Shown piece after piece: positions 1-37,735 of a stretch of 37,735 nucleotides of DNA. This DNA is from a virus: IMG/VR virus record IMGVR_UViG_3300020201_000004, positions 1 through 37,735 of that record, one strand, 5' to 3'. The position numbers and the translations under genes were made by a program. Under the pieces are notes generated by a model. That model did not search any database and had not been told where the DNA came from. It saw only the letters and a list, made by a program, of their open reading frames with translations. Position 1 is the first letter of the stretch. Each line of letters opens with the position of its first letter.

Positions 1-127
1 CTACTTGGTCGACCCGGTGGGATCGAGTAAACCGATCGAGACCGACTACGTCCGCGCGCTTTACTATCACCTGGTACAGCTGGGGGCGCACAACCTAAAG
101 GCCGATGCGGTGCGCGATCACGTGCGA
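1..127. repeat. Terminal redundancy, left copy (identical to 37609-37735)
   Basis: The first 127 bases match the last 127 exactly. Both copies fall inside one protein-coding frame (the giant gene), and the frame is continuous across the join. The simplest reading is a circular or circularly permuted molecule whose contig ends overlap by one assembly word; 127 is a common k-mer length in short-read assembly. A biological direct terminal repeat is less likely, because such repeats rarely lie in the middle of a gene. The unit genome is then about 37,608 bp. Confidence 0.95.
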
Positions 128-2401
128 CCGTACGACATCCGCTCCGAGGTCGACGCCACGGCCAAGAAAATGGCGAAAGAGCGCGGGTCCGCGGTATCGT
201 GGGAGCAGGCCTTTCATGAGGTTTACGAGCCGCAGGGGTATGTTCTCTACGGCACCGACTCGCGCGACGCGTTCCCCACCGTGATGGTTGACCGCGACAA
301 ACTTGCGCGCCGATTGGGTGTTATCCTCACGAGTGCAGACCTCCACGCGCAGCTAAAGGAACTCGGCTTGCGTGGGATCACCCTGCAGCCCGACGATTTA
401 AAAGAGACGTTGATTCAGGGGCAGCGGGAAACGTGGGTCGTACCGGCTCGAGTAGCGGAAGCGCTCCGAGGGATTGCCGACCGGCAGCACCAAGAGGACA
501 AGCCGATCGAGGCCGCGCTTAAGGGCGTCAATAGCATGTGGAAACGGTGGAAACTGTTCATGCCACAAAATCATATCCGGTACGAATATGGCAACGTCGT
601 CGCGGATCTGGAGAAAATCTTCAGCGCCAGCCCGCGCACGTTCAAATACCTCGGGCAATCGGCGAAGGAAATGCGCGCCTTTTTCCAGGGCGAAGCGCCG
701 AACGACGATCTGCGGTCGGCACTTAAGGACGGAGTGATCAATGCGATCACCGCGCAGGAAATGAACCAACTGCAGCGCCTCCGCTCGTTTGAGAAATTCG
801 AGACGTTCGGCGAAAAGGTGGCGCGCAATGTGCGCAAACGCGCGAGCTCGCTCGGGTATCAGCCCTTTACCAACCTCCTCGGGATCGGAGACCTCTCGAG
901 CGTGGAACTCTCCGCTTTGCGCGAGGGCATCACCCGGTATGCAAACTATCTGGCGAACCTCGATGCCATCCGGAACAACGCGCGTCCGGACTATGCTGGA
1001 GCTTACTGGAGGGACATAGAGGCCATCGGCGACAGTGCGCCAGGTGCCAACGACCGGGCCCAACGGCAGGCAGCCCAGATCTCGAAAGCCACGTTCGGCG
1101 ACTATGGAGATTTGTCCGTCACCGGGGAATACCTCCGTGACAAACTGATCCCGTTTTACTCCTGGATGGAGGTAAACTTCAAATATCACGCGAACCTTTT
1201 TCGGAACCTGCGCGACATGGTCACCGATGGGGAAATGACCCGCGGGGCCGCCGTGGGTAAAGGCGCACGAGCGGTCGCAAGTCTGGCCGTTGGAGTGGGG
1301 GCCCGGGCGGCCGGCGGTATGGTGCTCCGTCTCGCGTTGCCCTACGCCGCGATGACGATTTGGAACAACACCGGTGGGCGCGAGGAGCTCGAGGACAAGC
1401 TGTCGGCGGAGGACCGGCGCCGCGCTCATCTTATTCTAGGCGAGGACGAGAACGGCAAAGTAAACGTTATTTACGGCAACACCGCCCTGGCCGATGTCAT
1501 GAAGTGGTTCTCCGGTCCCGCGTTGATGCAGCACGCCCTGGCATGGATGAGCGGACGCACGGACTTTCTCACCGCGTTCGACGGCTGGCGGACCCAGCTT
1601 CTTCCGGATCTCGCAAACAACACGCTCGGGAGCGCCGGACCGATCGCAAAAATCGGGGTCGCGGCCGCATTCAAGAAAGCGACGTTCCCGGACGTGCTTA
1701 ACGCTCGCACGATCCCGACCTACGATCTGCGGCGAAATATCCTCGGCCAGGCCTTGGACGATTTCACGGCCGACATGATCGAGCGGATCGTCAACAAGGA
1801 CTACGCCGCGCAAAAGGACCTCGGGACGTGGGCGAAGCAGCTTGTCCTCCAGATCCGGCAGCGCGATCCCGAGCAGTGGGCTTTCTACGGGATCAAGGAA
1901 AAGGCCGACGAGTTTAAGGAAAAATGGACCGGAGAACCGGCCGGCGAGAACAGCTCAAACGCCAAGCACCTCCAGGTGCTACGCAATTTCCGCGCGGCGA
2001 TCTTCACAGGCGACGTCGGGGAGGCCTCACGCTTTTACCTCCGGCTATTGGATTACGGATACACGGCCGAGAAATTCGCCGCATCGCTCCGCAGTCAGGA
2101 CCCGCTTTCGAGCCTCAGTAAAAAGAACGGCATGCGGCAGGCCTTCGTCGACAGCCTGGACGGCCCGGACCGGGTGCAGCTCGAGCGCGCGTACACGTAC
2201 TACGGAAAAATGTCCGGAGCTCGAGGCTCCGAGAAACTCCTGTTTCCGTCCGACAAAGGGGGGCCGCGGGGGATCGAGCTCTTCCGCCAGAATCCGCGCC
2301 TTGACCGCCTGCAGGGAGTGATCGAGCGCCAATCAGGCCGGACCGACGAATCGATTGACCTGCAAATCAAACGGGATCTGGCGAGGAGCCTGAAGCGATG
2401 A
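2..2401 (+). CDS. C-terminal part of giant polyvalent / internal virion protein (continues from 32012-37735)
   Basis: This is the end of the gene that begins at 32012. Base 2 is in phase with it, so this stretch holds residues 1867-2665 of a 2,665-residue protein. It has no start of its own; the TTG at base 5 is only an internal codon. The sequence is mostly helical. Around residues 2228-2269 there is a block with the core IPFYSWMEVNFKYHANL, like the PFYSF-type block in C-terminal domains of large polyvalent proteins (LPD38-like, from memory). It is followed by a glycine/alanine-rich hydrophobic stretch at about 2285-2320 that could touch a membrane. The product is probably packaged in the virion and injected; that is inferred from its position after two other internal virion protein genes. 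The gene ends tail to tail with the integrase gene, overlapping it by 35 bp. Confidence 0.88.
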   Translation, partial: YLVDPVGSSKPIETDYVRALYYHLVQLGAHNLKADAVRDHVRPYDIRSEVDATAKKMAKERGSAVSWEQAFHEVYEPQGYVLYGTDSRDAFPTVMVDRDKLARRLGVILTSADLHAQLKELGLRGITLQPDDLKETLIQGQRETWVVPARVAEALRGIADRQHQEDKPIEAALKGVNSMWKRWKLFMPQNHIRYEYGNVVADLEKIFSASPRTFKYLGQSAKEMRAFFQGEAPNDDLRSALKDGVINAITAQEMNQLQRLRSFEKFETFGEKVARNVRKRASSLGYQPFTNLLGIGDLSSVELSALREGITRYANYLANLDAIRNNARPDYAGAYWRDIEAIGDSAPGANDRAQRQAAQISKATFGDYGDLSVTGEYLRDKLIPFYSWMEVNFKYHANLFRNLRDMVTDGEMTRGAAVGKGARAVASLAVGVGARAAGGMVLRLALPYAAMTIWNNTGGREELEDKLSAEDRRRAHLILGEDENGKVNVIYGNTALADVMKWFSGPALMQHALAWMSGRTDFLTAFDGWRTQLLPDLANNTLGSAGPIAKIGVAAAFKKATFPDVLNARTIPTYDLRRNILGQALDDFTADMIERIVNKDYAAQKDLGTWAKQLVLQIRQRDPEQWAFYGIKEKADEFKEKWTGEPAGENSSNAKHLQVLRNFRAAIFTGDVGEASRFYLRLLDYGYTAEKFAASLRSQDPLSSLSKKNGMRQAFVDSLDGPDRVQLERAYTYYGKMSGARGSEKLLFPSDKGGPRGIELFRQNPRLDRLQGVIERQSGRTDESIDLQIKRDLARSLKR

Positions 2402-3575
2402 CCCGCGGCCGCAGGGCTCCAATGGTCTGCGCCTGCTTGGGCGTGAGCCACTGGAGGTAATGCTTGTGAATCATTTCCTTCGAGGTGCCCGCCTCGAGGG
2501 CGACGGCCGCCTCATCCTGGGTTTCCGCCAGCCTCATCGAAATCCACGTGTGCCGGCAAATGTCCTGCTGCCATAGCCGCCCGCGTTCCTTCGAGTAGCG
2601 CAGCGGGATCAGCCCGGCTTGCTCCCGGATCCGGTCGAATAAATTGCGGTCGCGGTTCGCGTCCTGAAGCGGGGCGGGGGATTGTGGCGCCACTTTCCAC
2701 CAGGCACGAAACCCGACCGAGAGCGGCACCTGGCGGCGGTGGCCCCGGCGCTTGCCACGCATGACCCGGACAAACCCGCCGCCGCGTTCAATGACAACGT
2801 TTTCCGGAAGCACAGCGGCGCCTTCACTTGGACGGAGCCCGGCGAATAAACACAAAATCACGTACCGGAGCATACGACCCTCGCCGAGCTCACGCGCAGC
2901 CTCGAGGAATGCCCTCGCCTGGTCGGGCGTAAGGGTGCGCGGAGTGCGGGGATCGATCACCGGCCGCGAAATGCCCTTCAAGGGATGCGTTGGGAGCAGC
3001 TTGCGATCGTCGACCAGGTACGTGCAGAAGCTCGAGACGGCCGCCATGTCGTTGACCCGGGTCTGAGGCCCCACACCCGGCCGTTGTTTCAGTGCCAGGA
3101 CGGACCGGTCATGAATGTCCGAGAGGTACAGGAGCTTTTCGTCGATCAGCCAACGCTCGATCCTTTGTTTCAAATTGAGGCGAGTCCGCGCCTCCGTGTT
3201 CTCCCGCTCTTTAGCCTGGAGGAAATCGGCGAGCAGTCGATCGAGGGGCATGCCGGCATTGGCGGCACCGACGTGGTTCCGCAGCCAGTCCCGGGCAACC
3301 TCGATTAAAGACACGTGAACATGCCCGGCGACGTCCAAGGCCATCCGGGAAGCCTGCCACTCCGAACGCGCCCTGGCGTCAAAGGACAGGCCGATCACGC
3401 CCCCCAGGTGGGTCGCCTCGAGGAGCTCCTTGTGTTTCGCCGTGGCATCGGCCTGGCGGGCGAATTGAAACCGCGTCCGCTTGGGCTTCCCGTGCCGATT
3501 AAGGGCTGTCGGGTCACTGTAAACGACCATCCAAGGGGCAGAGGCGTGGTTTGTCCGGTAAAGTTTGGGGAGCAT
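2367..3575 (-). CDS. int: Tyrosine recombinase / phage integrase
   Basis: Site-specific recombinase that would insert the phage into, and excise it from, a host tRNA gene. With the ATG at 3575 it has 402 residues: an N-terminal arm-binding and core-binding region (about 1-205) and a C-terminal catalytic domain. Visible catalytic residues are Arg248 (LFAGLRPSEG), Lys275 (MRGKRRGHR), Arg341 (DICRHT) and the nucleophile Tyr373 (HKHYLQ). The first residue of the usual HxxR box is Asp, and the usual GH pair is GT. The pattern RHTW...ALEAGTSKEMIHKHYLQW resembles integrases I associate with Verrucomicrobiota. A longer frame opens at TTG 3785, but it would run through the attachment core, so 3575 is preferred although no Shine-Dalgarno is seen. 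It converges with the giant gene and reads against the rest of the genome. Confidence 0.92.
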   Translation of the reverse strand: MLPKLYRTNHASAPWMVVYSDPTALNRHGKPKRTRFQFARQADATAKHKELLEATHLGGVIGLSFDARARSEWQASRMALDVAGHVHVSLIEVARDWLRNHVGAANAGMPLDRLLADFLQAKERENTEARTRLNLKQRIERWLIDEKLLYLSDIHDRSVLALKQRPGVGPQTRVNDMAAVSSFCTYLVDDRKLLPTHPLKGISRPVIDPRTPRTLTPDQARAFLEAARELGEGRMLRYVILCLFAGLRPSEGAAVLPENVVIERGGGFVRVMRGKRRGHRRQVPLSVGFRAWWKVAPQSPAPLQDANRDRNLFDRIREQAGLIPLRYSKERGRLWQQDICRHTWISMRLAETQDEAAVALEAGTSKEMIHKHYLQWLTPKQAQTIGALRPRVIASGSSPDPV

Positions 3576-3594
3576 AGTGGAACAAAGTGGACAC
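3576..3594. repeat. Direct repeat copy 1 flanking the attachment core
   Basis: AGTGGAACAAAGTGGACAC lies directly before the integrase ATG (on the - strand). A second copy with one extra A is at 3776-3795, exactly 200 bp away. The two copies bracket the tRNA fragment at 3701-3749. This arrangement fits arm-type integrase binding sites or the edges of an ancient duplication; which one cannot be told from sequence alone. Confidence 0.7.
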
Positions 3595-3607
3595 TCGGGA
3601 CCCTCCC

Positions 3608-3653
3608 TTTTGTCCGTTTTGTCCGCAATTCTAATTAATTCGGGTTTTGTCTG
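3608..3653 (+). repeat. Short TTTTGTCCG repeats, candidate integrase arm sites
   Basis: TTTTGTCCG occurs twice in tandem (3608-3616 and 3617-3625), and a near copy, TTTTGTCTG, lies at 3645-3653. All are between the integrase start and the attachment core. Short repeated motifs beside the core are typical of arm-type sites for tyrosine integrases; the assignment is inference. Confidence 0.45.
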
Positions 3654-3700
3654 AAAACTTCGTAACCTTCTTAAAACGTGGGGCTTTAGGGGTTTCGATC

Positions 3701-3749
3701 TGGTGCGAGCGTCGGGAGTCGAACCCGAATCAGCGGCTTCGGAGGCCTC
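3701..3749 (-). other. attP: attP core: 3' half of a tRNA-Arg(CCG)
   Basis: Read on the - strand, this is the 3' end of a tRNA. It starts with an anticodon loop CTCCGAA (3738-3744, anticodon CCG) and the 3' anticodon-stem strand GCCGC. A four-base variable loop follows, then a perfect T arm (stem TCGGG/CCCGA, loop TTCGACT), an acceptor strand CGCTCGC, and A plus CCA ending at 3701. The 5' half (D arm and 5' acceptor strand) is absent, so this is not a functional tRNA gene. Many tyrosine integrases use the 3' part of a tRNA gene as attB; the phage copy restores the tRNA on integration. It lies just upstream of the integrase gene, the usual place for attP. Confidence 0.82.
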
Positions 3750-3775
3750 TGATTTTGAGGGGTAAAGCCCGAAAC

Positions 3776-3795
3776 AGTGGAACAAAAGTGGACAC
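3776..3795. repeat. Direct repeat copy 2 flanking the attachment core
   Basis: AGTGGAACAAAAGTGGACAC is the partner of the copy at 3576-3594, differing by one inserted A. It lies 26 bp beyond the anticodon-stem edge of the tRNA fragment. Confidence 0.7.
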
Positions 3796-3832
3796 GTTTG
3801 GGCGGTAGCCCTCGGGCGTTATTCTTCGAGGT

Positions 3833-3841
3833 ATTTTATCA
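3833..3841 (-). promoter_or_regulatory. Candidate extended -10 promoter for the integrase
   Basis: On the - strand the sequence reads TGATAAAAT, an extended -10 element (TGn before TAAAAT). It lies about 260 bp upstream of the preferred integrase start and reads toward it. No convincing -35 box is visible. A promoter here would be separated from int by the attachment core, so integration would disconnect the two, a known way of shutting off int in the prophage. This is a weak call from a motif. Confidence 0.3.
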
Positions 3842-4179
3842 CAGCCACCGTCGTAACTTGGTCGGAAACATCGTATGCCATCATAGGACTTGACGTCGTA
3901 TACATTGTACCGCGCGAAGTGAACCCGGACCCCGTCCGGGGAGGCGTACCGTGGGTCCAGAGGTCCACACCCTTGACCGTTTCCTTCGATCCCCCGTCCC
4001 CGGACACGGATGAGTCAAGCATTTCAGGTCAGTTTGACAAAAAGGCCGATTTGCCGATTCACATTCGATTATCACTAAAGCCAAGGTAGCCGGCAGATCC
4101 GGTTCGGGATGAACAGCGAGAAGGATGGGTTTCATACTGATGCTACTTGTAAGCAAAAGTGCGCATTGTCGAGAGTTTG

Positions 4180-4196
4180 CGTTGAAACTTTCAACG
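4180..4196. promoter_or_regulatory. Perfect inverted repeat CGTTGAAA-C-TTTCAACG
   Basis: The arms are eight bases with a single central C and no mismatch. It sits in the middle of a non-coding region between the attachment site and the regulator genes. The form suits a binding site for a dimeric protein such as an excisionase, a repressor or a host factor. It is unlike the operator between the two RHH genes, so a different protein is expected. Confidence 0.45.
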
Positions 4197-4238
4197 TCTT
4201 ACGAACCACCCGCCCGAGTGGCCCCTCACACCCAGAAA

Positions 4239-4283
4239 TCCGCCCTAGGCGGAAACAACTTTATAACGCCGTTTTTTTGGCGT
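4239..4283 (-). terminator. Weak terminator candidate after the leftward RHH gene
   Basis: Two small hairpins lie at the end of the leftward gene: ACGCC/GGCGT around an A7-C loop (4266-4283, overlapping the last codons) and TCCGCC/GGCGGA (4239-4253), the latter followed on the - strand by TTTC. Neither has a long U tract, so termination strength is uncertain. Confidence 0.35.
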
Positions 4284-4632
4284 CGCCACCGGTACTTTTG
4301 CCGGCGCGTGACGCTTTCGCCGAGCCTGCCCGCTGATGTAGCGGCGGGAATTTAATCTGCTCACCGGGTGTGGCCCCGGGCGGTCGAGGCATTGATCCTA
4401 CGTAAGTAAGTGGACTGAGGCCTCCGAGACTTTTGTCGCGAGCAACGGGAAGCAGCAAAGCCGTCTCGAGACTATTAACGGGCTGAGCCCCGGCATAGTA
4501 CCAACGCACGAGCACCTCCGCTGCGTACTGGCTTTTACTCCAATTCAGCAACGCCGCCCGCCGAATGATTTCGGCGACGACGTCGTTCTCGAGGTGAACC
4601 CCCAATGTGGAGGAGCTCTTGGACTTTCCCAT
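4261..4632 (-). CDS. Ribbon-helix-helix DNA-binding protein, leftward (lysogeny-switch candidate)
   Basis: This 123-residue protein has an N-terminal ribbon-helix-helix (Arc/MetJ-type) pattern: a short strand STLGVHLE (about residues 8-15), helix A NDVVAEIIRRAALLN, a turn, and helix B SKSQYAAEVLVRWYYA (about 32-47). The remaining 75 residues are proline- and glycine-rich and end in a basic tail. RHH proteins bind as dimers, inserting the strand into the major groove. It is divergent from a second RHH gene at 4718, and the 85 bp between them hold paired inverted repeats. The start ATG at 4632 has no clear Shine-Dalgarno, but a TATACT lies 4-10 bases before it, so the message may be nearly leaderless. 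Which of the two acts as lysogenic repressor cannot be told. Confidence 0.72.
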   Translation of the reverse strand: MGKSKSSSTLGVHLENDVVAEIIRRAALLNWSKSQYAAEVLVRWYYAGAQPVNSLETALLLPVARDKSLGGLSPLTYVGSMPRPPGATPGEQIKFPPLHQRAGSAKASRAGKSTGGDAKKTAL

Positions 4633-4662
4633 AGAAGTATAAGAAATCTAAGAGAAATCCTG

Positions 4663-4668
4663 TTGACA
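4663..4668 (+). promoter_or_regulatory. Candidate -35 box (TTGACA) of rightward early promoter
   Basis: A consensus TTGACA precedes the rightward RHH gene. At the usual spacing the -10 would fall in the A+T-rich first inverted repeat (about 4685-4693), where no good TATAAT is present. Placing the operator over the -10 would give direct repression of rightward transcription. The box match is good; the -10 is weak. Confidence 0.4.
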
Positions 4669-4683
4669 AGACGAAAGCATCGT

Positions 4684-4717
4684 AGACTTTTAAAAGTCTT
4701 AAGACCTTGTTTTGTCT
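4684..4717. promoter_or_regulatory. Tandem operator: AGAC-N8-GTCT, 2 bp, AGAC-N8-GTCT
   Basis: Two identical-format inverted repeats stand in tandem: AGAC(4684)-8 bp-GTCT(4699), then TA, then AGAC(4702)-8 bp-GTCT(4717). The first is a perfect 16-bp palindrome, AGACTTTTAAAAGTCT. The period is 18 bp, and the last GTCT touches the ATG at 4718. Ribbon-helix-helix repressors characteristically fill tandem short repeats cooperatively, and both genes flanking this site code for RHH proteins, so it is the natural target of one or both. Occupancy would cover the promoter and start of the rightward gene. Confidence 0.75.
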
Positions 4718-4930
4718 ATGAATTCGTCAACATCTGAAAAAGGAACCCTTGGGGTGTACGTCCCCAACGAAGTTCGCGCGGCGCTAACCAAACGCGCGGC
4801 AGAAGAGGACCGTTCCGTTAGCTACGTCGCCGCCCGAATTCTCAGGAAGGTGATGCAGGATGCGCAGGCAGCGGAAGCCCCGCGCGTCGTGAACTTCGCG
4901 ACCCAGCCCGCCCCCGACCGCAAGCCGTAG
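4718..4930 (+). CDS. Small ribbon-helix-helix protein, rightward (early regulator)
   Basis: This 70-residue protein is almost entirely one RHH unit: strand TLGVYVP (about 9-15), helix A NEVRAALTKRAAEED (16-30), turn, and helix B SVSYVAARILRKVMQDA (32-48), followed by a short disordered tail. It shares the LGV..E/N-V start of its strand with the divergent gene at 4632, suggesting related DNA specificity. The ATG at 4718 follows the operator immediately; a TTG six bases upstream is possible but would lie inside the operator. It is the first gene of the long rightward operon, the place where a Cro-like regulator is expected in temperate phages. That role is inference; the fold call is firm. Confidence 0.72.
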   Translation: MNSSTSEKGTLGVYVPNEVRAALTKRAAEEDRSVSYVAARILRKVMQDAQAAEAPRVVNFATQPAPDRKP

Positions 4931-4967
4931 GCTGAGCGGTCTCTCATAAACTTTAACGCCCAAACAC

Positions 4968-5387
4968 ATGGCCAAGATTTTGCCCCCCTCTATGGGGGAA
5001 CTCTCCAAAGGAAGCACGGAGCCCCAGCCCACGGCCAGCCTCCGGGAAACCACCGCCCCCGCCCACGCCGCCCTTGTCCGCGGCGACGACGGCGGCCTTA
5101 CCGTCCGTCACTTCGACTCCACCGCCGACGCCACCGCCGCCTGTGCGGCCTACGAGCCGCCCGCACCGTCCGCCCAGGACATGCAGCGCAACATGACCTC
5201 GACGCATGCCTTTGCTCATGAAATCGGAATGCACCCCAAGACGCTTCGCCGGGCCGTGATCAAGTACCGGCTCCCGGCCGTCGACCACGGAGCGCACTCG
5301 CTGTTCATCCCGAACCGGATCTGCCGGCTGATCCGGCTCTACGGGCTCCGCGGCGTCGCCGGCATGTCACTCCGCGGCGAACTCTGA
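4968..5387 (+). CDS. Winged-helix/excisionase-like DNA-binding protein
   Basis: The protein has 139 residues. The first 75 are proline/alanine-rich and probably flexible. The last 60 look like a DNA-binding domain: STHAFAHEIGMHPKTLRRAV (79-97) fits a helix-turn-helix, then YRLPAVDHGAHSLFIP (100-115) fits a wing, and a final helix NRICRLIRLYG follows. This order (HTH, short beta wing, helix) is that of excisionase/MerR-type small winged helices. It lies second in the rightward operon, close to attP, so Xis or an early transcription regulator are both reasonable. No membrane segment is present. The start is ATG without Shine-Dalgarno. Confidence 0.55.
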   Translation: MAKILPPSMGELSKGSTEPQPTASLRETTAPAHAALVRGDDGGLTVRHFDSTADATAACAAYEPPAPSAQDMQRNMTSTHAFAHEIGMHPKTLRRAVIKYRLPAVDHGAHSLFIPNRICRLIRLYGLRGVAGMSLRGEL

Positions 5388-5401
5388 CCCCGCAGCCCGC
5401 G

Positions 5402-5423
5402 CCTCACTTTTCCCACTTTTCCC
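5402..5423 (+). promoter_or_regulatory. Pyrimidine-rich leader before the start codon
   Basis: CACTTTTCCCACTTTTCCC precedes the ATG at 5424 directly, in place of a Shine-Dalgarno. Similar CT-rich leaders precede the ATGs at 6606 (CTCTTCACTTT) and 19242 (ACTTTACTTTTACTTTT). The shared form suggests a translation-initiation signal not based on the Shine-Dalgarno, perhaps bound by ribosomal protein S1; the mechanism is inferred. Confidence 0.4.
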
Positions 5424-5732
5424 ATGGCCTACAAAAATCAAAGCGCATTCCGGCGCTCGTCCTACCGGAAACTCGAAGAGCCCGTAAATCCGGTGCTCGC
5501 GAAACCCGCTCCCGCAGCTCCCGCCCCCGCCGTGATCATCGGCCGCAAGGATCTTTGGAAATCGCTCCAAACGATCAAAGATAACGCCGGTAACACGAAA
5601 ACCACCCGTATCCTTGAATTGGATATGGGTGTCGTCATCAACACCTGCACCCGCGGCCCCGCCGGCATGTGCGAGGCCCTGCAATTTATCGCCGGGGCCA
5701 CGGCCAAGAATTTCGAAGGCGGTGCGTCATGA
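5424..5732 (+). CDS. Hypothetical early protein (102 aa)
   Basis: I do not recognise this family. Residues 1-38 are basic and proline/alanine-rich; residues 40-102 look globular (IIGRKDLWKSLQTIKDNAG, then LELDMGVVINTCTRGPAGMCEALQFIAGA). Two cysteines, but no metal-binding spacing, are seen. It has a CT-rich leader and its stop overlaps the next gene as ATGA, so the two are probably translated together. It lies in the early operon between the regulators and replication genes. Confidence 0.65.
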   Translation: MAYKNQSAFRRSSYRKLEEPVNPVLAKPAPAAPAPAVIIGRKDLWKSLQTIKDNAGNTKTTRILELDMGVVINTCTRGPAGMCEALQFIAGATAKNFEGGAS

Positions 5733-6031
5733 CTCCGGCTGCGCGGTCCCTCACCGCAGCGATCATGAACACAGCGCTGGCGCATAACTGCATAGGGTCG
5801 CCCGGCCCCGCAATCGTCTGCGAGTACAACGGCTTGGTTTCCCGGTTGGATCTCCGCGCGCACCCAACCGGGCGGTACAAAGCCGACCGGGTCGTGCGCT
5901 TCATGCCTGTTTTTCTCGACGAACCCGACGCCGTTGCCGAGCTCGTCAACCTGCACCACCACCTGCGCACCCTGATCGACGCACACGCCCGGCGCCGGGC
6001 GGTACTGCCATTCGAGGAGGCGCACACGTGA
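5729..6031 (+). CDS. Hypothetical early protein, first of a tandem paralogous pair
   Basis: This 100-residue protein of unknown function shares three blocks with the product of the next gene: AIMNTALAH near the start, GPAI about 12 residues on, and a C-terminal VFLDEPDAVAELVNLHHHLR..ID. The middle differs. The ATG at 5729 is chosen over an upstream in-frame start because it gives the ATGA overlap used throughout this operon. No HTH, metal site or membrane segment is visible; the C-terminal part is predicted helical. Confidence 0.68.
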   Translation: MTPAARSLTAAIMNTALAHNCIGSPGPAIVCEYNGLVSRLDLRAHPTGRYKADRVVRFMPVFLDEPDAVAELVNLHHHLRTLIDAHARRRAVLPFEEAHT

Positions 6032-6315
6032 GCATCACAGTTCGAGAGCTGGTCCTCGCGATCATGAACACGGCACTCAAGCACAGTATGCCTCATGGCC
6101 CTGGACCTGCGATCAACGTTCATCTTTTCGCACACCCAGTGCTCGAGACGCTGGCATGCTCGCTCGCCGTGCACTTCAAGGGGCGGCGGCCAAATGGCCC
6201 GCTAGGGATAGACCAGACAGTGTACGTGTACCTGGACGAGCCCTCCGCCGCCATCGACCTCGTCAACCTCCACTCCGAACTCCGCGCCCTGATCGACGAG
6301 GAGGCCGCGAAGTGA
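6028..6315 (+). CDS. Hypothetical early protein, second of a tandem paralogous pair
   Basis: This 95-residue protein starts at GTG 6028, overlapping the previous stop. Its AIMNTALKH, GPAI and VYLDEPSAAIDLVNLHSELRALID blocks match the preceding protein, and the DNA around the first block is nearly the same in both genes, so they arose by tandem duplication and diverged. The function is unknown. A pair kept side by side suggests a hetero-oligomer or specialised copies. Confidence 0.7.
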   Translation: MSITVRELVLAIMNTALKHSMPHGPGPAINVHLFAHPVLETLACSLAVHFKGRRPNGPLGIDQTVYVYLDEPSAAIDLVNLHSELRALIDEEAAK

Positions 6316-6584
6316 CGGAGACCGTGCGCACCGGCGGCCTCGCCACGCAGATGACCAAGCGCGACGCGGTCGCCGCTCAGCAACTTTGCGCACTCATCTC
6401 CAATCCGTCCGTGTACCACTCGCACATGCACTCCGCGCACAACCGGATCATGGCAAAGAACCAAGCCGGTCCGCCGCCTTTGGGTGACGACGTGTACGCG
6501 CTCGCAATCGAGTTGATGGCCGAAACCGCGCTCCAATTCACCGACGCCCTACTGCAGCGCCTCGCCCGGGACCGGCCCGCCTGA
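6312..6584 (+). CDS. Hypothetical early protein (90 aa)
   Basis: Starts at GTG 6312 with a GTGA overlap. A longer frame opening at 6156 would overlap the previous gene almost entirely and is rejected. The product is helical, with HSHMHSAH near the middle (a histidine cluster that could bind metal, though no known motif matches) and LAIELMAETALQFTDALLQRL at the end. It is not clearly related to the two genes before it. Confidence 0.62.
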   Translation: MTETVRTGGLATQMTKRDAVAAQQLCALISNPSVYHSHMHSAHNRIMAKNQAGPPPLGDDVYALAIELMAETALQFTDALLQRLARDRPA

Positions 6585-6605
6585 TCGGCCGGCGCTCTTC
6601 ACTTT

Positions 6606-6932
6606 ATGGCCCTTTCCACTTTCACCGCCAAGACCTGCGCCTCGTGCGCCTACTACCTCGCAGCAGCTCCAGGCGCAGGCCCGAACTCGGTCGCCGCACT
6701 GACCGGCGAATGCCGCGCCGAGCCGCCTATCATCAATTACCGGTGGCCGCGTGTCGGCTGTGGCGAATGGTGCGGCCGTTGGGCGACCCCGGAGCAAGCG
6801 ATCGCCCGCGAAGAGCGGAAGCCAAAACCCATTCGCACACGCGCCGAGGCCGCAGCGCTCCAGGTGCTCGGATCCACGTCCGGCCTTTCCCTCAACGTTC
6901 CATTCTCAGAACATGCCCATTCCACTCCTTAA
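6606..6932 (+). CDS. Small zinc-ribbon-like cysteine protein
   Basis: The 108-residue product has cysteines at 11, 14, 36, 52 and 56: CASC, then GECRAEPP, then VGCGEWCG. The pattern C-x2-C ... GECR.xPP ... W/P..WCG recurs in small phage proteins and would form a four-cysteine zinc site (C11, C14, C36, C56). The last 50 residues are basic, then disordered. Function is unknown; binding to nucleic acid or protein is plausible. It has a CT-rich leader instead of a Shine-Dalgarno, and its end overlaps the next gene by 20 bp. Confidence 0.62.
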   Translation: MALSTFTAKTCASCAYYLAAAPGAGPNSVAALTGECRAEPPIINYRWPRVGCGEWCGRWATPEQAIAREERKPKPIRTRAEAAALQVLGSTSGLSLNVPFSEHAHSTP

Positions 6933-7290
6933 AGACGCGCCCGCCGTTTCCCCCGCGGGCAATTTCATCGCGATGCTGCAGGGTAAAACCGGCGGCGTCT
7001 CACTGCACGAGCTCGACCGCGAGCTCGCCGAAGTCGTTAAAGCCGTCCGCGCGACCGGCAAACCCGGCACCCTCACCTACACCCTCAAGATCAAACGCAA
7101 CGCCAAGCGCGGCATGCGCATCGTCGACGACGTGAAAACGAAGATTCCCCAAGAAGACATTGGCGAGAGCTTCTTCTACACAAACGAGCACGGCGCCCTG
7201 CTGCGCAATAACCCCGACGGCCCGGACCTCCCGGGGCTCGTGGCAGTGCCCGACGAACCGCTCACTAAACCGATCTCCGTTTCCGCATAA
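6913..7290 (+). CDS. Conserved phage protein upstream of DUF2303
   Basis: This 125-residue protein begins at ATG 6913 inside the end of the previous gene. The core LHELDRELAEVVKAVRATGK, then GTLTYTLKIKRNAKRGMRI and a final FFYTNEHGALLRNNPDG, is an alpha-beta layout I have seen in a family of uncharacterised phage proteins that sit beside DUF2303 genes. The next gene here is a DUF2303 protein, which supports the match. Function is unknown; the pair lies among replication or recombination genes. Confidence 0.6.
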   Translation: MPIPLLKDAPAVSPAGNFIAMLQGKTGGVSLHELDRELAEVVKAVRATGKPGTLTYTLKIKRNAKRGMRIVDDVKTKIPQEDIGESFFYTNEHGALLRNNPDGPDLPGLVAVPDEPLTKPISVSA

Positions 7291-7293
7291 GCC

Positions 7294-8352
7294 ATGCCCG
7301 ATAACGAACACCCCACAGACGCCGAGACCGAGCGAGTCCTCCGGCATTTAGCCCGCGAAGCCGATCGTACCGGCTACATCCACTACACCCGCAACCAAAC
7401 ACTCATGCCCACCACATCCCCCACCACATCCCCCGCCACCACCGAAGCCGCCGCCGTTGCCGACATCGTGCAACGCAGCTCCAACGAGGCCCCGATCACC
7501 CGGGATCACGAAAACACGACGCTCCTCATCTGGCCTAAAAACCAGAGGATTGAATCGCTCGAGCGCTTCGACGCATTCCCCCGGCGCAAGCGGGCGGTCG
7601 TGTGCCTCACGGACCCCGAGAGTTTTTGCGCTTACGTGAAAGCTCACGCGACCGTTCGCACGATCATCTTGGGAATCGCCACCGAAATCGGCGGCAGCTT
7701 CCGCGCGATCTTCGACTACCACCGCCCGGAAACGCAGTACGAAGACGCCGAGAAGGCCGCCGCGCAATCCTCCGGTGACACCGGTTGCCTCAATGACGCA
7801 GGGTGGGGCGAACACAACGCCGTCTACGAGCTCGTGAATTCGCCAGAGTGGAAGCGATGGCTCGCGTGGAACGCGAGCGACGTGCCCCAGAAAGAATTCG
7901 CGGAATTCCTCGAAGACAATAGCGCCGACATCATCGTTCCTTCGACAGCCGGCGCCGGCTACCCCAACGCTGAGCAGATGATTCAGGTATCGCTTTACCT
8001 CGAGGCGAAAAGCCAGGTGAGTTTCTCGTCCGGGATCCGACTGCAAAACGGCCAGACACAACTGACGTACGTCGAGAAGATCGACGCGACGACCGGAGCC
8101 GACGGAAAAATGGCGATCCCAGAGCGGTTCGCTCTCGGCTTGTCCCCCTTCCGTGGATCCGACCGCTACGAAGTGCGCGCCCGGTTGAAGTACCGAATCA
8201 GCCCGGCCGGCAGGCTTGGCCTGCGCTACGAGCTCGAGCGCACGCACAAGGTGGTCGAACTCGCGTTCGCCGGTCTCCGCGCAAAGATCGAAGCAGGCAC
8301 CGGGCTCCCTGTCCTGCAGGGATCGGTCGACCTCTCCAGAGTCGGAGGCTAA
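7294..8352 (+). CDS. DUF2303 family protein (YfdQ-like)
   Basis: The protein has 352 residues; the first 45 are low-complexity threonine/proline and the rest matches the DUF2303 layout: a start RIESLERFDAFPRRKR, CLTDPESFCAYVKAHA, a segment AIFDYHRPETQYEDA, then SPEWKRWLAWNASDV followed by QKEFAEFLEDNSADI, then SFSSGIRLQNGQTQLTYVE and IPERFALGLSPFRGSDRYEV. The family is common in temperate phages and prophages (E. coli YfdQ is an example), usually in the early operon; its biochemical role is not established. The ATG at 7294 follows the previous stop by three bases; a second ATG about 37 codons in is possible, since conservation begins after it. Confidence 0.8.
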   Translation: MPDNEHPTDAETERVLRHLAREADRTGYIHYTRNQTLMPTTSPTTSPATTEAAAVADIVQRSSNEAPITRDHENTTLLIWPKNQRIESLERFDAFPRRKRAVVCLTDPESFCAYVKAHATVRTIILGIATEIGGSFRAIFDYHRPETQYEDAEKAAAQSSGDTGCLNDAGWGEHNAVYELVNSPEWKRWLAWNASDVPQKEFAEFLEDNSADIIVPSTAGAGYPNAEQMIQVSLYLEAKSQVSFSSGIRLQNGQTQLTYVEKIDATTGADGKMAIPERFALGLSPFRGSDRYEVRARLKYRISPAGRLGLRYELERTHKVVELAFAGLRAKIEAGTGLPVLQGSVDLSRVGG

Positions 8353-8357
8353 GCCCC

Positions 8358-8753
8358 GTGACTGTTCCCTGGCAAAGTGTCCTCGGTGGCCTCACCGGTC
8401 TAAAGCTCGCCGTGTATGACGATCTCCTCCTACACGGCGAAATCTCCCCGTGGACACTCAGCCAGCTCCCGGCCCCGCGCCGCGTAGAGACGCTCGAGGC
8501 CGTTCTAATTTGGTTACAAACGCACCGGTTCGTTCGCGGATCCGGCCAATCGTGGCACGCCAATCCCATCCGCCAGGCGCAAGAAGCGTGGGAGCAGTAC
8601 GGCCCGGCGGAATCCACCCCGGCCGTACCCGCACCGAAGCCCGTGGCTGCAGTACAAGCGCCACCCCGAAGCACACCCGAGGAGCCGGCGCCAACCCGCG
8701 CCGTGCATGCCCATCAATCTGAAATTTTTTCAATGGACGGTTGGCGCCGCTGA
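8358..8753 (+). CDS. Hypothetical protein with winged-helix-like N-terminus
   Basis: This 131-residue protein starts at GTG 8358. Residues 14-60 (LKLAVYDDLLLHGEISPWTL, then LEAVLIWLQTHRFVRG) have the spacing of a small winged helix: helix, a turn with HGEIS, a recognition helix and a hairpin ending FVR. The second half is proline/alanine-rich linker ending in a short conserved-looking tail, HQSEIFSMDGWRR. That tail could be a peptide that docks to a partner, but no homologue was recognised. Confidence 0.52.
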   Translation: MTVPWQSVLGGLTGLKLAVYDDLLLHGEISPWTLSQLPAPRRVETLEAVLIWLQTHRFVRGSGQSWHANPIRQAQEAWEQYGPAESTPAVPAPKPVAAVQAPPRSTPEEPAPTRAVHAHQSEIFSMDGWRR

Positions 8754-8773
8754 GCGGCCGCGCGCGCGCACTC

Positions 8774-8938
8774 ATGATCGCAAACTTTTTCATCTTTTTC
8801 GGTGGGGTCATTGCCGGAGTGGCCGGGGTGGCGGTGTTCTTTTTCTGGCTCGACGCGAAAAGCATCGAAGCCGAGGACCGCGACAGAAAGCGGCTCGTTG
8901 CAGCGGTCGAGGCGAGCGCCAAGCGCGATCAAAAATGA
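8774..8938 (+). CDS. Small single-pass membrane protein
   Basis: The product has 54 residues from the ATG at 8774 (an upstream TTG at 8741 would add 11). One membrane helix (about 2-23: NFFIFFGGVIAGVAGVAVFF) is followed by a charged, helical tail rich in E, D, K and R. The ATGA overlap with the next gene shows it belongs to the operon. It lies in the early region, away from lysis candidates, so superinfection exclusion or host membrane takeover is as likely as lysis. Confidence 0.55.
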   Translation: MIANFFIFFGGVIAGVAGVAVFFFWLDAKSIEAEDRDRKRLVAAVEASAKRDQK

Positions 8939-9513
8939 AGCAAATCGCCGCTCTTTTCGTGCGCGCAGACTCCATTTACAAGACGATGCCAGGCGTCGAC
9001 GCGTGGGACGCCGAGCGCAACGCGCTCGCGTGGCCAGGCGGGACGCCGTGCATCGCGCATCCACCGTGCCGGCTTTGGAGCAGCCTGCGGAAATTCTCAA
9101 CAGCGCCGGCGGAAGAGCGCGACCTGGCTTTGTGGTCCGTTACAGAGGTGCGGCGCTGGGGGGGTGTATTGGAGCACCCAGCAGGCTCTCGCTTGTGGAG
9201 CTCACCAGCGATCCCAGGGGGCAGGATGCCAGCTCCCGGCGAACGCGACCGTTTTGGCGGCTTCATTTACACGGTCCCGCAATGGTGGTTCGGTCACAGA
9301 GCCGAGAAGCTGACGACGTTTTACTTTTGTGGAGTATCGCCGGCCGACCTGCCGCCGGTCCCGATGAAAATCGGCGAGGCTTCGCATGTCATTGCGCAGT
9401 CCCGGCAACTGCAAAAAGCGCGCGCGCGCCCGGAAGTGAGCAAAGCGGAGCGGGAGCACACACCGGCAGAGATGGCCAATTGGCTCGTGAAAGCCGCCCG
9501 GCTCGCAGCGTAA
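8935..9513 (+). CDS. Conserved phage protein with HPPC motif, unknown function
   Basis: The 192-residue protein contains blocks I recognise from many phages of Proteobacteria: ALFVRADSIYKTMPGVDAWD, IAHPPCRLWSSLR, VRRWGGVLEHPAGSRLW and QWWFGHRAEKLTTFYFCG. The PPC loop resembles catalytic loops of DNA methyltransferases, but the S-adenosylmethionine motif is not evident, so an enzyme of nucleotide or base modification is a guess only. The start at ATG 8935 (ATGA overlap) is preferred over the much longer frame from 8707. It lies just before the SSB-like gene. Confidence 0.68.
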   Translation: MKQIAALFVRADSIYKTMPGVDAWDAERNALAWPGGTPCIAHPPCRLWSSLRKFSTAPAEERDLALWSVTEVRRWGGVLEHPAGSRLWSSPAIPGGRMPAPGERDRFGGFIYTVPQWWFGHRAEKLTTFYFCGVSPADLPPVPMKIGEASHVIAQSRQLQKARARPEVSKAEREHTPAEMANWLVKAARLAA

Positions 9514-9523
9514 CACCGACCTC

Positions 9524-9880
9524 ATGAACACGACCTTCGCGACAGGCTGGCTCCAGAAAGCCGGCTGCATGGCCTACACCCGCACCGGCCGCCCTAAGCT
9601 GGCCTTCGACCTGATGATGCCCGCAGACGAAGCCGGCGACCCACCCACGCCCTGGCACTGCGAGATCGAGGACCGCGACCTGATCGCGCACGCCGAACCG
9701 CTCCTCACACCCGGACGCTCGGTGATCGTGTCCGCCCGGATGTGCGGCCGACCGTACAAGAAACACGACATCATAACGGGTTTCACGCGGTACCTCCGGG
9801 TGACCGCAATTGAATTTGCCAAGGTGGACCGGGCCAACCCGGTCCCCGTGGCGGAAGAAGAGGAGCGGGCGAACGCCTAG
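9524..9880 (+). CDS. OB-fold, single-stranded DNA-binding-like protein
   Basis: The product has 118 residues with an SSB-type order of strands: FATGWLQKAGCMAYTRTGRP (opening strand and turn), KLAFDLMMP, the tryptophan strand PWHCEIEDRD, AEPLLTPGRSVIVSARMCGRP (the loop plus strand typically reading L.kG..V.V.G.l..r), then a closing strand YLRVTAIEFAK and an acidic end EEEERANA. An acidic C-terminal tail is typical of SSB proteins, which use it to recruit partners, though here it lacks the final phenylalanine. It sits directly upstream of the replication genes. Confidence is moderate because similarity is by pattern only. Confidence 0.5.
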   Translation: MNTTFATGWLQKAGCMAYTRTGRPKLAFDLMMPADEAGDPPTPWHCEIEDRDLIAHAEPLLTPGRSVIVSARMCGRPYKKHDIITGFTRYLRVTAIEFAKVDRANPVPVAEEEERANA

Positions 9881-9957
9881 CGGCTGATCGCGCGCGCCTC
9901 CACCCCAACTTTGGCGCCTCAAAAACGCTTTGAAGCAAAAGAGAGATAAAAAACCAG

Positions 9958-10683
9958 ATGCCAAATCGGATCATACGCGAAGGTTGGTTAGAATCGGAAC
10001 GGATCGATAAACTCGATCCCAAGTCCGAGGTGTTCTACCTGCGCTTGTTACTGAGAGCGGATGACTTTGGGCGCTACCACGCCCATCCACAGTTGCTAAA
10101 GTCGAATCTATTCCCTCTCCGGGAAGACACTCGAAGCACCGACATGTCCCGTTGCCTCGCTGCGTGCGAGAATGCCGGCTTGGTTCGCTGTTTTGAGGCA
10201 AACGGAGGGCGATACCTTGAGATTCTCAACTTTCGGCAGCGTACACGGGCAATGGTCAGCAGGTTCCCGCAACCTGTGATCACTTGCCCGCATCCCGCGG
10301 TCATACGTCAGACACATGACGGACATCCGCGCACGGAGGCGGAGGCGGAGGCGGATTCGGATTCGGAGACGTATTCGGAGACGGAGGCGGGTGGGACCAA
10401 GTCGGACAAACGCCCGTCAGACGACGGGCTTCTGCTCGCGCTTGTCAGTCCAAGCGCGGCGGTGGCCGCGCCAACGTCTGACGAGGACTGGCTCAATGGC
10501 CTCACGACAGATCCCGCGTTCACCTGCCTCGATGTGCGACGCGAGCACGCAAAAATGGCGGCATGGTGCCGTGAAACGAACAAGCAACCCACGCGGCGCC
10601 GGTTCGTTAACTGGCTGAACCGCTGCGACAAACCAACCGAAGGCCGCGGCGGCAATGCCGGACGTTTCGCCAACGCGTTCTGA
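9958..10683 (+). CDS. Replication initiation protein, DnaD/replisome-organiser-like
   Basis: The 241-residue protein opens with the N-terminal winged helix common in phage replisome organisers: RIIREGWLESERIDKLDPKS, then VFYLRLLLRADDFGRYHAHP, LLKSNLFPLR, and a wing ending GGRYLEILNFRQRTR (about residues 1-100). An acidic low-complexity linker (about 125-150) is coded by a hexanucleotide repeat. The C-terminal part (170-230: AAWCRETNKQPTRRRFVNWL) resembles the small helical domain that follows. These proteins bind the origin and, with a loader, bring the host helicase; the next gene codes for a DnaC-like loader. The upstream gap (9881-9957) ends with a purine-rich GAGAGAT about 10 bases before the ATG. 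Confidence 0.75.
   Translation: MPNRIIREGWLESERIDKLDPKSEVFYLRLLLRADDFGRYHAHPQLLKSNLFPLREDTRSTDMSRCLAACENAGLVRCFEANGGRYLEILNFRQRTRAMVSRFPQPVITCPHPAVIRQTHDGHPRTEAEAEADSDSETYSETEAGGTKSDKRPSDDGLLLALVSPSAAVAAPTSDEDWLNGLTTDPAFTCLDVRREHAKMAAWCRETNKQPTRRRFVNWLNRCDKPTEGRGGNAGRFANAF
10335..10388 (+). repeat. Nine tandem hexanucleotides in the replication gene
   Basis: The run is three GGAGGC, two GGATTC, then GGAGAC, GTATTC, GGAGAC, GGAGGC. It codes for the acidic linker (E-A, D-S, E-T pairs) between the two domains. In-frame six-base units can expand or contract without breaking the protein, so linker length may vary among relatives. In many phages the origin lies inside the initiator gene; this iterated block is a reasonable place to look for it. 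Confidence 0.6.
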
Positions 10684-10688
10684 CCACG

Positions 10689-11366
10689 ATGGAAACCACA
10701 AAACCGATGGCAAACCTCTGCGTAGCGTGGCTGCAAGGCGACGCGACAGTGGTGCCCGAACGAAGCATGATCGACCCCGAAGCCGACACGGCCGAGCGAC
10801 TAAAAAAAGCCCGGACGGAGCTGTGGAGACGAAGTTGTCCCAGTGGTTTGCAGGAAACCAACTGGTCGCATCCGGACCTGATTGCGTATCGAAAGCAAAT
10901 CGACCGCGTGCGAACGTGGGAGGTGGGTCAACGCGGGCTACTGCTCGCAGGGAGGACCGGCAGGGGAAAATCGCGTAGCCTGTGGGCGCTCCTGAAACGC
11001 TTGATGTGCGAAGAAGCCCGCGACGTCGGCGTATGGACTGCGGCGGATTGGTTTGCGGTGTTGCAAAGTTACGTGAGCTACGGGAGGGACGATGCGCAGG
11101 GGTTTGTGCGAGCCTGCGCAGTCCGGCCGATCCTCGTCATCGACGACCTGGGGCAGGAGGCGGTCATGACCAGTCGGCAGGATTGGGCGCGCTCGCACTT
11201 TTTCGCCCTTCTGGACCAGCGACTGGGTGCAGGTTTGCCGATGCTCGTGACGACGAACCTGACCGCCAACCAACTCGCGGGATCGGGAAGGGCGGATGAA
11301 ATCCGAGGAGAGCCGCTCGTTCGGCGATTAATGGAGCTATGCGAGGTTATAAAGTTCGAACCATGA
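10689..11366 (+). CDS. DnaC-like helicase loader, AAA+ ATPase
   Basis: The 225-residue protein has a clear AAA+ core: Walker A GRTGRGKS (88-95), Walker B ILVIDDLGQE (148-157), sensor 1 LVTTN (186-190), and an arginine-finger region RGEPLVRRLMELCEVIKFE near the end. The length and the DLGxE form fit DnaC/IstB-type loaders, which place the replicative helicase on DNA at the origin. No helicase, primase or DNA polymerase gene was seen in the window, so the phage must load the host DnaB. It lies six bases after the replication initiator gene and overlaps the next gene as ATGA. Confidence 0.85.
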   Translation: METTKPMANLCVAWLQGDATVVPERSMIDPEADTAERLKKARTELWRRSCPSGLQETNWSHPDLIAYRKQIDRVRTWEVGQRGLLLAGRTGRGKSRSLWALLKRLMCEEARDVGVWTAADWFAVLQSYVSYGRDDAQGFVRACAVRPILVIDDLGQEAVMTSRQDWARSHFFALLDQRLGAGLPMLVTTNLTANQLAGSGRADEIRGEPLVRRLMELCEVIKFEP

Positions 11367-11572
11367 CCGACGACCAGATCCTCGCCGACCTCTGCGGTCA
11401 GCTCAAAATCGGGCTCCGCGCCGTTCAAGGCCAAGGCCGCGACCAGGCCACCGTCGCGGCCCGCCGCGAGATCGTGAAAGCCCTGCGGCAAGAAGGCGGA
11501 TGGGTTGTCCGCCGGATCGCCCAGGCGATGAAAAAAAGCGAACGAGCAATCGGAAAAATGACACAGAAATGA
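11363..11572 (+). CDS. Small DnaA C-terminal-domain-like protein
   Basis: The protein has 69 residues. The segment DQATVAARREIVKALRQEGG followed by VVRRIAQAMKKSERAIGKM has the helix pattern of the DNA-binding domain IV of DnaA (ARR.I...LR..G.S...IG..M.R..S.V). A stand-alone domain of this kind, next to a helicase loader, could recognise an origin or control transcription. The ATGA overlap with the loader gene sets the start. Its end carries the first copy of a repeated gene junction (11560-11581). Confidence 0.55.
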   Translation: MTDDQILADLCGQLKIGLRAVQGQGRDQATVAARREIVKALRQEGGWVVRRIAQAMKKSERAIGKMTQK

Positions 11573-11581
11573 GCACACCAA
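11560..11581 (+). repeat. Repeated stop/start junction, copy 1 (copy 2 at 11751-11772)
   Basis: Twenty-two bases across the stop of one gene and the start of the next (GACACAGAAATGAGCACACC and two A) recur 191 bp on with one change (G to T). Each copy codes for the end TQK, the stop/start ATGA, and a new protein beginning M(S/I)TP. The likeness extends a few bases upstream with a one-base indel. It looks like the trace of a duplicated or inserted gene cassette. Confidence 0.8.
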
Positions 11582-11763
11582 CGGAAACGGAAATTCACGC
11601 GGCACTTGCGTGGACCGATGATACTTTCACGGCAGCGCAGCGAGAACTGCTCCTGGCGCTCGTGAGTGAGCACCCCGACATCGATAATGTCTCGGAGATG
11701 GCGGGATGGATCATTGCCGCCGCACTACGCGACGTGCTTTTTCGGAAACCGACACAGAAATGA
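11569..11763 (+). CDS. Hypothetical small protein (64 aa)
   Basis: An unrecognised, mostly helical protein: ALAWTDDTFTAAQRELLLAL, a short loop, then EMAGWIIAAALRDVLF. It begins and ends within the two copies of the repeated junction, so it may be a cassette inserted as a unit. Start ATG overlaps the previous stop. Confidence 0.55.
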   Translation: MSTPTETEIHAALAWTDDTFTAAQRELLLALVSEHPDIDNVSEMAGWIIAAALRDVLFRKPTQK

Positions 11764-12017
11764 TCACACCAAGCACAAACAAAGCGGCGGAGGCCCTCGC
11801 AGAAGAGCGGAAGGAATCCAACAAATGGATGAATCGTTGTTCCTCGCTTATCACGTACCTTCCGCCCGATACGCTGGGCCGCCACGGCCGCCAGGTGCAG
11901 CAGTGGGCGGCTGAAATTGAGCGAATCTGGGACATGATGGAAGCCGAAGCTAAAGCCGAAATCACTGCGCTTAAAGCTGAAGTCGCTCGGTTGCGCGAGG
12001 CGGTGAAAGACAAGTAA
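11760..12017 (+). CDS. Hypothetical coiled-coil protein (85 aa)
   Basis: The product begins in the second junction copy. The middle (RHGRQVQQWAAEIERIWDMM) is amphipathic and the end (EAEAKAEITALKAEVARLRE) has a leucine/isoleucine/valine heptad spacing of a coiled coil, so an oligomer is likely. No enzymatic motif is present. Confidence 0.55.
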   Translation: MITPSTNKAAEALAEERKESNKWMNRCSSLITYLPPDTLGRHGRQVQQWAAEIERIWDMMEAEAKAEITALKAEVARLREAVKDK

Positions 12018-12038
12018 GGCAATCGAAGCTCTCATACT

Positions 12039-12422
12039 ATGAGCCCAACAACCGAAGAATCCGTTCGCCGTGGAGGCCGTTGGGTGGAGGAACCGGCGCG
12101 CGCCATGGACATTCGGATCGACCTGCTAACCGCGCGCCTATGTAGCCTCACGATCAAAGAAATGATTTGGATGCATGCGCGCGGCACTGAGTTTGATCTT
12201 GGCCCGCGGCAAACGTGGATGGATCTTAGACCGCACGCGGTGCTTGGATGGTCTCGGGGTGACAAGGAGAGAATCGAGCGAGGCTGGGAGGAGATGCTAA
12301 AGGCGGCTGGCATCGATTCACTGAAGCGATGGATTGACTCCCCAGCTAACACCGAGGCATGCACCTTGCGTCGCAATGCCAAGATGGTTTGGCAAGCGGA
12401 GCAAGCGGACAAAGCGGACTAA
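12039..12422 (+). CDS. Hypothetical protein, last of the early operon (127 aa)
   Basis: I do not recognise this family. It is rich in tryptophan and arginine, with a basic N-terminus (RRGGRWVEEPARAMDIRIDL) and helical segments through MKAA..SLKRWIDSPANTEA. Its length and position before the terminase genes would suit a late regulator or HNH-type protein, but no HNH or zinc motif is visible. It ends at TAA/TAG-free sequence followed by a repeat-rich gap. Confidence 0.5.
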   Translation: MSPTTEESVRRGGRWVEEPARAMDIRIDLLTARLCSLTIKEMIWMHARGTEFDLGPRQTWMDLRPHAVLGWSRGDKERIERGWEEMLKAAGIDSLKRWIDSPANTEACTLRRNAKMVWQAEQADKAD

Positions 12423-12427
12423 GAAAA

Positions 12428-12468
12428 AGAGGCTATGGTTCCTCTAAGTTCCTCTAAGTTCCGGAACT
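12428..12468. promoter_or_regulatory. Repeat-rich gap before the terminase genes
   Basis: Between the early and late genes lie a small hairpin (AGAGG/CCTCT, 12428-12445), two tandem copies of TTCCTCTAAG (12439-12458) and a perfect 12-bp palindrome AGTTCCGGAACT (12457-12468), the last sharing its TTCC with the repeats. This is the only gap between the early and late blocks, so it probably holds late-promoter control sites or a weak terminator. No standard promoter boxes are evident. Confidence 0.45.
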
Positions 12469-12519
12469 AAGTACCGAAAAGGGATTGGCGACAGCACCCG
12501 CGCCTCACGTTATGGTCAC

Positions 12520-13065
12520 GTGCAACCGCAGCCAGCGACCCAACCGCAGCCAGCGCAGCCCGAGCTCTTTTCCATCGAGCACGTGCAAGGGTATGCCCTA
12601 TTGCCGGCCAAGGAACGCAAGTTCGTGCAAGCGCTTTTCGAAGGCTGCAGTCAAAAGGCCGCCGCAACCGCCGCCGGTGTAACCGGCTCCGAAGAATACA
12701 TCCGCAAAGCCGCCTCGAAACTGGTGCGGAAGGGTAACGTTCAGGCCTTGATGAACCAAGCCTGGGCAAAGTCCGGTGCGTCAATCGACGGAACGATCCA
12801 CCAAGCAGTCCAGATCCAAGCCCGCGCCTTCAACGACTGGCAGCAAGGCGACAGCCCCGAGCGTCGCGAAGCGGCCTTTGCCGAGTGGGCGAAGACCTCG
12901 ACCCTCCTCGCCTCGATCCACGGAAAACTCAGCCTGAAAGTGGAAATGTCCGGATCGGTCGACGTGAACCACGTCCTGATCACCCCGAAGCTCCAAAGCG
13001 ATCTGGTGGCCCAGCGCCGCACGATCGTGAAGCCCTTGGAGAATCGCCTCGCGCATGCGAACTGA
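12520..13065 (+). CDS. terS: Terminase small subunit
   Basis: The 181-residue product recognises phage DNA and presents it to the large subunit. After a Q/P-rich lead coded by an 18-bp duplicated unit, residues 31-76 read PAKERKFVQALFEGCSQKAA, AAGVTGSEEYIRKAASKLV and GNVQALMNQAW, the N-terminal helix-turn-helix of many terminase small subunits (F...L.G....AA..AG......A.....L....V...I). A middle helical oligomerisation region follows, and a tail with strands. The GTG at 12520 is the only reasonable start. It overlaps the large-subunit gene by 11 bp. Confidence 0.78.
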   Translation: MQPQPATQPQPAQPELFSIEHVQGYALLPAKERKFVQALFEGCSQKAAATAAGVTGSEEYIRKAASKLVRKGNVQALMNQAWAKSGASIDGTIHQAVQIQARAFNDWQQGDSPERREAAFAEWAKTSTLLASIHGKLSLKVEMSGSVDVNHVLITPKLQSDLVAQRRTIVKPLENRLAHAN

Positions 13066-14455
13066 CATCACCGAGGCAAACATTCTGGCCACGCCGGCCG
13101 GCTTCGCCCAAGGGATCCTCGGGCTGAAGCTGTACCCATGGCAAATCGAGGAGTTAAACGCCCTCGAGACGCAGGGAATCAAGCTCTCGACGGTGTGCTG
13201 CAACGAAGCGGGCAAGACGTCCTACCTCGCGGCCCCCGCGATCCTCTGGGTGATGACGGTCTTCCCCGGGGCGCAAGTCGTCGTGACCTCGGGATCCTGG
13301 CGCCAAGTGAAGGAGCAGCTCTTCCCGAACCTGAAACGGTTCAGTCACATTTTTAAAGGCTGGGTGTTTAACGACACATCGATCACTTCCCCGAACGGTT
13401 CCCGTTGTGTCGGGTTCTCGACCGACGATCCCGGCTTGTTCGAGGGTTTCCACGTCGGCCCGGGCGGCCACGCCGAAACGCCGCTCCTGATCATTTGCGA
13501 CGAGGCGAAATCGATTCCCGAAGTTATTTTTGAAGCGATCGACCGCTGCCGCCCGACGTGGCTTTGGCTGATGAGTTCCCCCGGCAAAGCGCTGGGAACG
13601 TTCTACAAGTCGCAGACCGAGCAGAAGTCACTGTACCGCACCCGCTCGATCACGGTCGACGATTGCCCGCATATCCTAAAAAGCGTCATCGCGGAAATCA
13701 TTGTCCGGTACGGCAACGACCACCCGTTCGTCCGCTCCTCGATCTACGCGGAATTCTCCGGAGAAGACGGCGACGGCACCGTCTGTTCACTCTCGAAAGT
13801 CAACGGATGTCTGCGCAACCCACCCGCGCAGAAGACCGGGGAAAACCACGCGTGGCTCGACTTCGCCGCCGGCGGCGACGAAAACGTGATCGCCCTTCGC
13901 CGCGGAAATAAGATCACCCTCGAAAAGTGCTGGCGCGAGCCAGACACGATGCGCGCTTGCGGCGAGTTCATCATCGAGTTTCGCCGGCTGGGGTTGAAGG
14001 CGCACGAGATCACCGGTGACGAAGGCGGACTTGGCAAAGTGATCCTCGACCGTTTGGCCGAACTCGGCTGGAACGTGAACCGAGCGAACGCGAACGAAAA
14101 GGCGGCCGAGGCCCGCGCGTATTTCAACCGCTCGGCGGAAATCTGGTACGAGGGCGCCCAAAAGATCGAGCGCAAGGACATCATTTTACCCGTGGACTCG
14201 GTCCTCGTCGAGCAGCTCACCGGCCGCCAGTGGGAGAAATACTCCGACGGTCGCCTCAAGCTCGAATCGAAAGCCGATATGAAGAGCCGCGGACTGCGGT
14301 CGCCGGACCGCGCCGACTCGGTCCTCGGCTGCATGTCGTCGCCTGCGTCGTTTATGCCACAGGACTACACAAAACAAAACCCGTTCGCTCTGTTCGAGCA
14401 GCTCGAAGAGATGCGCGAGGAATCAATCCACGCCGGCTTTAATGCCGGTGGCTGA
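13055..14455 (+). CDS. terL: Terminase large subunit
   Basis: DNA-packaging motor ATPase and nuclease, 466 residues. The ATPase domain has Walker A as CNEAGKTS (49-56), a variant without the usual glycine at its start; Walker B LLIICDEAKS (144-153) with catalytic Glu150; and the coupling motif SSPGK (174-178). The nuclease domain starts about residue 262: LDFAAGGDENVIAL (Asp269 first acidic), GDEGG (Asp322) and SPDRADSVL (Asp421) fit the RNase H-like metal site. The upstream start RTDITEANILATPAGF and YPWQIE resemble the adenine-binding Q region. It overlaps terS and is followed within a few bases by the next gene. Confidence 0.92.
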   Translation: MRTDITEANILATPAGFAQGILGLKLYPWQIEELNALETQGIKLSTVCCNEAGKTSYLAAPAILWVMTVFPGAQVVVTSGSWRQVKEQLFPNLKRFSHIFKGWVFNDTSITSPNGSRCVGFSTDDPGLFEGFHVGPGGHAETPLLIICDEAKSIPEVIFEAIDRCRPTWLWLMSSPGKALGTFYKSQTEQKSLYRTRSITVDDCPHILKSVIAEIIVRYGNDHPFVRSSIYAEFSGEDGDGTVCSLSKVNGCLRNPPAQKTGENHAWLDFAAGGDENVIALRRGNKITLEKCWREPDTMRACGEFIIEFRRLGLKAHEITGDEGGLGKVILDRLAELGWNVNRANANEKAAEARAYFNRSAEIWYEGAQKIERKDIILPVDSVLVEQLTGRQWEKYSDGRLKLESKADMKSRGLRSPDRADSVLGCMSSPASFMPQDYTKQNPFALFEQLEEMREESIHAGFNAGG

Positions 14456-14459
14456 ACCT

Positions 14460-14810
14460 ATGAGCGTTACCGAATCAAAGTTTATCGGATTCTCAACCGA
14501 CGACCATGAACCCTTCGGCACCCCGATCGAGGTTACGCTGCCATTCACCCGTGCAAAATTCCACGTGCTCAGGCGTTCGGAAACCAAGCACGAAGGCGGC
14601 CGCTTGATTTACACCCTCGAACTCATTCCCGCCGAAAACAAATATTTCACGGCGTCAACCGGCGAGCGCCGCCGCGAGCGCTGCGAGAATGACGAGGTAT
14701 GGCCCACGACGCCCCTCGGTACGATCAGCCTGAACGACGTTCGCAAAGAGATCTTCGATAAGTACCAAGCCGGCAGCGCCGTCTTCGTCGACCTGATCCC
14801 AACCCGATGA
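14460..14810 (+). CDS. Hypothetical protein between terminase and portal (116 aa)
   Basis: The family is not recognised. Beta-rich sequence (EVTLPFTRAKFHVLRR, GGRLIYTLELIPAENK, SAVFVDLIPTR) suggests a small barrel or sandwich. The start could be ATG 14442, overlapping terL, or ATG 14460 with a GGTGG five to ten bases upstream; the latter is chosen. It overlaps the portal gene by ATGA. The place would suit a head-completion or small virion protein. Confidence 0.6.
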   Translation: MSVTESKFIGFSTDDHEPFGTPIEVTLPFTRAKFHVLRRSETKHEGGRLIYTLELIPAENKYFTASTGERRRERCENDEVWPTTPLGTISLNDVRKEIFDKYQAGSAVFVDLIPTR

Positions 14811-16708
14811 GCCGCGAAATCGCCAAAAAGGTCACAGCAGACCTCGCCGCCCGCAAAGCCGGGTGGGAGGACAAGCAACGCGTCTGGTACGAGATGCGCC
14901 ACGAGGGAATCCGCCGGAAGTCCAAGCCCTTCGCCGGGGCGGCCGATCTGCATTACCCCCTTGGCGACGGCATGATCGACAAACTGAAGCCGTTTTTCTG
15001 GGCGCAGGTGTTCGGCAACGAGACAATCGCGACCTTCATCTCCGAAAGTAAGCAGGACGCCGAACTCACCCGCGGAGCCGCCAACGCGTTCGACTTCCAC
15101 GTCAAAGAAGAGACCAACTTTTTTGAGGAGATCCTCTCCAATATCGACAACATGGGAATGTCGGGCGGAGCGCCGGTGAAAGTCTGGTGGAACGCCGCCA
15201 AGGGTCGCCTCGAATTCGACGCGATTGACCCAATCTTTTTCGTCGTCCCGAAAGGCACGAAGGATCTGGAGAACGCGACACGCGCGACCCACGTCATGCA
15301 GATGTCCGTCGAGGAGTACAAACTCGATGACCGCTACGACCAGGAGGAGGAGACGATCCGCCGGATCAAAGGCAAGGGCGTCGCGGAGAACGACAGCGCC
15401 GGCAAAACGGACGAAAAGTACAACCGCGAGGGCATGACGTTCGGAGACAGCGACGATCAAATCGTCCTTTGGGAAGTGTTCGAACGGTCGAAGACGGGGA
15501 TCAGGGTATACACGTTCGCCCCGTGCAATCCCGAGGTGCCGGTGCGCAAGCCCTTCGACCTGGCTCTGCCTTACGACCGCCTGCCGTTTTTCCATTTCAA
15601 GATGGAAATCAAAGACAAGGGCTACCATGCGCCGCGGGGAATTATGGAGCGGATCGCCGCGCACGAGTCCTACCTGAACCGACTCTGGAACGAGAAGGCG
15701 GACTCGATGACGTTTCTCAATAAGCCGATCTTCACCCACGACGGGACCGCGCTTAACCTGCAAAATATCCGGCTCACGCCCGGGCAGGTGGTCCCGAACA
15801 ACCTGCGCAAAGTCGACATGGGGAAAACCCCGTTCGACATCGATCAGGAAATGACGCAAACGCGGATGACCGCGGAATATCAGATCGGCATGCCCGATTT
15901 CGGCATAGGGCAGAACATCAATACGAAAGAGCGCAAGACTGCGACCGAGGTTTCCGCCATGGGAAACTTGATGAGCCAGAGTACCGATCTACGAGCGTGG
16001 ATCTTCCGCCGCGACTTGGCCAAGCTGTACCGCTTCGCGTGGCAACTCCTCCAGCACTTCGGCAGGGAGAAATTGGAAAGCTACTACGCCGACAACGAAC
16101 TGGTGGCCGTGCCCGAGGAAGCGCTCGCCGCCTCTTACCGGATCCAACCGAGCGGCACCGCCGACGGATGGAACCGCGCCGCGCGGGCCGCCCGCGCCCT
16201 CCAAAGGCTGCAAGCGTACCGAGGCGACCCAAGTGTCAACCAGGCCGCACTCACGCGCCACGCGCTGGACGAGGACGATCCCCGGCTGGTTAAAACGCTT
16301 TGGCAGGATCCCGGCATGGCGAAAGAAGGCCAGGTCGAAGATCAGGCCGGCGAAATTGCGATCCTGCAGATCGGCTTTTCCGCTCGCGTCACCGCGGCCG
16401 ACGACGACCAGGTGCACCTCGAGACCGTCTTTGGTTTCGTCCAGGCGCAAATGACGATGGGCAGACCCATCGAGCCCTTGTTTGCGAAAAAACTCATGGA
16501 GCACGTGCAAAAGCACCTCCAGCAGCTGCACCCCAAAAACGCCTCGCTCGCGAATCAGATCGGCAAGGCCGCCGAGCAGCTTTTCGCCCCGCTCATGCAG
16601 CAGGTCCAAGAGCTGGAGCAGACCATGCAGCAAGCCGGGCAACAGCCACAACTTCCGCCGCCGCCGCAAGGGCAGCCCGAGCTCATGCCCCAACAGGCTG
16701 CCGCATGA
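14807..16708 (+). CDS. Portal protein
   Basis: The 633-residue protein would form the dodecameric ring at the packaging vertex, contacting terminase, scaffold and neck. Size, position after terL, and sequence features fit podovirus portals: the wing region (AADLHYPLGDGMIDKLKPFF, VFGNETIATFISE), VKVWWNAAKGRLEFDAIDP, then LPFFHFKMEIKDKGYHAPRG, MERIAAHESYLNRLWNEKAD and the long helix region around TEVSAMGNLMSQSTDLRAW. The C-terminal 70 residues are a glutamine-rich coiled coil with a proline-rich end (the barrel-like segment). The start ATGA overlaps the preceding gene. Confidence 0.85.
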   Translation: MSREIAKKVTADLAARKAGWEDKQRVWYEMRHEGIRRKSKPFAGAADLHYPLGDGMIDKLKPFFWAQVFGNETIATFISESKQDAELTRGAANAFDFHVKEETNFFEEILSNIDNMGMSGGAPVKVWWNAAKGRLEFDAIDPIFFVVPKGTKDLENATRATHVMQMSVEEYKLDDRYDQEEETIRRIKGKGVAENDSAGKTDEKYNREGMTFGDSDDQIVLWEVFERSKTGIRVYTFAPCNPEVPVRKPFDLALPYDRLPFFHFKMEIKDKGYHAPRGIMERIAAHESYLNRLWNEKADSMTFLNKPIFTHDGTALNLQNIRLTPGQVVPNNLRKVDMGKTPFDIDQEMTQTRMTAEYQIGMPDFGIGQNINTKERKTATEVSAMGNLMSQSTDLRAWIFRRDLAKLYRFAWQLLQHFGREKLESYYADNELVAVPEEALAASYRIQPSGTADGWNRAARAARALQRLQAYRGDPSVNQAALTRHALDEDDPRLVKTLWQDPGMAKEGQVEDQAGEIAILQIGFSARVTAADDDQVHLETVFGFVQAQMTMGRPIEPLFAKKLMEHVQKHLQQLHPKNASLANQIGKAAEQLFAPLMQQVQELEQTMQQAGQQPQLPPPPQGQPELMPQQAAA

Positions 16709-17112
16709 AACGCCCCGTGAAAACCCTCTTTGCCGAGCTCCGTGCGTGGTTTTTCCTTTTGCGCTTCCGCCGGGAGTGGGCGCGTCAGGTGCGCATGCCG
16801 TGGCCAGTGCCACCCATCGAGCAGGGCCATACGTGGGGACCGGAGGACGCCGACACGCTGAACCTGTTCCTGCGCGGGCCCAACGGCTCCCGGGTCATGG
16901 CGATGCTCCGAAGGCACGAATACGACACCGCGGTCATGGCCGTAAACAACGCGCACCCGCAGGGCCGCGACTACGCATGCGGGTATGCCTCGGGCTTCCG
17001 CAGCTGCGCCGCCGCCATCATCACACTTTCGGCCGCTCAGACCGTATCTGAGCAAATCGCAGACGAAGATCGGCAGGGCGAGGACTCCGTCGGCGCACGT
17101 TACGCGCCCTAA
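16705..17112 (+). CDS. Hypothetical head-region protein (135 aa)
   Basis: Starts at ATG 16705, overlapping the portal stop. The first 30 residues are basic and aromatic (MKRPVKTLFAELRAWFFLLR, FRREW), which might lie along a membrane or bind nucleic acid. Residues 50-110 (DTLNLFLRGPNGSRVMAMLR, AVNNAHPQGRDYACGYASGF) look like a small helical domain found next to portal genes in other short-tailed phages (from memory). Function is unknown. Confidence 0.6.
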   Translation: MKRPVKTLFAELRAWFFLLRFRREWARQVRMPWPVPPIEQGHTWGPEDADTLNLFLRGPNGSRVMAMLRRHEYDTAVMAVNNAHPQGRDYACGYASGFRSCAAAIITLSAAQTVSEQIADEDRQGEDSVGARYAP

Positions 17113-17124
17113 CCCTGACAGATC

Positions 17125-18126
17125 ATGAGCAACGACCAGACAGCCACACACACCGACAGCCAGATCGAGGCCGATCTCCGAGCCCTTGGAGAAGCGTCCG
17201 ATCGCGGCGAAGTCCTGAACATTCAAGAGCCCGCCGGTAACCAGGACACCGAAGCGGCAGCGGAAACCTCAACGACCGAGGGCAAAACAGATACGCAACA
17301 GCAAACGGGCGCCGCCCCGGCCTCGACCGAAAAGAAGCCAGCGGACGCAACGACAGCCACGGACCCAGCGAAGCCCAAGCAGGAAAGCGAGTACTCTCGG
17401 TTTCAGAAGGACAAGGAACGCCTCGGGAAAAATTGGCAGGTGCTCCAGCAGGAAAGGCTGGAGATCAACCGCGCGCGTGAAGAGCTCCAGCGCCTGAGAA
17501 ATCACGAACCGGTGCGCCTCAAGCACGAGCAGACCGCTGCAGCCATCGAGCAGAAATCTCCACTCGCCAAGTACTCCGACGATCAGCTGCACGAAGCGGC
17601 CGAAGTCTACGAGACGAGCGGGGACGAGAAACACGCGCGCATTGTGCGCGACGAACTCGCGCACCGTCGCGAGAACGCCGCCCAGTCTCAACGCGGAGAA
17701 CAAATCACGGACCAACGGCAGCACCAGGACGCGCAACAGCAGGCGCAGGAGCAGTTCGTGGGGACGTGGAAAACGCACCTGACAAACGTCACGACCGAGA
17801 ACCCGGATTTGTCCAAGCCCGACTCCGATCTCTACAAAGAGACGGCCGCGGTTTTGAAGGAGTTCCCGTACTTCTCGACCGTGAACAACGGAATCGTGGG
17901 GGCTGTCCAGGCTGCAAAATTAAGACTCGAGGCCAGAGCCGCGCCCGAATTGCGGAAGCGTATCGCCGAACACGAAAAAGAATTGACGCAGCTGCGCAAA
18001 GCTACGTCGCCCGGAGGAGGAACCACGGAAACCCGTGGCAGCTCGCAGAAACCGTTCGAACAAATGACGGAGAACGAGCAACTCGCATACATGACCTCCC
18101 AGGCGGCCGAAGTGGACGCAGCCTAG
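17125..18126 (+). CDS. Probable scaffolding protein
   Basis: This 333-residue protein lies between portal and capsid genes, the standard place for the scaffold that directs procapsid assembly. The composition also fits: acidic, rich in Q, E, K, A and T, low complexity in the first 90 residues, and a coiled coil from about 90 to 220 (KERLGKNWQVLQQERLEINR, AREELQRLR, and a Q-rich run). The last third carries NPDLSKPDSDLYKETAAVLK and APELRKRIAEHEKELTQL, then a disordered end that could bind the capsid protein. No protease motif is visible, so scaffold release without cleavage is likely. The call rests on position and composition. Confidence 0.75.
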   Translation: MSNDQTATHTDSQIEADLRALGEASDRGEVLNIQEPAGNQDTEAAAETSTTEGKTDTQQQTGAAPASTEKKPADATTATDPAKPKQESEYSRFQKDKERLGKNWQVLQQERLEINRAREELQRLRNHEPVRLKHEQTAAAIEQKSPLAKYSDDQLHEAAEVYETSGDEKHARIVRDELAHRRENAAQSQRGEQITDQRQHQDAQQQAQEQFVGTWKTHLTNVTTENPDLSKPDSDLYKETAAVLKEFPYFSTVNNGIVGAVQAAKLRLEARAAPELRKRIAEHEKELTQLRKATSPGGGTTETRGSSQKPFEQMTENEQLAYMTSQAAEVDAA

Positions 18127-18149
18127 TCGCAACTAGGATTTAGAACATC

Positions 18150-19148
18150 ATGGCAGTTACAACTTCAACGACCCTCTCAAATACTTACCGGGCTTACTTT
18201 TCGAAGAAGCTCCTCGAACGCGCGGTTCAAGAATTGCGCCTCAACGAATTCGCCTCGGAAGCGGAACTCCCCAAGAACTTGGGGAGTAAAGTCATCACCT
18301 TTTTCCGGCCCGCAGTCGCGGCGGCCTCGAATGTGGTTGCCCTGACCGAAGGTGTCGCGATCTCGACCTTTCGCGATGTGACCTACACGCCCGTTGAAGC
18401 GACCCTTGCCCAATACGGCGAAGCCTCGAAGGTGACCGACGTCGTTACCATGACGGGGCTTTTCGATGCGCTCAAGCAGAACATCGAGACGATGGGCGAC
18501 GATTGCGCCTTGCACGCGGACGAACTCACCCGCGCGGCCTGCATCCACCCAACGACCGGACTAACCAAGATGTACGCGCAAGGCCAAGCGTCGTTCGCGT
18601 CCACGATCGCCGCATCGGTGACCCTGACCAAGCTGCTCGGCTCCGACCTGCTGCGTGCGGCAACCGCCCTAAAGATTGCCCGGGCACCCAAGATCGACGG
18701 CAACTACGTGGCAATCATTCCCCCGCAATGCTCGTTCGATATCATGCGCGATGGAGATTTCCTCGACACCGCAAAATACTCGAACTCGAAAGCGCTCTAC
18801 AAGGGCGAGATCGGCACCCTCTGGGGAGTTCGTTGTGTCGAAGCAACGAACCCGCACCAAGAGGATGAGACCGAGGGGACCTATGCCGCCGCGTTCGACG
18901 CAGGTGGCACCAACACGCTGGGGCTCGTGTATTCGACGATTGTCACGGGCAAGGGATCGTACGGCGTCCCAAAACTCGCGGGCACGGCCTCGCCGTGGAA
19001 ACCCTCGGTCGTTATCAACGACAAAGCGGACAAGTCCGATCCGCTGAATCAGTACATCATCGCAGCCTGGAAAAGTTACTGGACCTCCTTGGTGCTGAAC
19101 CGGACGTTCGGCATCACGCTGCGCTCACGCTCTGCCTTTGTCGGTTAA
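18150..19148 (+). CDS. Major capsid protein, N4-gp56 type
   Basis: The 332-residue protein has features of the N4-gp56 capsid family: TTLSNTYRAYFSKKLLERAV near the N-terminus, ELPKNLGSKVITFFRP, then NVVALTEGVAISTFRDVTYT and PVEATLAQYGEASKVTDVV. The HK97-type spine segment follows as GDDCALHADELTRAACIHPT. A late core strand set (YVAIIPPQCSFDIMRDGDFL and GEIGTLWGVRCVEATNPH) ends in a beta-rich tail. No N-terminal cleaved delta region is seen, consistent with a separate scaffold. An AGGA 12 bases before the ATG is a weak Shine-Dalgarno. A strong terminator directly after the gene would set high capsid production apart from downstream genes. Confidence 0.88.
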   Translation: MAVTTSTTLSNTYRAYFSKKLLERAVQELRLNEFASEAELPKNLGSKVITFFRPAVAAASNVVALTEGVAISTFRDVTYTPVEATLAQYGEASKVTDVVTMTGLFDALKQNIETMGDDCALHADELTRAACIHPTTGLTKMYAQGQASFASTIAASVTLTKLLGSDLLRAATALKIARAPKIDGNYVAIIPPQCSFDIMRDGDFLDTAKYSNSKALYKGEIGTLWGVRCVEATNPHQEDETEGTYAAAFDAGGTNTLGLVYSTIVTGKGSYGVPKLAGTASPWKPSVVINDKADKSDPLNQYIIAAWKSYWTSLVLNRTFGITLRSRSAFVG

Positions 19149-19180
19149 TTAGGCATTACCGACAGTTTATGGGGATAAGG

Positions 19181-19220
19181 TGCGGCCGGGGGTTATTTGG
19201 TTTTCCTCCGGCCGCATTTT
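19181..19220 (+). terminator. Strong intrinsic terminator after the capsid gene
   Basis: A hairpin with nine perfect pairs (TGCGGCCGG, 19181-19189, with CCGGCCGCA, 19208-19216) extends by about three more pairs across a T-rich loop and is followed by TTTT and a pyrimidine-rich tract. It is the clearest rho-independent terminator in the window and separates the capsid gene from the tail genes. Confidence 0.8.
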
Positions 19221-19241
19221 CCCAACTTTACTTTTACTTTT

Positions 19242-19484
19242 ATGAAAGAACTCTGCGTATCCAAAGAATCGCTCGCCGCCGAGGGCCCCGTGCCTGAGAT
19301 GGGCGACAAGGTCAGCTTCGAAACCGCCGGCACCGTGACCCGGGTCGTGGGCGACAAGATCTATTTGCACGCGGACACCGCCAACGGCGTCCCGCTGCCC
19401 GAGGAGGCCGCCGAGAAAGAGCCCGACGACGACGACATGCGCGAACTCGGTGCGGACGCAGACAGAAAGGAGGGCTATCTATAA
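19242..19484 (+). CDS. Small acidic head-associated protein (80 aa)
   Basis: From ATG 19242, the product has a short beta core (GDKVSFETAGTVTRVVGDKI, YLHADTANGVPL) and an acidic tail (EEAAEKEPDDDDMRELG). Position after the capsid gene suggests a minor capsid or completion protein; no family is recognised. The leader is CT-rich (ACTTTACTTTTACTTTT) rather than Shine-Dalgarno. Stop and next start overlap as TAATG. Confidence 0.62.
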   Translation: MKELCVSKESLAAEGPVPEMGDKVSFETAGTVTRVVGDKIYLHADTANGVPLPEEAAEKEPDDDDMRELGADADRKEGYL

Positions 19485-19744
19485 TGAGCGCCCAAGACGA
19501 TAAGCTCGAGGCGATGATGACGGGCAGCGGTGGCGGGCTCTACATCACGGGGACCGCGGCAAACGACGGTGACTGGAACTGTATCCAAGCGATCACCGCT
19601 TGCACCTTCACCGTGCTCGTGAGTCCGAATATTGCAGGGCCAAGCCTCAACACGATCACCCTAGCCGCCGGCACCACGCTGCACGGGCGCTTCTCTGCGA
19701 TCACGTTAGCGACGGGCTCGGTCTTGGCCTACAACCGGACGTAA
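19484..19744 (+). CDS. Small beta-rich virion protein (86 aa)
   Basis: The chain is threonine- and glycine-rich with alternating strands: LYITGTAANDGDWNCIQAIT, TFTVLVSPNIAGPSLNTITL and TTLHGRFSAITLATGSVLAY. Similar small proteins with the ending G.F..I.L.SG.V.AY occur after capsid genes in many phages (from memory), perhaps as head decoration or head-tail proteins. No enzymatic residue is apparent. Confidence 0.65.
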   Translation: MSAQDDKLEAMMTGSGGGLYITGTAANDGDWNCIQAITACTFTVLVSPNIAGPSLNTITLAAGTTLHGRFSAITLATGSVLAYNRT

Positions 19745-19749
19745 TCAAA

Positions 19750-19869
19750 ATGCCGATCCTCGGGCTCCATCTCTGTCTGTGCGTAAGGACGCGCAAGGCG
19801 GGCCCACACCTGTGGGACAGTATCCCGGAGCTCTTCGACGAAATTCCGCGGACCTTCGATAACTTCTAG
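19750..19869 (+). CDS. Very small hypothetical protein (39 aa)
   Basis: An ATG at 19750, six bases after the previous stop, opens a 39-residue frame (LGLHLCLCVRTRKAGPHLWD, SIPELFDEIPRTFDNF) that ends two bases before the next gene. It fills the gap exactly and the spacing fits an operon, which is the main support. The start sequence ILGL.L.L.VR is close to the start of the 20198 protein (ILGLQLSIRVREF), so the two may be related or share a leader. Confidence 0.42.
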   Translation: MPILGLHLCLCVRTRKAGPHLWDSIPELFDEIPRTFDNF

Positions 19870-19871
19870 AA

Positions 19872-20189
19872 ATGGCCACCCTAGCGACAATTGACAACGA
19901 GTACGCGGTGACGGCGCGCACGAAGCTCAACGACAACTTCGCGGCGCTAAATGCGGAGCTGGCGACGAAGGTCACGACCGACGCGGCCCTCACTGCTCTG
20001 GCGGCCGGCTCTGACTTCGTGCAGTTCGCGGGGCCCGCGGTCCTGCCGGCGGGCGTCGACCCCTCCCGCGTGTGGCCGGTCGACGAAACGATTCCACCCG
20101 GGACGGAGCGGGTCGGGTGGTATTTAGAAAACGGAACAGTGAAACCAAAACTGCAAAAGAAAAGCCTCTGGCGTCGTTTGCTGTCCTGA
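19872..20189 (+). CDS. Hypothetical virion protein (105 aa)
   Basis: The first 45 residues (LATIDNEYAVTARTKLNDNF and AALNAELATKVTTDAAL) form an amphipathic helix pattern as in short fibre-attachment segments; the rest is beta-rich with a basic end KKSLWRRLLS. The opening T...Y.....TKLNDNFA.LN is common near the N-terminus of phage fibre proteins. It may help attach the adhesins coded downstream. Confidence 0.55.
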   Translation: MATLATIDNEYAVTARTKLNDNFAALNAELATKVTTDAALTALAAGSDFVQFAGPAVLPAGVDPSRVWPVDETIPPGTERVGWYLENGTVKPKLQKKSLWRRLLS

Positions 20190-20197
20190 CCAATCCT

Positions 20198-21367
20198 ATG
20201 ATCCTCGGCCTTCAGTTATCGATCCGAGTGCGTGAGTTTGCTGGCGGTATTCCGCCGGCTACGCCGATTCGCACATCGCTGCCCATCACCTGGACGGATA
20301 ACTCCGCGATCGAGGACGGATACCGCATACGATGGGATCCGACCGCGGGCGGAACCATCATTGCCGTGGACATCGGGAAAAATCTGCAAAATTATACGAT
20401 AGGTGGGCTCTTGTTTAACACGCAGTACGACGTGGAGGTCGCCGCATTCAATGGGCTTGGGGAGTCCTTGGCGCTGGGCCCGATCATCCTTTACACCGCC
20501 CCGCCGGCCGCGCCGACCCTGTGCACGGCGACAGCGACCGGGGCGACGACGGCAAACGTCGGCTGGACTCTGCCAGGGGTCGAGCCGATCACCGGCTACC
20601 GCGTCTACCGCTCGCCGGCCGCGGCGGGCACGTGGACAGCTGCGGGGACGGTGGCGGCCGGGGTGGCAACCTTGGGCGTGACGGGGCTCATCGCGGCGAC
20701 CGCCTACGATTTCCGGGTGGTTGCGTACAATAGCAACGCGGCGGTGTCGCAACCGGATTCGGAGACGGCTCCGAGTAATACGGCGACGACGACGACGTCC
20801 GGCGGCCTCGCAGCCTTCAGCGATGACTTTTCGGGCACGCTTAGCAACTGGACGACGGATGCCGGGAGCTGGTCAATTGCCGCCGCAAAACTTAAGCAAG
20901 ACACCACCGGTTGGGCGACGGATTTTATTCACCATAATACACCTTGCACGTCGATCAACCAGTACGCCAAATTTCAAACAATCGACGCCAATGGCGGAAA
21001 TATGGGGGTGAGGTTTCGAGCAGGCTCGTCGGGGACGGGAGGGTACCAAGTAATAATTCCAGGCTCGTCGGGGAATTTTAGTTGGGAAGGGACTGATACA
21101 GCTATGCCGGGTGGGATTGCGAACAATGACACTTTCGGAGTCACGATCACCGGGACCGGAAACGGCACCATCGTGCGCGTTTGGAAGAATCCCACGGGTC
21201 TGCCCGTCTCGCCGTCGAATTGGGATGGCGACGTGACACCGGATATTACCTTCACCAACGATCCGGCTTCTCCAATTGACACCGGGCTTTACATCGGATT
21301 TGCGGGCGCTAGCGGTGGAGGTAATGGAAGAGAAGTATACGGCTTTTTCGGCGGAGACTGCCCATAA
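20198..21367 (+). CDS. FN3-repeat adhesin with lectin-like C-terminal domain
   Basis: The 389-residue protein has two fibronectin type III modules: about 22-102 (LPITWTDNSAIEDGYRIRWD, TQYDVEVAAFNGLGESLAL) and 103-200 (PTLCTATATGATTANVGWTL, ITGYRVYRSP, AYDFRVVAYNSN). A threonine linker follows, then a beta-sandwich of LamG/concanavalin type (about 206-389: AFSDDFSGTLSNWTTDAGSW, FQTIDANGGNMGVRFR, DTGLYIGFAGASGGGNG). Such a build suits binding to cell-surface glycans, so it is probably a receptor-binding or decoration protein. No signal peptide is present. Its stop overlaps the tailspike gene as TAATG. Confidence 0.68.
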   Translation: MILGLQLSIRVREFAGGIPPATPIRTSLPITWTDNSAIEDGYRIRWDPTAGGTIIAVDIGKNLQNYTIGGLLFNTQYDVEVAAFNGLGESLALGPIILYTAPPAAPTLCTATATGATTANVGWTLPGVEPITGYRVYRSPAAAGTWTAAGTVAAGVATLGVTGLIAATAYDFRVVAYNSNAAVSQPDSETAPSNTATTTTSGGLAAFSDDFSGTLSNWTTDAGSWSIAAAKLKQDTTGWATDFIHHNTPCTSINQYAKFQTIDANGGNMGVRFRAGSSGTGGYQVIIPGSSGNFSWEGTDTAMPGGIANNDTFGVTITGTGNGTIVRVWKNPTGLPVSPSNWDGDVTPDITFTNDPASPIDTGLYIGFAGASGGGNGREVYGFFGGDCP

Positions 21368-23163
21368 TGGCCACGTACGCATCAGACGGCTCCCCGGCAG
21401 ACTTCGTAGCGAAGCACGCGCTTGCTAGCGACGGAGACAAGATCACGTTTCCCGCAGGCGCGTTCATATGGCCATCTGTCGTCGCAATCACGAAGCAAAT
21501 CGACATTGAAGGCGCGGGCGGCGGACGCGCGGAAGGCTCAAGCAGCACCAGCGTCCTTATCGGCACGGGCACTAAGACATTCACGATTTTAGCAGGCTCC
21601 ATTGTCACGTCCGGGTTCACCGTAGGTGAAACGATTCGAGCTACATACAAGGCTAATGGGACTAAATACATGGACGGCACCGTCACATCATGGGACGGCA
21701 CAGTCCTTGTGCTCAACGCGACTTCGACGGGCGGAAGCGGCACGTTCACCCAGTGGGTGTTTGTCGCTCCCGCGCTGACCACCATCACCAACACCAATGC
21801 ATCCGGAAACGCTGAACTGCTTAACATCACGCCCGGAACGACACGCAGCACCACGCTGAGCGGGGTGCGTTTGGTGCAGAATAATGGTGTCTCGGCGCAT
21901 CTAATAATCGTAGAGCCCGTAACAGGCGGTAAGCCAGTCTTGATCCATGATGTGCGATACACCGTCACCTACGGTGGGTTGGTTACATTCAAATCTAACG
22001 GCCATCTCCTCTGGAATATCTTCGGGGATTTAGGTTTTAATTTTGCGGCCGGTCAGGCGCTCGGCACTATCCGAGTCAAGTCGTTCAGTCCCGATGATAA
22101 GGGCTGGAACGAAGTAAATTCGATGGGTGCTGATGATACGTCCGGAACGAAAAACACCTACGTAGAGTCTTCATATTTCTCTGGAATTAGTTGCACAGAT
22201 TGGGACGACAATGCACGTGGTGTGTTTCGCCATTGCGTGATCGACCACGCGAGTTGCTCGTCTCACGGTCCAGATACCAGCTACCACGGGGCACAGCATG
22301 TCGAGTATTACAACAACCTCGGCATATTTGAGTCCCTTGGTGACGACACGCTGAATCAGCAAACGTTTTTTGAGTCTCGTGGCGGAACCGGGATATTTGC
22401 TGACAACGTAATCGCTGCAATCAACTCCGGAAAATGGGGAGACAAGCCGGAGTTCAAACTTCAGGTGCAGATGTTAGACCGCAACGCCGGACCCTTCGGG
22501 CTATGGGGCCAAGGTGTCGCCGGTGCGCAGTATCCGTGCCCGCGTCAGATCGGCATGGGTCACGCAAACACGGGTCTACTCGACCACGACGTGACCTACG
22601 CGGCGGGATCGGTAAACCTAGTCACCGGTCTCGACAGCAATGGCATTTACCTCGGTGACCTGTGCCCTTGGTATCAATGGGGAAATAGCGGTGGTGCTAG
22701 CTTCACAGCTCCAAGCATCGAAGCATCAGGATACAACCAGGGCACGCCGGATTCAGTCGGAGACTATTTCCAAGTTGGCCGCGATTGGATCAATGGGGCT
22801 AAGTCGGGTTACTTGAAATACGAGTACCCGCATCCACTGCGGGCTCCCGCCGCTCCGGCGTTCACCCTCGATCCCACATCGCGCACGGTAACAGCAGGCG
22901 CGAGCACGACGTTCACGGCAACCGCGACCGGCAACCCGACGCCCACTTATCAATGGCGCAAAAACGGCAACAATATCAGCGGTGCGACATCGGCCAGCTA
23001 CACGATCGTCACGGTGACCGGAGACTCGGGCAGCTACACCTGCCGAGCAACTAACACCGAGGGCAACGCCACGAGTGCAGCCGGCGTGCTCACGGTCAAT
23101 ACCGCCGGCGAAAACGCCGGAAGGCCCTTCGCCCCAACAAATTTAATCTACGCCCCCGCATGA
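21367..23163 (+). CDS. Tailspike-like beta-helix protein with C-terminal Ig-like domain
   Basis: The 598-residue protein starts with a head typical of pectate-lyase-like folds (ATYASDGSPADFVAKHALAS, DKITFPAGAFIWPSVVAITK, IDIEGAGGG). From about 100 to 400 there are repeating strand-turn units with asparagine and glycine at turns (LSGVRLVQNNGVSAHLIIVE, VFRHCVIDHASCSSHGP, HVEYYNNLGIF), as in right-handed beta-helix spikes. Residues about 498-577 are an Ig-like module (PTPTYQWRKNGNNISGATSA, YTIVTVTGDSGSYTCRATN) with the tryptophan and DSGSYTC signature. The spike would bind or cut host polysaccharide; catalytic residues could not be assigned. The lower GC of parts of this gene suggests exchange. 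Confidence 0.72.
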   Translation: MATYASDGSPADFVAKHALASDGDKITFPAGAFIWPSVVAITKQIDIEGAGGGRAEGSSSTSVLIGTGTKTFTILAGSIVTSGFTVGETIRATYKANGTKYMDGTVTSWDGTVLVLNATSTGGSGTFTQWVFVAPALTTITNTNASGNAELLNITPGTTRSTTLSGVRLVQNNGVSAHLIIVEPVTGGKPVLIHDVRYTVTYGGLVTFKSNGHLLWNIFGDLGFNFAAGQALGTIRVKSFSPDDKGWNEVNSMGADDTSGTKNTYVESSYFSGISCTDWDDNARGVFRHCVIDHASCSSHGPDTSYHGAQHVEYYNNLGIFESLGDDTLNQQTFFESRGGTGIFADNVIAAINSGKWGDKPEFKLQVQMLDRNAGPFGLWGQGVAGAQYPCPRQIGMGHANTGLLDHDVTYAAGSVNLVTGLDSNGIYLGDLCPWYQWGNSGGASFTAPSIEASGYNQGTPDSVGDYFQVGRDWINGAKSGYLKYEYPHPLRAPAAPAFTLDPTSRTVTAGASTTFTATATGNPTPTYQWRKNGNNISGATSASYTIVTVTGDSGSYTCRATNTEGNATSAAGVLTVNTAGENAGRPFAPTNLIYAPA

Positions 23164-23912
23164 AATCCACCCGCGCCGAAATCTCCCTCGCTCTGCTGAT
23201 CGTCATCGGCCTTGTGACCGGCGGTGGGATCGCGTGGTTCGGTCCCAAGCTGTGGGGCTCATCCAAACGCGCCAAGCAATCGACCCAAGCCACCGCCCAA
23301 CTCGAGGCCGCTACGCAGGCACGGATCGAGGCCGACCGGGCCCGCCACGCCAGCGCGGCCGCAGGCGTGGCGACGATTGGCCGGGCAACGGCAGATCTCC
23401 CCGAGTCCCCCGCCACCGAATTTGTCCGTGCCGAGGTGCCCGCGATCATGGCGAAACTGCCCGCGCCGGATCCACTGGCCCTGCTCGAGGCCGAGCGCCG
23501 CCGCGTTGCGTTCATGGAAGGGCAACGCGATTTTGCGCGCTCCCTTTACGCGGAGGAATCGGCACGCTCGAGCGAACTGCTCAAGCAGGTGGCCCAGAAA
23601 GACGCCGCCCTCAAGAAAGCCCAGGACGAGCGAGAGCGCGTCGACTTAGCGATCGAGAAAGCGGCCTCGGCCGAACTCGCCGAACGCCGCCAGAAATTCG
23701 TCCTGATCGGGATCGTCGGCCTCGTTGCGGCCGGCTGGACCTGGTCCCGGCTGAACGGCCTCAGTCTCAAGAACCTCACGATGTGGGCGCGACAGGTTCA
23801 AGACGGCGAAGACCCGATCGCTGCCATGGACGGGAAACTTTCTCCACGCCTTCAAAAACTCATCTCGGATAAAGTCGCCGTTCTGCAAAGCAGAGCGAGA
23901 AACAACACATGA
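23160..23912 (+). CDS. Two-helix membrane protein with coiled coil (lysis candidate)
   Basis: The 250-residue product has an N-terminal membrane segment (8-28, SLALLIVIGLVTGGGIAWFG), a long charged region with a coiled coil at about 105-178 (ALLEAERRRVAFMEGQRDFA, SSELLKQVAQKDAALKKAQD), a second membrane segment (180-198, FVLIGIVGLVAAGWTWSRL) and a basic tail. It is followed by another membrane/coiled-coil gene, overlapping by ATGA. Phage pairs of this kind include holins and inner-membrane spanins, so a role in lysis is possible, but a virion-ejection or unrelated membrane role is not excluded. Confidence 0.55.
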   Translation: MKSTRAEISLALLIVIGLVTGGGIAWFGPKLWGSSKRAKQSTQATAQLEAATQARIEADRARHASAAAGVATIGRATADLPESPATEFVRAEVPAIMAKLPAPDPLALLEAERRRVAFMEGQRDFARSLYAEESARSSELLKQVAQKDAALKKAQDERERVDLAIEKAASAELAERRQKFVLIGIVGLVAAGWTWSRLNGLSLKNLTMWARQVQDGEDPIAAMDGKLSPRLQKLISDKVAVLQSRARNNT

Positions 23913-24265
23913 AAAAGCTGTTTGAAAACCTCCTTCCGCTCACGCTTGAGCACATCGTCATGATGACGGTGTTTGTTTTCGGCCTCGGGATTGGCTGGCA
24001 GAAAATAGCCGCGGAATCCGAGGCAATCAGGAATCAGCTGCTCACCCTGAATGCCGCCACCAACGCCCGCATGGAGGGTATGCGAGCGGAGCGGGAGCTC
24101 AAGTTGCAGATGCTAGCGCTGCAGATCCAATCTGCCGAAAACCGCGTAGCCAATTTGGAGCAGGAACGAGCTGAGCAGCGCGCGGTCGCCCAGCGCCTAA
24201 GCTCGGTGGAAGCCAAACTCGGAGGCGTCGAAGAACTACTGCGTGCCATCAGCCGGAAACTTTAA
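23909..24265 (+). CDS. Membrane-anchored coiled-coil protein (i-spanin- or holin-like)
   Basis: This 118-residue protein has one membrane helix (about 10-30, PLTLEHIVMMTVFVFGLGIG) and then a continuous helical coiled coil to the end (SEAIRNQLLTLNAATNARME and SAENRVANLEQERAEQRAVA). The layout resembles inner-membrane spanins, which span the periplasm during outer-membrane disruption. No lipoprotein partner with a lipobox was found, and no endolysin is recognised, so the assignment rests on topology alone. Confidence 0.52.
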   Translation: MKKLFENLLPLTLEHIVMMTVFVFGLGIGWQKIAAESEAIRNQLLTLNAATNARMEGMRAERELKLQMLALQIQSAENRVANLEQERAEQRAVAQRLSSVEAKLGGVEELLRAISRKL

Positions 24266-24268
24266 GTC

Positions 24269-24529
24269 ATGCCCTCCTACGACTATAATATCCCCGAACT
24301 AGGTCAGACCGTCACCTTACTCCGGCCTGTGAAGGATCGGGACAAACCCATCGCGGTGGAACGCCGGGGCGTACCCGACCGCATCGCGATCGCTGGCGCC
24401 GCCTCCGATCCGTACTCCTTCGACAATCAATATGCCAAGGGCCTACGGACCTTGGAGCGCCGCGGAAAACTGCCACGAGATTTCACGAAAAAGCAATTCG
24501 CGCAAGCGGCCGCGATTAAAACCGCCTGA
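24269..24529 (+). CDS. Hypothetical protein (86 aa)
   Basis: Unrecognised family. The N-terminal half is beta-like (YNIPELGQTVTLLRPVKD), the rest helical and basic (YAKGLRTLERRGKLPRDFTK, KQFAQAAAIKTA). It starts three bases after the previous gene and ends two bases before the next, so it belongs to the same transcript. Confidence 0.58.
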   Translation: MPSYDYNIPELGQTVTLLRPVKDRDKPIAVERRGVPDRIAIAGAASDPYSFDNQYAKGLRTLERRGKLPRDFTKKQFAQAAAIKTA

Positions 24530-24531
24530 CC

Positions 24532-24855
24532 ATGCCCGACCTGCCCAACCTCGAGCTGTTCACCGATCAGCAAAGCCACGTCACGAAGCGCAAGCACCGT
24601 GCCGTTCAGGTGCAGATCGACAACCCCTTGGGGGGAGCGATTTTCATCCGCTATCACCAGGAGACCGTCGAGTACAAGGACGGCGCGCCCGGCAAGCAAT
24701 CGCCTGCCGGCACCATCGAATTTCAACTCGACCAGAACGCGGCAGTGAAGAGTTTCCAGATCAACGGCAAGAACGTCACCGGCGGCGATGTCGCCGAGTG
24801 GATCATCCGCGACTACATCCATCGCCGCACGGCGCAACTCCAGGAGAAACCATAA
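24532..24855 (+). CDS. Hypothetical protein (107 aa)
   Basis: Unrecognised family. Beta-rich core (HRAVQVQIDNPLGGAIFIRY, GTIEFQLDQNAAVKSFQING) followed by a helical end (GGDVAEWIIRDYIHRRTAQL). It lies directly before the tail fibre gene and may be a small tail or fibre-assembly protein; this is from place only. Confidence 0.58.
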   Translation: MPDLPNLELFTDQQSHVTKRKHRAVQVQIDNPLGGAIFIRYHQETVEYKDGAPGKQSPAGTIEFQLDQNAAVKSFQINGKNVTGGDVAEWIIRDYIHRRTAQLQEKP

Positions 24856-24856
24856 T

Positions 24857-25831
24857 ATGGCCATTACTTGCACAGTCACAGCGGGTCAGACGTATGCCGC
24901 CAAAGATACGGTCAACGAGACGAACCTGAACTTGCTCGGAGGGCCGGGCGTCGTGTGTCCCGATGGTAAAATGCTGGGCTTTTCGATCGCGCATTTCGCC
25001 GACGGGACGAAGTCCGCGCCGTCGATCGCGCTCACCACGGAAATGACGACTGGCCTCTACAGGAAGTCGCCGGGGGTGCTCGGTTTCGCGGCCGGTGGCG
25101 CCGATATTGTTTCGCTCAGCGCCGCCGGAGTGACCCTCGAGACGGGCAAGGTGCTTGCGGGCGCCGTCCAGGCGGTCGTAGGATCGGTTTCGGCCCCGGG
25201 CGTCTCGTTTGGAGGAAAGACCAATTACGGGTTGTATATCGATGGGAGTAATAACATGTGCGCCGCGGTGAACGGCGTGAACGTGATGACCTTCGGCCCG
25301 GGCTCGCTCGGGATCGCGCAAGACACGGCGTTCGCCGAGGGGATTGCGGTGACCGGCTCCGCGACTATCGGCGGGAGTGTTGCCATCACCGGAAACCTCG
25401 CCGTAACAGGAACCTTCACCGGCGCCTTGGCCAACATGAACAGCGGCACCGCGGCAAGCCCCGGCCTGCCGCTGCAGGCCGACTCGATCAGCGGCATGTA
25501 CCGCCCCACCGTGGGCGTCGGCATCACCAGTCGCTTGGGCATGGCGGTCGGTGGACTTCCGGTTTTACACGGCGGCCGGAAAGCCTCGGGAAATCCGTGG
25601 ATCGTGATCAGTCCGGACGATGGCCTCATCGACTGGTCGACCTACGACGCAGCGCTCCACCTCAACCCGGCCAGCGGCCAAGCCGCGATCGATTTTGCCA
25701 ATTCCGAAGTGTCCGCCGGGTCGGGAACCATGAGCACGACCAACGCGCCCACGACCGGCTCCCCCCGGTGGATCAAGGCCTACCTCGGGAGCATCAAGGT
25801 GGTGATCCCCTGCATGCAGCACACGTGGTAA
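24857..25831 (+). CDS. Tail fibre protein with three degenerate repeats
   Basis: The 324-residue product contains three repeats beginning G-(L/M)-Y: TTGLYRKSPGVLGFAAGG (about 65), NYGLYIDGSNNMCAAVNG (125) and ISGMYRPTVGVGI (213), each followed by a strand-turn-strand. Between them are short hexads (GSATIGGSVAITGNLAVTG) typical of triple-stranded beta fibres. This is the usual texture of phage tail fibres, which trimerise and bind receptors. The end (residues 240-324) has no chaperone triad that I could see. The start ATG 24857 follows the previous stop by one base. Confidence 0.68.
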   Translation: MAITCTVTAGQTYAAKDTVNETNLNLLGGPGVVCPDGKMLGFSIAHFADGTKSAPSIALTTEMTTGLYRKSPGVLGFAAGGADIVSLSAAGVTLETGKVLAGAVQAVVGSVSAPGVSFGGKTNYGLYIDGSNNMCAAVNGVNVMTFGPGSLGIAQDTAFAEGIAVTGSATIGGSVAITGNLAVTGTFTGALANMNSGTAASPGLPLQADSISGMYRPTVGVGITSRLGMAVGGLPVLHGGRKASGNPWIVISPDDGLIDWSTYDAALHLNPASGQAAIDFANSEVSAGSGTMSTTNAPTTGSPRWIKAYLGSIKVVIPCMQHTW

Positions 25832-25838
25832 TTCCCTC

Positions 25839-26495
25839 ATGACACTCGCCGAATACGCCAGTTTCTGCGCGCGCAAGGTCGGGATCGACGACAACCTCAC
25901 CCGCGAAGAGGCCAAGGCCTACGCGCGTCTGCGTTGGAAAATGATCTGGGACCTGCGAACCTGGCGGGGCTCGTTGGTCACGCACTCCCAAGCCGTCCCG
26001 GCCGCGACCTCGGAAGTGACCCTCACCGACACGACCCTCGGCAAAATGGTCAATGCGCGGTGGGGAGAGACCGAATCGCTCGAGGGTGTCGCGGCCGATC
26101 TGCCGTTTCGCACGGATCCGGCGGCGTGGGACACCGTGGGCAAAAGTGTCGCCTACATCGAACGGCCCAAGGACAGCTTGGGGCGGATCGTGCTCCGCCT
26201 GGTACCGGCCCCGGAGGTGGGGAAGGATCTCCTTTGCCTTTGCAAGAGGAAGTGCCCCGAGCTCACCACCGATCTCTCCGAACCCCAGCTCGAGGGGGTC
26301 GACCAAGCGATGCAGGCCTACGTCCTGGGCGATCTGTGCCAGTGGCTCCGCCAGTATGGCAAAGCGGACAAACACTACATGGAGGCCGGGGGCCACGTGC
26401 AGACGATGATCGACAACGACACCAACCAATCGGCCGCGAGCCAGCGCCTCACGCCCGAGGGCAACGATTACCCCGGCGAACTCCCGTGGCGCTAA
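25839..26495 (+). CDS. Neck/adaptor protein (head-tail connector)
   Basis: The 218-residue protein resembles tail-tubular/adaptor proteins of short-tailed phages: N-terminal helix MTLAEYASFCARKVG, then LRWKMIWDLRTWRGSL (a W..LW..W pattern), a beta section with SLEGVAADLPFRTDPAAWDT and YIERPKDSLGRIVLRLVPAP, CLCKRKCPELTTDLSEPQLE, and C-terminal helices VLGDLCQWLRQYGKADKHYM. Adaptor proteins of this type form a ring below the portal. The next gene codes for the probable stabilisation protein, as in many podoviruses. The match is by layout. Confidence 0.62.
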   Translation: MTLAEYASFCARKVGIDDNLTREEAKAYARLRWKMIWDLRTWRGSLVTHSQAVPAATSEVTLTDTTLGKMVNARWGETESLEGVAADLPFRTDPAAWDTVGKSVAYIERPKDSLGRIVLRLVPAPEVGKDLLCLCKRKCPELTTDLSEPQLEGVDQAMQAYVLGDLCQWLRQYGKADKHYMEAGGHVQTMIDNDTNQSAASQRLTPEGNDYPGELPWR

Positions 26496-26498
26496 GCG

Positions 26499-28061
26499 AT
26501 GTTCAACGATCTCCTCGACGATCCCACCGTGCCCGCGGGCACGATCATTTTTGCAGGAGTCAGGGAATCCCTGACGCCCGCACTGCTCGACGACGCGTCG
26601 CTGACCACCGCGGTCAACGCTGTCTTCGATACCTCGGCGACCGCATCCTCGCGGCCCGGAACCTCGTGGGTCGCGCGGCCGCAGGCCTCCGCCGTGCAAG
26701 GTCAATGGTTCTACGACCTCCCGGGATTCGAGCGGATCCTCATGGTGACGGCAGGGAGGCTCTATAACCTCGCTTCGGTCGCGATCAATGCAGCGGCAAC
26801 GGAGATAACCGGGATTAGCCCGGCACTTTCGAGCGCGCGCGCGGTCTCGTTTTGTCAGTTGGTGGACAAGGTCTACATGTCCGACGGGCTGAACTACTAT
26901 GAAGTGTTCTGGGACGGGCTTGTCTGGACGGTGACCCACGTTCCCAACTTTAGCGGAGGGAGCCCCCTCGCCGATTTTACGATCCTACTCACCTGTAATT
27001 CCGGTGGCGCCGCTTTTCGTGTGATCGGCTCCGGGGTCAATACGGTGGACAATGACTACCTCTACGTTTCGACCTCACTGAACGGTCAACAGTTTTCGTC
27101 CGCCAATTACGTCCGCGTGGGTCGCGGAAACGGCGATCCGATCCGGGCGATCGTTGCCGGCCAATCGGGACAACTGTTTATTGCCAAGGGGCAAAGCATT
27201 TGGATTGTGGATCCAACCGTGCCCACCCTGGCAGACTGGACCATGCGCGCGATCAGCGAGGGCGTGGGCTGCGTCGCCGGCGCAACGTGCAAGATGCTGG
27301 GGCAGGAGGTACTTTTTTTGTCGCAAAAGGGCGTGCTCAGTCTGCGCGGGCTCCAGCAAGCGGACGGCGTGAACGAGTCTGTGTATATTTCCGCGGATAT
27401 TCAGCCGACGATTGACCGGATCAACTGGGAAGCGGCGGATACGAGCAATGCGGTCGTCTGGGATAACTATTATCTCCTGTCGGTTCCGCTCGACGCCGGC
27501 TTGGTCCCTAACGCGGTCCTTGCCTATAACACCGTCACAAGGCGCTGGAGTGGATATTGGACGGGGCTTTCCCCGACGTGTGCGGTGGAAACGGAATTTG
27601 CCAACCGCAAGCGGACGATTCTGGGCGACACCGCAGGGAGGTTGCTACGGATCGATGCCGGTGTTTCGCGGGATCAGACCTCGCTGGGCACCTTCGTCGA
27701 AATCGAGACCGTCCTCGAGACGAAGGCATGGAACTTCCAAGCGCCCGAGAATCCCAAGCAGCTCTTTACCGTGGCGGTCCAATTCGAGCGCTCGACGGGC
27801 AATGTCGACGTCGAACTGATCGGCGACGGCCGGTCCGCAGCAATGATCGAGGCGGATGCGCGCACCAACCAATTGCCGCAACTACCGGTGCAGTTGCCGT
27901 TCACTTTGCAGGCGGACACCCACCTGCGCCGCTCCTGGCATCTGCGCGACCAGCCCCGGGCCCGGGAAGTGCGCCTCCGGCTGACCTCGACTGCCGGGTA
28001 TCTGCGCGTTCGCGAAATCAAATTTCAGGCGTTTATCGATACCGTGGAGGTTTTGCGGTGA
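26499..28061 (+). CDS. Beta-propeller tail stabilisation/hub protein
   Basis: The 520-residue protein is beta-rich with repeated blade-like blocks: FERILMVTAGRLYNLASVAI, FCQLVDKVYMSDGLNYYEVF, DNDYLYVSTSLNGQQFSSAN, IRAIVAGQSGQLFIAKGQSI, MLGQEVLFLSQKGVLSLRGL and NYYLLSVPLDAGLVPNAVLA. This layout is that of the nozzle or stabilisation proteins of short-tailed phages (P22 gp10-type), which close the neck and bear the tail needle or fibres. The last 90 residues form a distinct beta domain. Its GTGA overlap with the next gene supports an operon. Confidence 0.62.
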   Translation: MFNDLLDDPTVPAGTIIFAGVRESLTPALLDDASLTTAVNAVFDTSATASSRPGTSWVARPQASAVQGQWFYDLPGFERILMVTAGRLYNLASVAINAAATEITGISPALSSARAVSFCQLVDKVYMSDGLNYYEVFWDGLVWTVTHVPNFSGGSPLADFTILLTCNSGGAAFRVIGSGVNTVDNDYLYVSTSLNGQQFSSANYVRVGRGNGDPIRAIVAGQSGQLFIAKGQSIWIVDPTVPTLADWTMRAISEGVGCVAGATCKMLGQEVLFLSQKGVLSLRGLQQADGVNESVYISADIQPTIDRINWEAADTSNAVVWDNYYLLSVPLDAGLVPNAVLAYNTVTRRWSGYWTGLSPTCAVETEFANRKRTILGDTAGRLLRIDAGVSRDQTSLGTFVEIETVLETKAWNFQAPENPKQLFTVAVQFERSTGNVDVELIGDGRSAAMIEADARTNQLPQLPVQLPFTLQADTHLRRSWHLRDQPRAREVRLRLTSTAGYLRVREIKFQAFIDTVEVLR

Positions 28062-28483
28062 ACGCCACGCCGGTGCATCCCTTGGTCGATCAGGTCGCGG
28101 CGTTTGCACGCAAGCGGCTGGGGAAATACCTCGAGAAATGGCCCGATGGCCGGCTCGAGGAGTATCTGCAATGGTTCCAGCGGTGGCGCCTCTTGATCGT
28201 GCTCGCGGACGCCGAAGGCCAAGTAGCGGCGATCGCGCTCGGTCGACCCGTCCGAAAATCCGATGCGGACAAACACTACAGCATTGACCGAAGGGGCGAC
28301 ACGATGGCGGTCGATATGGTGATCGCCGACACCCCCGCCGCTCGGGAAATCGTTTGGGAAACGCTTTGCACGATTGTCGGCCCACGCGAGTGGATCGCCT
28401 ATCGCAGGCTCAAATACGGCGACCGCACCGCCATTCACTCGTTTTCACGGTTCAATTCCAACGTCCGCAAACTTCCACTCTAA
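28058..28483 (+). CDS. Hypothetical virion-region protein (141 aa)
   Basis: Begins at GTG 28058, overlapping the stop of the previous gene. A central alpha-beta part (RWRLLIVLADAEGQVAAIAL, HYSIDRRGDTMAVDMVIADT, REIVWETLCTIVGPREWIAY) looks faintly like a small acetyltransferase (GNAT) fold without a clear acetyl-CoA loop. Genes of this kind lie between neck and ejection genes in other short-tailed phages. Function unknown. Confidence 0.58.
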   Translation: MNATPVHPLVDQVAAFARKRLGKYLEKWPDGRLEEYLQWFQRWRLLIVLADAEGQVAAIALGRPVRKSDADKHYSIDRRGDTMAVDMVIADTPAAREIVWETLCTIVGPREWIAYRRLKYGDRTAIHSFSRFNSNVRKLPL

Positions 28484-31161
28484 TGGGTAAACAAAGCGCT
28501 CCTCCCGCACCAGACTACAGCAGCTCCTACTCCGAGGGCGTCAAGGCGGACGCAGCCTCCGTTCCAGTTCGGCTTGGCGCCGAGAACGCTTCGCGCACAG
28601 GCGGCAAGTATTACATGGACGACTCGGGCATCCTGACCAAGCAAGCGCCCGTGCCCTCCCTAAACCCCGCCTACCGGCAGGGCTACGACGACCAGGTCAA
28701 GCTCGGTGACACGCGGACTTTTCCGCAATACCTCAACGACTATCAGGCCGACTCAGGGGACAAGAACCCCTTGATCCAAGAGTACATCGCACGCGATGGA
28801 CAGCAGCCGCCGCCGGGGAAACTCCTCGACTACGGAACCGGCGACGCCGGCCGCGCGGAACTGGATATCGCAAACCAGACCCGGCTCATGGAAGCCGGCT
28901 CCAAAATGGCGAGCCAGTACGAACGCCAGCGGCTGACCGACAGCCTCGATCTGCTGCCGCAGTTCAATAACCTGAATCTGGACATGCAGAAACAGGGCTA
29001 TGCGGCCCAGCTCGACGCGGCGACGAAGGGCGAGCAGAGCCGGCTCGACATGGAGCTGAAGTACCGTCCGCAGTTTACGGACTCGGAGCTCACATCCCAG
29101 CAAAAGGCGTTCGATCAGTCCTTGGCGCAGAGTAAAGTCGGCACTCGCTCGGTGGCCGATCTCCAGGCGGAACTCATGCCGCTCATGAATAGACTGGGGA
29201 TCGATTCCCAGTCGGAGGCGTTTCGCTCGGCAATCGGGCTTAATAAGGAAGCGGCGACGGCGGCGAATTCCTTGTTTGACGACCTCAATATCAACAACAG
29301 AACGCTCCAGGATCAGCAGCAGGCCTTTACGCAGAATTCCGTTCAGAACCGAGTAGGCGCGCAGCAGACGACGGACATGCAGACGAGTCTGCTTCCGATC
29401 CTGAATAAGCTCGGGATCGATATGCAGGACGATGCGAACGCCTCCGGCAGAAAGAATGCAATCACGGCCGCGACCCAACAGGCCGGACTGCAACAGTACA
29501 TCCTGCCGATGCTCAATAAACTGCAAATCGGGATGCAGGACCAGGTGCAATCGAAGAACGAGGGCGCGGACGCGCGCGCCTACCAGACCAATTACGGACA
29601 AAATCGGCAGTCGGCGCTAGGCGCGGCAGACCTCGCCGACCAAATCAATCCCCGGATGTCCGCGATACAGATCGCAAATCAGAGGGCGGCAAATGCGCAA
29701 AGCCGGACCGACGCCACGCTCAATTCCGAGCAGATGGCGGAGCTTATGGCGAAATACAATCCGCAGACGCAGGCCATGAACATGGCCAACCAGTCCCAAG
29801 CAAACAAAGCCAGTCTGCAGGATTCGAGCACCGCCTACAAAGCGGGCATGGATCTCTCGATGGACTACGGGAACAAGCTCAATGCGTCCAACTTGGAGCG
29901 GCAGCTTGCCGCGGACGATCAAAGCCTGTCCCAGTCTGGGAAAGCCATGCGTATGGGGGCGAACATGTCCCAGGAGCTCATGCCGCAGATTAACCGGGCG
30001 AACCTAGGCATGCAAAGAGAGGCGGATAATCTAGGGATGAGTCAGAGCGTGAATGCTGTCCGCCAGGGTGCAGCGCTGCAGAATGAACTGTTGCCGCAAC
30101 TCAATGCGACCGGGCTCGAGAACCAAGCGGCCGGCCGCCGGTCCGCCCTCGCGAGCATCAAGGAAACGGACGCCACGCGGTACAATACACGGGAACAGCT
30201 CGGTCAGCAGGTCATGTCTGACCTGGCGCTCGGGGATCAATTATCGGATCCGCAGCGCAGCCGGCTCCAAAATCAGATGCGGGGCGCCCAGGGCGCCCGA
30301 GGCAATGTCCTTGGAGGAGCGGCCGCGGTGCAAGAGATCTTGGCCGAGACCGACTACCAGGACCGGATGAAGGCGCAGCGCCAGGCGGCCGCCCAGGACT
30401 TCGTTAACTCGGGCGACATCCTCCCGCAGTTTGCGACCATGGGCGCCAGTGACCCGATGCGGGATTTTTCGACCAATCGCCAGTTTAACGCCTCGCAGAT
30501 TTCGGATCCGACCCGGGATTTTTCCGTAAACCGGGGGGCTGCCTCAACCATGAGTGCGGACTTGGCTCCGCAGCTGTTCGCTCCACAAACCGGATACAAG
30601 GGGGCCGACGTCTCGAACCCCGCGCTTGCCTATCAGGCGCAAAGCGGAGTGCAGGCCTACGGCGTGGCCGATCCGATGGCGCAATTTAAGGTTAATTCGG
30701 ATACCGCGAAGGGTGGGCAGTACGCGGGAATGTCGGTCGGGAACTCGGCCGCACTCTATAATCCCAATTCGAACGTGGGAGCGGTCGGGGTAAACAATAC
30801 GATTCAGCAGGTTTCGCCCAACAGCACGGGGGCGAACCGGGCGAACCCGCAGGGGATGTTCACCGGAGCGAACATTTCCGCGGCTCAGCCGGTCAATCCT
30901 TTGATGCCGAACTTTTCGGCGGGGGGGTATTCGCCGAACATTCCAAACTTCCAAGCCACGACGACGGCCGGACCGAACCTCAACCCGACGCAGATTTCCC
31001 GGGCTTCGCCGTTCCAGTTCACAAATGGGAATGCAGGGACCAATTCGACCGGCTTTGCGCAGCAGAGCTATCAGCAGAAATCGGCGAATGTCGCCGAATC
31101 GAACAAACAAATGAGCAGTGCCATCGGCGGGGCCGTGGGGATGGCCGCCATGTTCATGTAA
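28483..31161 (+). CDS. Internal virion (ejection) protein with degenerate repeats
   Basis: The 892-residue protein is hydrophilic and rich in Q, N, A and M. From about residue 140 to 560 it has loose repeats with a core such as LLPQFNNLNLDMQKQ, LMPLMNRLGIDSQSE, LLPILNKLGIDMQDD, ILPMLNKLQIGMQDQ, LMPQINRANLGMQRE and LLPQLNATGLENQ, about 50-80 residues apart. The end is a short hydrophobic segment (SSAIGGAVGMAAMFM). Large Q/N-rich helical proteins coded just after the neck genes are typical ejection proteins, stored in the capsid and forming a channel through the envelope. Its start ATG overlaps the previous stop. Confidence 0.65.
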   Translation: MGKQSAPPAPDYSSSYSEGVKADAASVPVRLGAENASRTGGKYYMDDSGILTKQAPVPSLNPAYRQGYDDQVKLGDTRTFPQYLNDYQADSGDKNPLIQEYIARDGQQPPPGKLLDYGTGDAGRAELDIANQTRLMEAGSKMASQYERQRLTDSLDLLPQFNNLNLDMQKQGYAAQLDAATKGEQSRLDMELKYRPQFTDSELTSQQKAFDQSLAQSKVGTRSVADLQAELMPLMNRLGIDSQSEAFRSAIGLNKEAATAANSLFDDLNINNRTLQDQQQAFTQNSVQNRVGAQQTTDMQTSLLPILNKLGIDMQDDANASGRKNAITAATQQAGLQQYILPMLNKLQIGMQDQVQSKNEGADARAYQTNYGQNRQSALGAADLADQINPRMSAIQIANQRAANAQSRTDATLNSEQMAELMAKYNPQTQAMNMANQSQANKASLQDSSTAYKAGMDLSMDYGNKLNASNLERQLAADDQSLSQSGKAMRMGANMSQELMPQINRANLGMQREADNLGMSQSVNAVRQGAALQNELLPQLNATGLENQAAGRRSALASIKETDATRYNTREQLGQQVMSDLALGDQLSDPQRSRLQNQMRGAQGARGNVLGGAAAVQEILAETDYQDRMKAQRQAAAQDFVNSGDILPQFATMGASDPMRDFSTNRQFNASQISDPTRDFSVNRGAASTMSADLAPQLFAPQTGYKGADVSNPALAYQAQSGVQAYGVADPMAQFKVNSDTAKGGQYAGMSVGNSAALYNPNSNVGAVGVNNTIQQVSPNSTGANRANPQGMFTGANISAAQPVNPLMPNFSAGGYSPNIPNFQATTTAGPNLNPTQISRASPFQFTNGNAGTNSTGFAQQSYQQKSANVAESNKQMSSAIGGAVGMAAMFM

Positions 31162-31184
31162 CTTTCAAAGGAGATACACATATG
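31161..31184 (+). promoter_or_regulatory. Strong ribosome binding site like the T7 gene 10 leader
   Basis: The 21 bases before the ATG at 31182 read ACTTTCAAAGGAGATACACA and T, with AGGAG eight bases upstream of the start. This is close to the T7 gene 10 leader (ACTTTAAGAAGGAGATATAC and ATATG), differing by a few bases. It is the only fully canonical Shine-Dalgarno I could find in the window. Confidence 0.7.
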
Positions 31185-32015
31185 AGCTTCATGGACGGAT
31201 TTTCTCAGGGCGCCGGGGTGGTCCTTAGCGCCAAACGGCTCAAAGCAGACCGAGAGGATCGGGCGAAGAGCCGCGAGGATCGCGCGGCGGAGATCAAACT
31301 CCAGCTCGAGCGCGAAGAGCGGCAGGACCGGTTCCAAAAGGAACAGCTTGCCGAGCGCATCAAAGCGGACACGCAGCGCGACCGGCAGCAACGCCTTTAC
31401 AAGATGGAGGACGACATGGATCGAACGATCGAGCGCTCGCAGGACCGCAGCGGCCGGGAAAGATTGCTGAGCGCGCAGGTAGGGGCCCTCGATCGTCAGG
31501 GGCAGCCGCGCCCGCAAGCGCCAGTCAGGCCGGATGCACCGACCACGCCCTTCGGGAAAATGGCCTCCGACCTGGACCTATACGACAAGATGAAGAGCTC
31601 AGGGATTCAGGAGGCCGTCGCAGCCCTTGACACGGGCGACATCGAGAAGATCACGCCCACACAGGAGAAGCTCTCGCGAATCACCTCCATGGATCCACTG
31701 AAGCCGGCAACGCCAAAGCCAGAAATGGGGGAACTGGAAATGCCTTACGGTAGCGAGGAAGACATTGTCGCAGGACGTGGAGGCAAAGCGAAGATGAGGC
31801 TACCGCTCGACGAAATCAAAGCGGCCGTGGGAATGATCGCCGCGCAGCAAACGCCGCCGATGTCCCCGGGCGTGGGGCCCGGGACCGCGCAGGTGCAAGG
31901 CGGTGCGAAACCGCTCACTGCCGAGGACCAGCAAGCAATTCAGTGGGCTCGGGCCAATCCCAATGACCCGCGCGCCCAGGCCATTCTCCAGAAGCATTTT
32001 AATAGTGCCCGATGA
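31182..32015 (+). CDS. Internal virion protein, charged coiled coil (277 aa)
   Basis: After a short N-terminus (MSFMDGFSQGAGVVLSAKR), residues 20-95 are an extremely charged helix (EDRAKSREDRAAEIKLQLER, DTQRDRQQRLYKMEDDMDRT) that would form a long coiled coil. The remainder is proline-rich and disordered with a helical end (AIQWARANPNDPRAQAILQK). It is flanked by two probable ejection proteins and has the best ribosome site in the genome, so it is likely made in quantity and packaged. The stop overlaps the giant gene as ATGA. Confidence 0.62.
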   Translation: MSFMDGFSQGAGVVLSAKRLKADREDRAKSREDRAAEIKLQLEREERQDRFQKEQLAERIKADTQRDRQQRLYKMEDDMDRTIERSQDRSGRERLLSAQVGALDRQGQPRPQAPVRPDAPTTPFGKMASDLDLYDKMKSSGIQEAVAALDTGDIEKITPTQEKLSRITSMDPLKPATPKPEMGELEMPYGSEEDIVAGRGGKAKMRLPLDEIKAAVGMIAAQQTPPMSPGVGPGTAQVQGGAKPLTAEDQQAIQWARANPNDPRAQAILQKHFNSAR

Positions 32016-35000
32016 GTTTCGACCCCGATTTGTATCTGGCCGGCAAGCCTCAGCCGACCACCGCGCCGACATCGACGTTCGATCCCGACGCTTACCTTGC
32101 GGGGAAACCGCAGCGGAAAGCGTTCGATCCGGACGAGTACATCGAGAGAAACGGAGTCTACGATACGCAGAGCGATCTGAAGGACACCGTAAACACCCTG
32201 GTGCGCTCGGCTCACGAGGGCTGGACCGGAGCGATCGAGGGAGGCGAGCGCATGCTGTCCTCCGCGCCGGAGATGGTGGGTAAGATCGCCGAACTCTACA
32301 CGAAAGGCCGGCAGGCCGGCGGAGCGGACAGCGGCCAATCCCCGCAAGACCAGTCGGCGGCCCTTCAGACGATCCGGACGAACACCGCGCAGATCCGGCC
32401 CGCACTCGAGCAGTCGGGCGTGATCGGAAAGGCGATGACGTCCGGCATGGATTACCTAAAGAAGGACGCCGACTTCCTGCAGGCCCGCCGCCAGAAGGTC
32501 GACGCCGCCCTCCCGATCGATAGAGACTTTGCCGGCAGCACCTTCGGGGGCGTGACGGCGGCCGTAGGACAGATCGGCAGCCAGATCCCCGCCATGCTCT
32601 CAGGCTTGGGCTTACCGACCGCCATCGGTCAAATGTATGACCAGGGCTACCACGACGCGAAACAACACGGTGCGGACGAAGGAACGGCGGCCGTGTCCGG
32701 TCTGGGTAACATGCCGCAAGCGGCCCTCGAATTCGCCGCCGACAAAATGCAGCTCGGGCCCGTGCTCGACCTGCTGAAGAAAGGCAAGGCCGGGGCGCGC
32801 ACCGCTTCGAAAGTCGCGGGCAACGTGATGGGTGCGGCCGCAACCGAGGCCGGCACCGAAGCCGTGCAGCAGGTGGCAGGCAACGCCGTAGCCATGGGGC
32901 TCTACGAGCGGGACCGCACGTTAACCGAGGGAGTTGGCCAAGCGGCGCTTGTCGGCGGCATCGCCGGCGGCGGGATCCGCGGCGGAGCCGAGGGAGTGTC
33001 CGCACTCCTCGACACCGGCCAAAACGTGCAGGAGTCGCAAAAGACGCTCGAGGCCCAGCAAGCGCAGCTCCTCGAGGGCAAGCGCCCGGCGATGATGTTT
33101 CCTGCAAAAACAAAGGAAGCGCTCGACCTACCCGACGGATTCGAACGCGTACAGACGCCCCGGGGAATTTTCCACTATAACCCGGCGCTCGTCTCCGCGG
33201 AGAAGGTGCAGGAACTCAGCGCGGCCGGCCGCGAAAATGAAATCCTTAACCTGGGCTCGGTCTCGAAGCCAGAGGCCATGCAACGCGCGGCCGCGGGGGA
33301 TCCCTTGGTGTCGATCACCGAGCGCGACGCGCAAGGAAACGAAGTCCGCGCCGCCGCCGGAAACGAATCCATGGCCGCGCAGACAATGGCCGAACTTGAG
33401 AGGACGAAAACTAATGGCAACACCATCGGCAAGGAAACGCCGGGGCAGACGATCCTCGAACGGATCCGCGCCGACATCGACGCCCAGGAGGCAGGAACGC
33501 GTGAAACGCAGGAGCGCGAAGAGCGCCAGCGGGACGAACGCCAGGCGGAACTGCGCTCCAAGCAAAACCAATTTGATTCAACAATGGCGGCCGCGCGCGC
33601 GCTCGCCGCGGATCAGGACGCCGACTACACGAAAATCTCCGGTGCTCTCACAAGCCTGACGTCCTACGCGGAGGACAATTCCCTAGGGATCCGGCAGGAC
33701 CAGCGCAACCAGGCGCTGGCAGCGATCGCGAAGCTCGAACCCCGTGCGGCCGCCATGCGGCCCGCGTTCGAGGCGGAGCAATCCCAGCGAGCCGATGCGG
33801 CCAAGATCGCAGCGCAGCAGGAGGAACTCGCGAAGCGCGCCCGGATCCAAGCGGACCGTGCGGCCGTGAAGCAGCAGGCCGCCCAGGGGATCGGTGCGTC
33901 CGGCGAAATCGTTTATGCCCGGCTAAAGGACATTGACCTCGAGACTCGCGCCGTCGCCGGCGACAAGCGGGCGGAGCGTGAACTCATGCAGCGGGCCGAG
34001 CGCGAGGACGATCCACGCGAAAGCCTTCTGGCGGCCTTGGCGAGCGTCAAACTGCCCTCGACCGACGGCGGCCTTGGCACCGAGCTTAAGCTCCTTCGCG
34101 AGGACATGACGCCGGCCCAGCAGCGGGCACTGATTGGCAAGAAGGGCGACAGTCTCGACCGGACAGCGGAAGCGCTCCGCGGCCGCGGCTTCACTGAGAT
34201 TCTGACACCGGACGACGTGATCACGTTTACGCAGCGCGCTCTGCGCGGGGAAGACATCCGGGCGAACCAATCAGGCGGTGATGAAATCGGGGATGTGAGC
34301 TATGCCACGGAAAACCGGCTGAAGGTGCAGCCGCTCGAGGGGCTCACCGAGAAAGAGCGTGCCCACGAAACCCGGTTTGCGGAGCAACTAAACGCCGCCA
34401 CCGATGCGGAAAATGATGCACGATACGATGCCTTGCCGGAAAGCAAAGGCGGATGGGTGCTCAATACTGATATCGGCCGGGAACTGGATCCGGAATTTAA
34501 AGGGGCGGCGAGGGCTGAGCTAAGCCGGGCGACGCACCGGCCGGCAGGACGTTATATCCGGGACCGATTTTCCCGGATACTCAAGAAGATGACACCGGCG
34601 GAAAACCCCGTTGTTCGATTCCTTTCCGGCGGCGGAGGGAGCGGAAAATCGAGCGTGCTGCCGGGGTCAATGCAGAATGGCGTCCTTACCTACGACACCA
34701 CGTTTTCCAGTACAAAGGATGCGTTTGCCGATATAGACGAGGCCCTTCAGTCCGGCCGCCGCATCCTGATAGACTACGTACACCGGCCGATCGAAGGAGC
34801 GATAACAGGCGCAATTTTCCGCGCCAAGAAACCCAGTGACGGCCGCACGGTTCCACTGCAGACACTCGCCCGGGCGCATTACGGAGCGCAGCAAACATTT
34901 CTTGCGGTGGCAGAGCGCTACACCAATGACCCGAGAGTCGTTCTGAAGGCGTGGGACAACTCCGGCCCCGAGGGCTCCGCGTACAGGGTGGCCAATCCGG

Positions 35001-37735
35001 TTGACTTCCTTCGCTCGCCTGTCGTACTCTACAGCAGTGAAAACGCAGTTTACCAAAGAGCCCGCCAGCAATTCGACAGCGCCCGGACAGGCCTCAGCGA
35101 GACGCAGCGCGAGGGCTTTGAACCCGATGACGGACGCGGAGTTCGCGGCGTTCGCGGACAAGCTTTCGGAGGAAGGCCTGGCGAACTTGAATCGGAACGC
35201 CCTGGCGGATCCGGCCCCGCAGCCAACTACGGGACCCTACGCAGTGCGCCAGCCCCGCGCATCCTGACCGATGAACAGGTTTCCCGTCAGTGGGAGACCC
35301 TGAAGACGGCGCTCGGCCCCGTTGCCGAGGAATTTGATTTACACCTGGGTATCGTTGCTGAGGTGCTCGAGGAGGAAGGCTACACCCGCGAGGCGGGTTT
35401 ACTTCGTGCCGGCAAGATCGGCACCATCCAAGCGGCCACCGCGCCACGAGCGCGGGAACTAATCACCGAGGCCAAGGCCCAGCGGCAATTCATCGTGATC
35501 GCGGCCGATGCCGCCAAAGAACAGAAGGCACCGGGGCTTTTACTCCATGAATTAGCTCACCCTTTCTTTGATTCATTGCCGAGCGAGACCAAAGCGGTCT
35601 TACGCGAGATGCACCAGGAGGAGACGGAGAACCGCACCGGCCCTCTCTACAAAGACGGCGAACTCCAAACCGACATTGCGATCACCGCGGACGATCTGCC
35701 GCGGGCTCGTGTCGCAGCTGATCCCGATCTGCCGGTCAAGGAATGGTTCGCCGAGCGCACGCGTCGGCTAAATGAGGCATGGCTTGATGGCCGGATGTCA
35801 TTTGGCGAGCGGCCACTCCTTGCTCGAGTAGCCCGCCAACTCCTTGAGCGCTTGCGCAAAATCTGGGCACAGATGCGCGGCATGCGTCAAGATGATGACC
35901 TTTTCACCGATACGTTCCAGGGTTGGCTTGCGAGCGGCACCCGGGCGAACATCGCTCCGGAGGCGACGGCTTACGCGCAGCGGCAACGCTCCAGAGTGCA
36001 AATGGCGAGCCGCAAGCGCAAGCCCGAGCGCGACGCCCAGGCGGAGCTTCTCAAAATCGAGGAAGAGCAAAAGGCGATGACCGAAGGCGTCGACCAGTCG
36101 GATCCGACCGAACTCGAGGCCCGCGGGAAAGCGCTTCAGGCGCGCGCCGAAGAGTTGAGGAAAGAGGCGAAGGCCGAGGAGCGGGAAACCCGCGCGGCCG
36201 GGGCAAACGAACCGGCGTCAACGCTCAGCGAAGGCGCGCGGGAGTCGTCTCACCCGGCGGCCGTGGGGACCGTGGAACCGGGCGAAGCCTGGGCGAGCGT
36301 CAACAAGATGACGCCCGAGCAGCTGCGCGAGGAGCAGGAGAACATCGGGCAATTCTTCAACGCCAACGTCGACGATTCGAACATTTCGAAGGCGTTGCTC
36401 TGGCAGCGGGTGGACGCCGTGAAAGCGGAGGTCGAGCGCCGGGCCGCGGAAGCGGATCCGATTGCGCGCGCGCCCAGGGTGACGGCGCTCCCGGTCGTGG
36501 ACCGCAAGGCGGCACTCCTCGCAGAGTGGCGCCGTGGCAAGGCACTGCGAGACGAGGGGCTCAAGACCGGAAACGAGACCGCGGAAACCGAAGGGCAGAC
36601 GCTCGTCAACCGGATCAAAGTGCGCCTCGATGAAGAATTTCCGGACTGGGAAAAGGACGGGTATCGGAAAACTCCCGACACACGCAGCGCGCCGAGTGCT
36701 CGGAGAGAAGACGACGGGCGCAACCTGCCCGAAGAACCACAATCTGAATACGACGAAGACGCGCCAGCGATCGAGGACCCGGCTCCGCCGGTTCGCGACG
36801 GCAAGATCGATGGGCTCTATGGGAACACGGCCTACATTCCAACGTTCAAAGAACAGTCGGTCGACTATATCAGGAAGACGGCCGTCGGGATCCGGGGATC
36901 CATTCCCGAGTTGCCGACGTTCCCGGCCCTCGCCCGGGGCAACGACCGCTTTATCCGTGAAAAGGGCGATCAATTCTATAACCGCCTCCGCGCCTTCTAC
37001 CGAGCGCTCAAATCCGGCAACGACTACGTGCAGCGCACGGCCGAAGAGCAGGTAGCGGCGATCACCAAACCCTTGCTCGACATCGGCGGGGCGTTTCCGG
37101 CGGCCACCCTGAAGAAACTCCAGACAAGGCAGGCGCAGTTGCGTGCTCTGCGTGCCGAGGGCAAGCCCATGCCGCGGGGAGCGAAAGCCGACCTCGCCGC
37201 CCTCAATAGCAAGCTCGAAGGGAACCCGTACGTCCTTTTCAACCGGTTCGTTCTCGCACTCGATCTTGATTGGCGCCACCGGAACCTGAAGGACAGCGCG
37301 GGGAACCCGATCAAACTGCCCAACGGTATCAATGGCTCAGAAATCGGCGCGGAGCTCGAGGCCCTGGGGGCGAAGATCGAGGCCAGCCCGCACAAAGCCG
37401 CCATCGCGAAATCGGTCGACCGGCACATGGCGCTCGTGAAGCAGATCGGTGCGGACCTCAAAGGGCGCGAACTCCTCGCAGCCGATCACCTCAATAACCC
37501 GTATTATTTTCCGCACCTCACACTCGAGACCAAGCGCGGCGACAAGACGATCCAGCGCGAACTGGAGCCCGAGCGGGTCCGCGTAGGGACCGAGGCCGAT
37601 TTTCGCGGCTACTTGGTCGACCCGGTGGGATCGAGTAAACCGATCGAGACCGACTACGTCCGCGCGCTTTACTATCACCTGGTACAGCTGGGGGCGCACA
37701 ACCTAAAGGCCGATGCGGTGCGCGATCACGTGCGA
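32012..37735 (+). CDS. Giant polyvalent / internal virion protein (residues 1-1908; continues at base 2)
   Basis: The frame is open from ATG 32012 to the window end and continues in phase at base 2 to 2401: 2,665 residues in all. In order: three FDPDxY(L/I) motifs (3, 23, 38); glycine/alanine-rich hydrophobic stretches (about 167-205, 280-330); long charged coiled coil (450-640); a zeta-toxin-like kinase module (about 790-990) with LNTD (817-820) and Walker A GGGGSGKSS (873-881); a low-complexity linker (1025-1085) that appears out of frame; a zincin motif HELAH (1179-1183) with a possible third ligand in EWFAE (1244-1248); and helical polyvalent-type domains to the end. Such proteins are injected with DNA by phages and conjugative elements, carrying several effector domains (the polyvalent protein concept). 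Kinase third-position GC is lower (34/60 counted) than at residues near 1365 (35/44). Confidence 0.85.
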   Translation, partial: MSFDPDLYLAGKPQPTTAPTSTFDPDAYLAGKPQRKAFDPDEYIERNGVYDTQSDLKDTVNTLVRSAHEGWTGAIEGGERMLSSAPEMVGKIAELYTKGRQAGGADSGQSPQDQSAALQTIRTNTAQIRPALEQSGVIGKAMTSGMDYLKKDADFLQARRQKVDAALPIDRDFAGSTFGGVTAAVGQIGSQIPAMLSGLGLPTAIGQMYDQGYHDAKQHGADEGTAAVSGLGNMPQAALEFAADKMQLGPVLDLLKKGKAGARTASKVAGNVMGAAATEAGTEAVQQVAGNAVAMGLYERDRTLTEGVGQAALVGGIAGGGIRGGAEGVSALLDTGQNVQESQKTLEAQQAQLLEGKRPAMMFPAKTKEALDLPDGFERVQTPRGIFHYNPALVSAEKVQELSAAGRENEILNLGSVSKPEAMQRAAAGDPLVSITERDAQGNEVRAAAGNESMAAQTMAELERTKTNGNTIGKETPGQTILERIRADIDAQEAGTRETQEREERQRDERQAELRSKQNQFDSTMAAARALAADQDADYTKISGALTSLTSYAEDNSLGIRQDQRNQALAAIAKLEPRAAAMRPAFEAEQSQRADAAKIAAQQEELAKRARIQADRAAVKQQAAQGIGASGEIVYARLKDIDLETRAVAGDKRAERELMQRAEREDDPRESLLAALASVKLPSTDGGLGTELKLLREDMTPAQQRALIGKKGDSLDRTAEALRGRGFTEILTPDDVITFTQRALRGEDIRANQSGGDEIGDVSYATENRLKVQPLEGLTEKERAHETRFAEQLNAATDAENDARYDALPESKGGWVLNTDIGRELDPEFKGAARAELSRATHRPAGRYIRDRFSRILKKMTPAENPVVRFLSGGGGSGKSSVLPGSMQNGVLTYDTTFSSTKDAFADIDEALQSGRRILIDYVHRPIEGAITGAIFRAKKPSDGRTVPLQTLARAHYGAQQTFLAVAERYTNDPRVVLKAWDNSGPEGSAYRVANPVDFLRSPVVLYSSENAVYQRARQQFDSARTGLSETQREGFEPDDGRGVRGVRGQAFGGRPGELESERPGGSGPAANYGTLRSAPAPRILTDEQVSRQWETLKTALGPVAEEFDLHLGIVAEVLEEEGYTREAGLLRAGKIGTIQAATAPRARELITEAKAQRQFIVIAADAAKEQKAPGLLLHELAHPFFDSLPSETKAVLREMHQEETENRTGPLYKDGELQTDIAITADDLPRARVAADPDLPVKEWFAERTRRLNEAWLDGRMSFGERPLLARVARQLLERLRKIWAQMRGMRQDDDLFTDTFQGWLASGTRANIAPEATAYAQRQRSRVQMASRKRKPERDAQAELLKIEEEQKAMTEGVDQSDPTELEARGKALQARAEELRKEAKAEERETRAAGANEPASTLSEGARESSHPAAVGTVEPGEAWASVNKMTPEQLREEQENIGQFFNANVDDSNISKALLWQRVDAVKAEVERRAAEADPIARAPRVTALPVVDRKAALLAEWRRGKALRDEGLKTGNETAETEGQTLVNRIKVRLDEEFPDWEKDGYRKTPDTRSAPSARREDDGRNLPEEPQSEYDEDAPAIEDPAPPVRDGKIDGLYGNTAYIPTFKEQSVDYIRKTAVGIRGSIPELPTFPALARGNDRFIREKGDQFYNRLRAFYRALKSGNDYVQRTAEEQVAAITKPLLDIGGAFPAATLKKLQTRQAQLRALRAEGKPMPRGAKADLAALNSKLEGNPYVLFNRFVLALDLDWRHRNLKDSAGNPIKLPNGINGSEIGAELEALGAKIEASPHKAAIAKSVDRHMALVKQIGADLKGRELLAADHLNNPYYFPHLTLETKRGDKTIQRELEPERVRVGTEADFRGYLVDPVGSSKPIETDYVRALYYHLVQLGAHNLKADAVRDHVR
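35127..35267 (+). CDS. Nested small ORF in another frame within the giant gene (46 aa; up to 76 aa from GTG 35037)
   Basis: In this frame the protein reads MTDAEFAAFADKLSEEGLAN, LNRNALADPAPQ and a short end, and the codons look real: 37 of 46 third positions are G or C by my count, against about 25 of 45 for the giant frame over the same bases, where the product is GVRGVRGQAFGGRPGELE and similar. The segment follows the zeta-like kinase module directly. It could be an overlapping gene, the relic of a second gene of a toxin-antitoxin-like pair read through out of frame, or a double-compensated frameshift in a tolerant linker. Confidence 0.35.
   Translation: MTDAEFAAFADKLSEEGLANLNRNALADPAPQPTTGPYAVRQPRAS
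37609..37735. repeat. Terminal redundancy, right copy (identical to 1-127)
   Basis: Exact copy of the first 127 bases; see the left copy. The codon phase of the giant gene is kept across it. Confidence 0.95.

Follow-up and report, generated by a model that had tools for sequence, protein, structure and literature searches.

The temperate-phage repressors that have been studied in detail are mostly helix-turn-helix (HTH) proteins, and a pair of ribbon-helix-helix (RHH) proteins is known from P22, where it forms a side module. There mnt (minus strand, 14519-14770 of the P22 record) and arc (plus strand, 14861-15022) are divergent and lie 90 bp apart, and the gap between them contains Oarc, Omnt and both promoters. 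This immI region is a secondary one, located in the late region and controlling ant, with a separate CI present in the phage. The module at mnt/arc differs among P22-like phages (PMC2629481). In the lambda CI/Cro region, divergent regulators and repeated operators lie between integrase/attP and the early genes, and CopG-type plasmid repressors are each the product of a single autoregulated copy-control gene.

A sequence-only reading of the DNA described here had proposed a lysogeny switch made of two divergent RHH regulators, and had held that Arc and Mnt of P22 are not such a divergent pair. The latter statement is wrong, as the P22 record has mnt on the minus and arc on the plus strand. Because mnt and arc form a divergent RHH pair with operators between them, P22 immI is in fact the closest precedent for the present locus.

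The stretch analysed, referred to below as the window, is an IMG/VR virus sequence of 37,735 bp. Bases 1-127 are identical to bases 37609-37735, an exact terminal repeat of 127 bp, and a 1,908-residue frame leaves the right end and resumes as a 798-residue frame at the left end, one very large gene spanning the ends of the record. The identical ends, together with the frame running across them, indicate a circle of 37,608 bp. The terminase is closest to those of Akkermansia phages (39% identity) and is also near those of prophages of Chthoniobacteraceae and other Verrucomicrobiota (at most 50% identity), and the host is therefore very probably a Verrucomicrobiota bacterium. In a single genome of Luteolibacter pohnpeiensis, relatives of the terminase occur on three different scaffolds (L022, L023 and L024), which suggests several related prophages in one strain. 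The features of the region under study are as follows.

2367 to 3578, minus strand: tyrosine recombinase (integrase; PHROG integrase, 1.2e-20)
3700 to 3744, minus strand: attP core, the 3' part of a tRNA-Arg(CCG) from the anticodon onwards, adjoining the integrase
4261 to 4632, minus strand: left RHH gene P0002, 123 aa, proposed lysogeny-side repressor
4633 to 4717, no strand: divergent intergenic region, 85 bp, AT-rich, proposed shared operator/promoter
4663 to 4668, plus strand: TTGACA, a -35-like hexamer with no good -10 at normal spacing
4669 to 4672, plus strand: extra AGAC half-site, seen in the sequence
4684 to 4699, no strand: operator-like box 1, AGACTTTTAAAAGTCT, a perfect 16-bp palindrome
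4696 to 4705, no strand: junction palindrome GTCTTAAGAC, perfect over 10 bp
4702 to 4717, no strand: operator-like box 2, AGACCTTGTTTTGTCT, palindromic in its 4-bp arms only; the ATG begins at the next base
4718 to 4930, plus strand: right RHH gene P0001, 70 aa, first early gene, proposed Arc/Cro-like autoregulator
4968 to 5387, plus strand: next early gene, 139 aa, possible DNA-binding protein (weak match to PHROG 597, DNA binding protein, 0.015)

RHH domains of the two flanking genes

P0001 clearly carries an RHH domain, as judged from family profiles, a confident model and a fold search, and belongs to the RHH superfamily. It matches Pfam RHH_5 at E 3e-4, under the curated cut-off, and the PHROG Arc-like repressor family at 1e-5. 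Its model has helices at residues 17-30 and 34-53, with a pLDDT of about 90 across residues 11-50, and its PDB matches by profile and fold are CopG, Arc, ORF56 and CdbA (probability up to 0.99 for the model). With P0002, searches of the protein alone against Pfam, PHROG and NCBIfam gave no RHH match. Its RHH domain would occupy approximately residues 8-48, and the C-terminal 60 or so residues are predicted to be disordered. P0002 is 45% identical to P0001 across 33 aa (E 3e-6) and has relatives in Verrucomicrobiota genomes (L119, L120, L123, L127 and L131) that make up an RHH-like family. The profile of this family, which does not include P0001, matches P0001 at E 0.013, and in the PDB it matches CopG only, at 0.45. 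The model of P0002 is of low confidence (mean pLDDT 54) but places helices at residues 16-28 and 33-46 with RHH-type spacing, and its fold matches are mostly RHH, none of them individually significant. Several weak but agreeing tests thus support an RHH domain in P0002 and its place in the same superfamily, so that the earlier claim of RHH proteins on both sides of the gap stands, clearly for the right gene and by this route for the left.

No close relatives of P0001 or P0002 were found in IMG/VR. The TIG-type RHH-like family is represented by two tandem genes on the minus strand of one Verrucomicrobiota genome (L120, 1630-1800 and 1814-1993), and it occurs twice in another (L127, L131).

The two RHH domains are alike (z about 10.5), and TLGV is aligned between them in the strand predicted to contact DNA. 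Alignment to CopG has T, G and Y facing outward in one protein, against T, G and H in its partner, a pattern that would fit a similar DNA specificity or a shared operator. RHH is the common fold of antitoxins and small centromere-binding proteins, and the phage proteins that best match P0001, from cluster A mycobacteriophages, carry the labels ParB-like or Arc-like, so the two proteins could be antitoxins of toxin-antitoxin systems or ParG/CdbA-like partition proteins rather than phage regulators. This we regard as very improbable: no toxin was recognised beside either gene by Pfam, NCBIfam or PADLOC, no ParA-like gene was recognised among the scanned genes, and plasmid-style partition is unnecessary for an element with an integrase and an att core.

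The intergenic region and its boxes

The gap is 33% GC, compared with 61% for the genome. The sequence-only reading had noted AGAC-N8-GTCT twice with an 18-bp period up to the ATG, and both copies were recovered as exact matches at 4684-4699 and 4702-4717. These are the only two matches in the whole 37.7-kb record (expected 0.32); at least two were present in 3 of 100 shuffles, and the complete 34-bp tandem has one occurrence in the record. Unlike those of P22 immI, the boxes share half-sites, and dyads are found at 4691.5, 4700.5 and 4709.5, i.e. every 9 bp. An alternative reading of the half-sites is a single central site flanked by outer half-sites. CopG dimers on their own operator show the same 9-bp spacing, which we take as a lead rather than a test.

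Five AGAC/GTCT motifs are present in the gap, as many as in 0.3% of shuffles. In dinucleotide shuffles of the gap, with sequence and spacer freely chosen, a tandem 4-bp-arm inverted repeat of any kind was seen in 0.58%, a perfect palindrome of at least 16 bp in 0.32%, and the two together in 0.005%. Applied to sliding 85-nt windows of the genome, the tandem test gave a positive result in 22 of 3765 (0.6%), so that the tandem alone is unusual, not unique. Boxes with one mismatch showed no excess elsewhere in the genome (8 seen, 9.9 expected). Across IMG/VR the tandem pattern occurred in 10 contigs; on inspection all were chance cases (coding repeats or other), and none had a divergent RHH pair: the tandem shows no conservation. 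AGAC/GTCT is also contained in the met boxes of MetJ; nothing further points to MetJ as a binder here, and this candidate was set aside as a coincidence.

We consider it probable that both genes encode RHH proteins whose operator region is the gap. A promoter scan of the gap returned no site above the consensus filter, TTGACA at 4663 having poor -10 partners only. Both boxes are in the right half of the gap, with box 2 directly at the start of P0001, and because they abut its ATG they may serve the right gene. On such a reading P0001 (perhaps also P0002) would repress its own promoter only, and P0002, encoded next to attP, would act otherwise, e.g. as an accessory factor in integration or excision; a P0001-like gene elsewhere (L133) does belong to an early operon, where it precedes an excisionase-like gene and has no divergent RHH partner. 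Simple autoregulation is nevertheless unlikely in our judgement, given that both promoters must fit in the gap and that the two RHH domains resemble each other, contact strand included.

Integration functions and the search for a conventional repressor

The phage is temperate, with an intact tyrosine integrase and a tRNA-derived att core that matches a host tRNA. The GLRPSE, RHTW and HKHY motifs of the integrase (its Arg, Arg-His and Tyr motifs) are all found; its reading frame opens at 3785, and the start codon is likely to be near 3578. The integrase gave no match among phage records. The att core shares 44 of 45 positions with a tRNA-Arg(ccg) on a Verrucomicrobiota chromosome (L137), and the two sequences diverge just beyond the anticodon. 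An attP in a tRNA usually takes this form, a 3' part of the tRNA with divergence beyond it. Allowing one mismatch, the core was found in 1 of 384 genomes of the class searched, and no exact copy was found in GTDB contigs. A tRNA finder and Rfam reported no tRNA over the att region, as expected for half a gene, and two eukaryotic RNA matches from Rfam in this region were discarded as sub-threshold. Once integrated at tRNA-Arg, the prophage would have the integrase at one end and the RHH pair at the other. From attP to the left RHH gene there are approximately 500 bp (3745-4260) without a convincing gene, and these possibly hold integrase arm sites.

The gene order is integrase, attP, left regulator, then divergently the right regulator and the early genes. 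As in the lambda CI/Cro region, a divergent pair of regulators with repeated (here putative) operators lies between integrase/attP and the early genes, but the fold is RHH, and neither HTH_3 nor Peptidase_S24 was found in any of the six frames of the window. The same six-frame search was run on three related phages, Chambord, Chantilly and the Akkermansia phage DTMo-2021a. Chantilly gave both HTH_3 and S24 and Chambord gave S24, serving as positive controls, and DTMo-2021a (L015) gave neither. That the window lacks a CI-like HTH repressor, as had been claimed, is borne out by this search, which finds such domains in two related phages; an HTH_3 repressor of the CI/Cro type, with or without S24, is absent from it. 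Most predicted genes were also scanned by Pfam or PHROGs, and no repressor was found. The pair is the only switch-like region recognised in this phage.

The pair shares with P22 immI a longer RHH gene leading leftward, a shorter one leading rightward and a gap of similar length (85 bp here, 90 bp in P22) with a predicted operator region in it. Orthology is a different matter: no similarity to Mnt or Arc could be detected for the left gene (z below 1 each), and the right gene shows general RHH similarity only (z about 5). In P22, Mnt and Arc control an antirepressor (PMC2629481). By this precedent the pair here could be an accessory, immI-like module with a side function, with lysogeny depending on some unrecognised regulator, for instance the product of 4968-5387. 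The weak DNA-binding profile match of that gene is in keeping with the suggestion; its product has no Pfam or NCBIfam match and was not recognised as an antirepressor, and it is possibly a further or atypical regulator or an excisionase, making it the first candidate for an unrecognised repressor. We rate an accessory role as fairly unlikely. No antirepressor family was recognised by Pfam, PHROG or NCBIfam among the genes after the right RHH gene, so the gene that follows arc in P22 has no counterpart here, and no CI-type protein was found; moreover, unlike immI, the pair heads the early genes beside the integrase and attP, rather than forming a late-region moron. What would be new here is the P22-like layout at the main immunity position instead of at a minor control region. 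CopG-type plasmid repressors agree with the present proteins in fold and, by profile, in family; they differ in being encoded singly, whereas this phage has a divergent pair.

RHH clusters in related phages and a proposed switch

RHH genes are also found in some of the terminase relatives. In DTMo-2021a (L015) and in a locus of an Akkermansia muciniphila metagenome-assembled genome (L035), two RHH genes are accompanied by three copies of GGTGGTKAACCACC at corresponding positions, the first of which exactly fills the 17-bp spacer of a consensus-like promoter, TTGACT...TATG[TG]T. An Akkermansia glycaniphila prophage (L030) has three tandem RHH reading frames with three copies of GGTGTASTACACC, and the frames are followed by a replication gene that is related to the window's own.

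L015 at 1949, 2282 and 2339; L035 at 248, 581 and 638: copies of GGTGGTKAACCACC within the RHH gene pair
L030 at 5823, 6175 and 6247: copies of GGTGTASTACACC, one of them just after TTGAC

These clusters resemble the present locus in belonging to the same terminase group, in standing at the start of the early region and in having repeated palindromes. They differ in that their genes are tandem on one strand with boxes partly inside coding sequence, whereas the pair here is divergent, and the sequences of their palindromes are not those of the boxes here. From L015, L035 and L030 it appears that RHH genes with palindromic boxes head the early genes in this phage group, and the terminase relatives may be counted as independent support for an RHH control region. 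In L016-L021, the nearest relatives by terminase, the available sequence of the early regions showed no RHH genes. S24 repressors are present in Chambord and Chantilly, where RHH genes were not detected, and in the small sample of four phage records that were compared the two kinds of gene were not found together. The genome of L030 has one S24 match, which is strong, LexA-like in score and located on contig C15.

Our preferred reading, held at about even confidence, is that the region is the immunity region of a temperate Verrucomicrobiota phage in which two RHH repressors replace CI/Cro; a role as lysogeny switch is plausible to the same degree. Of the original proposal, the layout, the temperate phage, the want of a CI-type repressor and the position at immunity all speak for a two-RHH switch, and its contrast with P22 falls away. 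In such a switch, RHH dimers of P0001, P0002 or both would bind the palindromic AGAC/GTCT boxes of the gap, and occupation of the boxes abutting the P0001 start would turn off the rightward early operon (P0001, the 4968 gene and the replication genes). The longer protein, P0002, would maintain lysogeny, and the short P0001 would have an Arc- or Cro-like part, holding down the early operon as well as the P0002 promoter. In the circular phage the P0002 transcript may continue through attP into the integrase, and integration at tRNA-Arg would then separate the two genes. A stronger form, to which we give tentative credence only, is that the immunity module of this phage group is either of the CI/S24 type or of the RHH type, the latter being represented here by a divergent pair that, in the manner of CI/Cro, competes for a single set of boxes.

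Little literature was found on phage repressors in Verrucomicrobiota. If true, an RHH-only switch would mean that a logic like that of CI/Cro can also be realised with another fold, and it would provide an immunity region for Verrucomicrobiota phages, gut Akkermansia phages included. The alternation of RHH genes and S24 repressors among the terminase relatives makes the question of a switch directly testable.
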